Assembly: GCF_024810105.1 (NCBI RefSeq)
Contig: NZ_JANUDX010000002.1
Span: 1 to 64,000, forward strand
Length of the DNA: 64,000 bases
Origin: Stenotrophomonas sp. BIGb0135
GTDB lineage: Bacteria > Pseudomonadota > Gammaproteobacteria > Xanthomonadales > Xanthomonadaceae
Direction: 5' to 3'
The notes beneath the pieces are model-generated. The model saw nothing but the letters and a program-made list of their open reading frames with translations. It had not been told where the DNA came from and ran no database searches. Below are positions 1 through 64,000 of this stretch, piece after piece; the first letter of the stretch is position 1, and each line of letters begins with the position of its first letter. Both the position numbers and the translations under genes were made by a program.

Positions 1-33
1 GCGGGGCGCTGCTCCCCGCCGCGCGGCCCGTGG

Positions 34-118
<85 letters not shown>

Positions 119-268
119 AGCTCTCTCCCCGACAGTACGGGCGCGCTTCTGGCCTTTGCTCCCGCTAGAACGCGGCCATAACTCCCTCCTCACATACGCG
201 CCAGTACAGACGAAGGGCGCTGTTCGGCCTTATCATTCGCCGTTCGATTTTTGCAGGCGGATGACCGC

Positions 269-1213
269 GTGACCGATTCCAATCTCGCATTCGTGTTCCC
301 CGGCCAAGGCTCGCAGTCGCTGGGCATGCTGGCCGAACTGGCCGAGCTGCACCCGCAGGTCCGCGAGGCCTTCACCGAGGCGTCCGATGGCGCCGGCGTC
401 GACCTGTGGGCCCTCTCCCAGGGCGGCCCCGAGGAAATGCTCAACCGCACCGAATACACCCAGCCGGCCCTGCTCGCTGCCAGCATCGGCGTGTGGCGCG
501 CCTGGAACGCCCTCGGCGGCGCCAAGCCGGCCGTGCTGGCCGGGCACAGCCTGGGCGAGTACACCGCCCTGGTCGCTGCCGGCGCGCTGACCCTGCACGA
601 TGGCGCCCACCTGGTGCGCCTGCGTGGCCAGCTGATGCAGGACGCCGCGCCCGCAGGCGTGGGCGCCATGGCCGCCGTGCTCGGCGCCGAAGACGCCCTG
701 GTCCAGGAGGTCTGCGAACAGGCCGCCGGCAGCCAGGTCGTGGTGCCCGCCAATTTCAACTCACCCGGCCAGATCGTCATCGGTGGCGACGCCGCCGCCG
801 TCGACCGCGCCCTGGCCCTGCTCGCCGAAAAGGGCGTGCGCAAGGCGGTCAAGCTGGCCGTCAGCGTGCCCTCGCACACCCCGCTGATGCGCGAAGCCGC
901 CAACCGCCTGGCCGAGACCATGGCCGGCCTGGATTGGCGCGCCCCCGCCCTGCCGGTCGTGCAGAACGTGGACGCCCGCGTCCACGACGGCATCGACGCC
1001 ATCCGCCAGGCCCTGGTCCAGCAGCTCTACCTGCCCGTCCAGTGGACCGGCTGCGTGCAGGCGCTGGCCGCCCGCGGCGTCACCCGCGTGGCCGAGTGCG
1101 GTCCGGGCAAGGTACTGAGCGGATTGATCAAGCGCATCGACAAATCGCTGGACGCGCGCACACTGTCCACGCCCGCCGATTTCGAAGCCGCCCGCGAGAC
1201 CTGGGCTGCCTGA
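269..1213 (+). CDS. fabD: malonyl-CoA:ACP transacylase FabD
   Basis: Transfers the malonyl group from malonyl-CoA to acyl carrier protein, supplying the extender for fatty acid synthesis in the cytoplasm. The 314-residue product has the family length. It opens with the GQGSQSLGM motif and carries the nucleophile in GHSLGEYTA (Ser94), with the partner histidine in SVPSHTPLM. I chose the GTG at 269 over the upstream in-frame TTG at 251 because an AGGCGG ribosome site ends 8 nt before it and the product then starts just before the conserved LAFVFPGQG. It heads a run with fabG, acpP and fabF. The usual upstream gene fabH is not visible. Confidence 0.96.
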   Translation: MTDSNLAFVFPGQGSQSLGMLAELAELHPQVREAFTEASDGAGVDLWALSQGGPEEMLNRTEYTQPALLAASIGVWRAWNALGGAKPAVLAGHSLGEYTALVAAGALTLHDGAHLVRLRGQLMQDAAPAGVGAMAAVLGAEDALVQEVCEQAAGSQVVVPANFNSPGQIVIGGDAAAVDRALALLAEKGVRKAVKLAVSVPSHTPLMREAANRLAETMAGLDWRAPALPVVQNVDARVHDGIDAIRQALVQQLYLPVQWTGCVQALAARGVTRVAECGPGKVLSGLIKRIDKSLDARTLSTPADFEAARETWAA

Positions 1214-1283
1214 TCCTTCGACTGGTCCTGCGTCGCCCGGCCCCGGCCTGGCGCGCGGGCCGGTCCCGTACGAGGAAACACAG

Positions 1284-2027
1284 ATGAGCAAGCCCCTTCA
1301 GGGTGAAATCGCACTGGTGACCGGCGCCAGCCGTGGCATCGGCGCCGCCATCGCCGATGCACTGGCCGCGCAGGGCGCGACCGTGATCGGTACCGCCACC
1401 ACCGACGCCGGTGCCGCCGCCATCGGCGAGCGCCTGGCGGCCGTCGGTGGCCATGGCCGCGCGTTGAACGTCACCGATGCCGCTGCGCTGGACGCCGTGC
1501 TGGACGGGATCGCCAAGGAATTCGGCGCCATCACCATCCTGGTCAACAATGCCGGCATCACCCGCGACAACCTGCTGCTGCGCATGAAGGACGAGGACTG
1601 GCAGGCCATCCTGGACACCAACCTGACCAGCGTGTTCCGCACCTCCAAGGCCGTCATCCGCGGCATGATGAAGGCCCGCAAGGGTCGCATCATCAACATC
1701 GCCTCGGTGATCGGCGTGACCGGCAATGCCGGCCAGGCCAACTATGCCGCCGCCAAGGCCGGCATCATTGCCTTCTCCAAGTCGCTGGCCAAGGAAATCG
1801 GCTCGCGCGGCATCACCGTCAACGTGGTCGCCCCGGGCTTCATCGACACCGACATGACCAAGGCGTTGCCGGAAGAGCAGCGCACCGGCCTGGTCAAGTC
1901 GATCGCCCTGGAGCGCCTCGGCGAACCGGGCGATATCGCCAACGCGGTGGCGTTCCTGGCCGGTCCCTCGGCCAGCTACATCACCGGCGAAACCCTCCAT
2001 GTGAACGGCGGCATGTACATGCCGTAA
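1284..2027 (+). CDS. fabG: 3-oxoacyl-ACP reductase FabG
   Basis: NADPH-dependent reduction of beta-ketoacyl-ACP to the 3-hydroxyacyl form, the first reductive step of each elongation round. The 247-residue product is a classical short-chain dehydrogenase: cofactor motif TGASRGIG at residues 13-20, NNAG at 88-91, and catalytic Asn113, Ser141, Tyr154 and Lys158 (YAAAK). A GAGGAA ribosome site lies upstream of the ATG. It follows fabD by 70 nt and precedes acpP, the standard order, so function is not in doubt. Confidence 0.97.
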   Translation: MSKPLQGEIALVTGASRGIGAAIADALAAQGATVIGTATTDAGAAAIGERLAAVGGHGRALNVTDAAALDAVLDGIAKEFGAITILVNNAGITRDNLLLRMKDEDWQAILDTNLTSVFRTSKAVIRGMMKARKGRIINIASVIGVTGNAGQANYAAAKAGIIAFSKSLAKEIGSRGITVNVVAPGFIDTDMTKALPEEQRTGLVKSIALERLGEPGDIANAVAFLAGPSASYITGETLHVNGGMYMP

Positions 2028-2180
2028 GCATGTGGCGCATGGATTGCGCCGCAAGTGGTTGATCTGAATGATGTTTTGCAGCGATGCAAGGCGTCGCCGG
2101 TTTCCACTACACTATCCCACGGTCATCCATCTTCGGATGACGTCATTTTTGAACCACTACTCCATCTGGAGCGATATCCA

Positions 2181-2420
2181 ATGAGCACCATCGAAGAACG
2201 CGTCAAGAAAATCGTCGTCGAACAGCTTGGCGTCAAGGAAGAAGAAGTCACCAACAGCGCATCGTTCGTCGATGACCTGGGCGCTGACTCGCTGGACACC
2301 GTTGAACTGGTGATGGCGCTGGAAGAAGAGTTCGAGTGCGAAATCCCGGACGAAGAAGCCGAGAAGATCAGCACCGTCCAGGCTGCGATCGACTACATCA
2401 ACGCCCACGTCAAGGCTTGA
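2181..2420 (+). CDS. acpP: acyl carrier protein AcpP
   Basis: Small acidic carrier (79 residues) that holds growing acyl chains on a phosphopantetheine arm attached to Ser37 in the DSL motif (GADSLDTVE). It serves fatty acid, phospholipid and lipid A synthesis. The frame is open upstream to 2055, but the ATG at 2181 gives the universal start [12 protein letters not shown] and has a GGAGCG site before it. The 153-nt gap after fabG probably holds a separate promoter, as acpP is usually expressed far above its neighbours. Its codon use is visibly biased toward GAA and AAG, as expected for high expression. Confidence 0.97.
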
Positions 2421-2478
2421 TGTCAGGCGGCTTGCGCGCGGTTGTGGCCTACGCCGCCACCGCGTGCGGCAAACCCAT

Positions 2479-2498
2479 GGGGCCGCGCTTGCGGCCCC
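2479..2498 (+). terminator. hairpin between acpP and fabF
   Basis: A perfect 8-bp GC stem (GGGGCCGC, loop GCTT, GCGGCCCC) lies 58 nt after the acpP stop. There is no T-run, only GTGCATTT, so it is more likely a partial terminator or 3'-end stabiliser that separates abundant acpP mRNA from fabF than a full intrinsic terminator. Confidence 0.45.
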
Positions 2499-2556
2499 GT
2501 GCATTTGAGCGTTACACCGCGTCATACCCGCAACACCCGGGTCAGGAGAATCTGCA

Positions 2557-3819
<1,263 letters not shown>

Positions 3820-3845
3820 TTCCACCGCTGCCGCAACCGCGCCCG

Positions 3846-3866
3846 GGCCGCCATCATGGCGGCCTT
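3846..3866 (+). terminator. hairpin after fabF
   Basis: Inverted repeat GGCCGCCAT / ATGGCGGCC around a single C, followed by TTGG, lies 27 nt after the fabF stop and 38 nt before pabB. It has the stem of an intrinsic terminator but only a weak T-tract, so readthrough into pabB is likely. Confidence 0.35.
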
Positions 3867-3904
3867 GGTGTATCTGGCCCCCGCGCACTCCCTGGTGTCC
3901 TGCC

Positions 3905-5260
3905 ATGCTCCTGATCCATCCGTTGCCCGCCACCACCGACCTGCTCGCCCTGCAGCGGGTGGATCCCGCGCGTTATCCGCTGCTGATGGAGTCCACCGCC
4001 TCGGGCACCGCCCAGGGCCGCTGGGACCTGCTGCTGATGGGCAATGGCCAGGCGCTGGCGCTGCACGCCGATGGCGTGGTCCGCGATGCCGACGGCCACG
4101 CGCACGCCGGGCGTTTCCTGGACGTGCTGGACGCGCACTGGGCCGCGCTGCGCCTGCCGCGCGAAGAGACCCAGCTGCCGTTCCGTGGCGGCTGGGCGCT
4201 GATGCTGGACTACGAACTGGCCGGACAGATCGAGACCGTGTTGCAGCTGCCGCCGCGTGCCGATGGCCTGCCGTCCGCGCTGGCGCTGCGCTGCCCGGCG
4301 GCCGTGCTGCACGACCGCGTGCTCGGCCAGTACCACGCCGTGTGCGAGACCGACCACGCCGGGCTGCTGCCGGTGCTGCTGGCCGACCTGGACGCAGCCA
4401 GCGCGCTGCCGCCGCTGCCGGCCTGGCAGGCGCCGGTGGCGGTGGGCGAGGACGCACCGACGCGCTTCACCGATGGCGTCGGCAAGGTGATCGACTACCT
4501 GCGCGCCGGCGATGTGTTCCAGGTGAACCTGTCGCGGCGCTGGAACGCGCAGTTCGCTGCCACGCTGGCGCCGCAGGCGCTGTACGCGCAGCTGCGGGTG
4601 GCCAACCCCGCGCCGTTCGCCGGGCTGTTCATGGCGCAGGGCAGGGCGGTGGTGAGCTCCTCGCCGGAGCGGTTGGTCTCGGTGCATGGCGATGACGTGC
4701 AGACCCGCCCGATCGCCGGCACCCGCCCGCGCTTTGCCGGCGACGACGATGCCGCGCGCATCCAGGAGCTGGTCGGCCATCCCAAGGAGCGCGCCGAACA
4801 CGTGATGCTGATCGACCTGGAACGCAACGACCTGGGCCGCATCTGCACGCCGGGCAGCGTGGAGGTGGATGAGCTGATGACAGTGGAAAGCTACGCCCAC
4901 GTGCACCACATCGTGAGCAACGTGCGCGGCCGCCTGCGCGCGGGCGTCAGCCCCGGCCAGGTGATCGCCGCGACCTTCCCCGGGGGCACCATCACCGGTT
5001 GCCCCAAGGTGCGCTGCATGCAGATCATCGCCGAGCTGGAGCAGACCGCGCGCGGTGCCTATACCGGCGCGTTCGGCTGGCTGAACCGCGATGGCGACCT
5101 GGACCTGAACATCCTCATCCGCACCGCCGAGGTGGTCGCCGACAGCGCGGCCTTCCGTACCGGGGCGGGCATCGTGGTGGATTCGGACGCGGACAAGGAA
5201 CTGGACGAAACCCGGGCCAAGGCACGCGGCCTGATGCGTGCGCTGGGCCGGCATGACTGA
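3905..5260 (+). CDS. pabB: aminodeoxychorismate synthase component I PabB
   Basis: Converts chorismate plus ammonia to 4-amino-4-deoxychorismate, the branch point to p-aminobenzoate and folate. The 451-residue product has the chorismate-binding fold: N-terminal region to about residue 140, then the catalytic domain with [34 protein letters not shown] and [10 protein letters not shown]. The PIAGT motif is the one that separates PabB from anthranilate synthase TrpE. The frame is open upstream into fabF, but the ATG at 3905 gives the natural N-terminus. A pabC lyase, often next door in other genera, is absent here; mltG follows directly. Confidence 0.93.
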
Positions 5261-5326
5261 ACCGTTTGGCCGCGTGCAGCGGCCGCGCGGTATGCTGCGC
5301 GGCGGCGAAAACCATTCGAGGTGACC

Positions 5327-6385
5327 ATGGCGGGTGCGAAACGGGGATGTCTGGCCGTGCTGGCGGTGCTGCTGTTGGGGGCATTGCTGCTGGCTGCGGC
5401 AGGGGCGTGGTTCTGGCACAGCCAGAGCGGGTTCGCCGATGCGCCGTTGACCCCGGACCAGCCCAGCATGGTGATCGCCCCCGGCGATGGCCTGAACACG
5501 GTGCTCGGCAAGCTGCGCGCCGCCGGCGTGGACGAGGGCAGCGACACCCAGTGGCAGCTGCTGGCGCGCCAGCTGGATGCCGCCGGCAAGCTCAAGGTGG
5601 GCGAGTACGCGCTGGATGCCCGCCTGACCCCGCGCGAGCTGCTGCTGCGCATGCGCCAGGGCCGGGTGCTGCAGCACCGCGTGACCATCGTGGAGGGCTG
5701 GAACATCCGCCAGCTGCGCGCCGCGCTCAAGCGTGCCGAGCCGCTGGTGCACACCACCGACGCCCTGGACGACGCCGCGCTGATGAAGGCGATCGGTTTC
5801 CCCGGCGAGCATCCCGAAGGCCGTTTCCTGCCCGAGACCTATGTCTACCAGCGTGGCGACAGCGACGTGGACGTGCTCAAGCGCGCGCACGCGGCGATGG
5901 AAAAGGAACTGGCCGCGGCCTGGGACAGCCGCGCCGACAACCTGCCGTTGAATTCGCCGTATGAACTGCTGACGTTGGCCTCGATCATCGAGAAGGAAAC
6001 CGCGTTGCCCAGCGAGCGCCCGCAGATTGCCGGCGTGTTCGTACGCCGGTTGAACATCGGCATGCGCCTGCAGACCGACCCGACCGTGATCTACGGCATC
6101 GGCAGCAGCTACGACGGCAACATCCGCAAGCGCGACCTCACCACCGATACGCCCTACAACACCTACACCCGCGCCGGCCTGACCCCGACCCCGATCGCCA
6201 TGCCCGGCCGCGACGCGCTGCACGCCGCCGCGCAGCCGGCCGGCGGCGATGCGCTGTACTTCGTGGCGGTAGGCGATGGCAGTGGCGCGCACGTGTTTTC
6301 GGCCAATTACACCGAGCACAACGCCGCGGTGGCGCGCTACCTGCAGCAGCTGCGCCAGCAGCGCAGCCAGGCGGCACCGCAATGA
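5327..6385 (+). CDS. mltG: endolytic murein transglycosylase MltG
   Basis: Inner-membrane enzyme that cuts nascent peptidoglycan strands and is thought to set glycan chain length. The 352-residue product has one N-terminal membrane helix (about residues 8-27), then a periplasmic YceG domain. The catalytic glutamate lies in LASIIEKET, and the conserved [12 protein letters not shown] ... DTPYNTY ... GRDAL block follows. I used the ATG at 5327; a GTG two codons upstream is possible. The stop overlaps the tmk start (ATGA), so the two are translationally coupled, as in many gammaproteobacteria. Confidence 0.95.
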
Positions 6386-7041
6386 CCGCATCGTTGCTGC
6401 GCCACCCGCGTTTTGTCAGCCTGGAAGGCGGCGAGGGCGCGGGCAAGACCACGGCAATCAACGCGCTGCGCGATGCGCTGCGTGCGCGCGGCAATGACGT
6501 GGTGTTGACCCGCGAGCCGGGCGGCACGCCGCTGGCCGAGCGCATCCGCGCGCTGGTGCTCAAGCCGGATGCGGAGATTGCCGCCGAGCCGCTGTCGGCG
6601 GAGGCCGAGCTGCTGCTGGTGTTTGCCGCGCGCGCCCAGCACGTGCGCCAGGTCATCCAGCCGGCGCTGCGCCGCGGGGCGTACGTCATCAGCGACCGCT
6701 TCACCGATTCCAGCTATGCCTACCAGGGCGGTGGACGCGGCCTGGACCCGGCGTGGATCGCCGACCTGGAGCGCCGCGCCGTGGGCCTGCTGCCGGGCCT
6801 GACCCTGCTGCTGGACGTGGACGTGGCCGTGGGCCGGGCCCGCGCCAACGGCCGCGATATGTGGCCGGACCGCATCGAGAGCGAGCAGGACGATTTCTTC
6901 CAGCGGGTACGCGCGGTGTTCCGCCAGCGCGTTGGCGAAGACCCCGGCCGCTTCCGTCTCATCGACGCCAGCCAGGACCAGGCGGGCGTCGCCACGGCGG
7001 TGGTGGCGGCGGTGGACGCCTGGCTGGCACAGGAGAGCTGA
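6382..7041 (+). CDS. tmk: thymidylate kinase
   Basis: Phosphorylates dTMP to dTDP, an essential step of dTTP supply. The 219-residue product has the P-loop [10 protein letters not shown] near the N-terminus, the [16 protein letters not shown] nucleoside-binding block around residue 100, and the LID region with [11 protein letters not shown]. It overlaps mltG by 4 nt and is followed after 1 nt by holB. This mltG-tmk-holB-pilZ order is common to Xanthomonas and Pseudomonas relatives. Confidence 0.97.
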
Positions 7042-7042
7042 G

Positions 7043-8002
7043 ATGAGCGAGACCTTTTCCCCCTGGCAGCAGCGCGCCTACGACCAGACCGTTGCGGCGC
7101 TGGATGCCGGACGGCTGGGCCACGGCCTGCTGATCTGCGGCCCGGCCGGGCTGGGCAAGCGCGCGGTGGCGCTGCGCATGGCCCAGCACATTCTGTGCCG
7201 GGGCGAGCCGGCCGCGGCGCAGCGCAGTGCGCAGCTGATCGCGGCCGGGACCCATCCGGACCTGCAGCTGATCTCGTTCATCCCCAACAAGTCCGGCGAC
7301 AAGCTGCGCACCGAGATCGTGATCGAGCAGGTCCGCGAGATCTCGCAGAAGCTCTCGCTGACCCCGCAATACGGCATCGCCCAGGTGGTGATCGTCGACC
7401 CGGCCGATGCGATCAACCGCGCCGCCTGCAACGCGCTGCTCAAGACCCTCGAAGAGCCGCAGCCGGGGCGTTACCTGTGGCTGATCAGCAGCGACCCGGC
7501 GCGCCTGCCGGCGACCGTGCGCAGCCGCTGCCAGCGCCTGGAATTCAAGCTGCCGCCGCGCGAGGAAGCGCTGGCCTGGCTGCAGGCCCAGGGCCACGCC
7601 GAAGCCGCTGCGCGCGAGGCGCTGGACGCCGCCCGCGGCCACCCGGGGCTGGCCGACGAGTGGCTGCGCGAGGATGGCCTGGCCCTGCGCAGGCAGGTGG
7701 CCACCGACCTGGAGGCGCTGGTCGCCGGGCGCGCCGGTGCGGTGGAGCTGGCCCAGCGCTGGGCCGGCGATGACAACACCGCGCTGCGCCTGCGCCACGC
7801 CGCCGACCTGGCGCTGGCCCAGGCCACCGGCGGTGGCTTGACCGATCCGGATCGATTGAACAAGCTGGCGGCGTGGTTCGACGCCGCCAACCGTACCCGC
7901 GATCTGCTGCGCACCACCGTGCGCGCCGACCTTGCGGTGGTGGAATTGTTGTTGGCCTGGAACAAGGTCAACGAGCGGCAAGCAAAGGGGAATAGAGCAT
8001 GA
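7043..8002 (+). CDS. holB: DNA polymerase III delta-prime subunit HolB
   Basis: Rigid subunit of the clamp loader that helps place the sliding clamp on DNA. The 319-residue product has the N-terminal AAA+ fold with a degenerate nucleotide motif (GPAGLGKRAV), then the SRC-type motif in TVRSRCQRLEF with catalytic-arginine context, and NALLKTLEEPQPG. The ATG at 7043 is preceded by AGGAGAGCTGAG; a longer upstream frame only overlaps tmk. The stop overlaps pilZ by 4 nt. Confidence 0.94.
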   Translation: MSETFSPWQQRAYDQTVAALDAGRLGHGLLICGPAGLGKRAVALRMAQHILCRGEPAAAQRSAQLIAAGTHPDLQLISFIPNKSGDKLRTEIVIEQVREISQKLSLTPQYGIAQVVIVDPADAINRAACNALLKTLEEPQPGRYLWLISSDPARLPATVRSRCQRLEFKLPPREEALAWLQAQGHAEAAAREALDAARGHPGLADEWLREDGLALRRQVATDLEALVAGRAGAVELAQRWAGDDNTALRLRHAADLALAQATGGGLTDPDRLNKLAAWFDAANRTRDLLRTTVRADLAVVELLLAWNKVNERQAKGNRA

Positions 8003-8352
8003 GTGCCACCAACGCCCGCCAGGGCATCCTGTCGCTGGCGGTCAAGGACAAGGCCGCGCTGTACAGCGCGTACATGCCGTTCGTGAAGAACGGCGGGGTC
8101 TTCGTACCCACGCCCAAGCGTTACTTCCTGGGCGACGAGGTGTTCCTGCTGCTGACCCTGCCGGACTCCAGCGAGCGCCTGCCGGTGGCCGGCAAGGTGA
8201 TCTGGGTGACCCCGGCCGGGGCGCAGGGCAACCGTGCGGCAGGCATCGGCGTACAGCTGGCGGAAGGCGCGGAAGGCGAGAACGTGCGCAACAAGATCGA
8301 GACGCTGCTGGCCGGCATCCTGAGCGCGGACAAGCCCACGCATACGATGTGA
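7999..8352 (+). CDS. pilZ: type IV pilus protein PilZ
   Basis: Small PilZ-domain protein (117 residues) needed for type IV pilus assembly and twitching. Sequence features are the short beta-barrel with FVPTPKRYFLGDEVFLLLTLP, the GKVIWVTP strand, and RAAGIGVQL. The RxxxR and D/NxSxxG motifs needed to bind cyclic di-GMP are not present. This fits the xanthomonad orthologue, which works through protein contacts (PilB and FimX) instead of binding the nucleotide. It overlaps holB by 4 nt, so it is co-translated with a replication gene. pilT and pilU lie 29 kb downstream. Confidence 0.93.
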   Translation: MSATNARQGILSLAVKDKAALYSAYMPFVKNGGVFVPTPKRYFLGDEVFLLLTLPDSSERLPVAGKVIWVTPAGAQGNRAAGIGVQLAEGAEGENVRNKIETLLAGILSADKPTHTM

Positions 8353-8371
8353 AGAAATTTACGGAAAACCG

Positions 8372-8399
8372 TTGACGTCGAAATTTGCCGCCCTATAAT
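8372..8399 (+). promoter_or_regulatory. sigma-70 promoter of tRNA-Val
   Basis: TTGACG (8372-8377) and a perfect TATAAT (8394-8399) are separated by 16 bp, and the tRNA starts 18 nt after the -10 box. A GC-rich stretch follows the -10, as in stringently controlled stable RNA promoters. Confidence 0.85.
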
Positions 8400-8417
8400 G
8401 AGCGGCTCAGCAGCATC

Positions 8418-8492
8418 GGGCGGTTAGCTCAGCGGTAGAGCATTGCCTTCACACGGCAAGGGTCGCAGGTTCGAACCCTGCACCGCCCACCA
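8418..8492 (+). tRNA. tRNA-Val (anticodon CAC)
   Basis: A full cloverleaf of 75 nt including an encoded CCA. The acceptor stem is GGGCGGT / ACCGCCC, the D arm GCTC / GAGC, the anticodon stem TTGCC / GGCAA with loop TTCACAC (anticodon CAC at 8450-8452, reading GUG), and the T arm GCAGG / CCTGC around TTCGAAC. It has its own strong promoter. Its 3' half is repeated at 11184-11230 and serves as the insertion site of the small island that follows. Confidence 0.95.
8446..8492 (+). repeat. attachment repeat, left (tRNA 3' half)
   Basis: The 47 bases from the anticodon stem to the CCA end are identical to 11184-11230. This is the classical outcome of site-specific integration into the 3' end of a tRNA gene, where the incoming element restores the tRNA and leaves a fragment at its far end. 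Confidence 0.9.
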
Positions 8493-8538
8493 GTAAAATC
8501 ATGAGCTTAGCATCAGCTTCGCTAATGACAGCAAAAGG

Positions 8539-8558
8539 GTAACTGCACAGTAACTGCA
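8539..8558 (+). repeat. paired 9-bp repeats, left end of island
   Basis: GTAACTGCA occurs at 8539-8547 and 8550-8558, an 11-bp period (one helical turn), 47 bp inside the left attachment repeat. The same motif with the same 11-bp period and orientation recurs near the right end at 11070-11089. This matches the layout of arm-type binding sites of tyrosine recombinases, though that function is inferred. Confidence 0.6.
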
Positions 8559-8665
8559 TCGCGCTGGGACGAGGTTGTGAGGGGTGGCTTCGAGATGAGT
8601 CGCAAGTTCTCAGATCTGTATCCGCTTCGTTGCAAGAGCTGAGCAAGTGACCATGAGTAGAGACG

Positions 8666-8690
8666 AAGCCGGCCGGATGGTCGGCTTTTT
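8666..8690 (+). terminator. intrinsic terminator inside island
   Basis: Stem AAGCCGGCC / GGTCGGCTT (one G-T pair) with loop GGAT, followed by a run of T. Its arms are identical to those of the terminator just after the right attachment repeat (11246-11271); only the four loop bases differ. It probably stops tRNA transcription before it enters the island operon. Confidence 0.8.
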
Positions 8691-8723
8691 CGTACGTGAG
8701 CGTTTGGTTCGCTGCCTACATGG

Positions 8724-9788
8724 ATGGCTAGGATGAAGCGGTTACGCGATCAGCAGGCGTTTCTAAGATGGATGCACAATCGGGAACGCGCTCTTCTGCG
8801 ACGGGCGGTTCGAACTCGTCGAGAAGCCTTGCGGGAGGCCGCAAAGACACTGCCTCTTCCTGGCGAGTGTCTGGTCGAGATGCCGAAGTACGTCGGTCTC
8901 GAAGGTGATTTCCATGACCAGCTTGTCGATGTGCTTCAGAAAATTCGTCGAGGAGTGGCGAACGGTCAGCCGCTGTGCCTTTGCTTCCGCTCGACCGAGT
9001 TGATGATAGCCAGCGGGACGCTCTTGCTGTTTTCTGAGATCAATCGACTCAAGGCCATTAACCCGGCGCTGATCCTCCGCTGCGTTCCGCCAAAGAGTGA
9101 GCGAGTCGCGCAAGTGCTGCAGCACTTGGGCATGTTCCAACTGATGAACTACCAGAGCTCTGTCATTCCGTCTCGTGCCGACGTAGTGAGCTGGCGCAAG
9201 GCCTCTTCATCTAAGGTTGATGGGGAGAGGGTAGGATCCGTCATCGGTGCGTATGAATCGCTTCAGGGACAGCGGGCCAAACAGCTCTTCCGAGGGGCGA
9301 CAGAGGCAATGATGAATGCGATGAACCACGCCTATGAGGAGCCGAGAAACGACGGGCTCGCTGCACCTCCAGAGGAGCGGTGGTGGTTGTTTTGCCGAGA
9401 GCGCGAAGAGTCATTCCTCGTCGGCGTCTGCGACCTGGGCATCGGAATTCCACGGTCACTTCCTGCAAAGTACCCAGACGAGATCCTGAGAGCCGCGGTC
9501 AAAAGTTTGACCGGCGGCGCGCTACGTGATGACGCGAGGCTGATTCAAGCTGCAACGGAGATCGAGCGAACCAGGACTGATCGCCGAGGTCGAGGGAAGG
9601 GGTTGGCCGACCTGAAAAGAATCGTGGATGAGGTTCCCGGAGGAGTCCTTTCCATATTTAGTAACCGTGGTCTGCTGAGTTATGACGGTACGTCGACGAA
9701 GCGCCAGAATTTCGGTCGTTCCATCAAAGGAACGGTCGTCCTTTGGGAGATTCCCTTGAGTGCGCAAAATGTCCATGTCGAAAATTAA
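8724..9788 (+). CDS. GHKL-type ATPase with N-terminal STAS-like domain
   Basis: A 354-residue soluble protein. Residues 1-45 are basic and helical. Residues about 60-145 resemble a STAS-like fold (PLCLCFRSTELMIASGTLLLFSEINRL). The C-terminal half is a GHKL ATP-binding domain: N box GATEAMMNAMNHAYEE (191-206), G1 box DLGIGIP (237-243), G2 box GRGKGL (289-294) and a closing GTVV (336-339). There is no phospho-accepting H-box or membrane segment, so it is not a sensor kinase; anti-sigma-type kinases such as SpoIIAB or RsbW are the nearest analogy. It is followed by an overlapping DUF4325 gene and a membrane protein. Start could instead be the ATG at 8733. The biological role is not known to me; a partner-switch regulator is inferred. 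Confidence 0.8.
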   Translation: MARMKRLRDQQAFLRWMHNRERALLRRAVRTRREALREAAKTLPLPGECLVEMPKYVGLEGDFHDQLVDVLQKIRRGVANGQPLCLCFRSTELMIASGTLLLFSEINRLKAINPALILRCVPPKSERVAQVLQHLGMFQLMNYQSSVIPSRADVVSWRKASSSKVDGERVGSVIGAYESLQGQRAKQLFRGATEAMMNAMNHAYEEPRNDGLAAPPEERWWLFCREREESFLVGVCDLGIGIPRSLPAKYPDEILRAAVKSLTGGALRDDARLIQAATEIERTRTDRRGRGKGLADLKRIVDEVPGGVLSIFSNRGLLSYDGTSTKRQNFGRSIKGTVVLWEIPLSAQNVHVEN

Positions 9789-10095
9789 TGTGGGCCGAGA
9801 TTTCAGCCGCTACCCGGTCGGAAGATATCGAGCGGACGGCGAGAGCAATGGCGAAGCATTCCGAGAGGATCTGCTGCGCCCAGCTCTGGTAAAGGGTTCT
9901 GTTCAGATTTTCATGGATGATGCGTTCGGTTACGGGTCGTCGTTTCTTGAAGAGGTATTTGGCGGCCTAATTCGTACCGGATACACCCTCGCATCGCTTG
10001 AGCCAATCTTGAAGATTGAGAGTAGCGACGACTCTTTGTTGGAAGAGATCAAAGGCTACATGCGCGATGCAGAGGCGCTGAAGAGGAAGGCCTGA
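9769..10095 (+). CDS. STAS-like protein, DUF4325 family
   Basis: A 108-residue protein with the DUF4325 pattern: KINVGRDFSRYPVGRY, DGESNGEAFREDLLRPAL (residues about 22-39), then the hydrophobic strand SVQIFMDDAF and GSSFLEEVFGGL. The family is described as STAS-like, a fold used by proteins that dock to GHKL kinases in partner switching. The gene overlaps the ATPase gene by 20 nt and the next gene by 1 nt, so the three are a tight translational unit. ATG at 9769 or 9775 and GTG at 9760 are all possible starts. Family assignment rests on motif recall; function is inferred from context. Confidence 0.78.
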   Translation: MSMSKINVGRDFSRYPVGRYRADGESNGEAFREDLLRPALVKGSVQIFMDDAFGYGSSFLEEVFGGLIRTGYTLASLEPILKIESSDDSLLEEIKGYMRDAEALKRKA

Positions 10096-10613
10096 TGAGC
10101 CAGGAGGCAAGTTGCGTGGCAGCTTTTTGGTCCTTCATTGTTCAAGTTCTCACTTGGGGACTTGTCATCCTAGGCTGGCTGGTCGTGGTCGACCAGACGG
10201 AGTACCGGGAGTTGACGAAAATTGCGCTTGCCAGAATCGCAGCTCTAAGGGACCAGTTGCGCGCTATCGAAGAGCTGGCCATTAAGTTTCATACCAGCCC
10301 TTATGACCAGGCAAGCTCGCGTGAACTCACTCGAAAGATTAAGAAGTTCAGTGAGGAAATAATGGATCTTAAGGCTGCTGGGCACGTGTCACATGCGTCG
10401 GCGAGCTGCAGTATTGATGTTCGTAAGGCGGTCACGCTGCAGAACTTTGATCAATCCTCGCACCAGGTTCTGGATCGGCGCGCTGACTTGGTTACAGACA
10501 TTGAGGCGGTGGCTGACAGCACGGACACGCAGCTGATGAGGTGTGCTTCCAGCGCGAGCGCGAAGCCGCGTAAACTGCGAATGACCTTCCAGGGTCTGTG
10601 GAAACGAATCTAA
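10095..10613 (+). CDS. membrane-anchored coiled-coil protein of island operon
   Basis: A 172-residue protein I do not recognise. It has one strong membrane helix at about residues 9-28 (AFWSFIVQVLTWGLVILGWL), then a charged, probably coiled-coil region to about residue 100, and a basic C-terminus. The start overlaps the DUF4325 stop (TGATG). Base composition is low-GC like the other island genes. As the only membrane component of the operon before the broken fourth gene, it is a natural candidate for the output or target of the ATPase/STAS pair; this is inference. Confidence 0.7.
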   Translation: MSQEASCVAAFWSFIVQVLTWGLVILGWLVVVDQTEYRELTKIALARIAALRDQLRAIEELAIKFHTSPYDQASSRELTRKIKKFSEEIMDLKAAGHVSHASASCSIDVRKAVTLQNFDQSSHQVLDRRADLVTDIEAVADSTDTQLMRCASSASAKPRKLRMTFQGLWKRI

Positions 10614-10630
10614 GTTGCGAGGAGAGGGCT

Positions 10631-11044
10631 GTGACGCGCGATGAACTTGAAGCTGAGTTAAACGACGTTGAGTCAAAGTTGGCCACTTCTTCTTCCAGGA
10701 TGTAGCAGCTTCTGCAGAGCTTCGCAACCTCAGTTGCACCTGATGTGTCCGCTTGGATCGAAGATGCTGCTGTGCGCGGCGTCGAAGAAAACCACGAAGC
10801 GACCATTGCTGGAGGGGTAAAGTTTGTTCGCGCAGTGAGGGCAGACGTAACGGACCTTACGCGAGATGCAGTTTCCATTTCGATAGCTGCGCTCGGAGCT
10901 CCGGAGCAATGGCCGCACAATAGAGAACTCACCGCATCGGATTTCTATTCGAAGAGGAACGATTTCTTCGGGGCAGTGCATCGACGTGCTGTATCTTCAT
11001 TGGGTAAAGTTCTCTCTTGGCCGATTCCACGACGCTGGGATTGA
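10631..11044 (+). pseudogene. fourth island gene interrupted by an amber codon
   Basis: A GTG at 10631 has a strong ribosome site (GGAGAGG, 10621-10627) and opens a frame that reads 24 codons to TAG at 10703-10705. It then continues in the same frame without any other stop to TGA at 11042, 137 positions in all. The part before TAG (DELEAELNDVESKL) and after it (QLLQSFATSVAPDVSAW) reads as one continuous helical protein. So this looks like one gene broken by a single base change, for example from CAG, rather than two genes. I do not recognise the product. A sequencing error or amber readthrough are the alternatives. It lies 17 nt after the membrane gene and ends the operon. Confidence 0.65.
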
Positions 11045-11069
11045 GGCGCTTGGATTGCTTCATGGGCTC

Positions 11070-11089
11070 GTAACTGCCCGGTAACAGCA
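11070..11089 (+). repeat. paired 9-bp repeats, right end of island
   Basis: GTAACTGCC (11070-11078) and GTAACAGCA (11081-11089) match the left-end pair GTAACTGCA with one mismatch each. They keep the same orientation and the same 11-bp period, and lie 95 bp inside the right attachment repeat. Confidence 0.55.
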
Positions 11090-11183
11090 AAACCCAGTGT
11101 GCGGCCAAATTCAGCGGGACGCAATGACACTGTAAAACAAGGGCTTCAAGACGACTGCGTTGCGCCGCAAGGACATTTGCCAT

Positions 11184-11230
11184 CCTTCACACGGCAAGGG
11201 TCGCAGGTTCGAACCCTGCACCGCCCACCA
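11184..11230 (+). repeat. attachment repeat, right (tRNA fragment)
   Basis: 47 bases identical to the 3' half of the tRNA-Val at 8446-8492, including the T arm and CCA. It lacks the acceptor 5' strand, D arm and promoter, so it is not a working tRNA. It marks the right boundary of the island. Confidence 0.9.
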
Positions 11231-11245
11231 CACTGCAACATGAAG

Positions 11246-11271
11246 AAGCCGGCCCTTGGGTCGGCTTTTTT
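11246..11271 (+). terminator. intrinsic terminator after right attachment repeat
   Basis: Stem AAGCCGGCC / GGTCGGCTT followed by a T-run, 15 nt after the tRNA fragment. Before the island arrived this would have been the terminator of tRNA-Val. From 11272 to 11428 I see no gene. Confidence 0.8.
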
Positions 11272-11428
11272 GTTGCCTGCCGTTCCCCGAGCGGGTTCGG
11301 GTGCGCTGCCCGGTGCGTACGGCTCGCGCGCCCGCGGCCACGCCGGCTTGTTGCCGCCTTCCTGCCCGCATTAACATCGATGCGGACGGGCCGCTCGCGC
11401 CCTTGGCTGACAGGATGTTGGGCATCGC

Positions 11429-11908
11429 ATGAAATGGCGTGAACCCTGGGGCGTCTCGCTCCGGCACCAGGCGCGATTCGATCCGCTGGGCAAACCGGTA
11501 CGCACGACGTTCCTCGGGTTGTTCGGCGCGTTCGCTGTGGTGTTCATCATGGCCAGCTGGGGCAAGGATGCGGCCGGGTGGTGGGAGAACCTGACGACGG
11601 TGTCGTGGATCGTGCCGGTGTTCTCCGCCGTGCTGGCCCTGTTCGTGCGACTGGTGACCTGGCTGAGCCCACGCCGAATCGACTATGCACCCCACGGCAT
11701 CATCGTGTTCAAAGCGGAAGACGTGTTGCTGATTCCCTGGGGGGCCATCGGCAGCCATCGCTTCACGACGGTCGAGGGCGATGCGGCGTTGGAGATCACC
11801 ACCCTCGCGGGCGACGTGATTCCCTTGTTCCTGCCGTCCACGGTCAGCCGCGCCGCCATCGAGCGCGAGCTGGCCGAGCACATGCGCAAGGCGGCCGCGC
11901 ACGCATAG
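11429..11908 (+). CDS. hypothetical membrane protein with two helices
   Basis: A 159-residue protein with two membrane segments (about residues 27-45 and 57-79) followed by a cytoplasmic-looking beta-rich domain (APHGIIVFKAEDVLLIPWGAIGSH ... GDAALEITTLAGDVIPL). This pattern is seen in small membrane proteins with a PH-like domain, where the tryptophan in IPWGAI is typical. No specific function can be assigned. It is the first chromosomal gene after the island and has normal high GC. Confidence 0.7.
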   Translation: MKWREPWGVSLRHQARFDPLGKPVRTTFLGLFGAFAVVFIMASWGKDAAGWWENLTTVSWIVPVFSAVLALFVRLVTWLSPRRIDYAPHGIIVFKAEDVLLIPWGAIGSHRFTTVEGDAALEITTLAGDVIPLFLPSTVSRAAIERELAEHMRKAAAHA

Positions 11909-12031
11909 CAGCGGGTGCCGGCCGTGCAGGGCGCGCATTGCCGATTTTGTGGATGCCCGGGCTCAGGGCCGGGCTATCGTGTGCATGCGGCCCTCTCCGC
12001 CGCCTTCCTGACACCGCCCCAGGAGCACCGC

Positions 12032-12328
12032 ATGGACCCCGACGCAACCGATCCCACCCTGGGCACGCCCGCCGATTACAGCGATGCGCTGTACCCGGTC
12101 TACTTCGAAGTGGGCGAGTGGCAGCATGTGGCACGTGATGCGCTCGTCGCCTTCCTGGTGCAGCGCAGCGAGGATCATCCTGCGTTCGAGTTTGAACCGG
12201 CAGCGGTGCGCTGCAGCGCGCATGGCTATGAGGTGGACCTGCCGATGCAGTTGATCCCCGAGGTCGTGCGCGCGCTGGCCGAGCACAACGTGGCCGTCTA
12301 CCAGGTGGTGCGGCTTGCGCGGGAATGA
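12032..12328 (+). CDS. hypothetical protein
   Basis: A 98-residue soluble protein with an acidic N-terminus and no recognised motif. The ATG at 12032 has AGGAG 8 nt upstream, which favours it over an upstream extension. It stands between two small membrane-protein genes. Its hydrophobic pattern (VGEWQHVARDALVAFLVQ; YEVDLPMQLIPEVVRALAEHNVAVYQVVRL) suggests a compact alpha/beta fold, but I do not recognise the family. Confidence 0.6.
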   Translation: MDPDATDPTLGTPADYSDALYPVYFEVGEWQHVARDALVAFLVQRSEDHPAFEFEPAAVRCSAHGYEVDLPMQLIPEVVRALAEHNVAVYQVVRLARE

Positions 12329-12377
12329 CGTCGACCGGCTATGCTCGGCGCACGACAGGGAGGCGACGGGGACGGGC

Positions 12378-12770
12378 ATGGAAACGCGTTTCAAGCGAAG
12401 GTGCTGGTTGCTGCCACTCCTGCTGCTGGCCCCCCCGCCGGCGATGGCCCGCGATTTCCCCGGCATGCTGACCGTGTTCGTCGGCTTGCCGCTGCTGGTG
12501 GTGGCCGCGGCGGTGATGGCGCTGCTACTGGTCTTCCGGCGCCGCGGCTGGGCGAGGGTGATGGGCATCCTCGTCGGCCTGCCGGTGCTGCTCACCGGGG
12601 TGTATGTCGCGTGCGTGGACACCTGGCGGTTCTGGCCGAGCCTGGAGAGTGGGGAGTTGGGGTTCCGGCTGGTCGTCATTCTCGGCTGCGCCGCGCTGTG
12701 GGCGTGCGTGTTGGCCATCACCTGGCGACTCTGGCGCGGCGCGCCGCGCGCTGCGTCTTCCCTCCACTGA
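12378..12770 (+). CDS. hypothetical small membrane protein
   Basis: A 130-residue protein with a possible signal peptide ([14 protein letters not shown], residues 11-24) followed by three hydrophobic segments at about 32-55, 62-80 and 98-118. The basic first residues and AMA-type cleavage site could direct export. No family recognised. It lies 49 nt after the preceding gene and 14 nt before the YbjQ-family gene, so the small genes here may share a transcript. Confidence 0.55.
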
Positions 12771-12784
12771 CCGCGAGGCCACCC

Positions 12785-13168
12785 ATGGCAGACCCCTACA
12801 ACAGCAGTCCCCGTGCCAGCACCGCCATCCGCCTCGACGATGCGATGGTTACCACCGCTTTCGAACTGCCCGGCTACCGGGTGGTGCGCAGCCTGGGCGT
12901 GGTGCGTGGCATCACCGTGCGCTCGCGTTCGATCGTCGGCAACCTGCTGGGCGGCCTGCAGACCCTCTTCGGCGGCAACATCACCATCTACACCGAGCTG
13001 TGCGAGCAGGCCCGCGAAGAGACCTACCGCGACATGGCCAAGCATGCGCGGCTGCTCGGCGCCAACGCGATCATCGGCATGCGTTACGACGCCACCGATG
13101 TCATGACCGGGCTGACCGAGGTGCTGTGCTATGGCACGGCCGTGGTGGTGGAGCCGGCGCGCCTCTAG
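12785..13168 (+). CDS. YbjQ/UPF0145 family protein
   Basis: A 127-residue member of the YbjQ family, often labelled heavy-metal-binding, whose members form pentamers of small alpha/beta units. Diagnostic features are the central [20 protein letters not shown] strand block and the [12 protein letters not shown] motif near residue 105. The real role of the family is unknown. The ATG at 12785 gives the expected N-terminus; an open frame runs further upstream in the overlap with the previous gene and is ignored. Confidence 0.8.
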
Positions 13169-13241
13169 GACGCTGCGGCGCGACCGGACCGTGGTCGGCC
13201 ATGCGGCCACGCCCCCTTTCACACTGGCTACGGTGGATTGC

Positions 13242-14630
13242 ATGCGTCATCTGACATTTTTTGTACTCGCATTGATGTGCTTCCCGGTCAATGCGCACGC
13301 CGCAACGCCACTGGCGCCGGATGCCGCCGAACAGGCCCTGAAGGCGTGGCTGGCTGCGTTCAATGACGCTGACCGTGACGCGCTGACGGCGTTCCGCGCG
13401 CAGTACGGAATGCGCCCGGACACGCAGGGCGATCTTGAGTTCCGCGAGGAGATGGGCCGCCTGGCGGTGCTGGAGGTCGTCGCGACCACCGCTGCCAAGG
13501 CGCAGGTGCTGGTGCTGCCTGCCACCAATGATCGCGCGATGCGGGTGACCACGACCCTGAACCCGGACACGGGCGCGGCCGAGTTTGTGTTCGAGGGCGC
13601 AGAAACGCCCGCGAAGTACCAGCCTGCACGCATGGCCTTGACCGATGTGCTCGTTGAAGCGCGCACGCGCCTGCAGGCATTGCAGGGCTCCAACGATCTG
13701 GGCGGCGCATTTCTGGTGGCCGAGGGCGGGGAGATCCGCATGGCATGGCACGGCGGGCTTGCCGATCGCGAGCACCGCGTGGCGGTGGACCGGAACACAC
13801 GGTTCCGGCTGGCGTCGTTGAACAAGATGTTCACTGCCGTGGCCATTCTGCAGCTGCAGGACGCCGGCAGGTTGTCCCTGGACGATACGCTCGCCAAGCA
13901 TCTGCCGGCGTACCCGAACCCGACCGTGGCCGCGTCGGTGACGCTCCGGCAGATGCTGACCCACACCAGCGGCCTTGGCGACATTTTTGGTGACAAGGCG
14001 ACCGAACACGTCGACAGCCTGCGCACGCTCCAGGACTACTGGGCGGTATTCGGCGCAGAACCCCTGGCCTTCGCGCCGGGCGAGCGCGACCAGTATTCCA
14101 ACTACGCGTTCGTGCTGCTGGGCAGCGTCATCGAGGCGATCTCGGGCCAGTCGTACTACGACTATGTCGATGAACATATCTACCGCGTGGCCGGCATGCG
14201 CTCGACCGGCTCGGCGCCGGAGTCCACGCCCGTTGCCGACCGGGCCAGGCCTTACACCCGCGTCGATGGCCGCTGGACGCTTGAGAAGGCATCGCTGCCC
14301 TGGCGTGGCACGTCGGCCGGTGGCGGCTATAGCACGGTCGACGACCTGCTGAAGTTCGGCGAAGCGCTGCGTACGGGCAAGCTGCTCTCGCCGGCATCGC
14401 TGGCCATGGCCACTTCGCCACAGAACCACAACGCTTGGTACGGCCATGGCTTCATGGTGCGCGGACAGGGCGATGCCCGGTTGTATGGGCATGAGGGTGG
14501 CGCTCCCGGTGCCAACGCGGTGTTCTACGTGATGCCGGAACAGGGCTATGTGCTGGTGGGCCTGAGCAACGTGGACCCGGATGCGATGGGGAACGTGGTC
14601 AATTTCGTGGCCAACCGGTTGCCGCTGTAG
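13242..14630 (+). CDS. exported serine hydrolase, class C beta-lactamase family
   Basis: A 462-residue exported protein with a signal peptide (residues 1-20, cut near NAHAA). Residues 25-140 form an extra N-terminal domain reminiscent of NTF2-like proteins. From about 160 on it is a serine-type beta-lactamase/D-peptidase domain with the SxxK nucleophile in RLASLNKMF, YSNYAFVLLG as the YxN motif, and YGHEGGAPG as the HxG motif. Members are esterases or D-amino-acid peptidases as well as lactamases, so substrate is open. Fused N-terminal domain and lack of an AmpR-type regulator argue against a dedicated AmpC. Confidence 0.82.
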   Translation: MRHLTFFVLALMCFPVNAHAATPLAPDAAEQALKAWLAAFNDADRDALTAFRAQYGMRPDTQGDLEFREEMGRLAVLEVVATTAAKAQVLVLPATNDRAMRVTTTLNPDTGAAEFVFEGAETPAKYQPARMALTDVLVEARTRLQALQGSNDLGGAFLVAEGGEIRMAWHGGLADREHRVAVDRNTRFRLASLNKMFTAVAILQLQDAGRLSLDDTLAKHLPAYPNPTVAASVTLRQMLTHTSGLGDIFGDKATEHVDSLRTLQDYWAVFGAEPLAFAPGERDQYSNYAFVLLGSVIEAISGQSYYDYVDEHIYRVAGMRSTGSAPESTPVADRARPYTRVDGRWTLEKASLPWRGTSAGGGYSTVDDLLKFGEALRTGKLLSPASLAMATSPQNHNAWYGHGFMVRGQGDARLYGHEGGAPGANAVFYVMPEQGYVLVGLSNVDPDAMGNVVNFVANRLPL

Positions 14631-14719
14631 CGGCGGACGGCGCGCGATACCCGCAACGTATCGCAGCAGCACACCATCGGTATTGGCCCGGCGCGCAGCC
14701 TGCGCTGCATGCTGCCTGC

Positions 14720-15598
14720 ATGGATCGACACGACCCCCTCTCTTTCACCGGCCAGGTCGGTCTGGTCACCGGCGCTGCCGGTGGCCTGGGCCTGGCTTAC
14801 AGTCGCTTGCTGGCACGACGTGGCGCGCAGGTGGTGATGCACGACGTCGGTGCGGGCGTGGATGGCCGTGGCGGCGATCCACGGCGGATCGCGGGCGTCG
14901 TTGCCGACCTGGCTGCGCAGGGCCTGGCGGTGCATCCGGCGCACGGGCCGATCGACACGCGCACCCATTGCCGGTCACTGGTCGCCGATGTCCTGCAGCG
15001 CTTCGGTCGCCTGGACTTCATCATCCACAACGCCGGTTGGGTCGAGTACCAACCGATCGATGCGCTGGAAGAAGACCGCTTCGACGCGATGATGGCGATT
15101 GCCGCGAAGGCGCCGCTGTGGCTGGCGCAGGCTGCGTGGACGTCGATGCAGGATGCGCGCTACGGACGCATCGTGCTGACCACCTCCGATCGCGCGCTGT
15201 ACCCGCAGTACGTGCAGAAGGGGCTGGCCGCGTATGCCGCCGCCAAGCTGGCGGCGGTGGGCATCGTCAACGTGCTCGCCGCCGAGGGGGCGCCACACGG
15301 GATCGTGGTCAATGCGGTGTCGCCGGTGGCCAAGACCCGCATGTGGGGCGTGGAAAGTGAGCCGGATGAGCTGCACCCGGACGCGGTGGCGCCGGGCGTC
15401 GCGTTCCTGGTGTCGGCCGCCTGCGTGGACGGCGGCTGGATCCTGCGCGCCAGCAATGGCCAGTTCCACGCCACGCGCAGCGAGGAAGCCGAGGGCGTGA
15501 CGTATCCGCGTGACCTGCGCGCGGTGCAGGCGGCCAGCGTGGAGGAGGTCGCCGCGCAGTGGGCCCGCGTGGCCCAGGCGGCCGTCGAGCTGCGCTGA
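14720..15598 (+). CDS. short-chain dehydrogenase/reductase
   Basis: A 292-residue NAD(P)-dependent oxidoreductase. It has the cofactor motif GAAGGLG near residue 17, HNAG around residue 100, and YAAAK with the catalytic Tyr and Lys. The catalytic serine (TTSD) is about 16 residues before the tyrosine, a little more than usual. The long N-terminal nucleotide-binding part with an inserted VGAGVDGRGGDPRR loop resembles the multifunctional 3-hydroxyacyl-CoA dehydrogenase type. Followed after 46 nt by a LysR regulator. Substrate unknown. Confidence 0.8.
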   Translation: MDRHDPLSFTGQVGLVTGAAGGLGLAYSRLLARRGAQVVMHDVGAGVDGRGGDPRRIAGVVADLAAQGLAVHPAHGPIDTRTHCRSLVADVLQRFGRLDFIIHNAGWVEYQPIDALEEDRFDAMMAIAAKAPLWLAQAAWTSMQDARYGRIVLTTSDRALYPQYVQKGLAAYAAAKLAAVGIVNVLAAEGAPHGIVVNAVSPVAKTRMWGVESEPDELHPDAVAPGVAFLVSAACVDGGWILRASNGQFHATRSEEAEGVTYPRDLRAVQAASVEEVAAQWARVAQAAVELR

Positions 15599-15644
15599 GC
15601 CGGAGCGGTTACGCTGGGCGCTGGTTTTTGCCGTGGCACCTTCG

Positions 15645-16529
15645 ATGGTCGATCTCCGCCAACTTCGTCAGTTCGTCGCCGTCGCCGAGGAACTGCACTT
15701 CCATCGCGCCGCCGCACGCCTGCACATGTCACAGCCGCCGCTGACCGCGGCGATCCGCAAGCTGGAAGAACACATCGGCAGCGCATTGATCGAGCGCGGC
15801 AACCGCACGTTGGGGCTCACCGCTGCCGGCGCGGTGCTGTTGGCCGAGGCACGGCTCACCCTGCAGCAGGCCGACCACGCGCTGGCTGCGACCCGCGACG
15901 CCGCGACAGGACGCACCGGCAGCGTGCGGCTGGGGTACGTGGGCAGTGCGTTGTACGGGCGCCTGCCGCAGGTGATCCGCGCGTTCCGGGGCAGCCACCC
16001 GCAGGTGCGGCTGGAGCTGATCGAAGCGACCTCGTCAGCGCAGGTCACGATGCTGCGCGAGCAGCGCCTGGACGTGGGCGTGGTGATTCCGCCGGTGGTC
16101 GACGCCGGCGACATGCACCTGCAGGCGTTCGATGTCGACCATCTGGCCATCGCCCTGCCGCGTGCACACCGCCTTGCGCAGCGCGCGCCGATTGCGCTGT
16201 CCGCGCTGGCGGGCGAGCCCTTCGTGCTGTGGCCGGCACGCGAGGGGCAGGGCTTCCACGCCCAGGTGATGCGGCTGTGCGCCGTGGCCGGCGTTGTTCC
16301 GCGGGTGGTGCAGGAGGCACACGGCATGCATGCGGTGCTGTCGCTGGTGGCGGTGGAAGCGGGCATCGCGATCGTGCCGGCCAGCATGCAGGGTTTCCGC
16401 AGCGACGAGATCGTCTACCAGCCGCTGCAGGGCGAGGACAGCGGCTTCGCACTGCAGTTGTGCACCCGCAACGGGCCGATCACGCCGGCATTGCAGCAGT
16501 TCCTGCACACGGCGGTGGCGCCGGCCTGA
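15645..16529 (+). CDS. LysR-type transcriptional regulator
   Basis: A 294-residue regulator with an N-terminal winged helix-turn-helix (residues 3-60; RAAARLHMSQPPLTAAIRKLE) and a substrate-binding domain from about 90. The helix reads HFHRAAARLHMSQPPLTAAI, close to the aromatic-degradation (CatR/BenM) branch. I chose ATG 15645, which gives the usual MVDLRQLRQFVAVAEE start. It lies just after an SDR gene and ahead of a convergent TIM-barrel isomerase. It could govern either; no divergent target is present. Confidence 0.88.
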   Translation: MVDLRQLRQFVAVAEELHFHRAAARLHMSQPPLTAAIRKLEEHIGSALIERGNRTLGLTAAGAVLLAEARLTLQQADHALAATRDAATGRTGSVRLGYVGSALYGRLPQVIRAFRGSHPQVRLELIEATSSAQVTMLREQRLDVGVVIPPVVDAGDMHLQAFDVDHLAIALPRAHRLAQRAPIALSALAGEPFVLWPAREGQGFHAQVMRLCAVAGVVPRVVQEAHGMHAVLSLVAVEAGIAIVPASMQGFRSDEIVYQPLQGEDSGFALQLCTRNGPITPALQQFLHTAVAPA

Positions 16530-16625
16530 TCCACGGCGCAGCAGTCTGGCCCGCACGCCCAGGGTGGGGGCGGGGTGGCTGAGGTCGTCGTAGAACGCCG
16601 CGAGCGGGCACCCCCCCGTTCCGGC

Positions 16626-17447
16626 TCATGCCCGCCGCTCATCCAGGACGGCCTCCAACGCCGTCATCGCCTGCTCGGCCACGCCGACTGGATCGTGCGC
16701 GTTGAGCGTGTCATTGAATACTTCCAGCCCGATCGGGCCGGCATAGCCGATGCTGGCAAGCCGCTGCACCAGCGTCGCTAGTGGCCAGATGCCGGTGCCC
16801 GGCAGGCAACGTGCATGCCGCGCCTGCTGCTTCACTGCGCCCGGCTGCGGTTGCGCGGTGACGTCGGACAGCTGCACCAGGGCGATCCTGTCGGCGGGGA
16901 TGCCCTGCAGGTCGTCCACCGACCGGCCGGCGGCGAACAGATGGAAGGCATCCACGACCAGGTCCAGGTTGTCGGCGGCCACCGCCTGGATCTGTTGCCA
17001 GGCCGACGGCACGGTGGAATGCAGGTGGCTCCACGCCATGCCTTCGTATGCGATGCGCAGGCCACGGTCGGCGGCCCGTGCGCAGAGCCAGCGCAGGTCC
17101 GCCGTCACCTGCTGCGTCTCGCAGGCCGGGTCGGTGCTGGCAGGCACCAGCACGGTGCCGGCGCCGACGGCGACGGCCATGTCGAGCAGCGCGCGTGCTT
17201 CGGTGCGCTTGGCCTCGCGGAGGGCGCCCGATGCGCCGTCGAAATCCAGCAGGACCTGCAGATCGGTCAGCTGCAGGCCCGTGGTGTCGAGCACGGTGCG
17301 CACGGCCTCCGGCGAGGCAGCCTGCACGTCCTCGCGCCACAGTTCCACCTGGGCGAAGCCCGCCGCGGCGGCGGCGCGCAATTTCTGCGCGGTGCCGCCA
17401 CCGAGCAGCACGGTGTTGAGGAAACGCGGGCCTGGCAGTAGCGACAT
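16626..17447 (-). CDS. sugar phosphate isomerase/epimerase-like TIM-barrel protein
   Basis: A 273-residue protein of the xylose isomerase-like/AP endonuclease 2 fold. Metal-binding positions expected of the family are seen in IAYEGMAWSH, LVVDAFHLFAAG, LVQLSDV and IGLEVFND. Relatives include hydroxypyruvate isomerase, inosose dehydratase and 3-dehydroshikimate dehydratase; I cannot choose among them. The nearby LysR regulator of the aromatic-acid type makes the dehydroshikimate role worth testing. ATG 17447 is preferred over GTG 17453. A long imperfect palindrome lies about 50 bp upstream. Confidence 0.75.
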   Translation of the reverse strand: MSLLPGPRFLNTVLLGGGTAQKLRAAAAAGFAQVELWREDVQAASPEAVRTVLDTTGLQLTDLQVLLDFDGASGALREAKRTEARALLDMAVAVGAGTVLVPASTDPACETQQVTADLRWLCARAADRGLRIAYEGMAWSHLHSTVPSAWQQIQAVAADNLDLVVDAFHLFAAGRSVDDLQGIPADRIALVQLSDVTAQPQPGAVKQQARHARCLPGTGIWPLATLVQRLASIGYAGPIGLEVFNDTLNAHDPVGVAEQAMTALEAVLDERRA

Positions 17448-17498
17448 GGTCACGTCCTACGCGGAAACAGGCCCACGATGCTAGCGGTGGCGCGATGC

Positions 17499-17524
17499 AC
17501 TGCATGTGCACGTGCATGTGCAGT
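17499..17524. promoter_or_regulatory. imperfect palindrome upstream of isomerase gene
   Basis: Twenty-six bases starting ACTGCATG and ending TGTGCAGT form a near-palindrome built of TGCA and GTGCAC blocks, 52 bp upstream of the reverse-strand ATG at 17447. The position suits an operator of the isomerase gene. Only symmetry supports it. Confidence 0.35.
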
Positions 17525-17557
17525 GCAGGTGCGTGCAGTGCGCCGGCTGTTACCCGC

Positions 17558-17734
17558 TCAGCGCGTGCGCTTCACCCACGCGCGCAGCACCAGCCCGATC
17601 AAACCGGCGAACACCAGCCAGGACACCACATTGAACACGCCGTCGCCGACCAGGGCACTGACCAGGCCGAGCACGCTCGCTGCGGCGATCCAGGCCGGCG
17701 CGACGAACGGGCTGCGGGGAGCGGGTGCGCTCAT
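17558..17734 (-). CDS. small two-helix membrane protein
   Basis: A 58-residue protein, nearly all hydrophobic: helix 1 about residues 13-30 and helix 2 about 35-51, ending in a basic tail (VKRTR). Its ATG overlaps the stop of the PepSY-family gene upstream (ATGA), so it is made from the same message. Small membrane partners of this kind often follow PepSY reductase-like proteins in iron or siderophore loci. I recognise no specific family. Confidence 0.6.
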   Translation of the reverse strand: MSAPAPRSPFVAPAWIAAASVLGLVSALVGDGVFNVVSWLVFAGLIGLVLRAWVKRTR

Positions 17735-18867
17735 GCGACGGCTCCGGTCTGCGCGGCACGCTCGATCTCGGATACGCGCGCCTCGGTGCTGCCGCGCTTG
17801 ACCCACAGGTACAGGCCGCTGACCAGGACGGCGATGGTGAGCAGGTCGAGCAGTGCCCACAGGATCTTCAGCGGCAGCGCGCCGTAGTCGCCGAAATGCA
17901 GCGGCTGGCTGAGCAGCAGCACGCTCATGTAGAGCGGCAACTGCGGTTGCGCGGTGAGCGCGCCGGTCTGCGCGTCGATCAGCACCGGGCGATACAGGCG
18001 CTCGGTCAGCGCGGTAGTGCCCTGCATGAACACGCCATAGTGATGGTCGCCGCTGTAGCCGGTCCCCGGGAAGCTGACAAAGGCCGGGCGCATGCCCGGT
18101 TCGGCGGCTCGCGCGGTCTCCACCGCGGCCTGCAGCGACGCCAGCGTGGTGGGCCGCGGCTGGCCGGCGTAGCGGGCGGCGAACTCGCCCAGCTGCTGAC
18201 CCTGCCACGCCTGTTCGAGCGGTTTGGCGATGGTGTTGATGGCGCCGGTGATGCCCACCACCAGCGCCCAGCCGAGGGTGACCACGCCGAGCACGTTGTG
18301 CAGGTCCAGCCATGCCAGCCGGCGGCTGCGCCCGGTGCGCAGCGTCCCGAACGGCTGCTTGCGCATGAAGGGGCCGTACAGCACCAGCCCGGAGATGATC
18401 GCCACGGCGAACAGCAGCCCCATCGCGCCCATGAACAGCATGCCGGGCAGCCCCAGGAACAGGTCGGTGTGCAGTCGGTACAGGAAGTACATCACCCCTT
18501 CGTTGAACTGCGCGGCCGGCACGACCTCACCGGTGATCGCATGCAGCAGCGCGGTCTGCATCTGCGGCGGCGGGGTGTCGGCGCGTGCGCCGGTATTGAC
18601 GTATACCGTGGGCGCATCCGGGTCCCAGCCGACGAACAGCGGCACGTTGCCGGGGTACTGCGCCACGGCGGTGCGGACCTGCGCGTCGAGGTCGCGCGGT
18701 GGTGCATCGCTGGCCGCTGCATCCACGTGCGGTTCGGCCAGGTGGGCGATCTCTTCGCCGAACACCAGCGGCAGCCCGGTCAGGCACAACAGCAGCAGGA
18801 ACAGGGTGCAGACCAGGCTGGTCCACTTGTGGACGAGGAACCAGGTTTTGAGGGTGGCACGTTGCAT
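17731..18867 (-). CDS. PepSY-associated membrane protein
   Basis: A 378-residue inner-membrane protein of the PepSY_TM family. It has an N-terminal helix with the conserved HKWTSLVCTLFLLLLCLTG pattern (residues about 13-32), a periplasmic PepSY region with repeats of the type AVAQYPGNVPLFVGWD, a middle helix pair with HTDLFLG and LHNVLG, and a last helix near the C-terminus. Conserved histidines in the membrane suggest haem binding; homologues are linked with ferric-siderophore reduction. I chose ATG 18867; the frame is open 34 codons further. A small membrane protein follows with a 4-nt overlap. Confidence 0.85.
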   Translation of the reverse strand: MQRATLKTWFLVHKWTSLVCTLFLLLLCLTGLPLVFGEEIAHLAEPHVDAAASDAPPRDLDAQVRTAVAQYPGNVPLFVGWDPDAPTVYVNTGARADTPPPQMQTALLHAITGEVVPAAQFNEGVMYFLYRLHTDLFLGLPGMLFMGAMGLLFAVAIISGLVLYGPFMRKQPFGTLRTGRSRRLAWLDLHNVLGVVTLGWALVVGITGAINTIAKPLEQAWQGQQLGEFAARYAGQPRPTTLASLQAAVETARAAEPGMRPAFVSFPGTGYSGDHHYGVFMQGTTALTERLYRPVLIDAQTGALTAQPQLPLYMSVLLLSQPLHFGDYGALPLKILWALLDLLTIAVLVSGLYLWVKRGSTEARVSEIERAAQTGAVA

Positions 18868-18925
18868 GGGGCTGGCGCAGGGCTGGCGGGGATGCGGGCG
18901 ATGGTACGTGATGCGGCCGGAGCGG

Positions 18926-19849
18926 TCAGCGGCGGCTGCGGCGCTGCGCTGGCGCGGCAGGGGCGGCAAACAGCTGCTCGGCCATGAAATCGATGAATAC
19001 CCGCAACCGTGCGTTTGGCTGGCGGTTGCCCGGCCACAGCAGCGAGAACTGGCCCGGCTGGCGTGGTTGGTCGGGCAGCAGTTCCTGCAGGCGACCGTCG
19101 GCCAGTGCTTCGGCGGCGAGGAAGTCGGGCATCCATGCCACGCCCATGCCGCCGATCGCCGCGGCCAGCAGTGCCTCCATGTTGTTGCAGGTCATCACCG
19201 TGTCCAACGCGGCGCCGGCGTCGCCGTCATGCCCGGGCAGCGACCAGGCCTGCAGCTTGCCGGTGGTGGGAAAACGGAAGCGCACCGCAGGTTGGGTGGC
19301 CAGCTGCGCCAGCGTGGCCGGTCGACCGTGCGCATGCAGATGCACGGGCGCTGCGCACAGCACGAAGTGGAACGGGCCGAGCCGGCGTGCCATCAGGCTG
19401 GAGTCGGCCAGCTCGCCGCTGCGGATCACCACGTCCAGCCCTTCGCTGACCACGTCGACCAGCCGGTCGTTGAAATCCAGCTCCAGTTGCACGCCGGGGT
19501 AGCGTTGCCGGAACAGCGGCAGCAGTGGCAGCAGGAAGCGGTAGCCGATGGTCGGCAGGCCCACCCGCAGCAAGCCGCTGGGCGACTGTTGGCGCTGGCT
19601 GAGGTCGGCGCGTGCTTCGGACAGTTCGTCCAGCGCGCGCTTGCACCGCTGCAGCAGCACTTCGCCCTCGTCGGTCAAGCGCACGCGCCGGGTGGTGCGC
19701 TGGAACAGGCGCACGCCCAGGTCCTGTTCGAGCCGGGCCACGCGCTTGCCAACGGTGGAGGGCGACAGGCCCAGGCTGCGGGCGGCACCTACGAAGCTGG
19801 CGGCCTCGGCGGTACGGACGAAGGCGAGCAGGGCGGTAATCGAGTCCAT
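18926..19849 (-). CDS. LysR-type transcriptional regulator (divergent to MFS pump)
   Basis: A 307-residue regulator: N-terminal helix-turn-helix (residues 1-60; FVGAARSLGLSPSTVGKRVARLE) and an inducer-binding domain with LRVGLPTIGYRFLLPLL. It resembles the CrgA/DsdC-like branch that often sits opposite exporters or oxidoreductases. It is transcribed away from an MFS pump gene 106 bp away, and a perfect 8-7-8 inverted repeat lies 10 nt upstream of its start codon, the expected place for self-control and control of the pump. Confidence 0.88.
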   Translation of the reverse strand: MDSITALLAFVRTAEAASFVGAARSLGLSPSTVGKRVARLEQDLGVRLFQRTTRRVRLTDEGEVLLQRCKRALDELSEARADLSQRQQSPSGLLRVGLPTIGYRFLLPLLPLFRQRYPGVQLELDFNDRLVDVVSEGLDVVIRSGELADSSLMARRLGPFHFVLCAAPVHLHAHGRPATLAQLATQPAVRFRFPTTGKLQAWSLPGHDGDAGAALDTVMTCNNMEALLAAAIGGMGVAWMPDFLAAEALADGRLQELLPDQPRQPGQFSLLWPGNRQPNARLRVFIDFMAEQLFAAPAAPAQRRSRR

Positions 19850-19858
19850 GCCGGGATC

Positions 19859-19881
19859 ATTACGGAAGAAGTGTCCGTAAT
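19859..19881. promoter_or_regulatory. operator-like inverted repeat in LysR/MFS intergenic region
   Basis: ATTACGGA and TCCGTAAT are perfect inverted 8-mers 7 bp apart (LysR sites are typically about 15 bp dyads with a T-N11-A core, as here). It lies between the divergent LysR gene (start 19849) and MFS gene (start 19956). Confidence 0.6.
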
Positions 19882-19955
19882 CAAACGCATCTGGCGCGGT
19901 TTATCGCAGATAGCCGCGCCTCTATCGTCAATGCTCGACTTCGTTGGACGATCCC

Positions 19956-21479
19956 ATGTGCCTGTTTACCCTTGAGCCGTCCCGGCGCGATCCGCGTTGG
20001 GGCGTGCTGGCCGTCTGCCTGGCGGCGCTGGCCCTGCCGCTTTCTTTTTCCGCCGGTGCGGTGGCGGTGCCGGCATTGGGCGACCGCTTCCAGGGGTCAC
20101 CCGCTGCGCTGGCGTGGGTGACCAATGCCTTCCTGCTCAGCTTTGGCAGCCTGCTGCTGGCCGCCGGTGGCCTGGCGGACCGGCTCGGGCGTCGTCGCCT
20201 GTTTCTGTGCGGCAGCGGTGGTTTCGTACTGGCCACGCTGGCGGTGTGCCTGGCGGTGGATCTGCGCGGGCTGGATCTTGCGCGTGGCGCGCAGGGCGTG
20301 GCGGCCGCCGCTGCGCTGTCGTCCGGCGGCGCGGCACTGGCGCAGCGCTTCGCTGGGCATGCGCGGACGCGGGTGTTTGCGCTGATGGGCACGATGTTTG
20401 GTGTCGGCCTGGCATTGGGGCCGCTGCTGGCCGGGATGCTGCTGCAGGCGCTGGGCTGGCGCAGCGTGTTCGCCTCGGGCGGGGTGCTCGCGTTGGCGGC
20501 GTGGGCGCTGGCATGGCGCCATCTGGACGAGAGCCGGGGCGAGTACGTGCGCCTGGATGTGGCCGGCATGATCAGTTTCAGCCTGATGCTGGCGGCGCTG
20601 ACCGTGGCCCTGTTGTTGCTGGGCGAACATGGGCTGCGCTCGCCAGCCGTGGTGGGCGCGTTGCTGGCCACGGCGGTGCTGCTGGTCCTGTTCGTGCGGA
20701 TCGAGCGCCGCCAGCGGCAACCGCTGCTGGACCTGTCGTTGTTCGCGCAACGCGGCTTCCTCGGCGTGCAGTTGCTGCCGGTGGCGACCTGCCTCGGTTA
20801 CGTGGTGCTGCTGGTGGTAGTGCCGCTGCACCTGCTGGGCGTGCAGGCGCAGTCGCCGCTGCAGGTGGGCCTGCAGATGCTGGCGTTGTCCGCGCCGATG
20901 CTGGTGTTGCCCATGCTGGCGGCGGGATGGGCGCGACGCCTGGGTGCGGCACGGCTGTGTACGCTGGGTCTGGCGGTGTGCGCGGTGGGCCTGTATCTGT
21001 TGTCGCAACGCGCCCTGGATGTGGCCCCCACGCAGTGGTGGCCGGCACTGCTGCTGATCGGCGCCGGCACCGCGCTGCCATGGGGCTTGATGGACGGGTT
21101 GTCGGTGAGCGTGGTGCCGGTACAGCGCGCTGGCATGGCCGCCGGCATTTTCGGCACGGTGCGGGTGGCGGGCGAGGGGATCGCGTTGGCAGCGGTGACG
21201 GCATTGCTGGCGACGCTCGTCGCACAGCGGTTGGCGCCGGGCAGTAGTGCGTCGCCGGCGACGCTGGGCAAGGCCGGTGCCTACCTGGCCACCGGCTCGC
21301 TGGCGCAGGCCTCGGTGCTGCTGCCGGGATTGCCGGTGGAGGTATTGCAGCAGGCCAGTCGCGACGCGCTGGTCTGGCTGCTGCGGGGCTTGGCCGCGCT
21401 CACCGCCGGCAGTGCGTTGCTGATCCACGCGTTGCTGGGCCGGCAGCGGATGCCTGCGGCGGCGACACCCGATGAATGA
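19956..21479 (+). CDS. MFS drug transporter, DHA2 (14-helix) type
   Basis: A 507-residue proton-driven exporter of the EmrB/QacA group. The motif LADRLGRRRLFLCG between helices 2 and 3 and GTMFGVGLALGPLLAGMLLQALGWRSVF (motif C region) identify it. About 14 hydrophobic segments fit the DHA2 class. ATG 19956 is preferred over the TTG at 19944. It is divergent from a LysR gene and shares an operator-like dyad with it. No membrane-fusion partner is encoded next to it. It ends 3 nt before the convergent sensor kinase. Confidence 0.88.
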   Translation: MCLFTLEPSRRDPRWGVLAVCLAALALPLSFSAGAVAVPALGDRFQGSPAALAWVTNAFLLSFGSLLLAAGGLADRLGRRRLFLCGSGGFVLATLAVCLAVDLRGLDLARGAQGVAAAAALSSGGAALAQRFAGHARTRVFALMGTMFGVGLALGPLLAGMLLQALGWRSVFASGGVLALAAWALAWRHLDESRGEYVRLDVAGMISFSLMLAALTVALLLLGEHGLRSPAVVGALLATAVLLVLFVRIERRQRQPLLDLSLFAQRGFLGVQLLPVATCLGYVVLLVVVPLHLLGVQAQSPLQVGLQMLALSAPMLVLPMLAAGWARRLGAARLCTLGLAVCAVGLYLLSQRALDVAPTQWWPALLLIGAGTALPWGLMDGLSVSVVPVQRAGMAAGIFGTVRVAGEGIALAAVTALLATLVAQRLAPGSSASPATLGKAGAYLATGSLAQASVLLPGLPVEVLQQASRDALVWLLRGLAALTAGSALLIHALLGRQRMPAAATPDE

Positions 21480-21482
21480 TGG

Positions 21483-22853
21483 TCAAGCCAGCGTGTCGGC
21501 GAGGCAACGAAGGCTCAGCCACGCGCCGCCGTCGGGCGCATCGCCGGTGCGCAGGCCGAAGCCGTGCAGGCCGGCGATGGCGGCGACGATCGACAGGCCC
21601 AAGCCGAACCCGTCGCCCGGTCCGGTCTCGTCGGTGCCACGGAAGAAGCGCTGGTAGACCAGGGCGCGGTCCTGCGGCGCAATGCCGGGGCCATCGTCGA
21701 TGACATCGATGCGGGTAGCGCCCGCGTCCTCCACCGCGCGCAACAGGATGCGGCCGTGCTCGGGGGTGAAGCGCAGCGCGTTGGACAGCAGGTTGGCCAG
21801 GGCCTCGAACAGTAGTTCGCGGTCGCCGCTGACCGGCGGCAGGGGCGCGGCGATCTGCAGGTCCAGCACCTGCTGTTTTTCCTCGGCCAGTGGCAGGTAG
21901 AACTGGTGCAGTTCCTGCAGCAGGTCGGCCACGTCCACCTCGACGAAGGCCGAACGGCGCTGATGGCTTTCCAGTTCGGACACGCGCAGCAACGCGGTGA
22001 AGCGCGCCATCAGCAGATCGGCCTCGAGCAGCGCCTTGTCGATCTGATCGGCGTGCGGATCGTGTTCGCCAAGGGCGACGCGGGTCCGGTAGAGATGTGC
22101 GCGCAGCCGGGTGAGCGGGGTGCGCAGGTCGTGGGCGATGCTGTCGCACACGCCTTTGACCTCGGTCATCAACTGCTCGATGCGTTCGAGCATGGCGTTG
22201 ACGATGCTGGAGAGCCGGTCGATCTCGTCCGGGCGCCCCGATACCGGCAAACGCTGGGCCAGGTCGCCGGCGATGATCCGTTTGGTCGCCGCCTCGATCT
22301 GCTGGATGCGTTTCAGCGGCCGGCGCCGCAGAAGGTGCCAGCCGGCCAGGCCGGGGATCACGCTGAGCCACACGCCCCACAGCAGCGCGTCGAGGATGAT
22401 GCTGTTGATCGCGCTCAGCTTGCCGCTCTGGCGGACGAACACCAGCAGCCGGCCATCGTGGGTTTCCACCCCGAGCGCGCGGCCGGGCTCCTCGCGCGGG
22501 CCCGCGACGAGCGTCCAGGCGTCCACCGGATGCGAGCGGCCGTCGATGCGCAGTTCTTCGGGGATGGCCAGCAACGGGCCGGCCAGATGCTGGCCGCCGG
22601 TACTGAAGATGCCGTACGCGTAGGCACCGTGGATGTCGTAGCGCAGGCTGTCACGCAGCGCATCGTCCAGGGCCTGGCCTTCGAATTTCTCGAACAGGTG
22701 CGCGCGCTGCAGCAGGCCCGATTCGGACAGGTCGTTGAGGTAGTCCGACACCCGCCAGTACATCACGCCGAGCAGCACGCTGGACCAGGCCACGAACAGC
22801 ACGCAGTACAGCCCGAGCAGCCGGCTGCTGGAAGAGCGCCACTGGTCAGACAT
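21483..22853 (-). CDS. two-component sensor histidine kinase
   Basis: A 456-residue inner-membrane kinase. Two helices (about residues 12-32 and 158-180) frame a periplasmic sensing region. A HAMP linker follows, then the H-box SIAHDLRTPLTRLRAHL, N-box NLLSNALRFTPEHG, G1 DVIDDGPGIAP and G2 GFGLGLSIVAAI. Its start overlaps the response regulator stop by 8 nt, so it is translated after it. Together they sit opposite an RND pump. In Stenotrophomonas maltophilia the smeSyRy-smeYZ locus has this same layout; orthology is plausible but unproven. Confidence 0.92.
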   Translation of the reverse strand: MSDQWRSSSSRLLGLYCVLFVAWSSVLLGVMYWRVSDYLNDLSESGLLQRAHLFEKFEGQALDDALRDSLRYDIHGAYAYGIFSTGGQHLAGPLLAIPEELRIDGRSHPVDAWTLVAGPREEPGRALGVETHDGRLLVFVRQSGKLSAINSIILDALLWGVWLSVIPGLAGWHLLRRRPLKRIQQIEAATKRIIAGDLAQRLPVSGRPDEIDRLSSIVNAMLERIEQLMTEVKGVCDSIAHDLRTPLTRLRAHLYRTRVALGEHDPHADQIDKALLEADLLMARFTALLRVSELESHQRRSAFVEVDVADLLQELHQFYLPLAEEKQQVLDLQIAAPLPPVSGDRELLFEALANLLSNALRFTPEHGRILLRAVEDAGATRIDVIDDGPGIAPQDRALVYQRFFRGTDETGPGDGFGLGLSIVAAIAGLHGFGLRTGDAPDGGAWLSLRCLADTLA

Positions 22854-23529
22854 GCGCGTCGAGGACATAGCCGGTGCCGCGCAGGGTGCGGATCGGTTGC
22901 GGCCGGCCGGGCTGGTCGATGCGCTTGCGCAGCCGCCCGATATGCACGTCGATGAGATTGGTGCCGGGGTCGAAGTGGTAGCCCCACACTTCCTGGAACA
23001 ACATGCTGCGGGTGACTACCTGGCCGGCGTTGCGGACCAGGAATTCCAGCAGTTTGAATTCGGTGGGCAGCAGCGTGATCGCCTCATCGCCGCGGCGCAC
23101 CGAGCGGGTCATCAGGTCCAGCTCCAGGTCGCCGGCCCGCAGCACGCTCTCGACCACGCCGGCCTGGCCGTGGCGGCGGATCAGGACTTCCACGCGGGCG
23201 GACATCTCATCGGAGGCGAACGGTTTGGTCAGGTAGTCATCGCCGCCGGCGCGCAGGCCGCGCACGCGTTCATCCACGTCCGACAGCGCGCTGATCATCA
23301 GCACCGGCGTGGTGATGCCTTCGCGACGCAAGGTGGTGACCAGGGCGAGGCCGTCGAGGCCGGGCAACATGCGGTCCAACGTGATGACCGCGTAGTCGCC
23401 CGCGCGCGCCAGGGCCAGCCCGGTGCCGCCGTCCGCGGCCAGGTCCACCTCGAAGCCGTGGCTGCGCAGTTCGGTGGCGATTTCCTCCGCGGTGACGAGG
23501 TCGTCCTCGATGGTGAGTACGCGCGGCAT
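22846..23529 (-). CDS. OmpR-family response regulator
   Basis: A 227-residue regulator with a receiver domain (acidic pocket in TIEDD, phospho-accepting Asp in ITLDRMLPG, switch Ser in ISALSD and Lys in LTKPF) and a C-terminal winged helix (residues about 130-225; LLPTEFKLLEFLVRNAGQVVTRSMLFQEVWG). It pairs with the downstream kinase and is divergent from the RND pump genes across a 152-bp gap containing a small dyad. Probable role: control of that pump. Confidence 0.93.
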   Translation of the reverse strand: MPRVLTIEDDLVTAEEIATELRSHGFEVDLAADGGTGLALARAGDYAVITLDRMLPGLDGLALVTTLRREGITTPVLMISALSDVDERVRGLRAGGDDYLTKPFASDEMSARVEVLIRRHGQAGVVESVLRAGDLELDLMTRSVRRGDEAITLLPTEFKLLEFLVRNAGQVVTRSMLFQEVWGYHFDPGTNLIDVHIGRLRKRIDQPGRPQPIRTLRGTGYVLDAHV

Positions 23530-23586
23530 GGGCCATCTTGAATACTGGGACCTGCGCATCCTCGCAACAGCGGCCGGGCAGCGCAA

Positions 23587-23602
23587 ATGAAAAATGTTTC
23601 AT
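23587..23602. promoter_or_regulatory. dyad in regulator/RND pump intergenic region
   Basis: ATGAAA and TTTCAT form a 6-4-6 inverted repeat midway between the response regulator start (23529) and the pump gene start (23682). A TATATT at 23636-23641 is a possible -10 for the pump. It could be a site for the regulator, although OmpR-type sites are more often direct repeats. Confidence 0.35.
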
Positions 23603-23681
23603 GCGTTTTTCGCAGGTTCCACGCGTCGCGTCTCCTATATTCAGGCCCCAGCGCTCCCCCACGCCTGGAACCCCGCACCCG

Positions 23682-24863
23682 ATGATCCGCCCGATTCGCC
23701 CTGCCCGCGCCCGTCCCCGGCGGCTGCCCCGATCCTGCCGCGCGGCATTGCTGGTGGTCGCCGTGGCCAGCCTGCTGGCCGGCTGCGGCAAGGACGCCCC
23801 CAAGGCCGCGCCCGCCGCGCCGGAGGTGGGGGTGTTGACCCTGCAGACCCAGCCGCTGGCGCTGGACCAGGAATTGCCGGGGCGCAGCATCGCCTCGCAG
23901 GAATCGGACGTGCGCCCGCAGGTGGATGGGGTGCTGGTGGCGCGCCTGTTCGAGCAGGGCCAGATGGTGCAGGCCGGGCAGCCGCTGTTCCAGATCGAGC
24001 CGGCGCTGTACCAGGCCGCCCTGAACGAGGCGCAGGCGAACCTGAAGACGGCCGAGGCCAGCGCGGTGGCCGCGCGCCTGCGCGCGCAGCGCCTGCAGGC
24101 ACTGGGCAAGGACCAGTTGGCCGCACGCCAGGACGTGGACGATGCGGTGGCCAATGGCCAGCAGGCCGCCGCCGCGGTGCAGGCGGCGCAGGCCGCCCGC
24201 GATACCGCGCGCACCCGGCTCGGCTTTGCCACGGTGACCGCGCCGATCGCCGGCCGCATCGGCCGCGCGCTGTTCACGCCGGGCGCGCTGGTTACCTCCG
24301 GCCAGGCCGAGCCGCTGGCGCGGATCCAGCAGGTGGATCCGATGAACGTGGATATCACCCAGTCCAGCAACGAGTACCTGGCGCTGCGCCGGGCGATCGC
24401 CGCGGGCGGCGTGCAGGCCAGCACCGCACCGGTGCGGCTGCAATTGTCCGACGGCACCGACTACGCGCTGCCCGGCACGCTGGAGTTCGCGGATATCGAC
24501 GTGCAGCAGGACACCGGCAGCATCACCTTGCGCGCGCAGTTCCCGAACCCGGACGGGCAACTGCTGCCCGGCATGTACGTGCGCGCCCAGGTCGGGCAGG
24601 GCACCCGCCAGCAGGCACTGCTGGTGCCGCAGGTGGCGGTGGACCGCAGCCCCAAGGGCGAGGCCCAGGCCTGGGTGGTGGACAAGGACGGCAAGGCGCG
24701 GCAACGCACGTTCAGCACCGCGCGCGCGGTGGGCAACCAGTGGCTGGTGCTGGACGGCCTCAGCGCCGGCGAGCGGCTGGTGGTGGCCGGCAGGCAGGGG
24801 CTGGCCGATGGCATGCCGGTGCGGGTGAAGCCGGCGGCCGCGGCCGTCGCCGGCAAGGACTGA
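23682..24863 (+). CDS. RND efflux periplasmic adaptor lipoprotein
   Basis: A 393-residue membrane fusion protein of the AcrA/MexA family. The lipoprotein signal peptide ends in LLAGC at about residue 34-38. The barrel-sandwich and alpha-hairpin regions follow (QESDVRPQVDGVLVARLFEQGQMVQAGQPLFQIEP; GFATVTAPIAGRIGRA). The ATG at 23682 starts a proper basic n-region. It is 4 nt from the pump gene. An adaptor in this arrangement with a divergent two-component system matches SmeY of S. maltophilia; symbol withheld because identity cannot be checked here. Confidence 0.92.
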   Translation: MIRPIRPARARPRRLPRSCRAALLVVAVASLLAGCGKDAPKAAPAAPEVGVLTLQTQPLALDQELPGRSIASQESDVRPQVDGVLVARLFEQGQMVQAGQPLFQIEPALYQAALNEAQANLKTAEASAVAARLRAQRLQALGKDQLAARQDVDDAVANGQQAAAAVQAAQAARDTARTRLGFATVTAPIAGRIGRALFTPGALVTSGQAEPLARIQQVDPMNVDITQSSNEYLALRRAIAAGGVQASTAPVRLQLSDGTDYALPGTLEFADIDVQQDTGSITLRAQFPNPDGQLLPGMYVRAQVGQGTRQQALLVPQVAVDRSPKGEAQAWVVDKDGKARQRTFSTARAVGNQWLVLDGLSAGERLVVAGRQGLADGMPVRVKPAAAAVAGKD

Positions 24864-24867
24864 ATAC

Positions 24868-27800
24868 ATGCTGCCGCGCTTTTTCATCCACCGCCCGGTG
24901 TTCGCCTGGGTCCTGGCGATCTGCATCATGGCGCTCGGCGCGATCGCGGTGACCCAGCTGCCGGTCGAGCAGTACCCGGACATCGCCCCGCCGCAGGTCA
25001 ACATCACCGCCAACTACACCGGCGCGTCGGCGCAGACGGTGGAGGACAGCGTTACCCAGGTGATCGAACAGCAGATCAAGGGCATCGACCACCTGCTGTA
25101 TTTCTCCTCGACCAGTTCTTCCTCGGGCCAGTCGCGCATTACCGTCACCTTCGACCAGCGCGCCAACCCGGACATCGCCCAGGTGCAGGTGCAGAACAGC
25201 GTGAACCAGGCGATCAACCGCCTGCCGCAGGAAGTGCAGCAGCAGGGCGTCACCGTGGCCAAGTCGCAGGGCGACGCGCTGATGGTGGTGTCGCTGTATG
25301 ACACCAGCCGGCGCATGGAACGGGTGGACGTGTCCGATTTCCTGGTCAGCAACGTGCAGGACCCGATCAGCCGCATTCCCGGCGTGGGCGAGATCAACGT
25401 GTTCGGCGCGCAGTATGCGATGCGTATCTGGCTGGACCCGCACAAGCTGCGTGCCTTCGACCTGATGCCCTCGGATGTGCGCAGTGCCATCGAAGCGCAG
25501 AACACCCAGGTCACCGCCGGGGAGTTGGGGGCGCTGCCGGCCGCGCCCACCCAGAGCCTCAATGCCACGGTGACCGCGCAATCGCGGTTGCAGACCCCCG
25601 AACAGTTCCGCGCGATCATCCTGCGCACGCTGCCCAATGGCGCGGCGGTACACCTGTCCGACGTGGCGAGGGTGGAGATCGGTGCGGAGAACTACCAGAC
25701 CAGCAGCTATCTCAACGGCTACCCGGCGGCGGGCTTCTCGGTGACCCTGGCCTCCGGCGCCAACGCACTGGACACCGCCGATGCGGTGCGCGCGGCGATC
25801 GAGAAGCTGCGTCCTGGTTTCCCGCCCGGCGTGCAGGTGGCCTATCCGCGCGACAGCACGCCGTTCGTGCGGGTCTCCATCGAGGGCGTGATCCACACGC
25901 TCATCGAGGCGATCGTGCTGGTGGTGATCGTGATGTTCCTGTTCCTGCAGAACGTGCGCGCCACGCTGATCCCGGCCATCACCGTGCCGGTGGTGCTGCT
26001 GGGCACGTTCGGCGTGCTGGCGGTGGCCGGCTTCACCATCAACACGCTCACCCTGTTTGCGATGGTGCTGGCGATCGGCCTGCTGGTGGACGATGCGATC
26101 GTGGTGGTGGAGAACGTGGAGCGCATCATCCACGAAGAACACCTGCCGCCGCGCGAGGCCACCGAAAAATCGATGGGCGAGATCACCGGCGCGCTGGTCG
26201 GCATCACCGTGGTGCTGGGCGCGGTGTTCCTGCCGATGGCGTTGTTCGGGGGCTCCACCGGCATCATCTACCGCCAGTTCTCGATCACCATCGCCTCGGC
26301 CATGGCGCTGTCGGCGCTGGTCGCGCTGACCCTGACCCCGGCGCTGTGCGCCACGCTGCTCAAGCCGTCCTCGGCGCAGAAGCCGCCGGGGCGCTTCTTC
26401 GCCGGGTTCAACCGTGGCGTGGAACGCAGCCAGGAAGGCTACCAGCGGCGGCTCGGCGGCGTGGTGGCCGCACCGAAACGCTGGATGGCGTTCTACCTGC
26501 TGGTGATCGTGGGCATGGTGGCGCTGTATGCGCGCATGCCCACCGGCTTCCTGCCGGTGGAGGACCAGGGCCAGGTGATGTTCCAGTTTTCCACCCCGGA
26601 AGGCACGCCGATGGCGCGCACCGAAGCGCTGGGCGCGGCGATCAGCCAGTACTTCATGGACAACGAAAAACAGAACCTGGACGTGGTGTTCGTGGTGGTG
26701 GGCCGCAACAACGCCGGCACCGGCCAGAACGCCGGCCAGGGCTTCCTCGCACTCAAACCATGGGGCGAACGCGACGGCGACAACACCGCCGCGGCGATCA
26801 TCGCGCGCGCCAACGCGCACTTCCGTGGCCTGGCCGATGCCAAGGTCAACGTGCTGGCACCACCGGCGGTGCGTGGGCTGGGCCAGTCCAGCGGCTTCGA
26901 GCTGTGGCTGCAGGATGCCAGCGCCGCCGGGCGCGGCGCGCTGCAGGCCGCCCAGCAGCGGGTGGTGCAGGCGGCCAACCAGGACGACGGGCTGAGTTCG
27001 GTGCGCTTGAACGGACTCGGCGACAAGGCCGAACTGCACCTGGACATCGACCACGCCCAGGCCAGTGCGCTGGGGCTGGCGCAGGGCGACATCAACGCCA
27101 CGCTGGCCGCGGCCTGGGGCGGCACCTACGTCAACGACTTCCTCGACCGCGGCCGGGTCAAGCGTGTGTACCTGCAGGGTGACCAGCCCTACCGCAGCGT
27201 GCCCGATGACATCGGCCAGTGGTACGTGCGTGGCAGCAATGGACAGATGGCGTCCTTCGCCAGTTTCGCCAGCAGCCACTGGGCGCGTGGGCCGCAGTTG
27301 CAGCAGCGCTTCAACGGGCTGCCGGCGATGGAGATCCAGGGCAGCGCCGCCGAAGGGCGCAGTTCCGGCGAGGCGATGCAGCGCATGCAGGCGCTGATCG
27401 CCGACCAACCCGGGTTCGAGCTGCAGTGGAGCGGGCTGTCCTACCAGGAGCAGCTATCCAGCAACCAGACGCTGTGGCTGTACGCGGCGTCCATCGCCTT
27501 CATCTTCCTGTGCCTGGCCGCGCTCTACGAGAGCTGGACGGTGCCGGTGGCGGTACTGCTGGTGATTCCACTGGGCGTGATCGGCACCGTGCTGGCGACC
27601 ACCGCGGCCGGTTTCGTCAACGACATCTATTTCCAGGTGGGCCTGTTGACCACGATCGGGCTGTCGGCGAAGAACGCGATCCTTATCGTGGAGTTCGCCG
27701 AGGCCCGCTACCGTGCCGGCAGCAGCGCGGTGGAGGCGGCACTGCAGGGCGCTCGGCTGCGCCTGCGTCCGATCGTGATGACCTCGTTGGCGTTCATCGC

Positions 27801-27969
27801 CGGCGTGATTCCGCTGGCGCTGGCCACCGGCGCCGGCGCGGTCAGCCGGCGCGAGATCGGCATGAGCGTCATCGGCGGCATGCTCTCGGGCACCGTGCTG
27901 GCGGTGGTGCTGGTGCCGCTGTTCTTCGTGCTGGTGCGGCGCATGGGCAAGGCGCGACCGGTTGCGTAG
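24868..27969 (+). CDS. RND multidrug efflux pump inner-membrane subunit
   Basis: A 1033-residue proton-driven transporter of the AcrB/MexB (HAE1) family. N-terminal MLPRFFIHRPVFAWVLAI, the transmembrane proton-relay block with AIGLLVDDAIVVVENVERI (Asp pair), and the C-terminal GLSAKNAILIVEFA are all intact. The large periplasmic domains are present at normal length. It forms an operon with the adaptor. No outer-membrane channel gene follows, as in smeYZ, so a channel encoded elsewhere must be shared. Antisense reading frames over this gene are GC-driven shadows. Confidence 0.95.
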   Translation: MLPRFFIHRPVFAWVLAICIMALGAIAVTQLPVEQYPDIAPPQVNITANYTGASAQTVEDSVTQVIEQQIKGIDHLLYFSSTSSSSGQSRITVTFDQRANPDIAQVQVQNSVNQAINRLPQEVQQQGVTVAKSQGDALMVVSLYDTSRRMERVDVSDFLVSNVQDPISRIPGVGEINVFGAQYAMRIWLDPHKLRAFDLMPSDVRSAIEAQNTQVTAGELGALPAAPTQSLNATVTAQSRLQTPEQFRAIILRTLPNGAAVHLSDVARVEIGAENYQTSSYLNGYPAAGFSVTLASGANALDTADAVRAAIEKLRPGFPPGVQVAYPRDSTPFVRVSIEGVIHTLIEAIVLVVIVMFLFLQNVRATLIPAITVPVVLLGTFGVLAVAGFTINTLTLFAMVLAIGLLVDDAIVVVENVERIIHEEHLPPREATEKSMGEITGALVGITVVLGAVFLPMALFGGSTGIIYRQFSITIASAMALSALVALTLTPALCATLLKPSSAQKPPGRFFAGFNRGVERSQEGYQRRLGGVVAAPKRWMAFYLLVIVGMVALYARMPTGFLPVEDQGQVMFQFSTPEGTPMARTEALGAAISQYFMDNEKQNLDVVFVVVGRNNAGTGQNAGQGFLALKPWGERDGDNTAAAIIARANAHFRGLADAKVNVLAPPAVRGLGQSSGFELWLQDASAAGRGALQAAQQRVVQAANQDDGLSSVRLNGLGDKAELHLDIDHAQASALGLAQGDINATLAAAWGGTYVNDFLDRGRVKRVYLQGDQPYRSVPDDIGQWYVRGSNGQMASFASFASSHWARGPQLQQRFNGLPAMEIQGSAAEGRSSGEAMQRMQALIADQPGFELQWSGLSYQEQLSSNQTLWLYAASIAFIFLCLAALYESWTVPVAVLLVIPLGVIGTVLATTAAGFVNDIYFQVGLLTTIGLSAKNAILIVEFAEARYRAGSSAVEAALQGARLRLRPIVMTSLAFIAGVIPLALATGAGAVSRREIGMSVIGGMLSGTVLAVVLVPLFFVLVRRMGKARPVA

Positions 27970-28068
27970 CGGCCCCGGGCGATCGTCACATGGTTGTCGT
28001 GCCGGCCTCACCTGGCCTATGCCGGGGCGTCGGTAGCGTAAGGGTCCCGTCCCCCACGGAGACCTGCC

Positions 28069-28242
28069 ATGTGGTTGCTCGACCGACTCTGGCCCACGCG
28101 TACCGCTGCCGCCGTCCCGCCTGCCCCGCCGGCGGAGGCCTCGCCACGGCGCGCGTTGTTCAAGCGCCCGTTACGCGCCGGGCGCACCCGGATGGCGCCG
28201 TGGCAGAAGGTGGCACCGCCGCCGCGGCGGCGTGGTCACTGA
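28069..28242 (+). CDS. small basic hypothetical protein
   Basis: A 57-codon frame with a GGAG ribosome site 5 nt before its ATG. The product is proline- and arginine-rich (MWLLDRLWPTRTAA ... PPPRRRGH), with no known motif. It overlaps the 3' end of the convergent GFA-family gene by 7 nt. Small arginine-rich proteins of this type are annotated in xanthomonads, but the coding case rests mainly on the ribosome site. Confidence 0.4.
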   Translation: MWLLDRLWPTRTAAAVPPAPPAEASPRRALFKRPLRAGRTRMAPWQKVAPPPRRRGH

Positions 28243-28649
28243 GGGGGCGTGCGGTCGGCGGGGTGGTTGACCCCGTCGTTGACCGGCACCTCACCCAGCG
28301 CATAGGGATTGATCCCATCCAGGCAGCCCAGGTTGTAGCCGTACTCGTCCGGTGAGGAGCGCCGTTGGTGGTGGGTGTAGATCCCACAGGTGCCGCAGAA
28401 CCAGTGCTTGGCCACATGGGTGTTGAACTGGTACAGGCGCAGCACGTCCTGGCCCTGGATGACCTCCAGATCGGCCAGCTTGGCCGAGCCGACGATGGCG
28501 CCCCTGCGCCGGCACAGCGAGCAGTCGCAGCGCCGGGGCGAGAGCACCCCGTCCGGCAGATGCAGGCGCAGCACCACCGCGCCGCAGTGGCAGCGCGCCA
28601 GGTGCTCCCGTTGGATGGGCACGCCGCCGATCGAATGCAGACCCTGCAT
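28236..28649 (-). CDS. GFA/CENP-V family zinc protein
   Basis: A 137-residue member of the glutathione-dependent formaldehyde-activating (GFA)/CENP-V fold. The zinc-binding cysteines are in CHCGAVVLRL, CDCSLCRRRGA and FCGTCGIYTHH, in the family spacing. Many members are not active on formaldehyde, so exact chemistry is open. The longer Xanthomonas relatives share the DGINPYALGEVPVNDGVNHP tail seen here. Confidence 0.85.
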   Translation of the reverse strand: MQGLHSIGGVPIQREHLARCHCGAVVLRLHLPDGVLSPRRCDCSLCRRRGAIVGSAKLADLEVIQGQDVLRLYQFNTHVAKHWFCGTCGIYTHHQRRSSPDEYGYNLGCLDGINPYALGEVPVNDGVNHPADRTPPQ

Positions 28650-28762
28650 CAGACCCTCCTACCTTCGTCGCCATGGGCCCCGGAGTATGCCGTGTGCCCA
28701 AGCTGAACGCGCGGACATGTTCCCGATGCGCCGGTTATGGCTAACTAGCGCCCCGACCAACG

Positions 28763-29788
28763 ATGGAACGACGCGTGAAGAAGGCAGGACGATGGGGGCT
28801 GGCGCTGCTGATGCTGCTTGCGGCGCTGTGGGTCACCGGCATGCTGGCCTACCAGTTGCCGGGTCCAGGCTGGCTGCGCGGGGTGGCGATCGTGGCGTGG
28901 GCCGGCGTCGCGCTGACCGCGCTGGTGGCGGTGGCGCGTGCACGTGGCGGACGTTGGCCGGGTGCGGTGTACGTGGCCGCGCTGGTGGCGTGCGGGGTGT
29001 GGTGGCTGCTGCTTACGCCGCGCCAGGACCGGGTCTGGGCCGACGACGTGGCGCAGCGGTTGAAGGTGGTGAGCTTCGACGGCCGCCACGTGGTGCTGGA
29101 CAACGTGCGCGACTTCACCTGGCGCAGCGAGGACGACCACGACGTGCGCTGGGTGCGGCGCAGCTACGACCTGGACCAGCTGCGTTCGGCCGACCTTGTG
29201 ATGTCGTACTGGATGGGCCCGATGATCGCGCACACGCTGGTGTCCTTCGGCTTCGCCGACGGCCGCCAACTGGTGTTCTCGCTGGAGATCCGCAAGGAAC
29301 GCGGTGAATCGTTCTCCGCGCTGGGCGGCTTCTTCCGCAAGTTCGAGATGACACTGGTGGCGGCCGAGGAAACCGACATCATCCGCGTGCGCAGCAACGT
29401 GCGCGGCGAGGATGTGTACCTGTACCGCCTGCAGGGCATGACCCGGGAACAGCTCAAGGGCCTGTTCGTGTCCTACCTCGGCGAGGCGCGCAAGCTCGAC
29501 GCCGCTCCGGCGTTCTACAACACGCTCAGCAGCAACTGCACCACCATCGTCTACGCGCTGGCCAAGCAGATCGCGCCGGGCCTGCCGCTGGACTATCGGC
29601 TGCTGGTCTCCGGCTATTTCGCCGAGTACGCGCGCGACCTTGGCGTACTGGTGCCGGGCGTGGATTTCGCCACGCTCAAGGCGCGGGGCCGCATCACCGA
29701 CCGCGCACGCGCCGCCGGCGATGATCCCGCTTTCTCCCGACTGATCCGCCAGGGCCTGCCCGGCGTCGAGCAAGGACGCGTTCCATGA
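28763..29788 (+). CDS. DUF4105 membrane protein (Lnb N-terminal-like)
   Basis: A 341-residue inner-membrane protein with three hydrophobic helices in the first 85 residues and then a periplasmic DUF4105 domain (MGPMIAHTLVSFGF ... ADGRQLVFSLEIRKERGESFSALGGFFRKFEM ... NTLSSNCTTIVYALAKQ). The cysteine in SSNCTT with the histidine in AHTLVSF suggests a cysteine-hydrolase-like centre, by analogy with NlpC-type folds. Its stop overlaps the next gene, a lipoprotein hydrolase, by 4 nt, so the two likely act on the same envelope substrate. Function unknown. Confidence 0.82.
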   Translation: MERRVKKAGRWGLALLMLLAALWVTGMLAYQLPGPGWLRGVAIVAWAGVALTALVAVARARGGRWPGAVYVAALVACGVWWLLLTPRQDRVWADDVAQRLKVVSFDGRHVVLDNVRDFTWRSEDDHDVRWVRRSYDLDQLRSADLVMSYWMGPMIAHTLVSFGFADGRQLVFSLEIRKERGESFSALGGFFRKFEMTLVAAEETDIIRVRSNVRGEDVYLYRLQGMTREQLKGLFVSYLGEARKLDAAPAFYNTLSSNCTTIVYALAKQIAPGLPLDYRLLVSGYFAEYARDLGVLVPGVDFATLKARGRITDRARAAGDDPAFSRLIRQGLPGVEQGRVP

Positions 29789-31737
29789 TGGCTGTAACCG
29801 ACGGCGTTCGGCGCCGGATGCTGCCGCTGCTGGCAGTGGCCCTGTCGCTGCTGCTGTCCAGCGGCTGCGCGATGGTGACCATGAAGCAGGTGGCACCCAC
29901 CGACTACCTGGCCAACAAGCGCGGCGACGTGCTCACCTCCGGCAAGTTGAGTGCGGCCTCGCAGGAAACCCTGAGCGTGATCGGGCTGGACGAGGACCTG
30001 TGCGCCAAGGACGTGGTGAGCTGCCAGAAGACCCTGGAAGACACCGCGGTGTTGCCCGAGGAACAACGCCTGTCGGCACTGTCCGAACTGTGGGTCAAGA
30101 CCGCCCTGGGGCTGAGCCCCAAGCCCAAGGACCGCGACAAGCATCCGATGAGCGATGCCGCGCTGGACGCCTGGCTGGAGGCCGCGCGCTATGCCTACGC
30201 CTACCTGTTCTTCAGTGGCCGCACCGCGTCCGATCGTGCGTTCGAAGACCGCCAGACCCAGGTCCGCGACTACTACAACTACGCTGCCGAACAGACCGCC
30301 GCGGTGGTGTTCAAGCGTGCGCGCGAGAGTGCGCTGGAAGGCGAGGACTACAACGCGCCGGTGGAAGGCGAGCGCTGGACGCTGACCTCGGACTTCGGCG
30401 AACTGCGCATGTCCAGCATCCCCACGCGGATGGTCCCGGCGTCGTCGCTGAGCTTTGCCGGCCTGCGCAGCACCTACCGCCGCGACGGCTTCGGCGCCGA
30501 GCTGGTGGTGGTGATGGACCCGCCCAAGCTGGTGGCGGCCGCCGACGGCAGCAAGGCCGAGATCCCGCAGTACAGCGAGATGTCGGCGATCAACGCGACC
30601 GCGCTGCTGCGCTTCAAGGGCGACAGCCTGCAGCAGGTCCTCGACACCACCCAGGTGCTGTTCGACGTGTACTCCCCGGAGTCCACCGAGAGCGTGGACC
30701 TGCACGGCGAGAAGGTGCCGCTGGCCGGCAATTTCACCGCCGCCTATGGCATGTGGCTGGCCCAGTCCGGCTTTGCCACGCAGTCGCTGCGCACGCTGTT
30801 CGGGCTCAGCGAGGGCATCGGCGAGCCGCACATGTACCTGATGCAGCCCTGGGACCCGAACCGCCGCATCATCTTCATGCTGCACGGCCTGGGCAGCAGC
30901 CCGGAGGCCTGGGTCAACGTGGCCAACGAGATCATGGGCGACCCGGAACTGCGCCGGCACTTCCAGGTCTGGCAGGTCTATTACCCGACCAACGCGCCGA
31001 TCGCGCTGAACCGCTTCGAGATCAACGAAGCCTTCACCAACACCCTCAAGCACTTCGACCCCAGCGGCACCTCGCCGGCATCCAGGGACAGGGTGTTCAT
31101 CGGCCACAGCATGGGCGGCGTGCTGGCCCGCCTGCTGGTCACCTCCTCCGGCGACGTGCTCTGGAACGACCTGCTGGCCAACTACGACCTCAAGGGCGAA
31201 CGCCTGAAGCGGGTGCAGGCCAAGCTGGGCCCGTTGCTGCATTTCAATGCGGACGCCAACGTCGAGCGCGCCATCTTCATTGCCGCACCGCACAAGGGCA
31301 CCGACATCGCCGGCAACCGGGTAGGGCGGCTGATCGGGCGCCTGGTGCGCCTGCCGATCACCCTGCTGGGCAAGTTCGAGGACGTGTTCCAGACCTTGCA
31401 GCAGGCCGAGGCGCAGTCCGCGCAGCCGACCAAGCTGCAGATCCCCAACAGCATCGACAACCTCAAGGCCAGCGATCCGTTCGTCAAGGCCGCAGGCGCG
31501 CTGCCGATCATGCCGGGCCTGAAGTACCACTCGATCATCGCCCAGCGCAAACCCGACGTGCCGCTGCAGCAGTCCGACGATGGCCTGGTGCCGTACTGGA
31601 GCGCGCACCTGGACGGGGCCGTGTCGGAGAAGGTGATCATCTCCGGGCACAGCGTGCAGGAAACGCCGCAGGCGGTGCTGGAGATCCGCCGCATCCTGCG
31701 CGAGGACCTGAAAGAGGTCGGCGATTCGCGGCGCTGA
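29785..31737 (+). CDS. alpha/beta hydrolase lipoprotein
   Basis: A 650-residue lipoprotein: signal peptide with lipobox LSSGC at residues about 24-28, then a roughly 300-residue N-terminal region of unknown fold (GERWTLTSDFGELRMSSIPTRMVPAS), and an alpha/beta-hydrolase domain from about residue 350. The oxyanion motif is MLHGLGSSPEAW, the nucleophile GHSMGG, and a possible catalytic His lies in ISGHSVQETP. Substrate unknown; relatives are annotated as lipase-like. A downstream ATG at 29818 would give a shorter n-region. It is coupled to the DUF4105 gene. Confidence 0.82.
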   Translation: MMAVTDGVRRRMLPLLAVALSLLLSSGCAMVTMKQVAPTDYLANKRGDVLTSGKLSAASQETLSVIGLDEDLCAKDVVSCQKTLEDTAVLPEEQRLSALSELWVKTALGLSPKPKDRDKHPMSDAALDAWLEAARYAYAYLFFSGRTASDRAFEDRQTQVRDYYNYAAEQTAAVVFKRARESALEGEDYNAPVEGERWTLTSDFGELRMSSIPTRMVPASSLSFAGLRSTYRRDGFGAELVVVMDPPKLVAAADGSKAEIPQYSEMSAINATALLRFKGDSLQQVLDTTQVLFDVYSPESTESVDLHGEKVPLAGNFTAAYGMWLAQSGFATQSLRTLFGLSEGIGEPHMYLMQPWDPNRRIIFMLHGLGSSPEAWVNVANEIMGDPELRRHFQVWQVYYPTNAPIALNRFEINEAFTNTLKHFDPSGTSPASRDRVFIGHSMGGVLARLLVTSSGDVLWNDLLANYDLKGERLKRVQAKLGPLLHFNADANVERAIFIAAPHKGTDIAGNRVGRLIGRLVRLPITLLGKFEDVFQTLQQAEAQSAQPTKLQIPNSIDNLKASDPFVKAAGALPIMPGLKYHSIIAQRKPDVPLQQSDDGLVPYWSAHLDGAVSEKVIISGHSVQETPQAVLEIRRILREDLKEVGDSRR

Positions 31738-31760
31738 CCTGCCGTGGCGCGGGGCCGGGC

Positions 31761-33134
31761 TCAGATGCGCCGCGCAACCACCACGCCTGCCACCGCCAGC
31801 ACCAGCATGATCGCGTAGGTGAGCAGGTAGCCCAGCGCCACGTTGCCCTGCAGGAACAATGCGAACAGCGACCCGGAAACGGCCAGCGTGGTGGCCACGG
31901 CCAGCGCTTCGCTCAACTGCAGCGCGGAGGTGTTCGCGCCCTGCTGCGCCGGTGGTGACAGCGACAGTGTCAGCACCGACAGGCCGGGGTAGATCAGGCC
32001 CATGCCGAACCCGGTCACGCTCCAGCCGGCCAGCGCCAGCCACAGCGGTGTGCCGGGCTGGATCGCCGACGAGGTGGCGAAGATGCCCACGCACATCAGC
32101 AGCGCACCGCCCTGCAACAGCTGCCGGCGCGACCAGCCGCGCTGCTGGTGGCCCTGCAGCCACGAGCCGCTGAACCAGCCCAACGCGCCCAGGCTCAACG
32201 CCACCCCGGCCAGCAAGGGGCTCAGGCCACGCTCGCGTTGCAGCAGCAGGGGCAGGAAGGCTTCGCAGCCGAAGAACGCGGAGGCGGCGATCCCGCGCAT
32301 CGCGATCACGCTGGGCAGGCCCCGGCGCAGGCGCAACGTGCCGGCGGGCAGCAGCTTCCAGCTGCACACGGCCAGCAGCCCCAGTGCCGGCAGCAGCAAT
32401 GCCAGGGCCAGCGCGCCACGTTGCTGGCCGCCCACGTACAGCAGCAGGGCACCGGACGACGCGCCGACCGCCCAGCCGATCACGCTGGCCTTGCCTGCCG
32501 GCGGTGCCAGCGCCGCCTGCACATCGCGCAGTGCAGGCCGCAGCAGCAGCCCGGCCGGGATCGCCAGCAGCGGCACGATCAGGAACACCCAGCGCCAGCC
32601 CAGGTGCTGCACGATCCAGCCGCTGATGCTGGGCCCGATCAACGACGGCACCACCCAGCCGGCGGAAAACGCGGCGAACACGCGCGGCCGCATCGCTTCG
32701 GGAAAGGTGCGGCCCACCATCACGTACAGCGCCACCGACATGCCACCCGCGCCCAGTCCCTGCAGCAGTCGGCCGAGCAGCAGCACCGGCATGTGCCGGG
32801 CGAAACCGGCCACCAGCAGCCCGCCGATGAAGCAGCCCAGCCCCAGCCACAGTGGCCGCGCCGGCCCGCGCTGGTCGCTCCAGTAACCGGCCAGGGTCAT
32901 CCCGATCACGCTGGTGGCCAGCGTGCCGCCAAAGGCCAGGGCATACAGGCGCAGTCCGTCCAGCTCCTGCGCCACGGTCGGCATGGCCGCGGCCACCGCC
33001 AGCGCCTCGAAGCCATACAGCGCCACCAGCGCGACCATGCCGATCGTGGTGGCGCGGTAGGCCGGCGACAGGATCGAGGGCACCGGCACGGCAGCGGACG
33101 CCGGCGGGGTGGGGGCTGCAACATCGGAGGACAT
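31761..33134 (-). CDS. MFS transporter, SoxR-linked
   Basis: A 457-residue 14-helix-type major facilitator exporter. Helices start at about residue 30 (TTIGMVALVALYGFEALAVAAAMPTV), with the conserved YWSDQRGPARPLWLG loop and GRLLQGLGAGG motif. It is divergent from soxR, and a SoxR box sits between them inside a 19-bp promoter spacer for this gene. In pseudomonads SoxR controls efflux of redox-active compounds, so a similar role is inferred: export of redox-cycling drugs or pigments. Confidence 0.87.
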   Translation of the reverse strand: MSSDVAAPTPPASAAVPVPSILSPAYRATTIGMVALVALYGFEALAVAAAMPTVAQELDGLRLYALAFGGTLATSVIGMTLAGYWSDQRGPARPLWLGLGCFIGGLLVAGFARHMPVLLLGRLLQGLGAGGMSVALYVMVGRTFPEAMRPRVFAAFSAGWVVPSLIGPSISGWIVQHLGWRWVFLIVPLLAIPAGLLLRPALRDVQAALAPPAGKASVIGWAVGASSGALLLYVGGQQRGALALALLLPALGLLAVCSWKLLPAGTLRLRRGLPSVIAMRGIAASAFFGCEAFLPLLLQRERGLSPLLAGVALSLGALGWFSGSWLQGHQQRGWSRRQLLQGGALLMCVGIFATSSAIQPGTPLWLALAGWSVTGFGMGLIYPGLSVLTLSLSPPAQQGANTSALQLSEALAVATTLAVSGSLFALFLQGNVALGYLLTYAIMLVLAVAGVVVARRI

Positions 33135-33203
33135 GCGGGGATTCCAGGAGGGGCAAGGGCAGGGGAGCGCTTGCAGTGCACCCCGGCGTCGCGCAGGATG
33201 CCA

Positions 33204-33221
33204 CCTTAACCATGGTTGAGG
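33204..33221. promoter_or_regulatory. SoxR box between soxR and MFS genes
   Basis: CCTTAACCATGGTTGAGG is an 18-bp near-perfect dyad (9+9, one mismatched pair) of the same layout as the known SoxR box CCTCAAGTTAACTTGAGG. On the reverse strand a TTGACC -35 (33220-33225) precedes it and CATCCT (33195-33200) lies 19 bp beyond, the stretched spacer typical of MerR-family promoters. So it should activate the MFS gene. It also lies 9 nt upstream of the soxR start. Confidence 0.75.
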
Positions 33222-33230
33222 TCAAGGCTG

Positions 33231-33665
33231 GTGATCGCGCAGGAACTGAGTGTGGGTGAGGTGGCCAGGCGCAGTGGCGTGGCGGTATCGGCGCTGCATT
33301 TCTATGAGCGCAAAGGGCTGATCCGCAGCCTGCGCACGGCCGGCAACCAGCGCCGCTTCGCCCGCGACGTGCTGCGCCGGCTGGCGGTGATCCGCGTGGC
33401 GCAGCGGGTGGGGTTGCCACTGGAGGCGGTGGCCACCGCGTTCGCGGCGCTGCCGGAAAACAAGACGCCGACCAAGGCCGAGTGGGCGAAGATGTCCGCG
33501 CTGTGGCGCAGCGAGCTGGACCAGCGCATCGCCCAACTGCTGCTGTTGCGCGATCAGCTCACCGACTGCATTGGCTGCGGCTGCCTGTCGCTCAAGCGCT
33601 GCCGCCTGACCAATCCGGACGACGCGTTGGGCGACCAGGGCGATGGGGCGCAGCGGTGGGGGTAG
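33231..33665 (+). CDS. soxR: redox-sensing regulator SoxR
   Basis: A MerR-family activator of 144 residues. N-terminal helix-turn-helix (LSVGEVARRSGVAVSALHFYERKGLI), dimer helix, and the [2Fe-2S] cluster loop CIGCGCLSLKRC with cysteines at 113, 116, 118 and 124 in the exact SoxR spacing. I chose GTG 33231 because an upstream TTG (33216) lies inside the SoxR box, and a GAGG ribosome site precedes GTG. The cluster oxidised by redox-cycling compounds turns on target promoters, here the divergent MFS gene. soxS is not present, as expected outside enterics. Confidence 0.93.
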   Translation: MIAQELSVGEVARRSGVAVSALHFYERKGLIRSLRTAGNQRRFARDVLRRLAVIRVAQRVGLPLEAVATAFAALPENKTPTKAEWAKMSALWRSELDQRIAQLLLLRDQLTDCIGCGCLSLKRCRLTNPDDALGDQGDGAQRWG

Positions 33666-33679
33666 GCTGGCCCGGTACT

Positions 33680-33702
33680 GCCGACCAACGGGCCGGCACT
33701 AC
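33680..33702. repeat. SMAG-like palindromic repeat, single copy
   Basis: GCCGACCAACGGGCCGGCAC followed by the CTAC end (reverse complement of GTAG) is a single REP element of the SMAG type in the intergenic space between the convergent soxR and SDR genes. Confidence 0.5.
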
Positions 33703-33711
33703 CGGGGGACC

Positions 33712-34314
33712 TCACCACACGTTGAATACCTGCCCACTCTGCACGCCTTCCACGCTGCGCTGGTAAGCCAGCGACGCGCGTTGCGCGGTGACCGCCTCGA
33801 AGCCCGGGAAATACGCGCCGTAGTCGTCCAGCGATTCGACCAGCACGTTCGGGCTGACCACGTTGATGCGCAGTCCGCGCGGCAGCAGTTCGCAGGCCGC
33901 CCCGCGCACGAACCCCTCCAGTGCCGCGTTCACGGCGGTGGCATTGGCGCCATCGCGGATCGGCTGCGCGCCGACGATGCCGCTGGTCAGCGTGATCGAC
34001 CCGCCGTTGTTGAGATGGTGCTGGGCGACCAGGGCAAGCCGCACCTGGCCCAGCAGTTTGTCCTGCAGGCCGAGATTGAACTGCGTCGGGCTCATGTCGG
34101 CCAGCGGGCCGAAATGCAGGCGGCCGGTGGTGGCGATCACCGCATCCACCGGCCCGATCCGCGCGAACAGGCCCTGCACGCTGGCGTCGTCGGTGAGATC
34201 GACCTGCGCATCACCGCCATGGCGGCCGGCACGGATCAACTGATGGTGGGTGCCCAGCGTGGCGGCGACGGCTTGGCCGAGGGTGCCGCTGGCGCCGACG
34301 AGAAGGATCTTCAT
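33712..34314 (-). CDS. short-chain dehydrogenase (atypical, 200 residues)
   Basis: A 200-residue SDR. Cofactor motif GASGTLG near residue 8; the usual Tyr-xxx-Lys is replaced in this region by NATAVNAALEGFV, so the classical catalytic tyrosine and lysine are missing. Proteins like this are found as NAD(P)-binding partners or reductases of the YciK/atypical group. It is divergent from a LysR gene with two dyads between them, so it is likely the regulated target. Confidence 0.78.
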   Translation of the reverse strand: MKILLVGASGTLGQAVAATLGTHHQLIRAGRHGGDAQVDLTDDASVQGLFARIGPVDAVIATTGRLHFGPLADMSPTQFNLGLQDKLLGQVRLALVAQHHLNNGGSITLTSGIVGAQPIRDGANATAVNAALEGFVRGAACELLPRGLRINVVSPNVLVESLDDYGAYFPGFEAVTAQRASLAYQRSVEGVQSGQVFNVW

Positions 34315-34360
34315 GCGGGGTGCTCCAGGGAAGGACGTGTGGGCAGTCTGCGCGCACCGT

Positions 34361-34399
34361 GCCGGTTAGGTAACCGGCGTATGCTTTGCAGATTGCAAA
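34361..34399. promoter_or_regulatory. two dyads between SDR and LysR genes
   Basis: GCCGGTTA-GG-TAACCGGC (34361-34378) is a perfect 8-2-8 palindrome. TTTGCA-GAT-TGCAAA (34385-34399) is a perfect 6-3-6 dyad with LysR-type T-N11-A spacing, ending 13 nt before the LysR start. Either may be the regulator's binding site. Confidence 0.6.
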
Positions 34400-34412
34400 C
34401 CCGTGGTTATCA

Positions 34413-35294
34413 ATGGACACCTTGCGCTGCATGCAGGCCTTCATGGCCGTGGTCGACCAGGGCAGTTTCGCCGCCGCTGCCGAGCGGCTGGCGGTGTCCT
34501 CGGTGATGGTCGGCAAATACATCCAGCAGCTGGAGGCGCACCTGGGCGTGCGCCTGCTGCAGCGGAACACCCGCCGCCAAAGCCTCACCGACGCCGGCCG
34601 TCACTACCTGGCCGGATGCCGCGCGGTGCTGGACCAGGTGCAGCAGGCCGAGGCCAGCGTGGCCGGCCTGCAGGCCCAGCCGCAGGGCGTGCTGCGGATC
34701 AGCGCGCCGGTCACCTGGGGCAGCTGCGTGCTGGCGCCGTTGGTGGCGCAGTACCTGGCCGCGTACCCGCAGGTGACCGTGGAACTGGACCTGAGCAATC
34801 GCCGCGTGGACCTGATCGAGGAGCAGTTCGACGCCGTGGTGCGGATGGGCGCGCTCGGTTCGGCCGAGTGGGTGGCGCGGCCGTTGCCGGCCTATGCCAT
34901 GCAGATCTGCGCGGCCCCGGCCTACCTGCAGCGCAACGGGGTGCCGCGGCACCCGGCCGAGCTGCGCGACCACGACTGCCTCACCCACCTTGCCTGGCGC
35001 GGCGGCCATGGCTGGCGCCTGCGTGGCCATCCCGAACAGGACTGGTCCGAGCATTCGCGGTTGCTGTGCAATGACGGGGATGGCCTGCGCCGCGCCGCGC
35101 TGGCCGGGGCCGGGTTGATCCTGCAGCCGGCGGTGCTGCTGGCCGAGGACATCGCCGCCGGGCGCCTGCAGCCGGTATTGGCCGACTACCTGCCCGAGCC
35201 GCGCCCCCTTCACCTGGTGTACCTGCCGGACCACCGGCCGCGGCCGAAGCTGTCCAGCTTCGTGGAATTCCTGCTGGCCCGGCTGGCCCCGTAG
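34413..35294 (+). CDS. LysR-type transcriptional regulator (divergent to SDR)
   Basis: A 293-residue LysR regulator: helix-turn-helix in residues 1-60 (FAAAAERLAVSSVMVGKYIQQLE) and an inducer-binding domain with QGVLRISAPVTWGSCVLAPLV. This is the CrgA-like branch that commonly controls a divergent oxidoreductase. ATG 34413 is the natural start. The stop codon TAG is contributed by the first GTAG of the repeat array that begins at 35291. Confidence 0.87.
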   Translation: MDTLRCMQAFMAVVDQGSFAAAAERLAVSSVMVGKYIQQLEAHLGVRLLQRNTRRQSLTDAGRHYLAGCRAVLDQVQQAEASVAGLQAQPQGVLRISAPVTWGSCVLAPLVAQYLAAYPQVTVELDLSNRRVDLIEEQFDAVVRMGALGSAEWVARPLPAYAMQICAAPAYLQRNGVPRHPAELRDHDCLTHLAWRGGHGWRLRGHPEQDWSEHSRLLCNDGDGLRRAALAGAGLILQPAVLLAEDIAAGRLQPVLADYLPEPRPLHLVYLPDHRPRPKLSSFVEFLLARLAP

Positions 35295-36180
35295 CGCCAC
35301 GCCATGCGTGGCTGCTCTTCGATCCGGCGCCGCGCGCAGCCACCCATGGGGTGGCTCTACGGGATGCACACGTGGCGCCATGCCATGCGTGGCTGTATGT
35401 CTATCCGGCGCCGCGTGCAGCCACCCATGGGGTGGCTCTACGGGATGCACGACGTGGCGCTTTGTCATGCGTGGCTGTATGTCGATCCGGCCTCGCGCGC
35501 AGCCACCCATGGGGTGGCTCTACGGGATGCACGACGTGGCGCCATGCCATGCGTGGCTGCTCTTCGATCCGGCCTCGCGTGCAGCCACCCATGGGGTGGC
35601 TCTACGGGATGCACATCGTAGAGCCACGCCATGCGTGGCTGTATGTCGATCCGGCCTCGCGTGCAGCCACCCATGGGGTGGCTCTACGGGACGCATATCG
35701 TAGAGCCACGCCATGCGTGGCTGTATGTCGATCCGGCCTCGGGTGCAGCCACCCATGGGGTGGCTCTACGGGATGCACGACGTGGCGCCATGCCATGCGT
35801 GGCTGTATGTCGATCCGGCCTCGCGTGCAGCCACCCATGGGGTGGCTCTACGGGATGCACGGCGTGGCGCCATGCCATGCGTGGCTGCTCTTCGATCCGG
35901 CCTCGCTTGCAGCCACCCATGGGGTGGCTCTACGGGATGCACGGCGTGGCGCCACGCCATGCGTGGCTGCTCTTCGATCCGGCGCCGCGTGCAGCCACCC
36001 ATGGGTGGTTCTACGGGATGCGCACGTGGCGCCATGCCATGCGTGGCTGTATGTCGATCCGGCCTCGCGTGCAGCCACCCATGGGGTGGCTCTACAAGAC
36101 GCATATCGTAGAGCCACGCCATGCGTGGCTGCTCTTCGATCCGGCGCCGCGCGCAGCCACCTATGGGGTGGCTCTACGGG
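35291..36180. repeat. tandem array of 11 SMAG pairs (period 82 bp)
   Basis: Eleven near-identical units. The right arm GCAGCCACCC begins at 35336, 35417, 35499, 35581, 35663, 35745, 35827, 35909, 35991, 36071 and 36153 (steps 81, then 82, with one 80). Each unit has a left hairpin (GCCACGC / GCGTGGC, with GTAG at its 5' end in several copies), a linker of about 20 bp with ATCCGG, and a right hairpin (AGCCACCC / GGGTGGCT) ending in CTAC. Left and right arms are also inverted relative to each other. Several forward and reverse reading frames stay open through it only because of the repeat. No gene; it fills the space between the LysR gene and proC. Confidence 0.9.
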
Positions 36181-36201
36181 AATCCGGGGGGCGTCCCTGC
36201 G

Positions 36202-37023
36202 TCAGTCGTTCGCCGCCGACAGCGCGTGGCCGCGCCGGGTTGCCGCGTCGATCGCGCGCGCCACGATGGCCTCGAAGCCGTCGGCCTGGAATGATTCGAT
36301 CGCGGCCTGCGTGGTGCCGTTCGGCGAGGTCACCCGGCGGCGCAGTTCGACCGGGGCTTCGCCGGATTCGTCCAGCATGCGGCTGGCACCGAGCAGGGTC
36401 TGCACCACCAGCGTGCGCGCCGCGTCGGCCGGCAGGCCCTGTGCGATCGCCGCCGCTTCCATCGCCTCGGCCAGCAGGAACACATAGGCCGGCCCGCTGC
36501 CCGATACCGCGGTCACCGCATCCATGCGGGCCTCATCGTCGATCCATACCGTGCGCCCGGCACTGGCCAGCACCGCGTCGGCCTGGCGGCGCTGGGCCTC
36601 ACTGACGCCTGCGGTGGCGAACAGCCCGGTCACGCCCGCGCCCAGCAACGCCGGCGTGTTGGGCATCGCCCGCACCACCGCCGGGTTGCCGCCCAGCCAG
36701 CGCTCGAGTTGGGTGCTGGTGATGCCGGCGGCGATCGACAGCACCAGCGGCTGCTGGCTGCGGGCCAATGCCGTGAGCGAGGCGCATACATCGCGCAGCA
36801 CCTGCGGCTTCACCGCCAGCACCCAGACCGCGCCCTGCGCGGCAGCTTCGGTGGCGCTGGCGTAGGTCTTCACCCCGAAGTCGGCGGTCAGCTGTTCGCG
36901 CAGTGCAGTGACCGGTTCGGCCACGTGGATGTGCGCCGGCGCGGTGCCCTGGCGGATCAGCCCGGCGATCAGGCTGCGGGCCATGTTGCCGCCGCCGATG
37001 AAGGTAAGCGTGGATGCGCTCAT
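36202..37023 (-). CDS. proC: pyrroline-5-carboxylate reductase
   Basis: NAD(P)H-dependent last step of proline synthesis. The 273-residue product has the N-terminal Rossmann motif FIGGGNMARSLIAGL, the AVKPQVL region near residue 75, and the C-terminal VSGSGPAYVFLLAEAM helix that forms the active site. Length matches the family. It is followed on the same strand by yggS, the standard order in many bacteria (yggS-proC), here with proC downstream. Confidence 0.96.
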   Translation of the reverse strand: MSASTLTFIGGGNMARSLIAGLIRQGTAPAHIHVAEPVTALREQLTADFGVKTYASATEAAAQGAVWVLAVKPQVLRDVCASLTALARSQQPLVLSIAAGITSTQLERWLGGNPAVVRAMPNTPALLGAGVTGLFATAGVSEAQRRQADAVLASAGRTVWIDDEARMDAVTAVSGSGPAYVFLLAEAMEAAAIAQGLPADAARTLVVQTLLGASRMLDESGEAPVELRRRVTSPNGTTQAAIESFQADGFEAIVARAIDAATRRGHALSAAND

Positions 37024-37053
37024 GCGATCTCCTTGGAACGGGGGAAAAGAAAA

Positions 37054-37734
37054 TCAGGCCGGGCGCGGGCGCGCACCGAACAGGGCCGTGCCGATCCGCA
37101 CCATCGTCGCGCCGTGGGCGATCGCTTCCGGGTAGTCGCCGCTCATGCCCATCGACAACGTATCCACCTGCGGGTACTGCGCCGCCAGCGCCTGGAACAG
37201 GGTACGCATGGCCTCGAAGGCCCGCGCGCGCCGCTCGGCGTCCGGCCACGGCGCCGGGATCGCCATCAGGCCGCGCAGGCGCAGCCGCGGTTCGGCGGCG
37301 ATGGCCGCAGCCAACGCCGGCACCGCATCCGGGCGGCAGCCATGCTTGCTGCCTTCATCATCGATATTGACCTGCACCAGCACCTCCAGCGGGGGCAGCC
37401 CGGCCGGCCGGTGGGCCGCCAGCGCCGCCACCAGCCTGGGCCGGTCCACGCTCTGCACCCAGTGGAAGTGGCGCGCGGCCAGCTCGGCCTTGTTCGACTG
37501 CAGGTGGCCGATCAGGTGCCACTCCAGGCCCAGCGCGGCCAGTGCGTCGATCTTGGCCACCGCTTCCTGCACGTAGTTCTCGCCGAACGCGCGCTGGCCT
37601 TGGGCGGCCAATGCCGCCACCGCGTCGGCCGGCTGGGTCTTGGACACCGCCAGCAGGCGGGGGGCTGGCCGGCCAGCGGCGGCGGCCGCGTTGTGCAGGT
37701 TCAGCAATATCGTCGGCAGGGGCAGCGCGGACAC
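37054..37734 (-). CDS. yggS: PLP homeostasis protein YggS
   Basis: Pyridoxal-phosphate-binding TIM-barrel protein of 226 residues (YggS/PLPBP), a vitamin B6 buffer with effects on amino-acid metabolism. Motifs: LLAVSKTQPAD with the PLP-binding Lys, GENYVQEAVAKI, WHLIGHLQSNKAELAA, and SMGMSGDY with IGTALFGAR at the end. It lies upstream of proC on the same strand with a 30-nt gap and divergent from pilT. Confidence 0.95.
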   Translation of the reverse strand: MSALPLPTILLNLHNAAAAAGRPAPRLLAVSKTQPADAVAALAAQGQRAFGENYVQEAVAKIDALAALGLEWHLIGHLQSNKAELAARHFHWVQSVDRPRLVAALAAHRPAGLPPLEVLVQVNIDDEGSKHGCRPDAVPALAAAIAAEPRLRLRGLMAIPAPWPDAERRARAFEAMRTLFQALAAQYPQVDTLSMGMSGDYPEAIAHGATMVRIGTALFGARPRPA

Positions 37735-37820
37735 GGGCGTTTTCCGGTAGATCAGGAACGCTATACTGCCGCCCGGGGAAAGAACCTTCCAGTCGCAGCA
37801 GTCATGGGGAGTAGCAGCGC

Positions 37821-38858
37821 ATGGATATCGCCGAACTGTTGGCGTTTTCCGTAAAGAACAAAGCGTCGGATCTTCATCTGTCGGCAGGCCTGCCGCCGAT
37901 GATCCGCGTCGACGGCGATGTCCGTCGCATCAATATCCCGGCCCTGGACCACAAGCAGGTCCATGCGCTCGTCTACGACATCATGTCGGACAAGCAGCGC
38001 CGCGATTACGAGGAATTCCTCGAAGTCGACTTCTCGTTCGAGATTCCGTCGCTGGCGCGCTTCCGCGTCAACGCGTTCAACCAGAACCGTGGCGCGGGTG
38101 CGGTGTTCCGTACCATTCCCTCGGAAGTGTTGACGCTCGAAGACCTGAACACGCCGCCGATCTTCCGCGAACTGATCGACCAGCCGCAGGGCCTGATCCT
38201 GGTCACCGGCCCGACCGGTTCGGGCAAGTCGACCACGCTGGCGGCGATGATCGACTACATCAACAAGAACGAATACGGCCACATCCTCACCGTCGAGGAT
38301 CCGATCGAATTCGTGCACACCTCGCAGAAGTGCCTGATCAACCAGCGCGAAGTGCACCGTGACACGCACGGCTTCAACGAAGCGCTGCGCTCGGCCCTGC
38401 GTGAAGACCCGGACATCATCCTGGTCGGCGAATTGCGCGACCTGGAAACCATCCGCCTGGCGCTGACCGCCGCGGAAACTGGCCACCTGGTGTTCGGCAC
38501 GCTGCACACCAGTTCGGCGGCCAAGACCATCGACCGCATCATCGACGTGTTCCCCGCCGGCGAAAAACCGATGGTGCGCTCGATGTTGTCCGAGTCGCTG
38601 CGTGCGGTGATCTCCCAGGCCCTGTTGAAGAAGGTCGGTGGCGGGCGTACCGCCGCGTGGGAAATCATGGTTGGCACCCCGGCCATCCGCAACCTGATCC
38701 GCGAGGACAAGGTGGCGCAGATGTATTCGGCCATCCAGACCGGCCAGCAGATGGGCATGATGACCCTGGACCAGCACCTGCAGGACCTGGTCAAGCGCAG
38801 CCTGATCACCCGCAACCAGGCGCGCGAGTACGCCAAGGACAAGCGGATTTTCGAATAA
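37821..38858 (+). CDS. pilT: type IV pilus retraction ATPase PilT
   Basis: Hexameric ATPase that retracts type IV pili, driving twitching. The 345-residue product has Walker A GPTGSGKSTT (about residues 131-140), the Asp box with EDPIEFVH, Walker B RSALREDPDIILVGELRD, the His box GHLVFGTLHT, and the C-terminal AIRNLIRE (AGLIREx-type) motif. The ATG has a GGGGAG ribosome site. A TATACT at 37762-37767 is a candidate -10. pilU follows. Confidence 0.97.
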   Translation: MDIAELLAFSVKNKASDLHLSAGLPPMIRVDGDVRRINIPALDHKQVHALVYDIMSDKQRRDYEEFLEVDFSFEIPSLARFRVNAFNQNRGAGAVFRTIPSEVLTLEDLNTPPIFRELIDQPQGLILVTGPTGSGKSTTLAAMIDYINKNEYGHILTVEDPIEFVHTSQKCLINQREVHRDTHGFNEALRSALREDPDIILVGELRDLETIRLALTAAETGHLVFGTLHTSSAAKTIDRIIDVFPAGEKPMVRSMLSESLRAVISQALLKKVGGGRTAAWEIMVGTPAIRNLIREDKVAQMYSAIQTGQQMGMMTLDQHLQDLVKRSLITRNQAREYAKDKRIFE

Positions 38859-38951
38859 GCAACGAGGCAGGGCAGGGCGCCCGGCATGGCCACCGTGGCC
38901 GCCGGGCGCCGGTTTTCTCCACCTACCGCTACGTTTCCGGAGTACACCGCG

Positions 38952-40088
38952 ATGAGTACCACCACCATCGACTTCACCTCGTTCCTCAAGCTGATGGCGC
39001 ACCAGAAGGCGTCGGACCTGTTCATCACCGCCGGCATGCCGCCGGCGATCAAGGTCAACGGCAAGATCTCGCCGATCACCCAGACCCCGCTGACGCCGCA
39101 GCAGAGCCGCGACATGGTGCTCAACGTGATGACGCCGGCGCAGCGCGAAGAGTTCGAAAAGACCCACGAGTGCAACTTCGCCATCGGCCTGTCCGGCGTT
39201 GGCCGTTTCCGCGTGAGCTGCTTCTACCAGCGCAACCAGGTCGGCATGGTGCTGCGCCGGATCGAGACGCGCATCCCCACCGTGGAAGAGCTGAACCTGC
39301 CGCCGATCATCAAGACGCTGGCGATGACCAAGCGCGGCATCATCCTGTTCGTGGGTGCCACCGGCACCGGTAAATCCACCTCGCTGGCGGCGATGATCGG
39401 CTACCGCAACCACAACTCGACCGGGCACATCATCACCATCGAAGACCCGATCGAATTCGTGCACAAGCACGAGGGCTGCATCATCACCCAGCGTGAAGTG
39501 GGCATCGACACCGACAGCTGGGAGGCGGCGCTGAAGAACACCCTGCGCCAGGCGCCGGACGTGATCATGATCGGCGAAGTGCGCACCCGCGAAGGCATGG
39601 ACCACGCCATCGCATTTGCCGAAACCGGCCACCTGGTGCTGTGCACGCTGCACGCCAACAACGCCAACCAGGCGATGGACCGCATCATCAACTTCTTCCC
39701 CGAAGACCGTCGCAACCAGTTGTTGATGGATCTGTCGCTCAACCTCAAGGGCGTGGTCGCCCAGCAGCTGGTGCCCTCGCCGGACGGCAAGTCGCGCAAG
39801 GTCGCCATGGAGATCATGCTCGGCACGCCGCTGGTGCAGGATTACATCCGCGACGGCGAAATCCACAAGCTCAAGGAAGTGATGAAGGAGTCGGTGCAGC
39901 TGGGCATGCGCACCTTCGACCAGAGCCTGTTCGAGCTGTACCAGGCCGGTGAGATCAGTTACGAAGACGCGCTGCGCTACGCCGACTCGCAGAACGAAGT
40001 GCGCCTGCGCATCAAGCTGTCCCAGGGCGGCGATGCACGCACCCTGTCGCAGGGCCTGGACGGGGTGGAAATCTCCGAGATCCGCTGA
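38952..40088 (+). CDS. pilU: type IV pilus retraction ATPase PilU
   Basis: PilT paralogue that assists retraction. The 378-residue product has Walker A GATGTGKSTS, EDPIEFVHKHEG, the Walker B RQAPDVIMIGEVR, and CTLHANNANQAMDR. It is longer than PilT at the C-terminus by about 30 residues, as PilU usually is. The ATG at 38952 is supported by the MSTTTIDFTSFLKLMAHQKASDL start. Gap to pilT is 93 nt. Confidence 0.96.
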   Translation: MSTTTIDFTSFLKLMAHQKASDLFITAGMPPAIKVNGKISPITQTPLTPQQSRDMVLNVMTPAQREEFEKTHECNFAIGLSGVGRFRVSCFYQRNQVGMVLRRIETRIPTVEELNLPPIIKTLAMTKRGIILFVGATGTGKSTSLAAMIGYRNHNSTGHIITIEDPIEFVHKHEGCIITQREVGIDTDSWEAALKNTLRQAPDVIMIGEVRTREGMDHAIAFAETGHLVLCTLHANNANQAMDRIINFFPEDRRNQLLMDLSLNLKGVVAQQLVPSPDGKSRKVAMEIMLGTPLVQDYIRDGEIHKLKEVMKESVQLGMRTFDQSLFELYQAGEISYEDALRYADSQNEVRLRIKLSQGGDARTLSQGLDGVEISEIR

Positions 40089-40257
40089 GGCCTCCACCGC
40101 GCCACGCGGCCACCGGCAGGCCCACGAACCTGCCCGTGGCCGGCGCATGCCACCCCGCTGGCGCACCGGATTCTTCTTTGGCATAGTCGCGCCGCGCCCC
40201 GATCGCGGGCGCGGTACCGGCCGCCGCCGGGCCACACCCTTCCAGGCAAGACCGCAT

Positions 40258-40884
40258 ATGGACATGCACAACCCCTACAAGCCGCCGGGCCAGGCGCTGC
40301 CCTCGTCGGGCCAGCCGATGTCCGCGCCCCTGCCGCCGGACCAGCGTGCCGCGCTGCTGCAGGCGATCGACAAGCCGATGTACTTCGCGCCCTCCACGTT
40401 CAAGCTTGCCGCGATGTCGCTGGTGACGTTCGGCCTTTACACGATGTACTGGTTCTGGCGGAACTGGCAGGCCATCCAGCGCGAAACGGGCGAATCCCTG
40501 TGGCCGTGGGCACGTGCACTGTTCTGCCCGCTATGGTCCTTTTCCTGCTTTGCCCAGCTTGCCGACCTGGTACGCGGCCGCCGTCGTGAACTGGCCTTTC
40601 CAGTGGCGCTGCTGGGCATCGTGTTCCTCGTCCTCACCCTGGCCGGCCGGCTCGACAACGCCGCCTCCCTGCTTGCCTTCCTGAGCTTCGTCCCCTTGTT
40701 GCCGGTCAACGCGCTGCTGCGCCAGTACCATCGCGACGAACGCATCGACAGCACGCGACTGGACCGCCTGACGATCTGGCACGTCCTGATCCTCCTGGCA
40801 GGGGGCGGGTTGTTGCTGATGCTCCTGCTGGTGATCATCCTGGGCGAGGTGACGATCAACCTGCCTGAGGGCACGCTGAGCTGA
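40258..40884 (+). CDS. hypothetical four-helix membrane protein
   Basis: A 208-residue inner-membrane protein with a proline-rich N-terminus (PPGQALPSSGQPMSAPLPPDQ) and four hydrophobic segments: about 43-60 (TFKLAAMSLVTFGLYTMYWFWRNW), 92-106, 115-135 and 175-195. The motif TFGLYTMYWFWRNWQ is typical of DUF4234-like small membrane proteins. No function known. It starts 170 nt after pilU; the gap shows no further gene. Confidence 0.65.
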   Translation: MDMHNPYKPPGQALPSSGQPMSAPLPPDQRAALLQAIDKPMYFAPSTFKLAAMSLVTFGLYTMYWFWRNWQAIQRETGESLWPWARALFCPLWSFSCFAQLADLVRGRRRELAFPVALLGIVFLVLTLAGRLDNAASLLAFLSFVPLLPVNALLRQYHRDERIDSTRLDRLTIWHVLILLAGGGLLLMLLLVIILGEVTINLPEGTLS

Positions 40885-40905
40885 ATTGATGATCAGGGTT
40901 CATGA

Positions 40906-41982
<1,077 letters not shown>

Positions 41983-42134
41983 CGCACGGCGCGCCCGCAC
42001 CAACGTATCGACTTTCAGCGTATCGCCGGAAAGTTCAATCGACCCGCATTCAACAATGAGTTCGGCGTCGGGTTTCCGAGCGGTGCATTTCCCTAAGGTG
42101 TTCTGGCGGAGTCGACCGCTGACGGGAGATGGAG

Positions 42135-42449
42135 ATGAATCGGAGTGTTGCGGTGTCCTTGTCGTCACCGCTCGGCCTGTCCACGACGTCATGCGACTCG
42201 GTCGCGCCAGCAAGCACCAAGGCACGGTGTACGCTTGAAGCGGGCGGAGGCGGAGAGCACGCCAATGGCGCAGGGGCCGATTCCGTACGCTACGAGATCA
42301 TTCCTTTCCGATCGAACGTCGGATCGGGTACCCAGACTATTGCGGGCATTTCGTCCTGCGAAGGGCGTGAGCTCAACCGGTTCTCCGTTGTCTTTGACGG
42401 AACGCCGGATTGCCCGGGGTATCCCACCGATACCGAGTGCAGGGAGTGA
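42135..42449 (+). CDS. hypothetical protein ahead of putative metallopeptidase
   Basis: A 104-residue frame that I do not recognise, rich in Ser, Gly and Cys (late cysteines in ISSCEG and TPDCPGYPTDTEC). A GGGAG site lies 6 nt before ATG 42135 (ATG 42129 is also possible). The stop overlaps the next gene's GTG (GTGA), which supports coupling. Base composition and codon use are less GC-biased than the genes on either side. No signal peptide is evident. Confidence 0.45.
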   Translation: MNRSVAVSLSSPLGLSTTSCDSVAPASTKARCTLEAGGGGEHANGAGADSVRYEIIPFRSNVGSGTQTIAGISSCEGRELNRFSVVFDGTPDCPGYPTDTECRE

Positions 42450-43345
42450 AACACACCAGGAGGCGCGCACGCGCGGGTCAGTGCGTCCTCCACGTCGCTC
42501 GAATTGCCGGCCGTACCTGCCAAGTATGCTTCGGCGCGCGCGGCATGATGCTCGTGGTTGCGTTGTCACTCGCGGGCTGTCGATCCTACTTTCCGGCCGA
42601 GGTGACGCGACAGGTCTCCGAAGCAGGTGCGATAGGTCTTTCCTACGGCGGTACCCGGCGCGTGTCGTATCTCATCACCACGCAATTCATTCCTGGACGA
42701 TCCCTCCCGTCCCGGGCGTCGCAGCAACGCGTCCAATGCGGAGAGGACGTACCCCGGATCCACGTGCGTTGGCGCGATCCGCGTATCGAGCCGGATCAGG
42801 CCGAAGCGCTTTGCCGTCGGATCGCAGCAGCGGCGAGCTTTGTGGCTGGCTACAGCCAGGGGCGCAACGTCAGCACGATCCACGTGGATATCGTCGGCGT
42901 AGGCGAGAAGCAGGATGCACGCTGGCTGAGCGTTGCCGCGCCGGGAAAGCTGTCCATGCGCCTGGCAGTGCGCTGGTTGGCCGACGAGGAGCATCGTGCT
43001 ACCGAGGCCGTTTCCCAGGTGGCCCATGAACTGACCCACGTCGATGCGTATTTCCTCATGCCGGGTCATACCCGTGATACGGAGGAGCTGGCGTATCTTG
43101 CCGGCGCTTGCGCGCAGTGGCGTGTCGTTGGCGTATTGGCCACGCGGGATCTGATCGCCGCCCCCCTGCAGGGGGTGGAGGACGTCTTTCGGCGATCCTC
43201 CCAGGTCGCGCATCGGATCTGGAGCCTGCTGCATCATTTCGTTGCGGCAGCGCCACTGACCGGCAGTTCGCCACAGGCGGCGGAGTTCTCGGCGCTGTGT
43301 GAACGTCGTCTTCGGGCAGGATTCGCAGCGCTGCGCGAGCACTGA
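42446..43345 (+). CDS. putative zinc metallopeptidase lipoprotein
   Basis: About 299 residues from a GTG start that overlaps the previous stop by 4 nt. The N-terminus is basic, then a short hydrophobic stretch and lipobox (MMLVVALSLAGC, residues 34-45). A typical HExxH zinc site lies in VAHELTHVDAYF (around residue 195), with a likely third ligand glutamate in DTEELAYLAGAC about 20 residues on. This is the signature of a gluzincin-like peptidase, but I do not recognise the family. The start is uncertain; ATG 42544 would lose the basic region. Composition is somewhat lower in GC than neighbours. Confidence 0.6.
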   Translation: MKHTRRRARAGQCVLHVARIAGRTCQVCFGARGMMLVVALSLAGCRSYFPAEVTRQVSEAGAIGLSYGGTRRVSYLITTQFIPGRSLPSRASQQRVQCGEDVPRIHVRWRDPRIEPDQAEALCRRIAAAASFVAGYSQGRNVSTIHVDIVGVGEKQDARWLSVAAPGKLSMRLAVRWLADEEHRATEAVSQVAHELTHVDAYFLMPGHTRDTEELAYLAGACAQWRVVGVLATRDLIAAPLQGVEDVFRRSSQVAHRIWSLLHHFVAAAPLTGSSPQAAEFSALCERRLRAGFAALREH

Positions 43346-43353
43346 GCGATCAC

Positions 43354-43379
43354 GGCAGCGGCGCGTCCGCGCCGCTGCC
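43354..43379. terminator. bidirectional hairpin between convergent genes
   Basis: A perfect 11-bp GC stem (GGCAGCGGCGC / GCGCCGCTGCC) with a 4-nt loop fills the gap between the convergent metallopeptidase and hydrolase genes. There is no T-run on either strand, so it may stabilise 3' ends as much as terminate. Confidence 0.5.
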
Positions 43380-43390
43380 GCGGGGGCCGG

Positions 43391-44212
43391 TCAGCCCCGG
43401 ATGAAGGCCAGCAAGTCGGCATTGATCACCTCGGCATGCGTGGTGCACATGCCATGCGGGTAGCCCTTGTAGACCTTCAATGTGCCGTGTTTCAGCAGTT
43501 TGATCGACAGTTCAGCGGAGTCGGCGATCGGCACGATCTGGTCGTCGTCGCCGTGCAGCACCAGCACCGGCACGTCGATTTTCTTCAGGTCCTCGGTGAA
43601 GTCGGTTTCCGAGAACGCCTTGATGCAGTCGTAGTGCGCGTTGATCGCGCCGGCCATGCCCTGCCGCCACCAGTTGTCGACCACGCCCTGCTGGACCGGC
43701 GCGCCGGCGCGGTTGAAGCCGTAGAAGGGAATCGGCACCTCGCGGTAGAAGTTGGCGCGGCCGGCCGCCAGTTGCTGGCGGAACCCATCGAAGACCTCCT
43801 TCGGCGTACCGCCCGGGTTGGCCGCGCTCTTGATCATGATCGGCGGCACCGCACCGACCAGCACCGCCTTGGCCACGCGGCCGGGTTTGGCCTGGGCCAC
43901 GTAATGGGCCACCTCGCCACCGCCGGTGGAGTGGCCGATATGGATCGCATCGCGCAGGTCCAGGTGGTCGGCCAACGCATTGACGTCGGCCACGTAGGTG
44001 TCCATGTCATGGCCCCCGCTGGTCTGCGAGGAACGGCCGTGGCCGCGGCGGTCGTGGGCGATTACGCGGTACCCCTGCAGCAGGAAGAACTGCAGCTGGG
44101 TGTCCCAGTCGTCGGCGCTGAGCGGCCAGCCATGGTGGAACACGATCGGCTGGCCGTTGCCCCAGTCCTTGTAGAAGATCTCGGTCTTGTCGGGGGTGGT
44201 GAGGTAGGGCAT
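43391..44212 (-). CDS. alpha/beta hydrolase, non-haem chloroperoxidase-like
   Basis: A 273-residue cofactor-free haloperoxidase/esterase-type hydrolase. Oxyanion HHGWPLS, nucleophile Ser in IGHSTGGGE, Asp in [10 protein letters not shown], His in YPHGMC. Such enzymes act as esterases and perhydrolases; the chloroperoxidase label is historical. Starts from ATG 44212 with GGAG upstream (CTCC on the shown strand). Monocistronic. Confidence 0.9.
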
Positions 44213-44379
44213 GTCGTGGACTCCGGGTGAGGGAAGGGAGGCGCGGGACGGGGTACCGTTTCATGCTGCGCAGCAGCGCGTTCAGCCGGCATGAAAGGCA
44301 GATGTCGATTCCGCGCCTGTCACGGCGTCATAGGTGCAGGACCGGCCATTCCGGCGGGTCGTCCAGCGAGGCAGCCAGC

Positions 44380-44598
44380 ATGAGCGATACCCCGACAGTG
44401 AAGGGCCCGGCGTCCTATTTCCCCTCCATCGAGAAGACCTACGGCCAGCCGGTCGGGCACTGGTTGGCGCTGCTGGTGGCCCAGGGCGGCGCCCGGCACA
44501 TGGAACTGGTGGGCTTCCTCAAGACCGAGCACGGGCTGGGCCACGGCCATGCCAATGCGCTGGTGGCACATCATCTGGCCGCGGCACGCGTGGGCTGA
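44380..44598 (+). CDS. DUF4287 protein
   Basis: A 72-residue protein of the DUF4287 family, known from many bacteria and recognised by IEKTYGQPVGHWLALLVAQGG and the C-terminal GFLKTEHGLGHGHANALVAHHL. It is small, soluble and of unknown role; relatives include the N-terminal domain of larger DUF4287-DUF5655 proteins. A longer upstream frame is not supported. Confidence 0.8.
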   Translation: MSDTPTVKGPASYFPSIEKTYGQPVGHWLALLVAQGGARHMELVGFLKTEHGLGHGHANALVAHHLAAARVG

Positions 44599-44682
44599 GC
44601 CGGGAAACGGGCCGTGCCGGGCGTGAAGCCCTGCGGCGATGGCATGCTGTGCGCCCTTGCCGCCGACAGGAGTCGACCCGCG

Positions 44683-45384
44683 ATGTCGCGCCTCAACGAA
44701 CTACGGGTGGATTCCAGTCCCGCGGTCAGCCGCCACGGGCGCGAGCCGGCGGGCCTGGCGTTCCGGGCCGACGCGTACCACGTCGCCGCGCTCTTCATGG
44801 CGGCCCTGGACCGCGATTACGTCCTCGATGGGGCAAGCCTGCTCACCCTGCAGTGCGGTCCGGCCGGCGACGAGCCGCGCTATGAGCGCTTCCCCGGTGC
44901 CAGCGTGGTCCGCGTGGACCCCTTCGATGTCGCCGCGCACGCCCGCGCCGATCCCGCCCAGCGTGAGCGCACCGTGCTGGCGCTGATCGAACAGCACGGC
45001 TTGGCCTTGATCGACCGCGTGGGGGCCGATCCGCAGCCGTGGCGGGCGGCGGCGGCCGGCGTCCGCGCCCAGGGCCTTCAGCTGGAGTCCGAGATGACGG
45101 GGCTGGGCCGGGCGCTGCCGGGCCGCGCCGGCCGGATCCGCGTTTATCGCTGCCTGGGGGCGGGCTTCGGCGAGCGATGGGAGGCGCGCGTGCTCGACCG
45201 CAGCGGGACCGTGATCGCCTGCCACCCGATGCGCGCGCCCGCCGCGCTGGACCAGCGCGACTGGTTCAAGCGCTCGGCCTGGGAAGCGGGGGTGTTCGTG
45301 GTGCGCCAGCGGCTGGGGCAGCGCGTGTTCTCGCTCGCGTTGCCCACTGACGAGGCGCCCGCGCACTGCTGGTCGGCCCTCTGA
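44683..45384 (+). CDS. hypothetical protein
   Basis: A 233-residue protein without signal peptide or membrane segment that I do not recognise. ATG 44683 has an AGGAG site 9 nt upstream. Notable segments are RADAYHVAALFMAALDRDY near the N-terminus and a C-terminal region ending MRAPAALDQRDWFKRSAWEAGVFVVRQRLGQRVFSL. It stands alone between a DUF4287 and a YitT gene, all forward, with no obvious operon link. Confidence 0.6.
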   Translation: MSRLNELRVDSSPAVSRHGREPAGLAFRADAYHVAALFMAALDRDYVLDGASLLTLQCGPAGDEPRYERFPGASVVRVDPFDVAAHARADPAQRERTVLALIEQHGLALIDRVGADPQPWRAAAAGVRAQGLQLESEMTGLGRALPGRAGRIRVYRCLGAGFGERWEARVLDRSGTVIACHPMRAPAALDQRDWFKRSAWEAGVFVVRQRLGQRVFSLALPTDEAPAHCWSAL

Positions 45385-45453
45385 ATCGATTTCACCTGCA
45401 ACTGTCACGCTGATCGTGTCTAATACCGCTCCCCACGTACAGCCCCCACCCCC

Positions 45454-46161
45454 ATGTCCCTTGATTCCCATGGCCCCGCGCCGTGCGACGACGCTGACGG
45501 CCACCTGGTCACCGCCGGTCCGCTGACCCCGCCGCCGGACAGTGCCGGTACCGTCGCCGACGACAAGGCCCTGCGCCATTCGGTCGCCGAGGACGTGCAA
45601 GGCATGATCCTGGCCACGCTGGTGGCCTCGCTGGGGCTGGCCATCTTCGCCAAGGGCGGGCTGATGATCGGCGGCATGGCCGGGCTGGCCTTCCTGGCCC
45701 ATTACGCGTTCGGCTGGAACTTCGGGCTGGTGTTCGTGCTGGTCAACCTGCCGTTCTACTGGGTAGCGGTGCGCCGGATGGGCTGGGAGTTCACCCTGAA
45801 GACCTTCGCGGCGGTCACCGCCTGCGGCGTGCTCACCGACCTGCTGCCGCGCTGGGCCGACTTTGCCCACATCGCGCCGCTGTACTCGGCGCTGGTGGGC
45901 GGCGCGCTTGCCGGGCTGGGCATCCTGTTCTACATCCGCCACCGCGCCAGCCTGGGGGGCATCGGCATCCTGGCGGTGTACCTGCAGCGCACCCGCGGCT
46001 GGAGTGCCGGCAAGGTGCAGATGTCCTTCGATACCCTGCTGATGTGCGTGGCGTTCTTCGTGTTGTCCCCGTCGCAGGTGATGTACTCGGCGATCGGTGC
46101 GGTGGTGCTCAGCCTGGTGCTGATGTTCAACCACCGCCCGGGCCGCTACATGGGCGTCTGA
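45454..46161 (+). CDS. YitT-family membrane protein
   Basis: A 235-residue inner-membrane protein of the YitT/DUF161 family, with five hydrophobic helices from about residue 45 to 215 and an acidic, proline-rich leader of about 40 residues. Diagnostic blocks are GGLMIGGMAGLAFLAHY, FGWNFGLVFVLVNLPFY and GGIGILAVYL. Function is not established; members of the family are suspected transporters. Confidence 0.82.
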   Translation: MSLDSHGPAPCDDADGHLVTAGPLTPPPDSAGTVADDKALRHSVAEDVQGMILATLVASLGLAIFAKGGLMIGGMAGLAFLAHYAFGWNFGLVFVLVNLPFYWVAVRRMGWEFTLKTFAAVTACGVLTDLLPRWADFAHIAPLYSALVGGALAGLGILFYIRHRASLGGIGILAVYLQRTRGWSAGKVQMSFDTLLMCVAFFVLSPSQVMYSAIGAVVLSLVLMFNHRPGRYMGV

Positions 46162-46169
46162 CCGGCCGG

Positions 46170-46703
46170 TTACCGGCCCGGGATGGCGCCCAGCGTCTGC
46201 AGGCGCGCATACACCGGGCAGTCCGGGCTGTGCGCGCCGGGCAGGTAACCCAGGCTCATCAGGAACTCGCCGGTGATCTCGCCGCCGGTGAAGCGGAACG
46301 TCTTCTTGAACAGTTTCACCCATGCCGCCTTGTCCTGCGGGTGGTGTGCATCCAGCCACGCCGCGAAACTGCCATGGCCGGCCCGCAACTGCTGGATCAC
46401 CTGCGCGTTGTGGACCGCCGCGTGCACCTTGAGCCGGTTGCGGATGATCCGCGCGTCGCCCAGCAGGCGTTCGATGTCGCGTTCGCCGTAGGCGGCGACC
46501 GCATCCACATCGAAGCCCGAGTAGGCCGCGCGGAAGCCCTCGCGCTTCTTCAGGATGGTTTCCCAGCTGAGCCCGGCCTGGTTGATCTCCAGCAGCAGTC
46601 GCTCGAACAGTACGCGCTCCTCGCGCTGTGGAAAGCCGTATTCGTGCTCGTGGTAATGGCCGTGGACCGGATGGCCGGGGGCGATGAGGCAGTAACCACT
46701 CAT
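46170..46703 (-). CDS. tag: DNA-3-methyladenine glycosylase I
   Basis: Removes 3-methyladenine from alkylated DNA, a first step of base excision repair. The 177-residue product has the Tag zinc-binding set: Cys5 and His18 at the N-terminus and HSPDC near the C-terminus. The base-binding block is EINQAGLSWETILKKREGFR. ATG 46703 overlaps the upstream DUF4153 stop (ATGA); the open frame further upstream lies in that gene. It is the second gene of a two-gene unit. Confidence 0.93.
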   Translation of the reverse strand: MSGYCLIAPGHPVHGHYHEHEYGFPQREERVLFERLLLEINQAGLSWETILKKREGFRAAYSGFDVDAVAAYGERDIERLLGDARIIRNRLKVHAAVHNAQVIQQLRAGHGSFAAWLDAHHPQDKAAWVKLFKKTFRFTGGEITGEFLMSLGYLPGAHSPDCPVYARLQTLGAIPGR

Positions 46704-48496
46704 GGGCGGGGTTCCTTGGGGACCGATTCGTTGAGGCTCTGCTGCGGGCCACCGTCGAGCGAGAGGCGGCCCCAGCGCGGCGGGCTCACCTCCAGCACGC
46801 CGTCCCGCACGCTCTGGTTGGCGCGCGCTGCGGTGTGCTTGCCCTGGACCGGGAACTCCACCTGGCCGGCATCGCTCCACGCCGCTCCCTGGCGTGCATG
46901 CACCTTGCAGCGCGGGCCCAGGTAGCTCTGCAACTCGCACAGCAGCATCTCGTCGACGCCATCGGCGTCGAGGTCGCGGCGCAGTGCCGCGCACGCCGTG
47001 TCCAACCGCAGGCACCTGCCCACGTCCACCTGCCGCGCCAGCAGCGCGCGCCACCAGTCCGGATCCGGCGTGGGCGTGTCCTTGGCGAGCGTGATGTGCT
47101 GCTGCAACACCACCGGGTCGGTGATGGTGAGTCGCTGTTTGTAATCCTGGTCGCAGAAATAGCGCGACTGCTTGGCCAATGCGGCCGCGATGATGCTGCG
47201 GGCACGGGCGTCCTGGCTGAAGGCGGGGTCGTGCTGGAGCGCCTCCAACGCACGTGCGCCACGTCGGCCGAGGCCGAAGCGCAGGGTTTCCGCATCCATC
47301 ACGTCGATGGCCGGCGCACCTGCCTGGAGGCGTGCGACCTGGCTGTTCACGCTCAGCCGGATCGGGTCGAGCAGCGGTGAATTGGCCAGCAGGGCAACGC
47401 CCAGCACGCACAGGCACATCCAGCGGTTGACCGGCTCGATGCGCTGCAGCCAGTGGTCACGTGGGCGCAGCACGGCCAGCGCATAACCCACTGCGTACCC
47501 GGTCACCAGCAGCGCCACCAGCAGGGCCCAGGTGCGGTCCAGCGTCCAGCCGTATTGGCCGATGCGCAGGCCCATCGCGTACAGCGCCAGGCCCGCGTAG
47601 ACCGGCAGCGCGAGCAGGCTGGCACCGATGAAACGACGCAGCCAGGCCGGGTACGGCGGGCTCGCGTTGTCGTGCTGGTAGACCGCGTTGACGAACACCA
47701 CCAGCAGCAGCGACAGCGTCAGCAGCAGGCCGGCGGCCGAGCGGGTCCGCCACAGCGGCTCCAGGCCGGTGAACGGCAGGCTCAGTACGAAGGTCACCGC
47801 AATCAACGCCAGCAGCGGCAGCAAGCCGCGCCCGACCGCGAACACTACCGACCGGATCATCTGGATGGCGCGGTGCTGGGTACGCCCGATCAGCACGCCG
47901 AAGCCCATCAGGCTGCCGGTGGCCAACGCGATGAATGCGTCCTCGCGGAACAGGGAGCGGAAGAAGTGGATTTCCACCAGCACGAACAGCTCCGCCCACA
48001 GCCACAGCAGCAGCCAGGTCAGGCAGGTGAAGGCCACGGCCAATGCCAGGGTCAGCCCGTTCTGCCACGCCCGTTCGAACAGGGCCGCGTACGGGGCGTG
48101 CCAGTGCCCTTCCTGCAGGCGGAACTGCCACCACGGCAGGCTGACGAACGCGGCGATGGCCATGCTGATCGAGAACGGCATCAACAGCCCGTCGTGGTCC
48201 AGGCCCGGCGCGTCGCCGCCGACGTTCCAGCCGATCCAGCTGGCCAGGCCCAGCACCAGTACGGAGGCCAGCGCGGCATGCAGCCACAGGCGGCGATCGC
48301 GCAGTTCCACCAGGGTCAGCGCGATGGCGGTGGGCACGGTCAGCACCCAGCTATACCAGCGCACCCGGTTGCCGATATCGTCGAACGGCCAGCTGCCCGT
48401 CGCCGTGTCCGCGGCATACAGCATCAGGCCCTGCAGCAGGGCGATCAGCACGATCGCACTGCGCGTGGTGGTGGGGAGTGCCGGACTGGCATGCAT
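46700..48496 (-). CDS. DUF4153 multi-helix membrane protein
   Basis: A 598-residue protein. The first about 400 residues hold roughly ten membrane helices (LLQGLMLYAADT to LGVALLANSPLLDPI), matching the DUF4153 family, and the rest is a soluble C-terminal part of about 190 residues with an aspartate-rich stretch (DLDADGVDEML). The role is unknown; the soluble tail may be periplasmic. ATG 48496 is chosen; a GTG/ATG further up at 48526 is possible. It is coupled to tag by a 4-nt overlap and divergent from algH. Confidence 0.8.
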   Translation of the reverse strand: MHASPALPTTTRSAIVLIALLQGLMLYAADTATGSWPFDDIGNRVRWYSWVLTVPTAIALTLVELRDRRLWLHAALASVLVLGLASWIGWNVGGDAPGLDHDGLLMPFSISMAIAAFVSLPWWQFRLQEGHWHAPYAALFERAWQNGLTLALAVAFTCLTWLLLWLWAELFVLVEIHFFRSLFREDAFIALATGSLMGFGVLIGRTQHRAIQMIRSVVFAVGRGLLPLLALIAVTFVLSLPFTGLEPLWRTRSAAGLLLTLSLLLVVFVNAVYQHDNASPPYPAWLRRFIGASLLALPVYAGLALYAMGLRIGQYGWTLDRTWALLVALLVTGYAVGYALAVLRPRDHWLQRIEPVNRWMCLCVLGVALLANSPLLDPIRLSVNSQVARLQAGAPAIDVMDAETLRFGLGRRGARALEALQHDPAFSQDARARSIIAAALAKQSRYFCDQDYKQRLTITDPVVLQQHITLAKDTPTPDPDWWRALLARQVDVGRCLRLDTACAALRRDLDADGVDEMLLCELQSYLGPRCKVHARQGAAWSDAGQVEFPVQGKHTAARANQSVRDGVLEVSPPRWGRLSLDGGPQQSLNESVPKEPRP

Positions 48497-48579
48497 GTGG
48501 GCGGATCCTTCCGGGAAAGCACGCATGCTAGCCGAGCGCTCACGCCCGTGTCCCGGGCGCAGCGGTTAGAATGGGACCC

Positions 48580-49146
48580 ATGTCCGAGCTTTCCACCTCT
48601 CTCGCCCATCACCTGCTGGTCGCGTTGCCGTCGCTGACCGATCCGACGTTCGCGCGCAGCGTGGCGCTGATCTGCCAGCACGACGACAACGGTGCGATGG
48701 GCGTGCTGGTCAACCAGCCGTCCGAATACACGCTGGGTGACGTCCTCGCGCAGATGGAGATCGTCACCGACGACCCCGCGCTGCGCGGCCAGGTGGTGCT
48801 CAACGGCGGTCCGGTGCACCCCGAGCGCGGCTTTGTCATCCATGACGACGCGCGCGACTGGGATTCCAGCCTCGCGGTGGGCGAAGGCGTGTACCTGACC
48901 ACCTCGCGCGACATCCTCGAGGCGATGGCCCGTGGCGAAGGCCCGCGCAATGCGCTGGTCACCCTGGGCTGTGCCGGTTGGAGCGAGGGCCAGCTGGAAA
49001 ACGAGCTGGCCGAAAACAGCTGGCTGGCCGTGCCGGCCGATGCCGACCTGCTGTTCAGTACCCCGCTGGACCAGCGCTGGCAGGGGGCCGCCTCGCGGAT
49101 CGGCGTGGACCTGTTCCGCCTCACCGATTACAGCGGCCATGTCTGA
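48580..49146 (+). CDS. algH: YqgE/AlgH family protein
   Basis: A 188-residue protein of the AlgH/YqgE family, in Pseudomonas linked to alginate gene control. Motifs: [38 protein letters not shown] and [21 protein letters not shown] 48580 gives the family's usual length; ATG 48571 would add three residues. It overlaps ruvX by 8 nt. algH-ruvX-pyrB is the classic pseudomonad and xanthomonad cluster order. Confidence 0.93.
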
Positions 49147-49636
49147 ACCGGCCGCGCCAGCGCCCGCCGCAGGCACGCCCGCGACCATCCGCCGCGATGG
49201 CACGGTGCTTGGTTTCGATGTCGGTTCGCGCCGGATCGGCGTGGCGATCGGCAGTTCGTTCGGCACCCACGCACGCGCCATCGCCGTGGTGGACGTGCAT
49301 GGCAACGGGCCGGACTGGCTCGCGGTCGAGCGCCTCATCAAAGAGTGGCGGCCCGACGGCCTGGTGGTCGGCGATCCGCTCACCCTGGATGGCCAGGACC
49401 AGCCCAACCGCAAGCGCGCGCAGGGGTTCGCCCGCCAGCTGCGGGAACGCTTCAAACTGCCGGTGGTGCTGGTCGACGAGCGTTCCAGCTCGGTCGAGGC
49501 GGCGCGCCGGTTCGCCGTCGAGCGCGCCGAAGGCCGCAAGCGTCGCCGCGATGCCGCCACCCTCGATGCCGTGGCCGCCGCGGTGATCATCGAGCGCTGG
49601 CTGTCCTGTCCCGACGACGCCACCCCCGTTTCCTGA
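49139..49636 (+). CDS. ruvX: putative Holliday-junction resolvase-like RuvX (YqgF)
   Basis: A 165-residue RNase-H-fold nuclease family protein, linked to pre-16S rRNA maturation. The acidic active site is in [14 protein letters not shown], then [14 protein letters not shown] and the late Asp in [13 protein letters not shown]. It has a short non-conserved leader ([12 protein letters not shown]). The start lies inside algH (overlap 8 nt). Confidence 0.92.
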
Positions 49637-49653
49637 CTCCCCAGACCCTGCCC

Positions 49654-50604
49654 ATGACCCCCTCGCAACTCGATTCCGATGGACGCCTGCGCCACCTGCT
49701 GACCCTGGAAGGCCTGCCCCGTGACACCCTGTTGCAGTTGCTGGATCGCGCCGGCCAGATCCGCGATGCGGCGGTCGGGCGGGTCGGCAACAAACGCCAC
49801 GTGCTGGGGGGCTCGGCGGTCTGCACGCTGTTCTTTGAACCGTCCACGCGCACCCGCAGTTCGTTCCAGCTGGCTGCCCAGCGGCTGGGGGCGGACGTGC
49901 TCAACTTCGATGCGTCGACCTCGTCCACGCGCAAGGGCGAGACCGCCTGCGACACGCTGAAGAACCTGGAAGCGATGGGCGTACGCGGCTTCGTCGTGCG
50001 CCATCCCGATGACGGCGCCGTGGCCCAGCTGGCCGCCGCCGCAGGTGAGGGCACCGCGTTGATCAACGCCGGCGACGGCCGCAGCGCACACCCCACCCAG
50101 GGCCTGCTGGACATGCTTACCCTGCGCCAGGCCAAGGGCAGTGATTTCTCGAAGATGAAGGTGCTGATCGTCGGCGACGTGAAGCACTCCCGCGTGGCGC
50201 GCACCGACCTGCATGCCCTGCGTACGCTGGGCGTCGGCGAGATCCGCGTCTGCGGCCCGCAGTCGCTGCTGCCCGACGATGACACCCTCAAGGGCTGCAT
50301 CGTCGGCCAGGACTTCGACGCCCTGCTGGAGGGCGCCGATGCGCTAATGATGCTGCGCCTGCAGCGCGAGCGCATGGAAGAAGGCCTGGTGCCCTCGATC
50401 GAGCAGTACCACGCGCAGTACGGCCTGGACGCCGCGCGCCTCAAGCGCGCCGGCACCGATGCCGCCGTGCTGCACCCGGGCCCGATCAACCGCGGCGTGG
50501 AAGTCACCGACGAAGTGGCCGACGGCCCGCAGTCGTGGGTCCTGCGCCAGGTCGCCAACGGCGTGGCCGTGCGCATGGCGGTGCTGGAAACGTTGCTGGG
50601 CTGA
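49654..50604 (+). CDS. pyrB: aspartate carbamoyltransferase catalytic subunit
   Basis: Catalyses the first committed step of pyrimidine synthesis, carbamoyl phosphate + aspartate to N-carbamoylaspartate. The 316-residue product has FFEPSTRTRSSF (carbamoyl-phosphate binding), HPTQGLLD and the aspartate-binding HPGPINRGVE. It lies 17 nt after ruvX. No pyrI regulatory gene or pyrC-like pseudo-dihydroorotase follows, as seen in some relatives. Its 3' gap holds REP-like hairpins. Confidence 0.96.
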   Translation: MTPSQLDSDGRLRHLLTLEGLPRDTLLQLLDRAGQIRDAAVGRVGNKRHVLGGSAVCTLFFEPSTRTRSSFQLAAQRLGADVLNFDASTSSTRKGETACDTLKNLEAMGVRGFVVRHPDDGAVAQLAAAAGEGTALINAGDGRSAHPTQGLLDMLTLRQAKGSDFSKMKVLIVGDVKHSRVARTDLHALRTLGVGEIRVCGPQSLLPDDDTLKGCIVGQDFDALLEGADALMMLRLQRERMEEGLVPSIEQYHAQYGLDAARLKRAGTDAAVLHPGPINRGVEVTDEVADGPQSWVLRQVANGVAVRMAVLETLLG

Positions 50605-51079
50605 CGCCCGCCAGCCGGCGCCGCGACGGCTCGCGGTGTGCTGGGCAACGGCCGGCTCCCCGTGCAGTCGGGTCGCGTGGAGCCGGCCAACGGCCGGCAC
50701 GACCCGTCCATCGGCCCGCCGCACCCCACGCAGCGGGAGTCTGCGATCTGTGCGCACCTGCCCGACGCGACCGGATGACCCGGAATGCCGTCAGCGCGCC
50801 GCCGCAGCGACGCGTGGGTCCTGACCGCGTGGTCGTGGCTACCCGATTGCCATAACGCGCCGTGGCATCCCGCCCACTCATTCCACCCAGGTGTGCTGGA
50901 CGTCGTGAAGCACCGTGCAACCCAACAGGGTGGCCGCCGCGTCCGGGTCCTCGCACCCGCGCCGCTGAGTGCGGCAGACCAGCGTCAGGACGTCGGCCGG
51001 CCCAGGCAGCGCGCAACGGCCGACGCGCAGTCGAGCGGCGCGCATGGCGCATCGTCGACGTCTGCTCCGTCGGCTGTCA
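50605..51079. other. intergenic region with REP-like hairpins
   Basis: 475 bases with no convincing gene. At 50682-50698 GCCGGCC-AAC-GGCCGGC is a strong hairpin, and at 50645-50660 a partial inverted copy (CAACGGCCGGCTCC) forms a REP-like pair with it. On the reverse strand an open frame (50878-51126) has a cysteine-rich tail (CRTQRRGC), but it overlaps the TPR gene end and has no ribosome site; I leave it uncalled. It may be a gene remnant. Confidence 0.4.
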
Positions 51080-51817
51080 CTACCGACGCTGTTCCTGCTG
51101 CAACTGCTCGATATACGCCAGCTCATGCTTGGCCGTGGGGCTGTCCGGGTCGAGCTTCTGCGAGGCGATATAAGACGCGCGCGCGTTCTCCAGCTCGCCC
51201 AGCTCGATGTGCGCGAAGCCCACGCCGCGCAGGGCCAGGGCTTCCATGTGGCGATTCTCGGGCTGGCTGCGGGCCAGCATCAGGGCGCGGTCGTAACTGA
51301 CCTTGGAACCCTGCCAGTCCTTGCGACGGGTGAGTGCCGCGCCTTTTTCGCACAGCGGCTCCACGTCGTAGGGCGCCACGGCGATGGCCTTGTCCAGCCA
51401 GCGCAGCGCCGCGTCGATGTCGCCGCGCTCGATCTCGATGTAGCCCAGGTGGGTGTAGGCGTTGGCGCAGGCCATGTCCAGCCATTCGGTGGGCGTGCCG
51501 CGGCCAGGGCCGTCCATGTACAGCGCGTACTGGCGGTGGCTCTGGAAGCTCAATGCCTTGCGCCCGGGCACCTGCTGCTGCGCGTCGCAGTAGCGCACCG
51601 CCTCGGTCAACACGGGAATGGCCGCCTCATGGTTGCCGGCCAGGCTGGCCTGGATGGCCTGCCTCACCGCGGCACGGTGCTGGGTGCCCAGTGCCGGCTC
51701 CCCGGCGGGCGACTGCAACGGCGTCGTGGTCAGGTAGCTCGCGCCGGGCCCCTCCTGCGCGAACCCGACACCCGGAACGGCCAACGCGGCCCACAGCAAC
51801 AACGATCGAATACGCAT
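51080..51817 (-). CDS. exported TPR-repeat protein
   Basis: A 245-residue periplasmic protein with a signal peptide (cut after about residue 20, VGFAQ) and tetratricopeptide repeats: NAYTHLGYIEIERGDIDAALRWLDKAIAVAPYD, then two further repeats with YDRALMLA and GFAHIELGELENARASY. TPR proteins are scaffolds; no partner is evident. It is followed by the REP-bearing gap and preceded by an esterase gene in the same direction, with a 60-nt gap. Confidence 0.82.
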   Translation of the reverse strand: MRIRSLLLWAALAVPGVGFAQEGPGASYLTTTPLQSPAGEPALGTQHRAAVRQAIQASLAGNHEAAIPVLTEAVRYCDAQQQVPGRKALSFQSHRQYALYMDGPGRGTPTEWLDMACANAYTHLGYIEIERGDIDAALRWLDKAIAVAPYDVEPLCEKGAALTRRKDWQGSKVSYDRALMLARSQPENRHMEALALRGVGFAHIELGELENARASYIASQKLDPDSPTAKHELAYIEQLQQEQRR

Positions 51818-51877
51818 CCTCGGCCTCCATGCAAAGCAGATGTGAGGGCCGACGATAGCGTGTTCGCGCGCGTTGCG

Positions 51878-52690
51878 TCAGTGCCGGCGCTGCGCCCACA
51901 GCCACGTCCACATCGTGGCATCGGCATAGGTCGCGTCCCAGGCGTTGTGGTTGCCGTCCGGGTACTCGGTGTAACGCACATCGGGCGCGCCCGCCTGTTG
52001 GAACGCGGCCTGCAGCCTGCGGTCGTCCGCCGGTGGCACCACGTCGTCGCGCGCGCCATGGAAGATCCAGATCGGGGTCTGGGTCAGGCGGGCGGCGATG
52101 GCGGCGTACGGGTCGCTTTCATGCGCCACCTCCTCCACGAACAGCGTGGGGCGCACCGCGCGTGGCGCCAGCACGGCGCCGCAGACCGGCACGATGGCGG
52201 CAAACCGCTGCGGGGACGCCAGCGCGATGTTCCAACTGCCATAGCCGCCCATCGACATACCGGTCAGGTACTGGCGTTGCGGATCGGCGCCGAACTCGGC
52301 CAACGTCGCATCCAGGGCGGCCAGCGCGGCACGGTTGTTGTCGCCCGACCACTCCTCATCGCCTGGCACCTGTGGCAGCACCACCAGTGCCGGGAAGGCA
52401 TCCGCATGGCGGCGCAGGTAGGGGCCGAGGCCAGCCTCGGTCTGGGCCCGGTTGTCGTTGCCGCGCTCGCCGGAGCCGTGCAGGAACAGCACCACCGGCA
52501 GGGCGCCGGAGGCCGCACGCGCACCGCGTGGGATGAACACCTGGTAATAGCGGGTGCGCCCGTCGAGCTTGACCGCCCGGGCCTCGAAATGGCCGACGTC
52601 GCTCCGCGACGGCGCGCAGCCGGCCATGCTCAGCATCGCCAACACCAACACCAACGTCCATGACAGCCACCGCGCGTGTCGTCGTGCCAT
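51878..52690 (-). CDS. alpha/beta hydrolase lipoprotein (esterase/polymer-hydrolase type)
   Basis: A 270-residue lipoprotein: signal peptide with lipobox SMAGC at residues 21-25, then a hydrolase domain. Oxyanion FLHGSGERGND, nucleophile GMSMGGYGSW, Asp in WIFHGARDDVVPP, and His in GNHNAW. This pattern is that of PHB-depolymerase-like and prolyl-oligopeptidase-like esterases (phospholipase/carboxylesterase group). It probably acts in the periplasm on an ester. Substrate unknown. Confidence 0.87.
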   Translation of the reverse strand: MARRHARWLSWTLVLVLAMLSMAGCAPSRSDVGHFEARAVKLDGRTRYYQVFIPRGARAASGALPVVLFLHGSGERGNDNRAQTEAGLGPYLRRHADAFPALVVLPQVPGDEEWSGDNNRAALAALDATLAEFGADPQRQYLTGMSMGGYGSWNIALASPQRFAAIVPVCGAVLAPRAVRPTLFVEEVAHESDPYAAIAARLTQTPIWIFHGARDDVVPPADDRRLQAAFQQAGAPDVRYTEYPDGNHNAWDATYADATMWTWLWAQRRH

Positions 52691-52757
52691 TGCCCATCCT
52701 CGACTGGAATCGTTTTCAGTCTAGGCCGCCTGCCAGCGCCGGGCATCTTGCAGTGCG

Positions 52758-53024
52758 TCAGTGCGGGCGCGGTGCCGAGGCCAGGATCGCCATCTGCTCG
52801 ATCGCCTCGGGATGGCCCTCGGCAGCGGCCGCCTGCACCTGCGCCAGGCTGGGGTGGACCACCAGCAGCAGCGGGTTCTCGCACTGCGGGCAGTCGAACT
52901 GCGCCTCGTCTTCGTGCAGCTCCATGGGCATCTGCCGCGCCGTGCCCTGCCATTCGCACGCATCGCAGGTGTGGCGACGGTCGCGCCAGCCGGGGAGGAA
53001 ATAGTTGTCGAGGGTCAGCGCCAT
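52758..53024 (-). CDS. zinc-ribbon hypothetical protein
   Basis: An 88-residue soluble protein with one zinc ribbon (CDACEWQG at about 20-27 and CPQCENP at about 45-51) between acidic stretches. The leader MALTLDNYFLPGWRDRR is typical of a family of xanthomonad hypothetical proteins. The long open frame further upstream lies inside mgtE and is rejected. The gene starts 14 nt after the mgtE stop on the same strand. Confidence 0.65.
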   Translation of the reverse strand: MALTLDNYFLPGWRDRRHTCDACEWQGTARQMPMELHEDEAQFDCPQCENPLLLVVHPSLAQVQAAAAEGHPEAIEQMAILASAPRPH

Positions 53025-53038
53025 GTCGAGGTCGTCCG

Positions 53039-54400
53039 TCAGTGCAGCAGGATCAGGGTGGCCAGGCCGAGGAAGCTGAAGAACCCCATCACGTCGGTGA
53101 CGGCGGTGACCACCACGGTGCCGGCCACGGCCGGGTCCACGTTCATGCGCTTGAGCAGCAGCGGCAGCAGCACGCCGGCCAGGGCGGCGGCGCAGAAGTT
53201 GATGATCAACGCCAGGGTGATCACCAGCGACAGCAGGAAACTGTGGAACCACAGGTAGGCGATGATGCCGACCACGGTGCCGATCAACGTGCCGTTGATC
53301 AGCGCCACCCGCGACTCCTTCCACAGCAGGATGCGGGCGTTGCTCTGGCCGACCTGGCCCAGCGCGATGCCGCGCACCATCAGGGTCAGCACCTGCACCG
53401 CGGCGTTGCCGCCGACGCCGGCCACGATCGGCATCAGCACCGCCAGCGCGACCACCTTCTGCAGGGTCATCTCGAACTGGCCGATCACCGTGGCCGCCAG
53501 GAACGCGGTGCACAGGTTGATGCCCAGCCAGACCACGCGGCCGCGCACGGCGCGCTTGATCGGCGAGAACAGGTCTTCTTCCTCGTCCAGGCCGGCCGCG
53601 CCGAGGGCCTGGTGCTCGGCCTGCGAGCGGATGATGTCGACCACGTCATCGATGGTGATGCGGCCGAGCAGGATGTTGTTGTCGTCCACCACCGGGGCGG
53701 AGACCCAGTCATGGTCGGAGAACTGGCGGGCCACTTCGTCGGCGCTCTCGCCGACGTCGATCGCCGGCTGCTCGTCGTCGATCAGCCGGTTGATCGGCGT
53801 GTTGTCCTCGTGGGTCACCAGCGCGGCCAGCGACAGCCGGCCCAGGTACTGGTGGCGACGGCTGACCACGAACAGGTGGTCGGTGTGGTCGGGCAGCTCG
53901 CCCCGCAGGCGCAGGTAGCGCAGCACCACGTCCACGTTGACGTCGGCGCGCACGGTCACCACGTCCGGGTTCATCAGGCGGCCGGCGCTGTCCTCGGGAT
54001 AGGACAGCACCTGCTCGAGCCGCTCGCGGTTCTCGCGGTCCATCGACTTGAGCACTTCATCGATGACCGTGTCCGGCAGGTCTTCGACCAGGTCGGCAAG
54101 GTCATCGATGTCCAGGTCTTCGACCGCGGCGATGATTTCGTCCGGGTCCATGTCGGCCAGCAGGCTTTCGCGCACTTCCTCGCCGACGTGGACCAGCACC
54201 TCGCCGTCGTCTTCCGGGTCGACCAGGCCCCACACCACCTCGCGCTTGCCCGGCGGCAGCGATTCCAGCAGGTTGCCGATCTCGGCCGGCGCCAGCGTAT
54301 TGACCAGGCGGCGCACCGGACCCAGGCGCCCGCTGTCCAGTGCATCGGACAACAGCCGCAGCTGGCGTGCCGTCTTGTCGTGGCGTACGGCTTCGGCCAT
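53039..54400 (-). CDS. mgtE: magnesium transporter MgtE
   Basis: A 453-residue Mg2+ channel/transporter. N-terminal helical MgtE domain (residues about 30-135), two CBS domains (about 140-260), then five membrane helices (about 290-450). Motifs RLVNTLAPAEIGNLLESLP, DPDEIIAAVEDLDIDDLADLVEDLP, and the pore-helix region with IVAGVGGNAAVQVLTLMVRGIALGQV. The CBS pair senses Mg2+ in the family. It lies in reverse orientation after the PTS genes. Confidence 0.95.
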   Translation of the reverse strand: MAEAVRHDKTARQLRLLSDALDSGRLGPVRRLVNTLAPAEIGNLLESLPPGKREVVWGLVDPEDDGEVLVHVGEEVRESLLADMDPDEIIAAVEDLDIDDLADLVEDLPDTVIDEVLKSMDRENRERLEQVLSYPEDSAGRLMNPDVVTVRADVNVDVVLRYLRLRGELPDHTDHLFVVSRRHQYLGRLSLAALVTHEDNTPINRLIDDEQPAIDVGESADEVARQFSDHDWVSAPVVDDNNILLGRITIDDVVDIIRSQAEHQALGAAGLDEEEDLFSPIKRAVRGRVVWLGINLCTAFLAATVIGQFEMTLQKVVALAVLMPIVAGVGGNAAVQVLTLMVRGIALGQVGQSNARILLWKESRVALINGTLIGTVVGIIAYLWFHSFLLSLVITLALIINFCAAALAGVLLPLLLKRMNVDPAVAGTVVVTAVTDVMGFFSFLGLATLILLH

Positions 54401-54551
54401 GGGCAGCTCCTGCGGAAAAGAAAAGGCCGCTATCCCGGGCAGGATGCGGCATCGGCGGTGGTCACCGCGTCATTATCGCGTGCTTGTGTGTCAATCGGGT
54501 AGCGGCGCACGCCGCAGCGCGGCGCGTGTGGACCCATGCATTGGATGAGCG

Positions 54552-54629
54552 GTAGTGCCGGCCGCTGGCCGGCGCTTGCGCCGGTCGATCCGAACGTTGA
54601 TGCGGTTGCCGGACAACGACCGGCGCTAC
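54552..54629. repeat. SMAG-like repeat pair
   Basis: A GTAG end at 54552-54555 opens a hairpin (GCCGGCC / GGCCGGC), and a second, inverted element ends in CTAC at 54626-54629. This is a head-to-head SMAG pair between mgtE and ptsI. The CTAC end supplies the TAG stop codon of ptsI (54626-54628). Confidence 0.65.
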
Positions 54630-56404
54630 CGGTCGATGCCGGCCTTTTCGATCCAGCGTTCGATCCCGCGGCGGTCGCGCGCCTGCAGCAGCTTCGGCGC
54701 CATGGCCTGCAACACGGACAGGTCGCTGTCGCGGATCGCACGCCGCACTTCCAGCAACGTGCCCGGGTGCAGGCTGAACTCGGTCAAGCCCAGGGCCAGC
54801 AGCAGGCGGGTCATCAGCGGGTCGCCCGCGATCTCCCCGCACACCGCCACCGGGATGTCGTAGGCCTGGCCGGTGCGCAGGATATGCGCCAGCAGCCGGA
54901 CCACCGCCGGATGCAGCGGCGAGTACAGTTCGCCGACCGCCTCGTTGTTGCGGTCCGCGGCCAGCAGGTACTGCACGAGGTCATTGGTGCCGATCGACAG
55001 GAAGTCGACCAGGTCGATGAAGCTCTCCAGCGCGATCGCCGCGGCCGGCACTTCGATCATCGCGCCGAACGGAATGTGTTCGGCCACCTCGTAGCCTTCG
55101 GCGCGCAGCAGCGCGGCCTGCTTGTGCAGGCGCCGGCGCACCGCGAGGATCTCCTCGCGGGTGCTGACCATCGGGATCAGGATGCGCAGCTTGCCGTACG
55201 CCGAGGCGCGCAGGATCGCGCGCAGCTGCGTGTCGGCGACCTTCGGCCGCGCCAGTGACAGGCGCACGCCGCGCAGGCCCAGCGCCGGGTTCTCTTCGTT
55301 GCTCAGGGTCAGCCCGGTGCGGTCGGCCTTGTCAGCGCCCAGGTCCAGGGTGCGGATGGTGACCGGCCGCCCGCTCATGCCGAGGGCGGCATCGCGGTAG
55401 GTCTCGAACTGCTCCTGCTCGTCGGGCAGTTCGTTGCGCTGCAGGAACAGGAATTCGGTGCGGTACAGGCCCAGACCATGCGCGCCCAGCGCATGCGCCT
55501 GGGTGACGTCCTCGCTGGATTCGGCGTTGGCCAGCAGGGCGATGTCGACGTTGTCGCGGGTGCGCGTCGGCTTGGTCCGCAGGCGGCCCAGTTCGCGCTG
55601 CTCGCGCGCGTGCTCGCGCAACCGCACGCGGTAGCCGCGCAGTTCCGGTGCCTGCGGGTTGACGGTGACCGTGCCGTCGCTGCCATCGATGATCAGCACG
55701 TCGCCATCGGCGACCTTCTGCAGCACGTTGGGCACGTTGACGATCAGCGGCAGGTGCAGGCTGCGCGCCAGGATCGCGCTGTGCGAGAGCGCACTGCCAC
55801 CGGCGGTGACGATGCCGACGACGCCGTGGGCCTGCAGCTGGGCCAGCTCGGAGGGGGCGATGTTGTCGCAGACCAGGATCTCCCCGGCCATGCCTTTCAC
55901 GTCCGGCGGGCGCTTCTGCAGGAAGGCATGGATGCGCCCGATCACATGGTCCAGGTCGTCCATGCGGCTCTTCAGGTAGGCATCGTCCATGCCGTCGAAG
56001 ACCTTGGCCAGGCGGTCGCGCTGCACGCGCAGCGCATAGCCGGCGCTGTACGGGCCGCTGCGGATCAGCTCGTCCAGCCCGAACAGCAGCTCGGGGTCGT
56101 CCAGCAGCAGCGCATGCAGGTCGAGGAACTCACCGACTTCCTGGTTCAGGGCGCCGTGCAGGCGCTGGCGCAGGTCGTGCATTTCCGCACGCGCGGCATC
56201 CACCGCGACGTGCAGGCGCGCCAGTTCTGCGTCGATTTTGGCCGGCGGGATACGTTGTTCGGCCACTTCCAGCGCGTGCGGCAGGCGCACCCGGGCCCGG
56301 CCCAGGGCATTGCCGCGCGAGGCGCCGTGGCCGGCCAGCAGCAGGGCACCGGACGCCGTCCGTGCCGGTGTGCCGGAACCCGGTCGCGACGGCGGCGCCG
56401 GCAT
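54626..56404 (-). CDS. ptsI: phosphoenolpyruvate-protein phosphotransferase (PTS enzyme I)
   Basis: Takes phosphate from PEP and passes it to HPr. The 592-residue product begins with the EI N-terminal domain, has the phospho-His in SALSHSAILARS (about residue 207), and the PEP-binding barrel with YRTEFLFL, GLRGVRLSLARP, and catalytic Cys region AVCGEIAGD. It has no N-terminal GAF domain, so it is EI and not EI-Ntr in form. It is 2 nt from ptsH. Stop codon is shared with a SMAG repeat. Confidence 0.95.
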   Translation of the reverse strand: MPAPPSRPGSGTPARTASGALLLAGHGASRGNALGRARVRLPHALEVAEQRIPPAKIDAELARLHVAVDAARAEMHDLRQRLHGALNQEVGEFLDLHALLLDDPELLFGLDELIRSGPYSAGYALRVQRDRLAKVFDGMDDAYLKSRMDDLDHVIGRIHAFLQKRPPDVKGMAGEILVCDNIAPSELAQLQAHGVVGIVTAGGSALSHSAILARSLHLPLIVNVPNVLQKVADGDVLIIDGSDGTVTVNPQAPELRGYRVRLREHAREQRELGRLRTKPTRTRDNVDIALLANAESSEDVTQAHALGAHGLGLYRTEFLFLQRNELPDEQEQFETYRDAALGMSGRPVTIRTLDLGADKADRTGLTLSNEENPALGLRGVRLSLARPKVADTQLRAILRASAYGKLRILIPMVSTREEILAVRRRLHKQAALLRAEGYEVAEHIPFGAMIEVPAAAIALESFIDLVDFLSIGTNDLVQYLLAADRNNEAVGELYSPLHPAVVRLLAHILRTGQAYDIPVAVCGEIAGDPLMTRLLLALGLTEFSLHPGTLLEVRRAIRDSDLSVLQAMAPKLLQARDRRGIERWIEKAGIDR

Positions 56405-56406
56405 GC

Positions 56407-56676
56407 TCAGCTGTCCTCGTCGAAACGCCGCTCGAACAGCGCGACCACCGCCTCCATCGCGGCGGCTTCGTCTTCGCCGTCGATGCGCACGGTGACCGGG
56501 GTGCCCTGGCCGGCGGCCAGCAGCATCACGCCCATGATGCTCTTTGCGTTGATCTCGCGGCCCTTGGCGGCCATGGTCACGTTGCAGCGGAACGGGGCCA
56601 GCTCCTGCACCAGCTTTGCAGTGGCGCGGGCATGCAGCCCCAGGCGGTTGGATACGGTGAGTTCACGTTCAAGCAT
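56407..56676 (-). CDS. ptsH: phosphocarrier protein HPr
   Basis: An 89-residue phosphocarrier. Phospho-acceptor His15 is in NRLGLHARA, and Ser46 is in NAKSIMGVM, the site that HPr kinase/phosphorylase HprK modifies. So both the PEP and the ATP inputs are possible. Start MLERELTV; an upstream ATG at 56694 would add six residues. It overlaps the EIIA-Man gene by 8 nt. Confidence 0.95.
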   Translation of the reverse strand: MLERELTVSNRLGLHARATAKLVQELAPFRCNVTMAAKGREINAKSIMGVMLLAAGQGTPVTVRIDGEDEAAAMEAVVALFERRFDEDS

Positions 56677-57061
56677 CGTCGACAATCGCTCCATTGCGAG
56701 TGCCTGCCGCAGCAGTGGCAGGTAGTTGATCCAGTCCCTGTTCCGGATAATTCATCACCCGCAACAACATCGGCAGGCTCAGCGCCGAAACCCGGCGAAC
56801 CGGGGTGCCCAGACGAGCCAGTTGCCCGGCCAGATTGCTGGGGCTGGCGCCGTACAGGTCGGTCAGGATCAGCACGCCCTGGCCACTGTCCACCCGGCGC
56901 AAGGCGGCCGAGGCGAGCGGTAGCAGGACGTCCAGGTCTGCGTCGAACGGTACTTCGAAAGCGTCGGTCTTCAGCGGCAGGTGCCGCAGCAACCGGGTCG
57001 CCACCTCCAGCAGGGAGGTGCCAACGCCAGGATGAGTTACGAGGAGAATGCCACAGGTCAT
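56669..57061 (-). CDS. PTS EIIA component, mannose-family type
   Basis: A 130-residue EIIA of the mannose/sorbose family. Phosphorylatable His10 is in LLVTHPGVG, and the later block is LTDLYGASPSNLAG. No EIIB, EIIC or EIID is next to it, so it is likely a regulator rather than a sugar uptake part. It sits between rapZ and ptsH, overlapping ptsH by 8 nt, with 117 nt to rapZ. Confidence 0.9.
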   Translation of the reverse strand: MTCGILLVTHPGVGTSLLEVATRLLRHLPLKTDAFEVPFDADLDVLLPLASAALRRVDSGQGVLILTDLYGASPSNLAGQLARLGTPVRRVSALSLPMLLRVMNYPEQGLDQLPATAAAGTRNGAIVDDA

Positions 57062-57178
57062 CTTCGAACGTTAACAGGTCAACATGAATTGGGGGTAGGG
57101 GGAGCCGCAGGGTCTGGCCCGGGAGCCCCCGGTCGTTACCCGGGTGACGGCCGGAGGATGCCGGCGACCGCCGTGCGA

Positions 57179-58069
57179 TCAGTCCTGTTCGCGATGGAAG
57201 GTGGCCACCTCGGCCCAGCCCTGGTCGCGGGCGTGCCGGGCCATGCGCTCGGCCATGTACACCGAGCGGTGCTTGCCGCCGGTGCAGCCGAAGGCCACGG
57301 TCACGTAGCTGCGGGTGTCATTGCCCAGCCGCGGCAGCCAGGTGTCCAGGAAGTCGACCAGCTGGGCGGCATAGCGTTGGACGTCCGGCTGCGCGTCCAG
57401 GTGCTCGCGCACGCCGGCGTCGCGGCCGGTCATCGAGCGCAGCGCCGGGTCCCAATGCGGGTTGGGCAGCACCCGCACGTCGAACACGAAGTCGGCCTCG
57501 GCCGGCACGCCGCGCTTGTAGGCGAAGGATTCGAACAGCAGCGACAGCTTGTTGCCATGGGTGAGGGCGAACTCGGTCACCACCTTGCGGCGCAACTGGT
57601 GCACGTTGAGGCTGGTCGTGTCGATCACCGCATCGGCGGCGCGGCGCAGCGGCGCGGTCAGTTCGCGCTCGCGCGCGATGGCTTCCGGCAGCGACAGGCC
57701 CAGCTGGCTCAGCGGGTGCCGGCGGCGGGTGTCGGCGTAGCGCTTGAGCAGGGTCTCGTCGGTGGCATCGAAGAACAGCAACTGCGCGTCCAGGCCGGCG
57801 GCCTGGGCTTCTTCGCGCCAGTGCGAGAGTTGGCTCAGATCGCTCTGCCCGCGCACGTCGATGCCCACCGCCAGCCGTCGCGGGGCATCGGCATCGTGGC
57901 CGGCCAGCAGGCTGCGGACGAAGTCCGGCAGCAGGTTGATCGGCAGGTTGTCCGAGCAGTAGTAGTCGAGGTCTTCCAGGGTCTTCAGCGCGACCGTCTT
58001 GCCCGACCCGGACAGGCCGCTGACGATGATCAGGGTCGCGGCGGCTGGGGCGGAGGCGGGGGTACTCAT
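57179..58069 (-). CDS. rapZ: RNase adapter protein RapZ
   Basis: A 296-residue P-loop protein, in E. coli an RNase E adapter and glucosamine-6-phosphate sensor. Walker A GLSGSGKT at residues 18-25, and a basic C-terminal region with [19 protein letters not shown]. Its start overlaps the hprK stop by 4 nt. This order, hprK-rapZ, is usual in beta- and gammaproteobacterial regulatory PTS loci. Targets in xanthomonads are not established. Confidence 0.93.
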
Positions 58070-59016
58070 GGCGTTCGTCGTTCCAACAGGTTGCTGTGGC
58101 GGGCGATGAACATCGCCGCGGGGTCGATACCCTTGGTACGCAGAATGTGCAGCCGGGTGGCCGCCTCGGTGAGTACCGACAGGTTGCGGCCGGGCATGAC
58201 CGGCAGGGTGATCAGCGGCACGTCCAGGTCCAGCACGTGGCGGGTGCCGGAATCGCCGGTCAGGCGCTCGTAGCCGTGCGGGGTGGGTTCGGTCATGGGC
58301 TTGGTCAGGTGCACGATCAGGCGAAGGTACTTGTTCTTCTTTACCGCCGTATCACCGAACATCTCGCGCACGTTGAGCACGCCCAGCCCGCGCACTTCCA
58401 GCAGGTCCTGCAGCAGTTCCGGACAGGTGCCGTCGAGCACGTCCGGGGCGATCTGGGTGAATTCGGGGGCGTCGTCGGCCACCAGCCGGTGGCCGCGGCT
58501 GAGCAGCTCCAGCGCCAGCTCGCTTTTGCCCGACCCCGCCTCGCCGGTGATCAGCACCCCGATCGAGTAGATCTCCATGAACACGCCATGCAGGATCACC
58601 CGCGGCGCCAGGGTGCGGGCCAGGTGGTAGGAAAGGTGGTTGAGCAGTTCGTGGCCACGCTTGGGCGAGATCCACAGCGGGGTCTGCGATTCGTCGGCGG
58701 CCGCGCGCAGGTCTTCCGGGCAGGGCTGGTTGCGGGTGATCACCAGCGCCAGCGGGTGCGACTGCATGATCCGTTCGATGGTTTCCCAGCGCTGCCGCGA
58801 ATCCAGCGAATCCAGCCAGGACAGTTCCTCGGTGCCCAGGATCTGCACCTTGTTGGGGTAGATCGCGTTGAGGTAGCCAGCCAGCGACGGGCGCCGCGAC
58901 ACGGTGTTGCCCGCTTCCAGTTCGCGGCGTTCGCCCTGCTGCCCGGCGATCCAGCGCAGGGCCAGGCGGTCGCGTTGCTGTTCGAACAGCTCACGCGCGG
59001 TGATGCTGGTATTCAT
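58066..59016 (-). CDS. hprK: HPr kinase/phosphorylase
   Basis: A 316-residue bifunctional enzyme that phosphorylates HPr at Ser46 and removes the phosphate. Walker A GEAGSGKS at 158-165, family signature [15 protein letters not shown] near 207-221, and the C-terminal [18 protein letters not shown] 59016 overlaps the ptsN stop by 4 nt; the frame open further upstream lies in ptsN. HprK outside Firmicutes is common in proteobacteria with regulatory PTS. Confidence 0.94.
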
Positions 59017-59465
59017 GCGGCGCTCGCCGGCGGGGGAAATTCGATGACCCGACGCAGTGCCTCGCCGTCGCGCGCTTCGCGCAGCGCCTGGCGGATGGCC
59101 GGCTCGGAAAACAGCTCGGCCAGCTCGGACAGCAGCATCAGGTGTTGATGGGTGTAGTGGGCGGGAACGGCAATGGCGAACACCAGGTCCACCGGTTCGT
59201 CGCCGCCGAACGCGATCGGCGCTTCCAGCCGCAGCAGGGCGCCGCGGGGGCGCTCGAGCAACGGGGCGCGGCCGTGCGGAATGGCGATGCCATGCCCGAT
59301 CGCGGTACTGCCCAGCAGTTCGCGCTGGCACAGGTTCTGGTAGATCTGCTCGGCGTTGGCTTCGCGGCAGGCCAGCAGCCGGGCGGCGGCGAGCAGGACG
59401 CTGTCGCGATCGGCGGCCGGCAACACTTGCGTGCGCACGGCCGCCAGAAGATCAGTCAAGGGCAT
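59013..59465 (-). CDS. ptsN: PTS EIIA-Ntr (PtsN)
   Basis: A 150-residue EIIA of the fructose/nitrogen type. Phosphorylation site His64 is in [10 protein letters not shown]. In enterics this protein governs potassium, phosphate and sigma-54 linked functions. It lies two genes after rpoN, in the conserved rpoN-hpf-ptsN order, and overlaps hprK by 4 nt. Confidence 0.93.
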
Positions 59466-59486
59466 GTCGGGGGAAGAGCGAGGACG

Positions 59487-59804
59487 TCAGTCGTCATTGT
59501 CGCCCACCGGCAGCGGTGCGTGCTGCTGTTTTTTCTCCTTGTGCTTGATGACAAGGCGGTCGAGCTTGTCGGCCAGGATGTCGATGGCGGCATACATGGT
59601 CTGGCCGCCGGCCTCGGCATGCAGGGTCTGGCCGGGGACGTTGGCGCTGGCGTCGACGTGGTGCTCGTTCTTGCGCAGGCCAAGGGTCACGCGCACCTCG
59701 CAGTGCTGGTCGAAGTGCTTGCCCAGGCGCTGCAACTTGGTCTCCACATACTCCTGCAGGGCCGGGGTCACTTCTACATCCTTACCAAACGTCTCGATGC
59801 GCAT
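59487..59804 (-). CDS. hpf: ribosome hibernation promoting factor
   Basis: A 105-residue factor of the short HPF/RaiA family that binds ribosomes in stationary phase and blocks translation. Motifs: MRIETFGKDVEVTPALQEYVETKLQRLGKHFD and KNEHHVDASANVPGQTLHAEAG. A strong GGAG ribosome site (CTCC on the shown strand) precedes the ATG. Its place between rpoN and ptsN matches other proteobacteria. Confidence 0.95.
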   Translation of the reverse strand: MRIETFGKDVEVTPALQEYVETKLQRLGKHFDQHCEVRVTLGLRKNEHHVDASANVPGQTLHAEAGGQTMYAAIDILADKLDRLVIKHKEKKQQHAPLPVGDNDD

Positions 59805-59862
59805 CGGGTTTCTCCTTTGTTCGGATTTGCCAATGAACCTTCCCGCCTGGCGCGGTGAAGCG

Positions 59863-61302
59863 TCAGACGATTCTTACCCTTTCGTGCGAGGCGGAAATGT
59901 TCATGGCCTCACGATACTTCGCCACGGTGCGGCGCGCCACCGGTATTCCCGAGGTTTTGAGCAGGTCAGCCAGCTTGGCGTCAGAAAGCGGTTTGCGCGG
60001 GTTCTCATCATCGATCAGGCGGCGGATCATGGCCTGGATGGCCGTGCTGGACGCTTCCCCGCCGCTGTCGGTGTCGATGCCCGAGGCGAAGAACGCGCGC
60101 AGCGCCAGGGTGCCGCGCGGGGTGCGCACGTACTTGCGGGCGATGGCGCGGGAAATGGTCGATTCGTGCAGGCCCAGTTCGCCGGCGACCTCGCGCAGGG
60201 TCAGCGGGCGCAGTGCCTGTTCGCCGAACTCCAGGAACGCGGCCTGCTGCTGCAGCAGGCTGCGCATGACCCGCAGCAGGGTCTCTCCGCGCGCCTCCAG
60301 CCCCTTGAGCAGCCAGCGTGCTTCCTGCAGGTGGGCGCGCAGGTAGCCGGCGTCGGCATCGCCGCAGCGGCGGATCATCTGTTCGTAGCCGCGGTGGATC
60401 ACTACCTTGGGGCCGGCGTGGGCGGCCAGGGCGGCGCGCCAGACCCCGTTCTGGCGCCAGACCACGCAGTCGGGCACCACATAGCTGTCGTGGGCCAGTT
60501 CGCCGATCTGGGTGCCGGGGCGCGGGTCGAGCGAGCGCAGCAACTGGACGGCGGTGTCCACCTCGGCCAGCGGTTGGCGCAGTTCATGGGCCAGACCGGC
60601 GACGCCGCTGCGCGGCAGCCGCTCCAGCGGGCCGTCGGCGATGCGCCTGGCCAGGGCCAGGCCGGGGGTCTCCGGGGCGAGCACGTCCAGCTGCAGCTGC
60701 AGGCATTCGCCCAGGCTGCGCGCGCCCACCCCGATCGGGTCGAAGCGCTGGATCTGGTGCAGCACCGTGAGGATCTCGGCTTCATCGGCGTGAATGGCCG
60801 GCAGCAGGGTTTCGGCGATCGTGGACAGCGGCTCGCGCAGGTAGCCGTCGTCTTCGAACGCGTCGATCAGGGCCGCGCCGATGCTGCGGTCGCGGACGGA
60901 CAGGTGCGACAGGTGCAGTTGCCACAGCAGGTGGTCGGCCAGGCTTTCGGTCTCGGCCACGCGCTCGGCGGCGCTGCCGTTGTCGTCATCGTCGAACGAC
61001 CCGCCGCTGTTGCCGCTGCTCCAGTCGCCCTCGCCGGGCGCCCAGTCATCGCTGGCCGTGGCCTGGTGCTCGCCGTCGGTGTGGGTATCGGTGGGGGGGG
61101 CCGGGCGATCGTCGTCGCCGGGCGCCACCTCCAGGCCGGGCTCGGCGTTTTCCGCCCAGTCCAGCAGGGGGTTGGTTTCCACCGCCTCGGCGATTTCCAG
61201 CTCGAGTTCGGCGCTGGACATCTGCAACAGCTTGATCGCCTGACGCAGCTGCGGCGTCATGACCAGTTGTTGCCCCAGCGATGTCTGCAGCCGTGCTTTC
61301 AT
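59863..61302 (-). CDS. rpoN: RNA polymerase sigma-54 factor
   Basis: A 479-residue sigma-54. N-terminal glutamine-rich region I with LVMTPQLRQAIKLLQMS, an acidic region II (about 70-120), the core-binding and helix-turn-helix regions, and the RpoN box ARRTVAKYRE near the C-terminus (about residues 455-464). Needs bacterial enhancer-binding proteins to open promoters, and in xanthomonads affects flagella and virulence. It is 40 nt downstream of lptB. Confidence 0.96.
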   Translation of the reverse strand: MKARLQTSLGQQLVMTPQLRQAIKLLQMSSAELELEIAEAVETNPLLDWAENAEPGLEVAPGDDDRPAPPTDTHTDGEHQATASDDWAPGEGDWSSGNSGGSFDDDDNGSAAERVAETESLADHLLWQLHLSHLSVRDRSIGAALIDAFEDDGYLREPLSTIAETLLPAIHADEAEILTVLHQIQRFDPIGVGARSLGECLQLQLDVLAPETPGLALARRIADGPLERLPRSGVAGLAHELRQPLAEVDTAVQLLRSLDPRPGTQIGELAHDSYVVPDCVVWRQNGVWRAALAAHAGPKVVIHRGYEQMIRRCGDADAGYLRAHLQEARWLLKGLEARGETLLRVMRSLLQQQAAFLEFGEQALRPLTLREVAGELGLHESTISRAIARKYVRTPRGTLALRAFFASGIDTDSGGEASSTAIQAMIRRLIDDENPRKPLSDAKLADLLKTSGIPVARRTVAKYREAMNISASHERVRIV

Positions 61303-61343
61303 GCCTGTGCCGAACGAAGGGAAGGCGTTGCGACGGCCGCCGG

Positions 61344-62063
61344 TCAGAGCTTGAAGGTGTCTCCAAGGTAGACGCGACGGACATCGGCATTGTCCAGGAT
61401 CGCGTCCGGTGACCCCTGCGCCAGTACGCTGCCTTCGTTGAGGATATACGCGCGGTCGCAGATTCCCAAGGTTTCGCGCACATTGTGGTCGGTGATCAGG
61501 ACGCCGATGCCACGCTGCTTGAGGTGGGTGACGATGCGCTGGATCTCCCCGACCGAGATCGGATCGACGCCGGCGAAGGGTTCGTCGAGCAGGATCAGGC
61601 GCGGGCGCGCGGCCAGCGCGCGGGCGATCTCGCAGCGGCGGCGCTCGCCACCGGACAGGCTGGCGCCCAACTGGTCGGCCACGTGGCCGAGCTGCAGTTC
61701 ATCCAGCAGCGAATTCAGCTCTTTCTCGCGCCCGGCCTTGTCCAGGTCCTCGCGCAACTCCAGCACCAGGCGCAGGTTGTCGGCCACGGTCAGCTTGCGG
61801 AACACCGACGGCTCCTGCGGGAGGTAGCCCACGCCCTGCTTGGCGCGGGTGTACATCGGGTCGGCGGTGATGTCCTTGCCGTCCAGCACGATGCTGCCGG
61901 CGTCGGCCTCGACCAGCCCGACGATCATGTAGAAGCAGGTGGTCTTGCCGGCACCGTTGGGGCCGAGCAGGCCCACCACTTCACCGGCTTCGAGGGTCAG
62001 GCCGAAATCCTTGACCACTTCGCGCTGCTTGTAGCGCTTGCGCAGGCCTTTGGCGACGAGCAT
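61344..62063 (-). CDS. lptB: LPS transport ATPase LptB
   Basis: ABC ATPase that powers LPS extraction from the inner membrane with LptFG and the periplasmic bridge. The 239-residue product has Walker [10 protein letters not shown] (about 35-43), signature LSGGERRR, Walker [13 protein letters not shown], and the H-loop ITDHNVRET. It overlaps lptA by 1 nt. Confidence 0.97.
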
Positions 62064-62617
62064 TACTTCTTGCTCCCGGCGGTGGGGACGGTGGTCTTGG
62101 TGGCCGGCGTGGCCGCCGCCGGCGCGGCGGTCTTGTTCTTGGGCGGAATCACGGTGCGCACGCGGGTGCCGTCGCCACCGCTGTTCATTTCGCCGGTGCG
62201 GGTGTTGTAGGTCATCTTCTGGCCGGCATTGGTGCCGCGCGCGCTCTTGACGTGGTAATTGCCGGTCATGGTCAGCACTTCGGACTTGATGTCGTAGTCG
62301 ATGCGGTCGGCGCTGGCATCCATCCAGGTGCCGTCATCGAGCTGCTGCTTGAGCTTGGCCTGCTTGCCGGTGAACACCGCGCGCACCGCCTCGCCGTCCT
62401 TCATGTAGATCTCCGCGTCCGAGGAGCGCAGGTCCAGGGTGCCCTGGGTGACGATCACGCCCTGGGAGAGCACGGTCTTGCCATCGCCGACCAGGGTGCC
62501 CGACTGGGCGCCGGCGTCGATGGCCATGTCTTCGTTGCGGTCGGTGGACTTCGCGCTGACGGCGAAGGCGGGGACCAGAAGGCTGATCGCACAGGCGGCT
62601 GCAAATAGGATCTTCAT
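62063..62617 (-). CDS. lptA: periplasmic LPS-bridge protein LptA
   Basis: A 184-residue periplasmic beta-jellyroll that forms the LPS bridge. Signal peptide residues 1-22 (cut near VSA-K), then the OstA fold with [23 protein letters not shown] and [15 protein letters not shown]. The C-terminus has an added Ala/Pro/Thr/Lys-rich tail (about 155-184) after [12 protein letters not shown] 62617 is chosen; the longer upstream frame crosses the 149-nt gap to lptC. Confidence 0.93.
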
Positions 62618-62766
62618 GGAGTTGGTTTGTCCTGCCAGTGTTGGGGGCGTGGCCGTGGGCGGCCGGGCATCGTCGGGGTCGTGGCCAGGCGGGGGCGCGG
62701 CCGGTGAATCGGGTGGTACTGTGCCGCCGGCGCCGGTCCTGAGGACGTCGCCCGGGCGGCACCGGC

Positions 62767-63327
62767 TCAGCGTTGGGGCGTGTAGCGGCCCTTGGACTGG
62801 CTCAGGAACTGGTAGGTCTTGCTCTTGGAATCCAGCTCGAAGCCGACCCCGGACTGGGTCATGCCCGGACGGGTCATGGTGACCAGGGCATCGGTTTTGG
62901 CTCGGTTTTCCTTGGGAAACACGTCCAGGTGGTCGGTGCGGAAGGTGGTGGGCGGCACGCTGGCGACCTTGGGGCTGTCGCCGCTGACGTTGCCGCTGAG
63001 CTTGAGCTGGTCGCCCTTGGCGCTCACCCAGCCCTTCTCGCTGCGCAGTTCCCAATGGTTGCCTTCGTTGTCGGGCAGCAGGAACAGCGGGGTGGCGATG
63101 CTCATGGTCTCATCGCTGCGCGAGCGCTCCAGCAGCGGCGCCTGCAGGGTGGTGGACTCCTTGCCCTGGTCGTCCAGCGCCACGATCTGGAAGTCGTGCA
63201 GCACGTAATCCTTGGTGCCGTCGTCGACCACCTCGGCCGCCGGTTTGTCGCGGTGGCGCAGCAGCGACCAGCCGCTCAGCAGCGCGGCGACCAGCAGCAG
63301 CCCGCCCAGGGCGGTGCGCCAGCTCAT
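62767..63327 (-). CDS. lptC: LPS export protein LptC
   Basis: A 186-residue bitopic protein, one N-terminal helix (residues 4-22) and a periplasmic jellyroll that passes LPS from LptFG to LptA. Motifs LHDFQIVALDDQGK, ELRSEKGWVSAKGDQLKLSGNV. ATG 63327 overlaps the kdsC stop by 4 nt. The 149 nt between it and lptA have no gene, though a shadow frame crosses. Confidence 0.92.
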   Translation of the reverse strand: MSWRTALGGLLLVAALLSGWSLLRHRDKPAAEVVDDGTKDYVLHDFQIVALDDQGKESTTLQAPLLERSRSDETMSIATPLFLLPDNEGNHWELRSEKGWVSAKGDQLKLSGNVSGDSPKVASVPPTTFRTDHLDVFPKENRAKTDALVTMTRPGMTQSGVGFELDSKSKTYQFLSQSKGRYTPQR

Positions 63328-63872
63328 GCGCCGAACCTCGCCAGAACCGCATCCACCTGGCCCTGCGCGGCCAGCAGCACGTCGCACAGCTCGCGCGCGG
63401 CACCGCGGCCGCCGTCGGCACGGGTCTGCCAGTGCACACGCTCGGCGATCCAGGGGTGGGCATTGGCCGGGGCCACGGCCAGGCCGACGGCGCACAGCGG
63501 GGCCAGGTCGGGCAGGTCGTCGCCCATGAACGCCACCTGGTCCAGGCCGATCCCGTGGGTCTCGCACAGCGCGCGCACGCTGGCCAGCTTGTCGCCGACC
63601 GCGATCTGGGTGTCGATGCCCAGGTCCGCGCCGCGCTTCTGCGCCGAGAGGCTGTTGCGCGCGGTGATCAGCACCGGGTGGATGCCGTGCTGTTGCAGCA
63701 GTTTCAGGCCAAGTCCGTCCTGCACGTAATACGCCTTGCTCTCGTTGCCCTCACGGTCGTAGTAGAGCCGACCGTCGGTGAGCGTGCCGTCCACGTCGAA
63801 GCAGGCCAGCCGGATGCGGCCGGCGATGGCATGCAGGTGGGACGGGAAACCGGGCAGCGGGGAGTAGGGCAT
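63324..63872 (-). CDS. kdsC: 3-deoxy-D-manno-octulosonate 8-phosphate phosphatase
   Basis: HAD-family phosphatase that makes free Kdo for lipid A-core synthesis. The 182-residue product has the catalytic CFDVDGTLTDGRLYYD (nucleophile Asp at about 26), GLGLKLLQQHG, and the late motif MGDDLPDLAPL. It overlaps lptC by 4 nt and follows kdsD, the usual kdsD-kdsC-lptC-lptA-lptB order. Confidence 0.95.
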   Translation of the reverse strand: MPYSPLPGFPSHLHAIAGRIRLACFDVDGTLTDGRLYYDREGNESKAYYVQDGLGLKLLQQHGIHPVLITARNSLSAQKRGADLGIDTQIAVGDKLASVRALCETHGIGLDQVAFMGDDLPDLAPLCAVGLAVAPANAHPWIAERVHWQTRADGGRGAARELCDVLLAAQGQVDAVLARFGA

Positions 63873-63913
63873 CGGCAGGGGGATCTGGCTGAATGGCGGA
63901 AGGGAACTGTGGT

Positions 63914-64000
63914 TTAAACCACCCGCGCCCGCAACAGGTCATGAATGTTGAGCGCGCCGACCAGCCGGCCGGCCGCGTCGACCACCATCAGGCCGGTGAT
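63914..64000 (-). CDS. kdsD: D-arabinose 5-phosphate isomerase KdsD, C-terminal end
   Basis: The last 28 codons of a reverse-strand gene whose body lies beyond the window edge. They read ITGLMVVDAAGRLVGALNIHDLLRARVV and stop at TAA (63914-63916), the end of a CBS domain as in KdsD (GutQ-like) proteins. KdsD converts ribulose 5-phosphate to arabinose 5-phosphate, the first step to Kdo. Position directly upstream of kdsC supports this. Confidence 0.85.
   Translation of the reverse strand: MTGLMVVDAAGRLVGALNIHDLLRARVV

Follow-up and report, generated by a model that had tools for sequence, protein, structure and literature searches.

Partner switches often receive input from membrane-bound partners. 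In bacteriophage lambda, rexAB ends with the gene for RexB, a membrane protein, and neither RexA nor RexB is known to contain a kinase or STAS domain. The closest described relatives of the locus reported here are two kinase-STAS systems of bacterial immunity. Passages of Chambers et al. (EMBO J, June 2026; PMC13373217) describe VapKSC as an anti-phage system composed of a STAS-GHKL kinase, a STAS antitoxin that is phosphorylated at Ser48, and a PIN toxin, which is encoded by the third gene; the kinase is activated by single-stranded DNA. A phospho-mimic of VapS Ser48 abolishes inhibition of VapC, and 103 of 289 VapKSC loci lie within 10 kb of an immune gene. In the same passages, CapK is a STAS-GHKL kinase and CapS a STAS-wHTH repressor of a separate downstream immune operon.

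The window analyzed here is a stretch of 64,000 nucleotides, in which a first-pass annotation had proposed a possible undescribed partner-switch operon. For the general kind of system, the word "undescribed" does not hold: kinase-STAS control of an immune effector is already published (VapKSC and CapKS; PMC13373217). It may still hold for the variant with a predicted membrane effector. Neither this variant, nor the position behind a prophage repressor, nor a link between VapS and DUF4325 was found among the literature matches listed, and the titles and abstract starts of those matches do not describe the three-gene set. A word search of the main text of PMC13373217 returned neither "DUF4325" nor "transmembrane," and PADLOC (version 2.0.0 of 2023) returned no family at an E value of ≤1 for any of the four proteins of the locus.

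A small island at tRNA-Val

The features of the locus are as follows.

8418..8492, + strand: tRNA-Val (cac), the integration target (ARAGORN)
8446-8492: left 47-nt direct repeat, the 3' end of tRNA-Val (repeat search)
8662..8693, + strand: island-borne hairpin-like stretch, 81% identical to the host copy at 11242-11273
8724..9788, + strand: gene 1 (K), predicted STAS-like and GHKL kinase protein of 354 aa (Pfam, AF2 model, VIA-align, hhalign)
9760..10095, + strand: gene 2 (S), DUF4325, VapS-like STAS protein of 111 aa (PF14213, hhalign)
9937..9939, + strand: Ser60 codon of gene 2, numbered from the GTG at 9760 and aligned with the phosphorylated VapS Ser48
10095..10613, + strand: gene 3 (M), predicted single-pass membrane protein, N terminus outside, with a cytosolic helical bundle (hydropathy, AF2)
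10631..11044, + strand: gene 4, broken, with a GTG start at 10631 and an in-frame TAG at 10703-10705
11069..11178, + strand: right island end, with 73% identity across 110 nt to the end nearest the integrase of an island in a relative, G018 (blastn)
11184..11230, + strand: right 47-nt direct repeat, the tRNA-Val 3' end (repeat search)

The gene coordinates, the overlaps and the 17-nt gap between genes 3 and 4 given earlier are borne out by the sequence and its ORFs. Gene 2 starts with the GTG at 9760, and the 20-nt overlap with gene 1 that had been given is obtained from the alternative ATG at 9769. The description of the locus as a small tRNA island is likewise upheld by exact repeats, low GC content and an empty site in relatives. 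The two 47-nt repeats are identical and enclose an element of about 2.7 kb, with a GC content of 0.547. Outside it, 224 overlapping windows of equal size average 0.687, and none falls below 0.640. In same-genus relatives, the tRNA is contiguous with the right flank; four of them (G074, G059, G026 and G054) match about 120 nt of the joined query at 92 to 95% identity, many further empty-site matches reach 81 to 90%, and others aligned over the tRNA alone. The island inserts its own hairpin-like stretch 3' of the tRNA, the place that its counterpart at 11242-11273 occupies in the host. Within this stretch lies a terminator-like match (8671-8686), a kind of match of which four were found and 2.9 are expected by chance.

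The cargo consists of three overlapping or abutting genes and the broken fourth. What remains open of gene 4 is an ORF at 10745-11044, for which no homologue was found (0 of 13 candidates at an E value of ≤0.01); gene 4 lies outside the conserved unit and is not required for reading the locus as a switch. No integrase gene is present in the ORF list of the island between the repeats, a point that had been missed earlier, as had the N-terminal helix and STAS-like domain of gene 1. At the same tRNA-Val site and with the same 47-nt repeats, G018 carries an 11.4-kb island (L109) with an integrase (Arm-DNA-bind_3 above the Pfam cutoff, Phage_integrase below it), an AbiTii protein, a PDC-S49 candidate defense ATPase, and a one-helix protein. 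Since the repeats are present, an integrase is absent and the right end resembles this integrase-bearing island, the window's island was probably mobilized in trans by an element of the L109 type. A search without a positive control found no integrase of this type in the window's own genome, and the island DNA had no match among plasmids. Judging from the L109 island (G018:C16, 489-12039), the tRNA-Val site may be a spot for defense cargo in the genus.

Genes 1 and 2 resemble a VapK-like/VapS-like pair

In its predicted layout (AF2 model, pLDDT 86.6), gene 1 encodes an N-terminal helix, a STAS-like domain at about residues 49 to 140, and an RsbW/SpoIIAB-type GHKL kinase domain at about residues 152 to 345. 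The Pfam matches lie below the cutoff (HATPase_c_2, E value of 9e-4; HATPase_c, E value of 1.5e-3), and by VIA-align the predicted fold comes nearest to SpoIIAB and RsbW, which are anti-sigma serine kinases. No H-box or DHp domain was found ahead of the ATPase (Pfam, E value of ≤1), and the STAS-like domain occupies that place in the model. The earlier description of a GHKL ATPase without an H-box next to a DUF4325 protein is therefore confirmed by the sub-cutoff HATPase matches, the missing H-box domain, and a PF14213 match above the cutoff. A sensor-kinase fragment, which had been named as the outcome that would speak against a switch, is ruled out by the STAS-like domain and the RsbW-type fold found in place of an H-box. 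None of the four proteins matched a sigma factor family in Pfam.

Gene 1 aligned with VapK-like proteins over 237 columns (hhalign, probability of 98, E value of 1.8e-13); the reference set comprised L063, L064 and L066, which were picked by their VapS-like or PIN neighbors and do not include the published VapK itself. The STAS-like part of gene 1 matched SpoIIAA weakly (E value of 0.02, probability of 2.4) and is unlikely to be a phospho-acceptor, because the window's protein has Ala at the position of SpoIIAA Ser58. Of two positions aligned with W42-F43 of the VapK-like L063, one is aromatic in 2 and the other in 14 of 38 gene 1 proteins, and the window's has an aromatic residue at neither. 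The DNA-stacking residue described for VapK had no assignable counterpart in gene 1, and we make no claim that gene 1 senses single-stranded DNA.

Gene 2 matches PF14213 (DUF4325) with 27.4 bits against a curated cutoff of 23; a further match, to Apo-CIII, is subthreshold. It also aligned with VapS-like proteins (hhalign, E value of 1.9e-5, probability of 77.5). No direct kinship between DUF4325 and SpoIIAA was detected by hhalign, and VapS bridges the two instead. Two PF14213 members, L063 and L064, match PDB entry 9z7o_A, which is Escherichia VapS, and PIN proteins follow L066 (above the Pfam cutoff) and L064 (below it); on these grounds, VapS belongs with DUF4325 in sequence terms. Behind L063, no PIN-type frame was seen. 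The column of Ser60 holds Ser in all 40 cassette sequences, Ser or Thr in three VapS-like ones, and Ser in 10 of 23 other PF14213 sequences, about six of which are also cassettes. VapS Ser48 was located in the printed chain by counting, with an 18-residue tag assumed. At the sequence level, cassette genes 1 and 2 are homologous to the VapK-like/VapS-like pair, and gene 1 is a predicted serine kinase.

CapKS likewise couples a STAS-GHKL kinase to a STAS substrate (PMC13373217); by that example, gene 2 might instead repress an operon, with gene 1 relieving repression upon DNA damage. However, CapS has a C-terminal wHTH, whereas the 111-aa gene 2 product has DUF4325 as its sole Pfam match above the cutoff and lacks a C-terminal wHTH domain. 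Gene 3 moreover overlaps gene 2, so there is no intergenic promoter between them, and we regard such a transcription switch as highly improbable.

A census of PF14213 found 29 places in 27 of 349 phylum genomes. At 15 of the 29 places, the gene 1 profile matched a frame in the same locus. Three more have an HATPase by Pfam (above the cutoff in L058, below it in L061 and L063), seven more are GHKL-like by eye only, and none was seen in four (L057, L079, L081 and L084). ATPase and DUF4325 are joined in a single protein in L061, L068 and L070 according to Pfam, with the ATPase above the cutoff in L070 only; by eye, such fusions are also seen in L059, L067, L069, L072, L076, L077 and L085. HTH-like or STAS-like parts ahead of the fused modules were recognized by eye or below the cutoff. 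No membrane gene was seen behind the fused forms, which belong to the wider kinase-STAS family. In L058 (689-2746), a GHKL-DUF4325 pair lies beside a PRiA4_ORF3-like protein, perhaps another type of effector for the switch.

Gene 3 encodes a predicted membrane protein

The ATG of gene 3 overlaps the stop codon of gene 2. Its AF2 model (pLDDT 86.7) is all-helical, with a helix from residue 3 to 67, the first part of which is hydrophobic, and four further helices. In 38 of 38 gene 3 proteins, more positive residues follow the hydrophobic stretch than precede it; because positive charges favor this C-terminal side throughout, the bundle should be cytosolic, within reach of gene 2. The best-kept residues are G27, W28 and T114 (≥90%). 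No family was found in PADLOC or above the cutoff in Pfam or NCBIfam, a PIN domain was not matched (Pfam, E value of ≤1), and Foldseek returned no match at an E value of ≤0.001 in PDB or BFVD. By sequence, gene 3 had 10 weak PDB matches (E values of 0.057 to 0.99). A pore-like reading through Csx28 (8gi1, rank 11, TM score of 0.32 to 0.36) was too weak and was discarded.

When gene 3 was compared by VIA-align, many of the rows were receptor sensor domains, and NarQ sensor-plus-membrane fragments were also present; membrane-bound inputs are common in partner switches. Gene 3 could accordingly be the sensor of an envelope event that signals to the kinase-STAS pair, the pair then acting on a target that the host or a phage encodes elsewhere. 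Against this, the bundle is predicted to be cytosolic rather than periplasmic by the charge rule, no conserved fourth gene was seen behind gene 3 in the gene chains of the loci, and the corresponding gene of VapKSC encodes the toxin (PMC13373217). We consider a sensor role unlikely and favor that of an effector.

The three genes recur and co-diverge

Seeded by the G1 motif CDLGIGIP, a gene 1 profile scan of genome contigs found 28 loci in Lysobacter, Rhodanobacter, Pseudomonas, Nitrosomonas, Gallionella, Sphingomonas, Janthinobacterium, Endozoicomonas and other hosts. The same profile found 23 viral loci, which formed 14 groups after near-duplicates were merged by eye; unlike the profile, the window's gene 1 as a single query found no viral contig. 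Gene 2 accompanies gene 1 at 28 of 28 genome loci and 23 of 23 viral loci, and gene 3 does so at 27 of 28 and 22 of 23, both gaps (L026 and L036) falling at contig ends. As the HMMs for genes 2 and 3 were built from these same loci, the counts show homology among positionally chosen ORFs. They run counter to the possibility, raised in the first-pass annotation, that the genes rarely co-occur.

Outside this sample, gene 1 was found in 9 of 349 phylum genomes, at all nine loci beside PF14213 or, in G273, fused to it in one frame. Gene 3 was present at five of the nine loci; elsewhere, there were two weak matches inside long frames. In the family, gene 1 matched in 14 of 297 genomes, seven strongly (E value of <1e-30) and seven weakly. 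Genes 2 and 3 were present in five of the six strong genomes besides the window's; two of these (G493 and G692) are the same loci as L003 and L004, which leaves three new ones. The sixth (L138) yielded neither gene 2 nor gene 3; behind its gene 1 lies a 474-aa frame, transposase-like by eye. Gene 1 occurs in 2 of 91 genomes of the genus, and the second copy is 27% identical.

The unit is looser when approached from the gene 2 side. A gene 2 match was found in 13 plasmid records; of the nine that were examined further, seven had gene 1 and five had gene 3. The plasmid of Pseudomonas silesiensis (L103, 7998-8318) carries a lone cassette-type gene 2 with the motif GYGSSFLEE and without gene 1 or 3 nearby; it may be an antitoxin that stands alone, or a remnant. 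In an Acinetobacter plasmid (L097), ISAba14 lies inside gene 1. Among the near-identical viral copies L047 to L051, gene 3 is in two frames in L048 and L050 while genes 1 and 2 are intact; the cassette of L047 had no match in E. coli genomes.

The protein distances of the three genes were correlated across 42 loci (Mantel r of 0.720, 0.814 and 0.677), and none of 2,000 permutations reached the observed values. These loci were kept after near-duplicate, cut or broken ones had been dropped and all three HMM matches had been required to fall below 1e-4. The sequences show that the three genes recur and diverge together as a unit. The partner switch proposed earlier is thus a well-supported prediction, given a gene 1 fold nearest to anti-sigma serine kinases, the co-occurrence and co-divergence of the three genes, and the grouping of gene 2 with VapS.

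Neighborhoods of the cassette

Of the 14 viral groups, seven had their upstream genes examined, and in five of these a CI/S24-type repressor gene lies upstream on the same strand: it adjoins the cassette in L037, is 91 nt away in L042 and about 450 nt away in L045 (where the only intervening frame is on the opposite strand), and is separated by one frame in L036 and by two in L040. It was not found in L034 or L044. Marinobacter phage AS1 (L054) and a prophage-like record from Pasteurella (L102) also have a repressor directly upstream, and a table for Francisella phage KIRK lists, in this order, a CI repressor, an unnamed protein, DUF4325 and a TM protein (in the part of PMC7924643 that lists these genes). 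In L044 (8013-9959), the cassette follows the tape-measure protein gene in the tail operon, which is unusual for a gene expressed in the lysogen.

This recurrent slot behind a same-strand repressor, in the seven loci and in the KIRK table alike, would fit a set that adjusts the repression or induction of the prophage and plays no part in defense. Yet the cassette is also found on plasmids (L055 and L056), in type I RM operons (L006 and L013) and in the window's integrase-less island, and we judge a pure lysogeny regulator to be quite improbable.

A defense role is consistent with the neighborhoods looked at. In L006, the cassette lies between HsdS and an AbiL-like pair, and in L013, HsdS and a Schlafen AlbA_2 gene are upstream and HsdR is 2 kb downstream. 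An integrase-type gene adjoins the cassette in L031, L032, L033 and L052 (two of the four below the Pfam cutoff), and plasmid cassettes occur in Vibrio alfacsensis and Acinetobacter. In L026, L027, L138 and L142, gene 1 starts 29 to about 460 nt after a tRNA gene; a second tRNA-end repeat was not found beside these four within the locus DNA examined. The neighbors scanned beside L010 and L029 were ordinary genes. Because the neighbors were chosen by hand, without random control loci, these data are examples and yield no enrichment figure.

Proposed mechanism

We favor, with moderate confidence, the reading that the three-gene unit is an anti-phage toxin-antitoxin switch in which gene 1 is the kinase, gene 2 its substrate and the antitoxin, and gene 3 the membrane effector. 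Gene 2, as the STAS (DUF4325) substrate of gene 1, would hold gene 3 inactive. Following the example of VapKSC, infection would activate the gene 1 kinase, which would phosphorylate gene 2 at Ser60, and the complex of gene 2 and gene 3 would then dissociate. The anatomy of gene 3 suggests that the freed protein, with its N-terminal helix as an anchor and its bundle in the cytosol, might assemble in or disturb the inner membrane, and that this action would halt the infected cell.

Whether the unit also stands for more than itself we regard as an evenly balanced question. On this broader view, it would be the founding member of a class of abortive-infection switches, carried by phages and islands, in which phosphorylation of a DUF4325 antitoxin frees a single-pass membrane killer; VapKSC would be its RNase-armed sister, and DUF4325 proteins in general would supply the switching part of a modular kinase-STAS immune superfamily whose effectors are interchangeable. 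If true, DUF4325, a domain of unknown function, would become a recognizable antitoxin module, the kinase-STAS switches of bacterial immunity would drive membrane effectors besides RNases, and prophages would have an equivalent of RexAB that is switched by phosphorylation. The prediction is a concrete one, naming a single serine, a single kinase and a single membrane protein.

Comparison with known systems

The cassette shares with VapKSC a three-gene operon with a STAS-GHKL kinase first and a DUF4325-type STAS protein second, a Ser or Thr at the phosphorylation position, a third gene in the place of the toxin, and defense neighborhoods. It differs in its third gene, which encodes a predicted single-pass membrane protein rather than a PIN nuclease, and in often being located behind prophage repressors; because the PIN toxin is absent, we do not assign the cassette to VapKSC. 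The VapK-like L063 also lacks the predicted helix of about 40 residues that precedes the STAS-like domain in gene 1. CapK and CapS are likewise a kinase and a STAS protein paired in immune loci, some of them next to RM systems, but gene 2 is without a wHTH and gene 3 lies within the unit rather than in a separate operon. The pairs SpoIIAB-SpoIIAA and RsbW-RsbV have the same GHKL serine-kinase fold and a STAS partner, whereas their target is a sigma factor and the window's kinase is fused to a STAS-like domain of its own. A membrane protein as last gene and the slot behind a repressor gene are shared with lambda RexAB, which was compared by position only.
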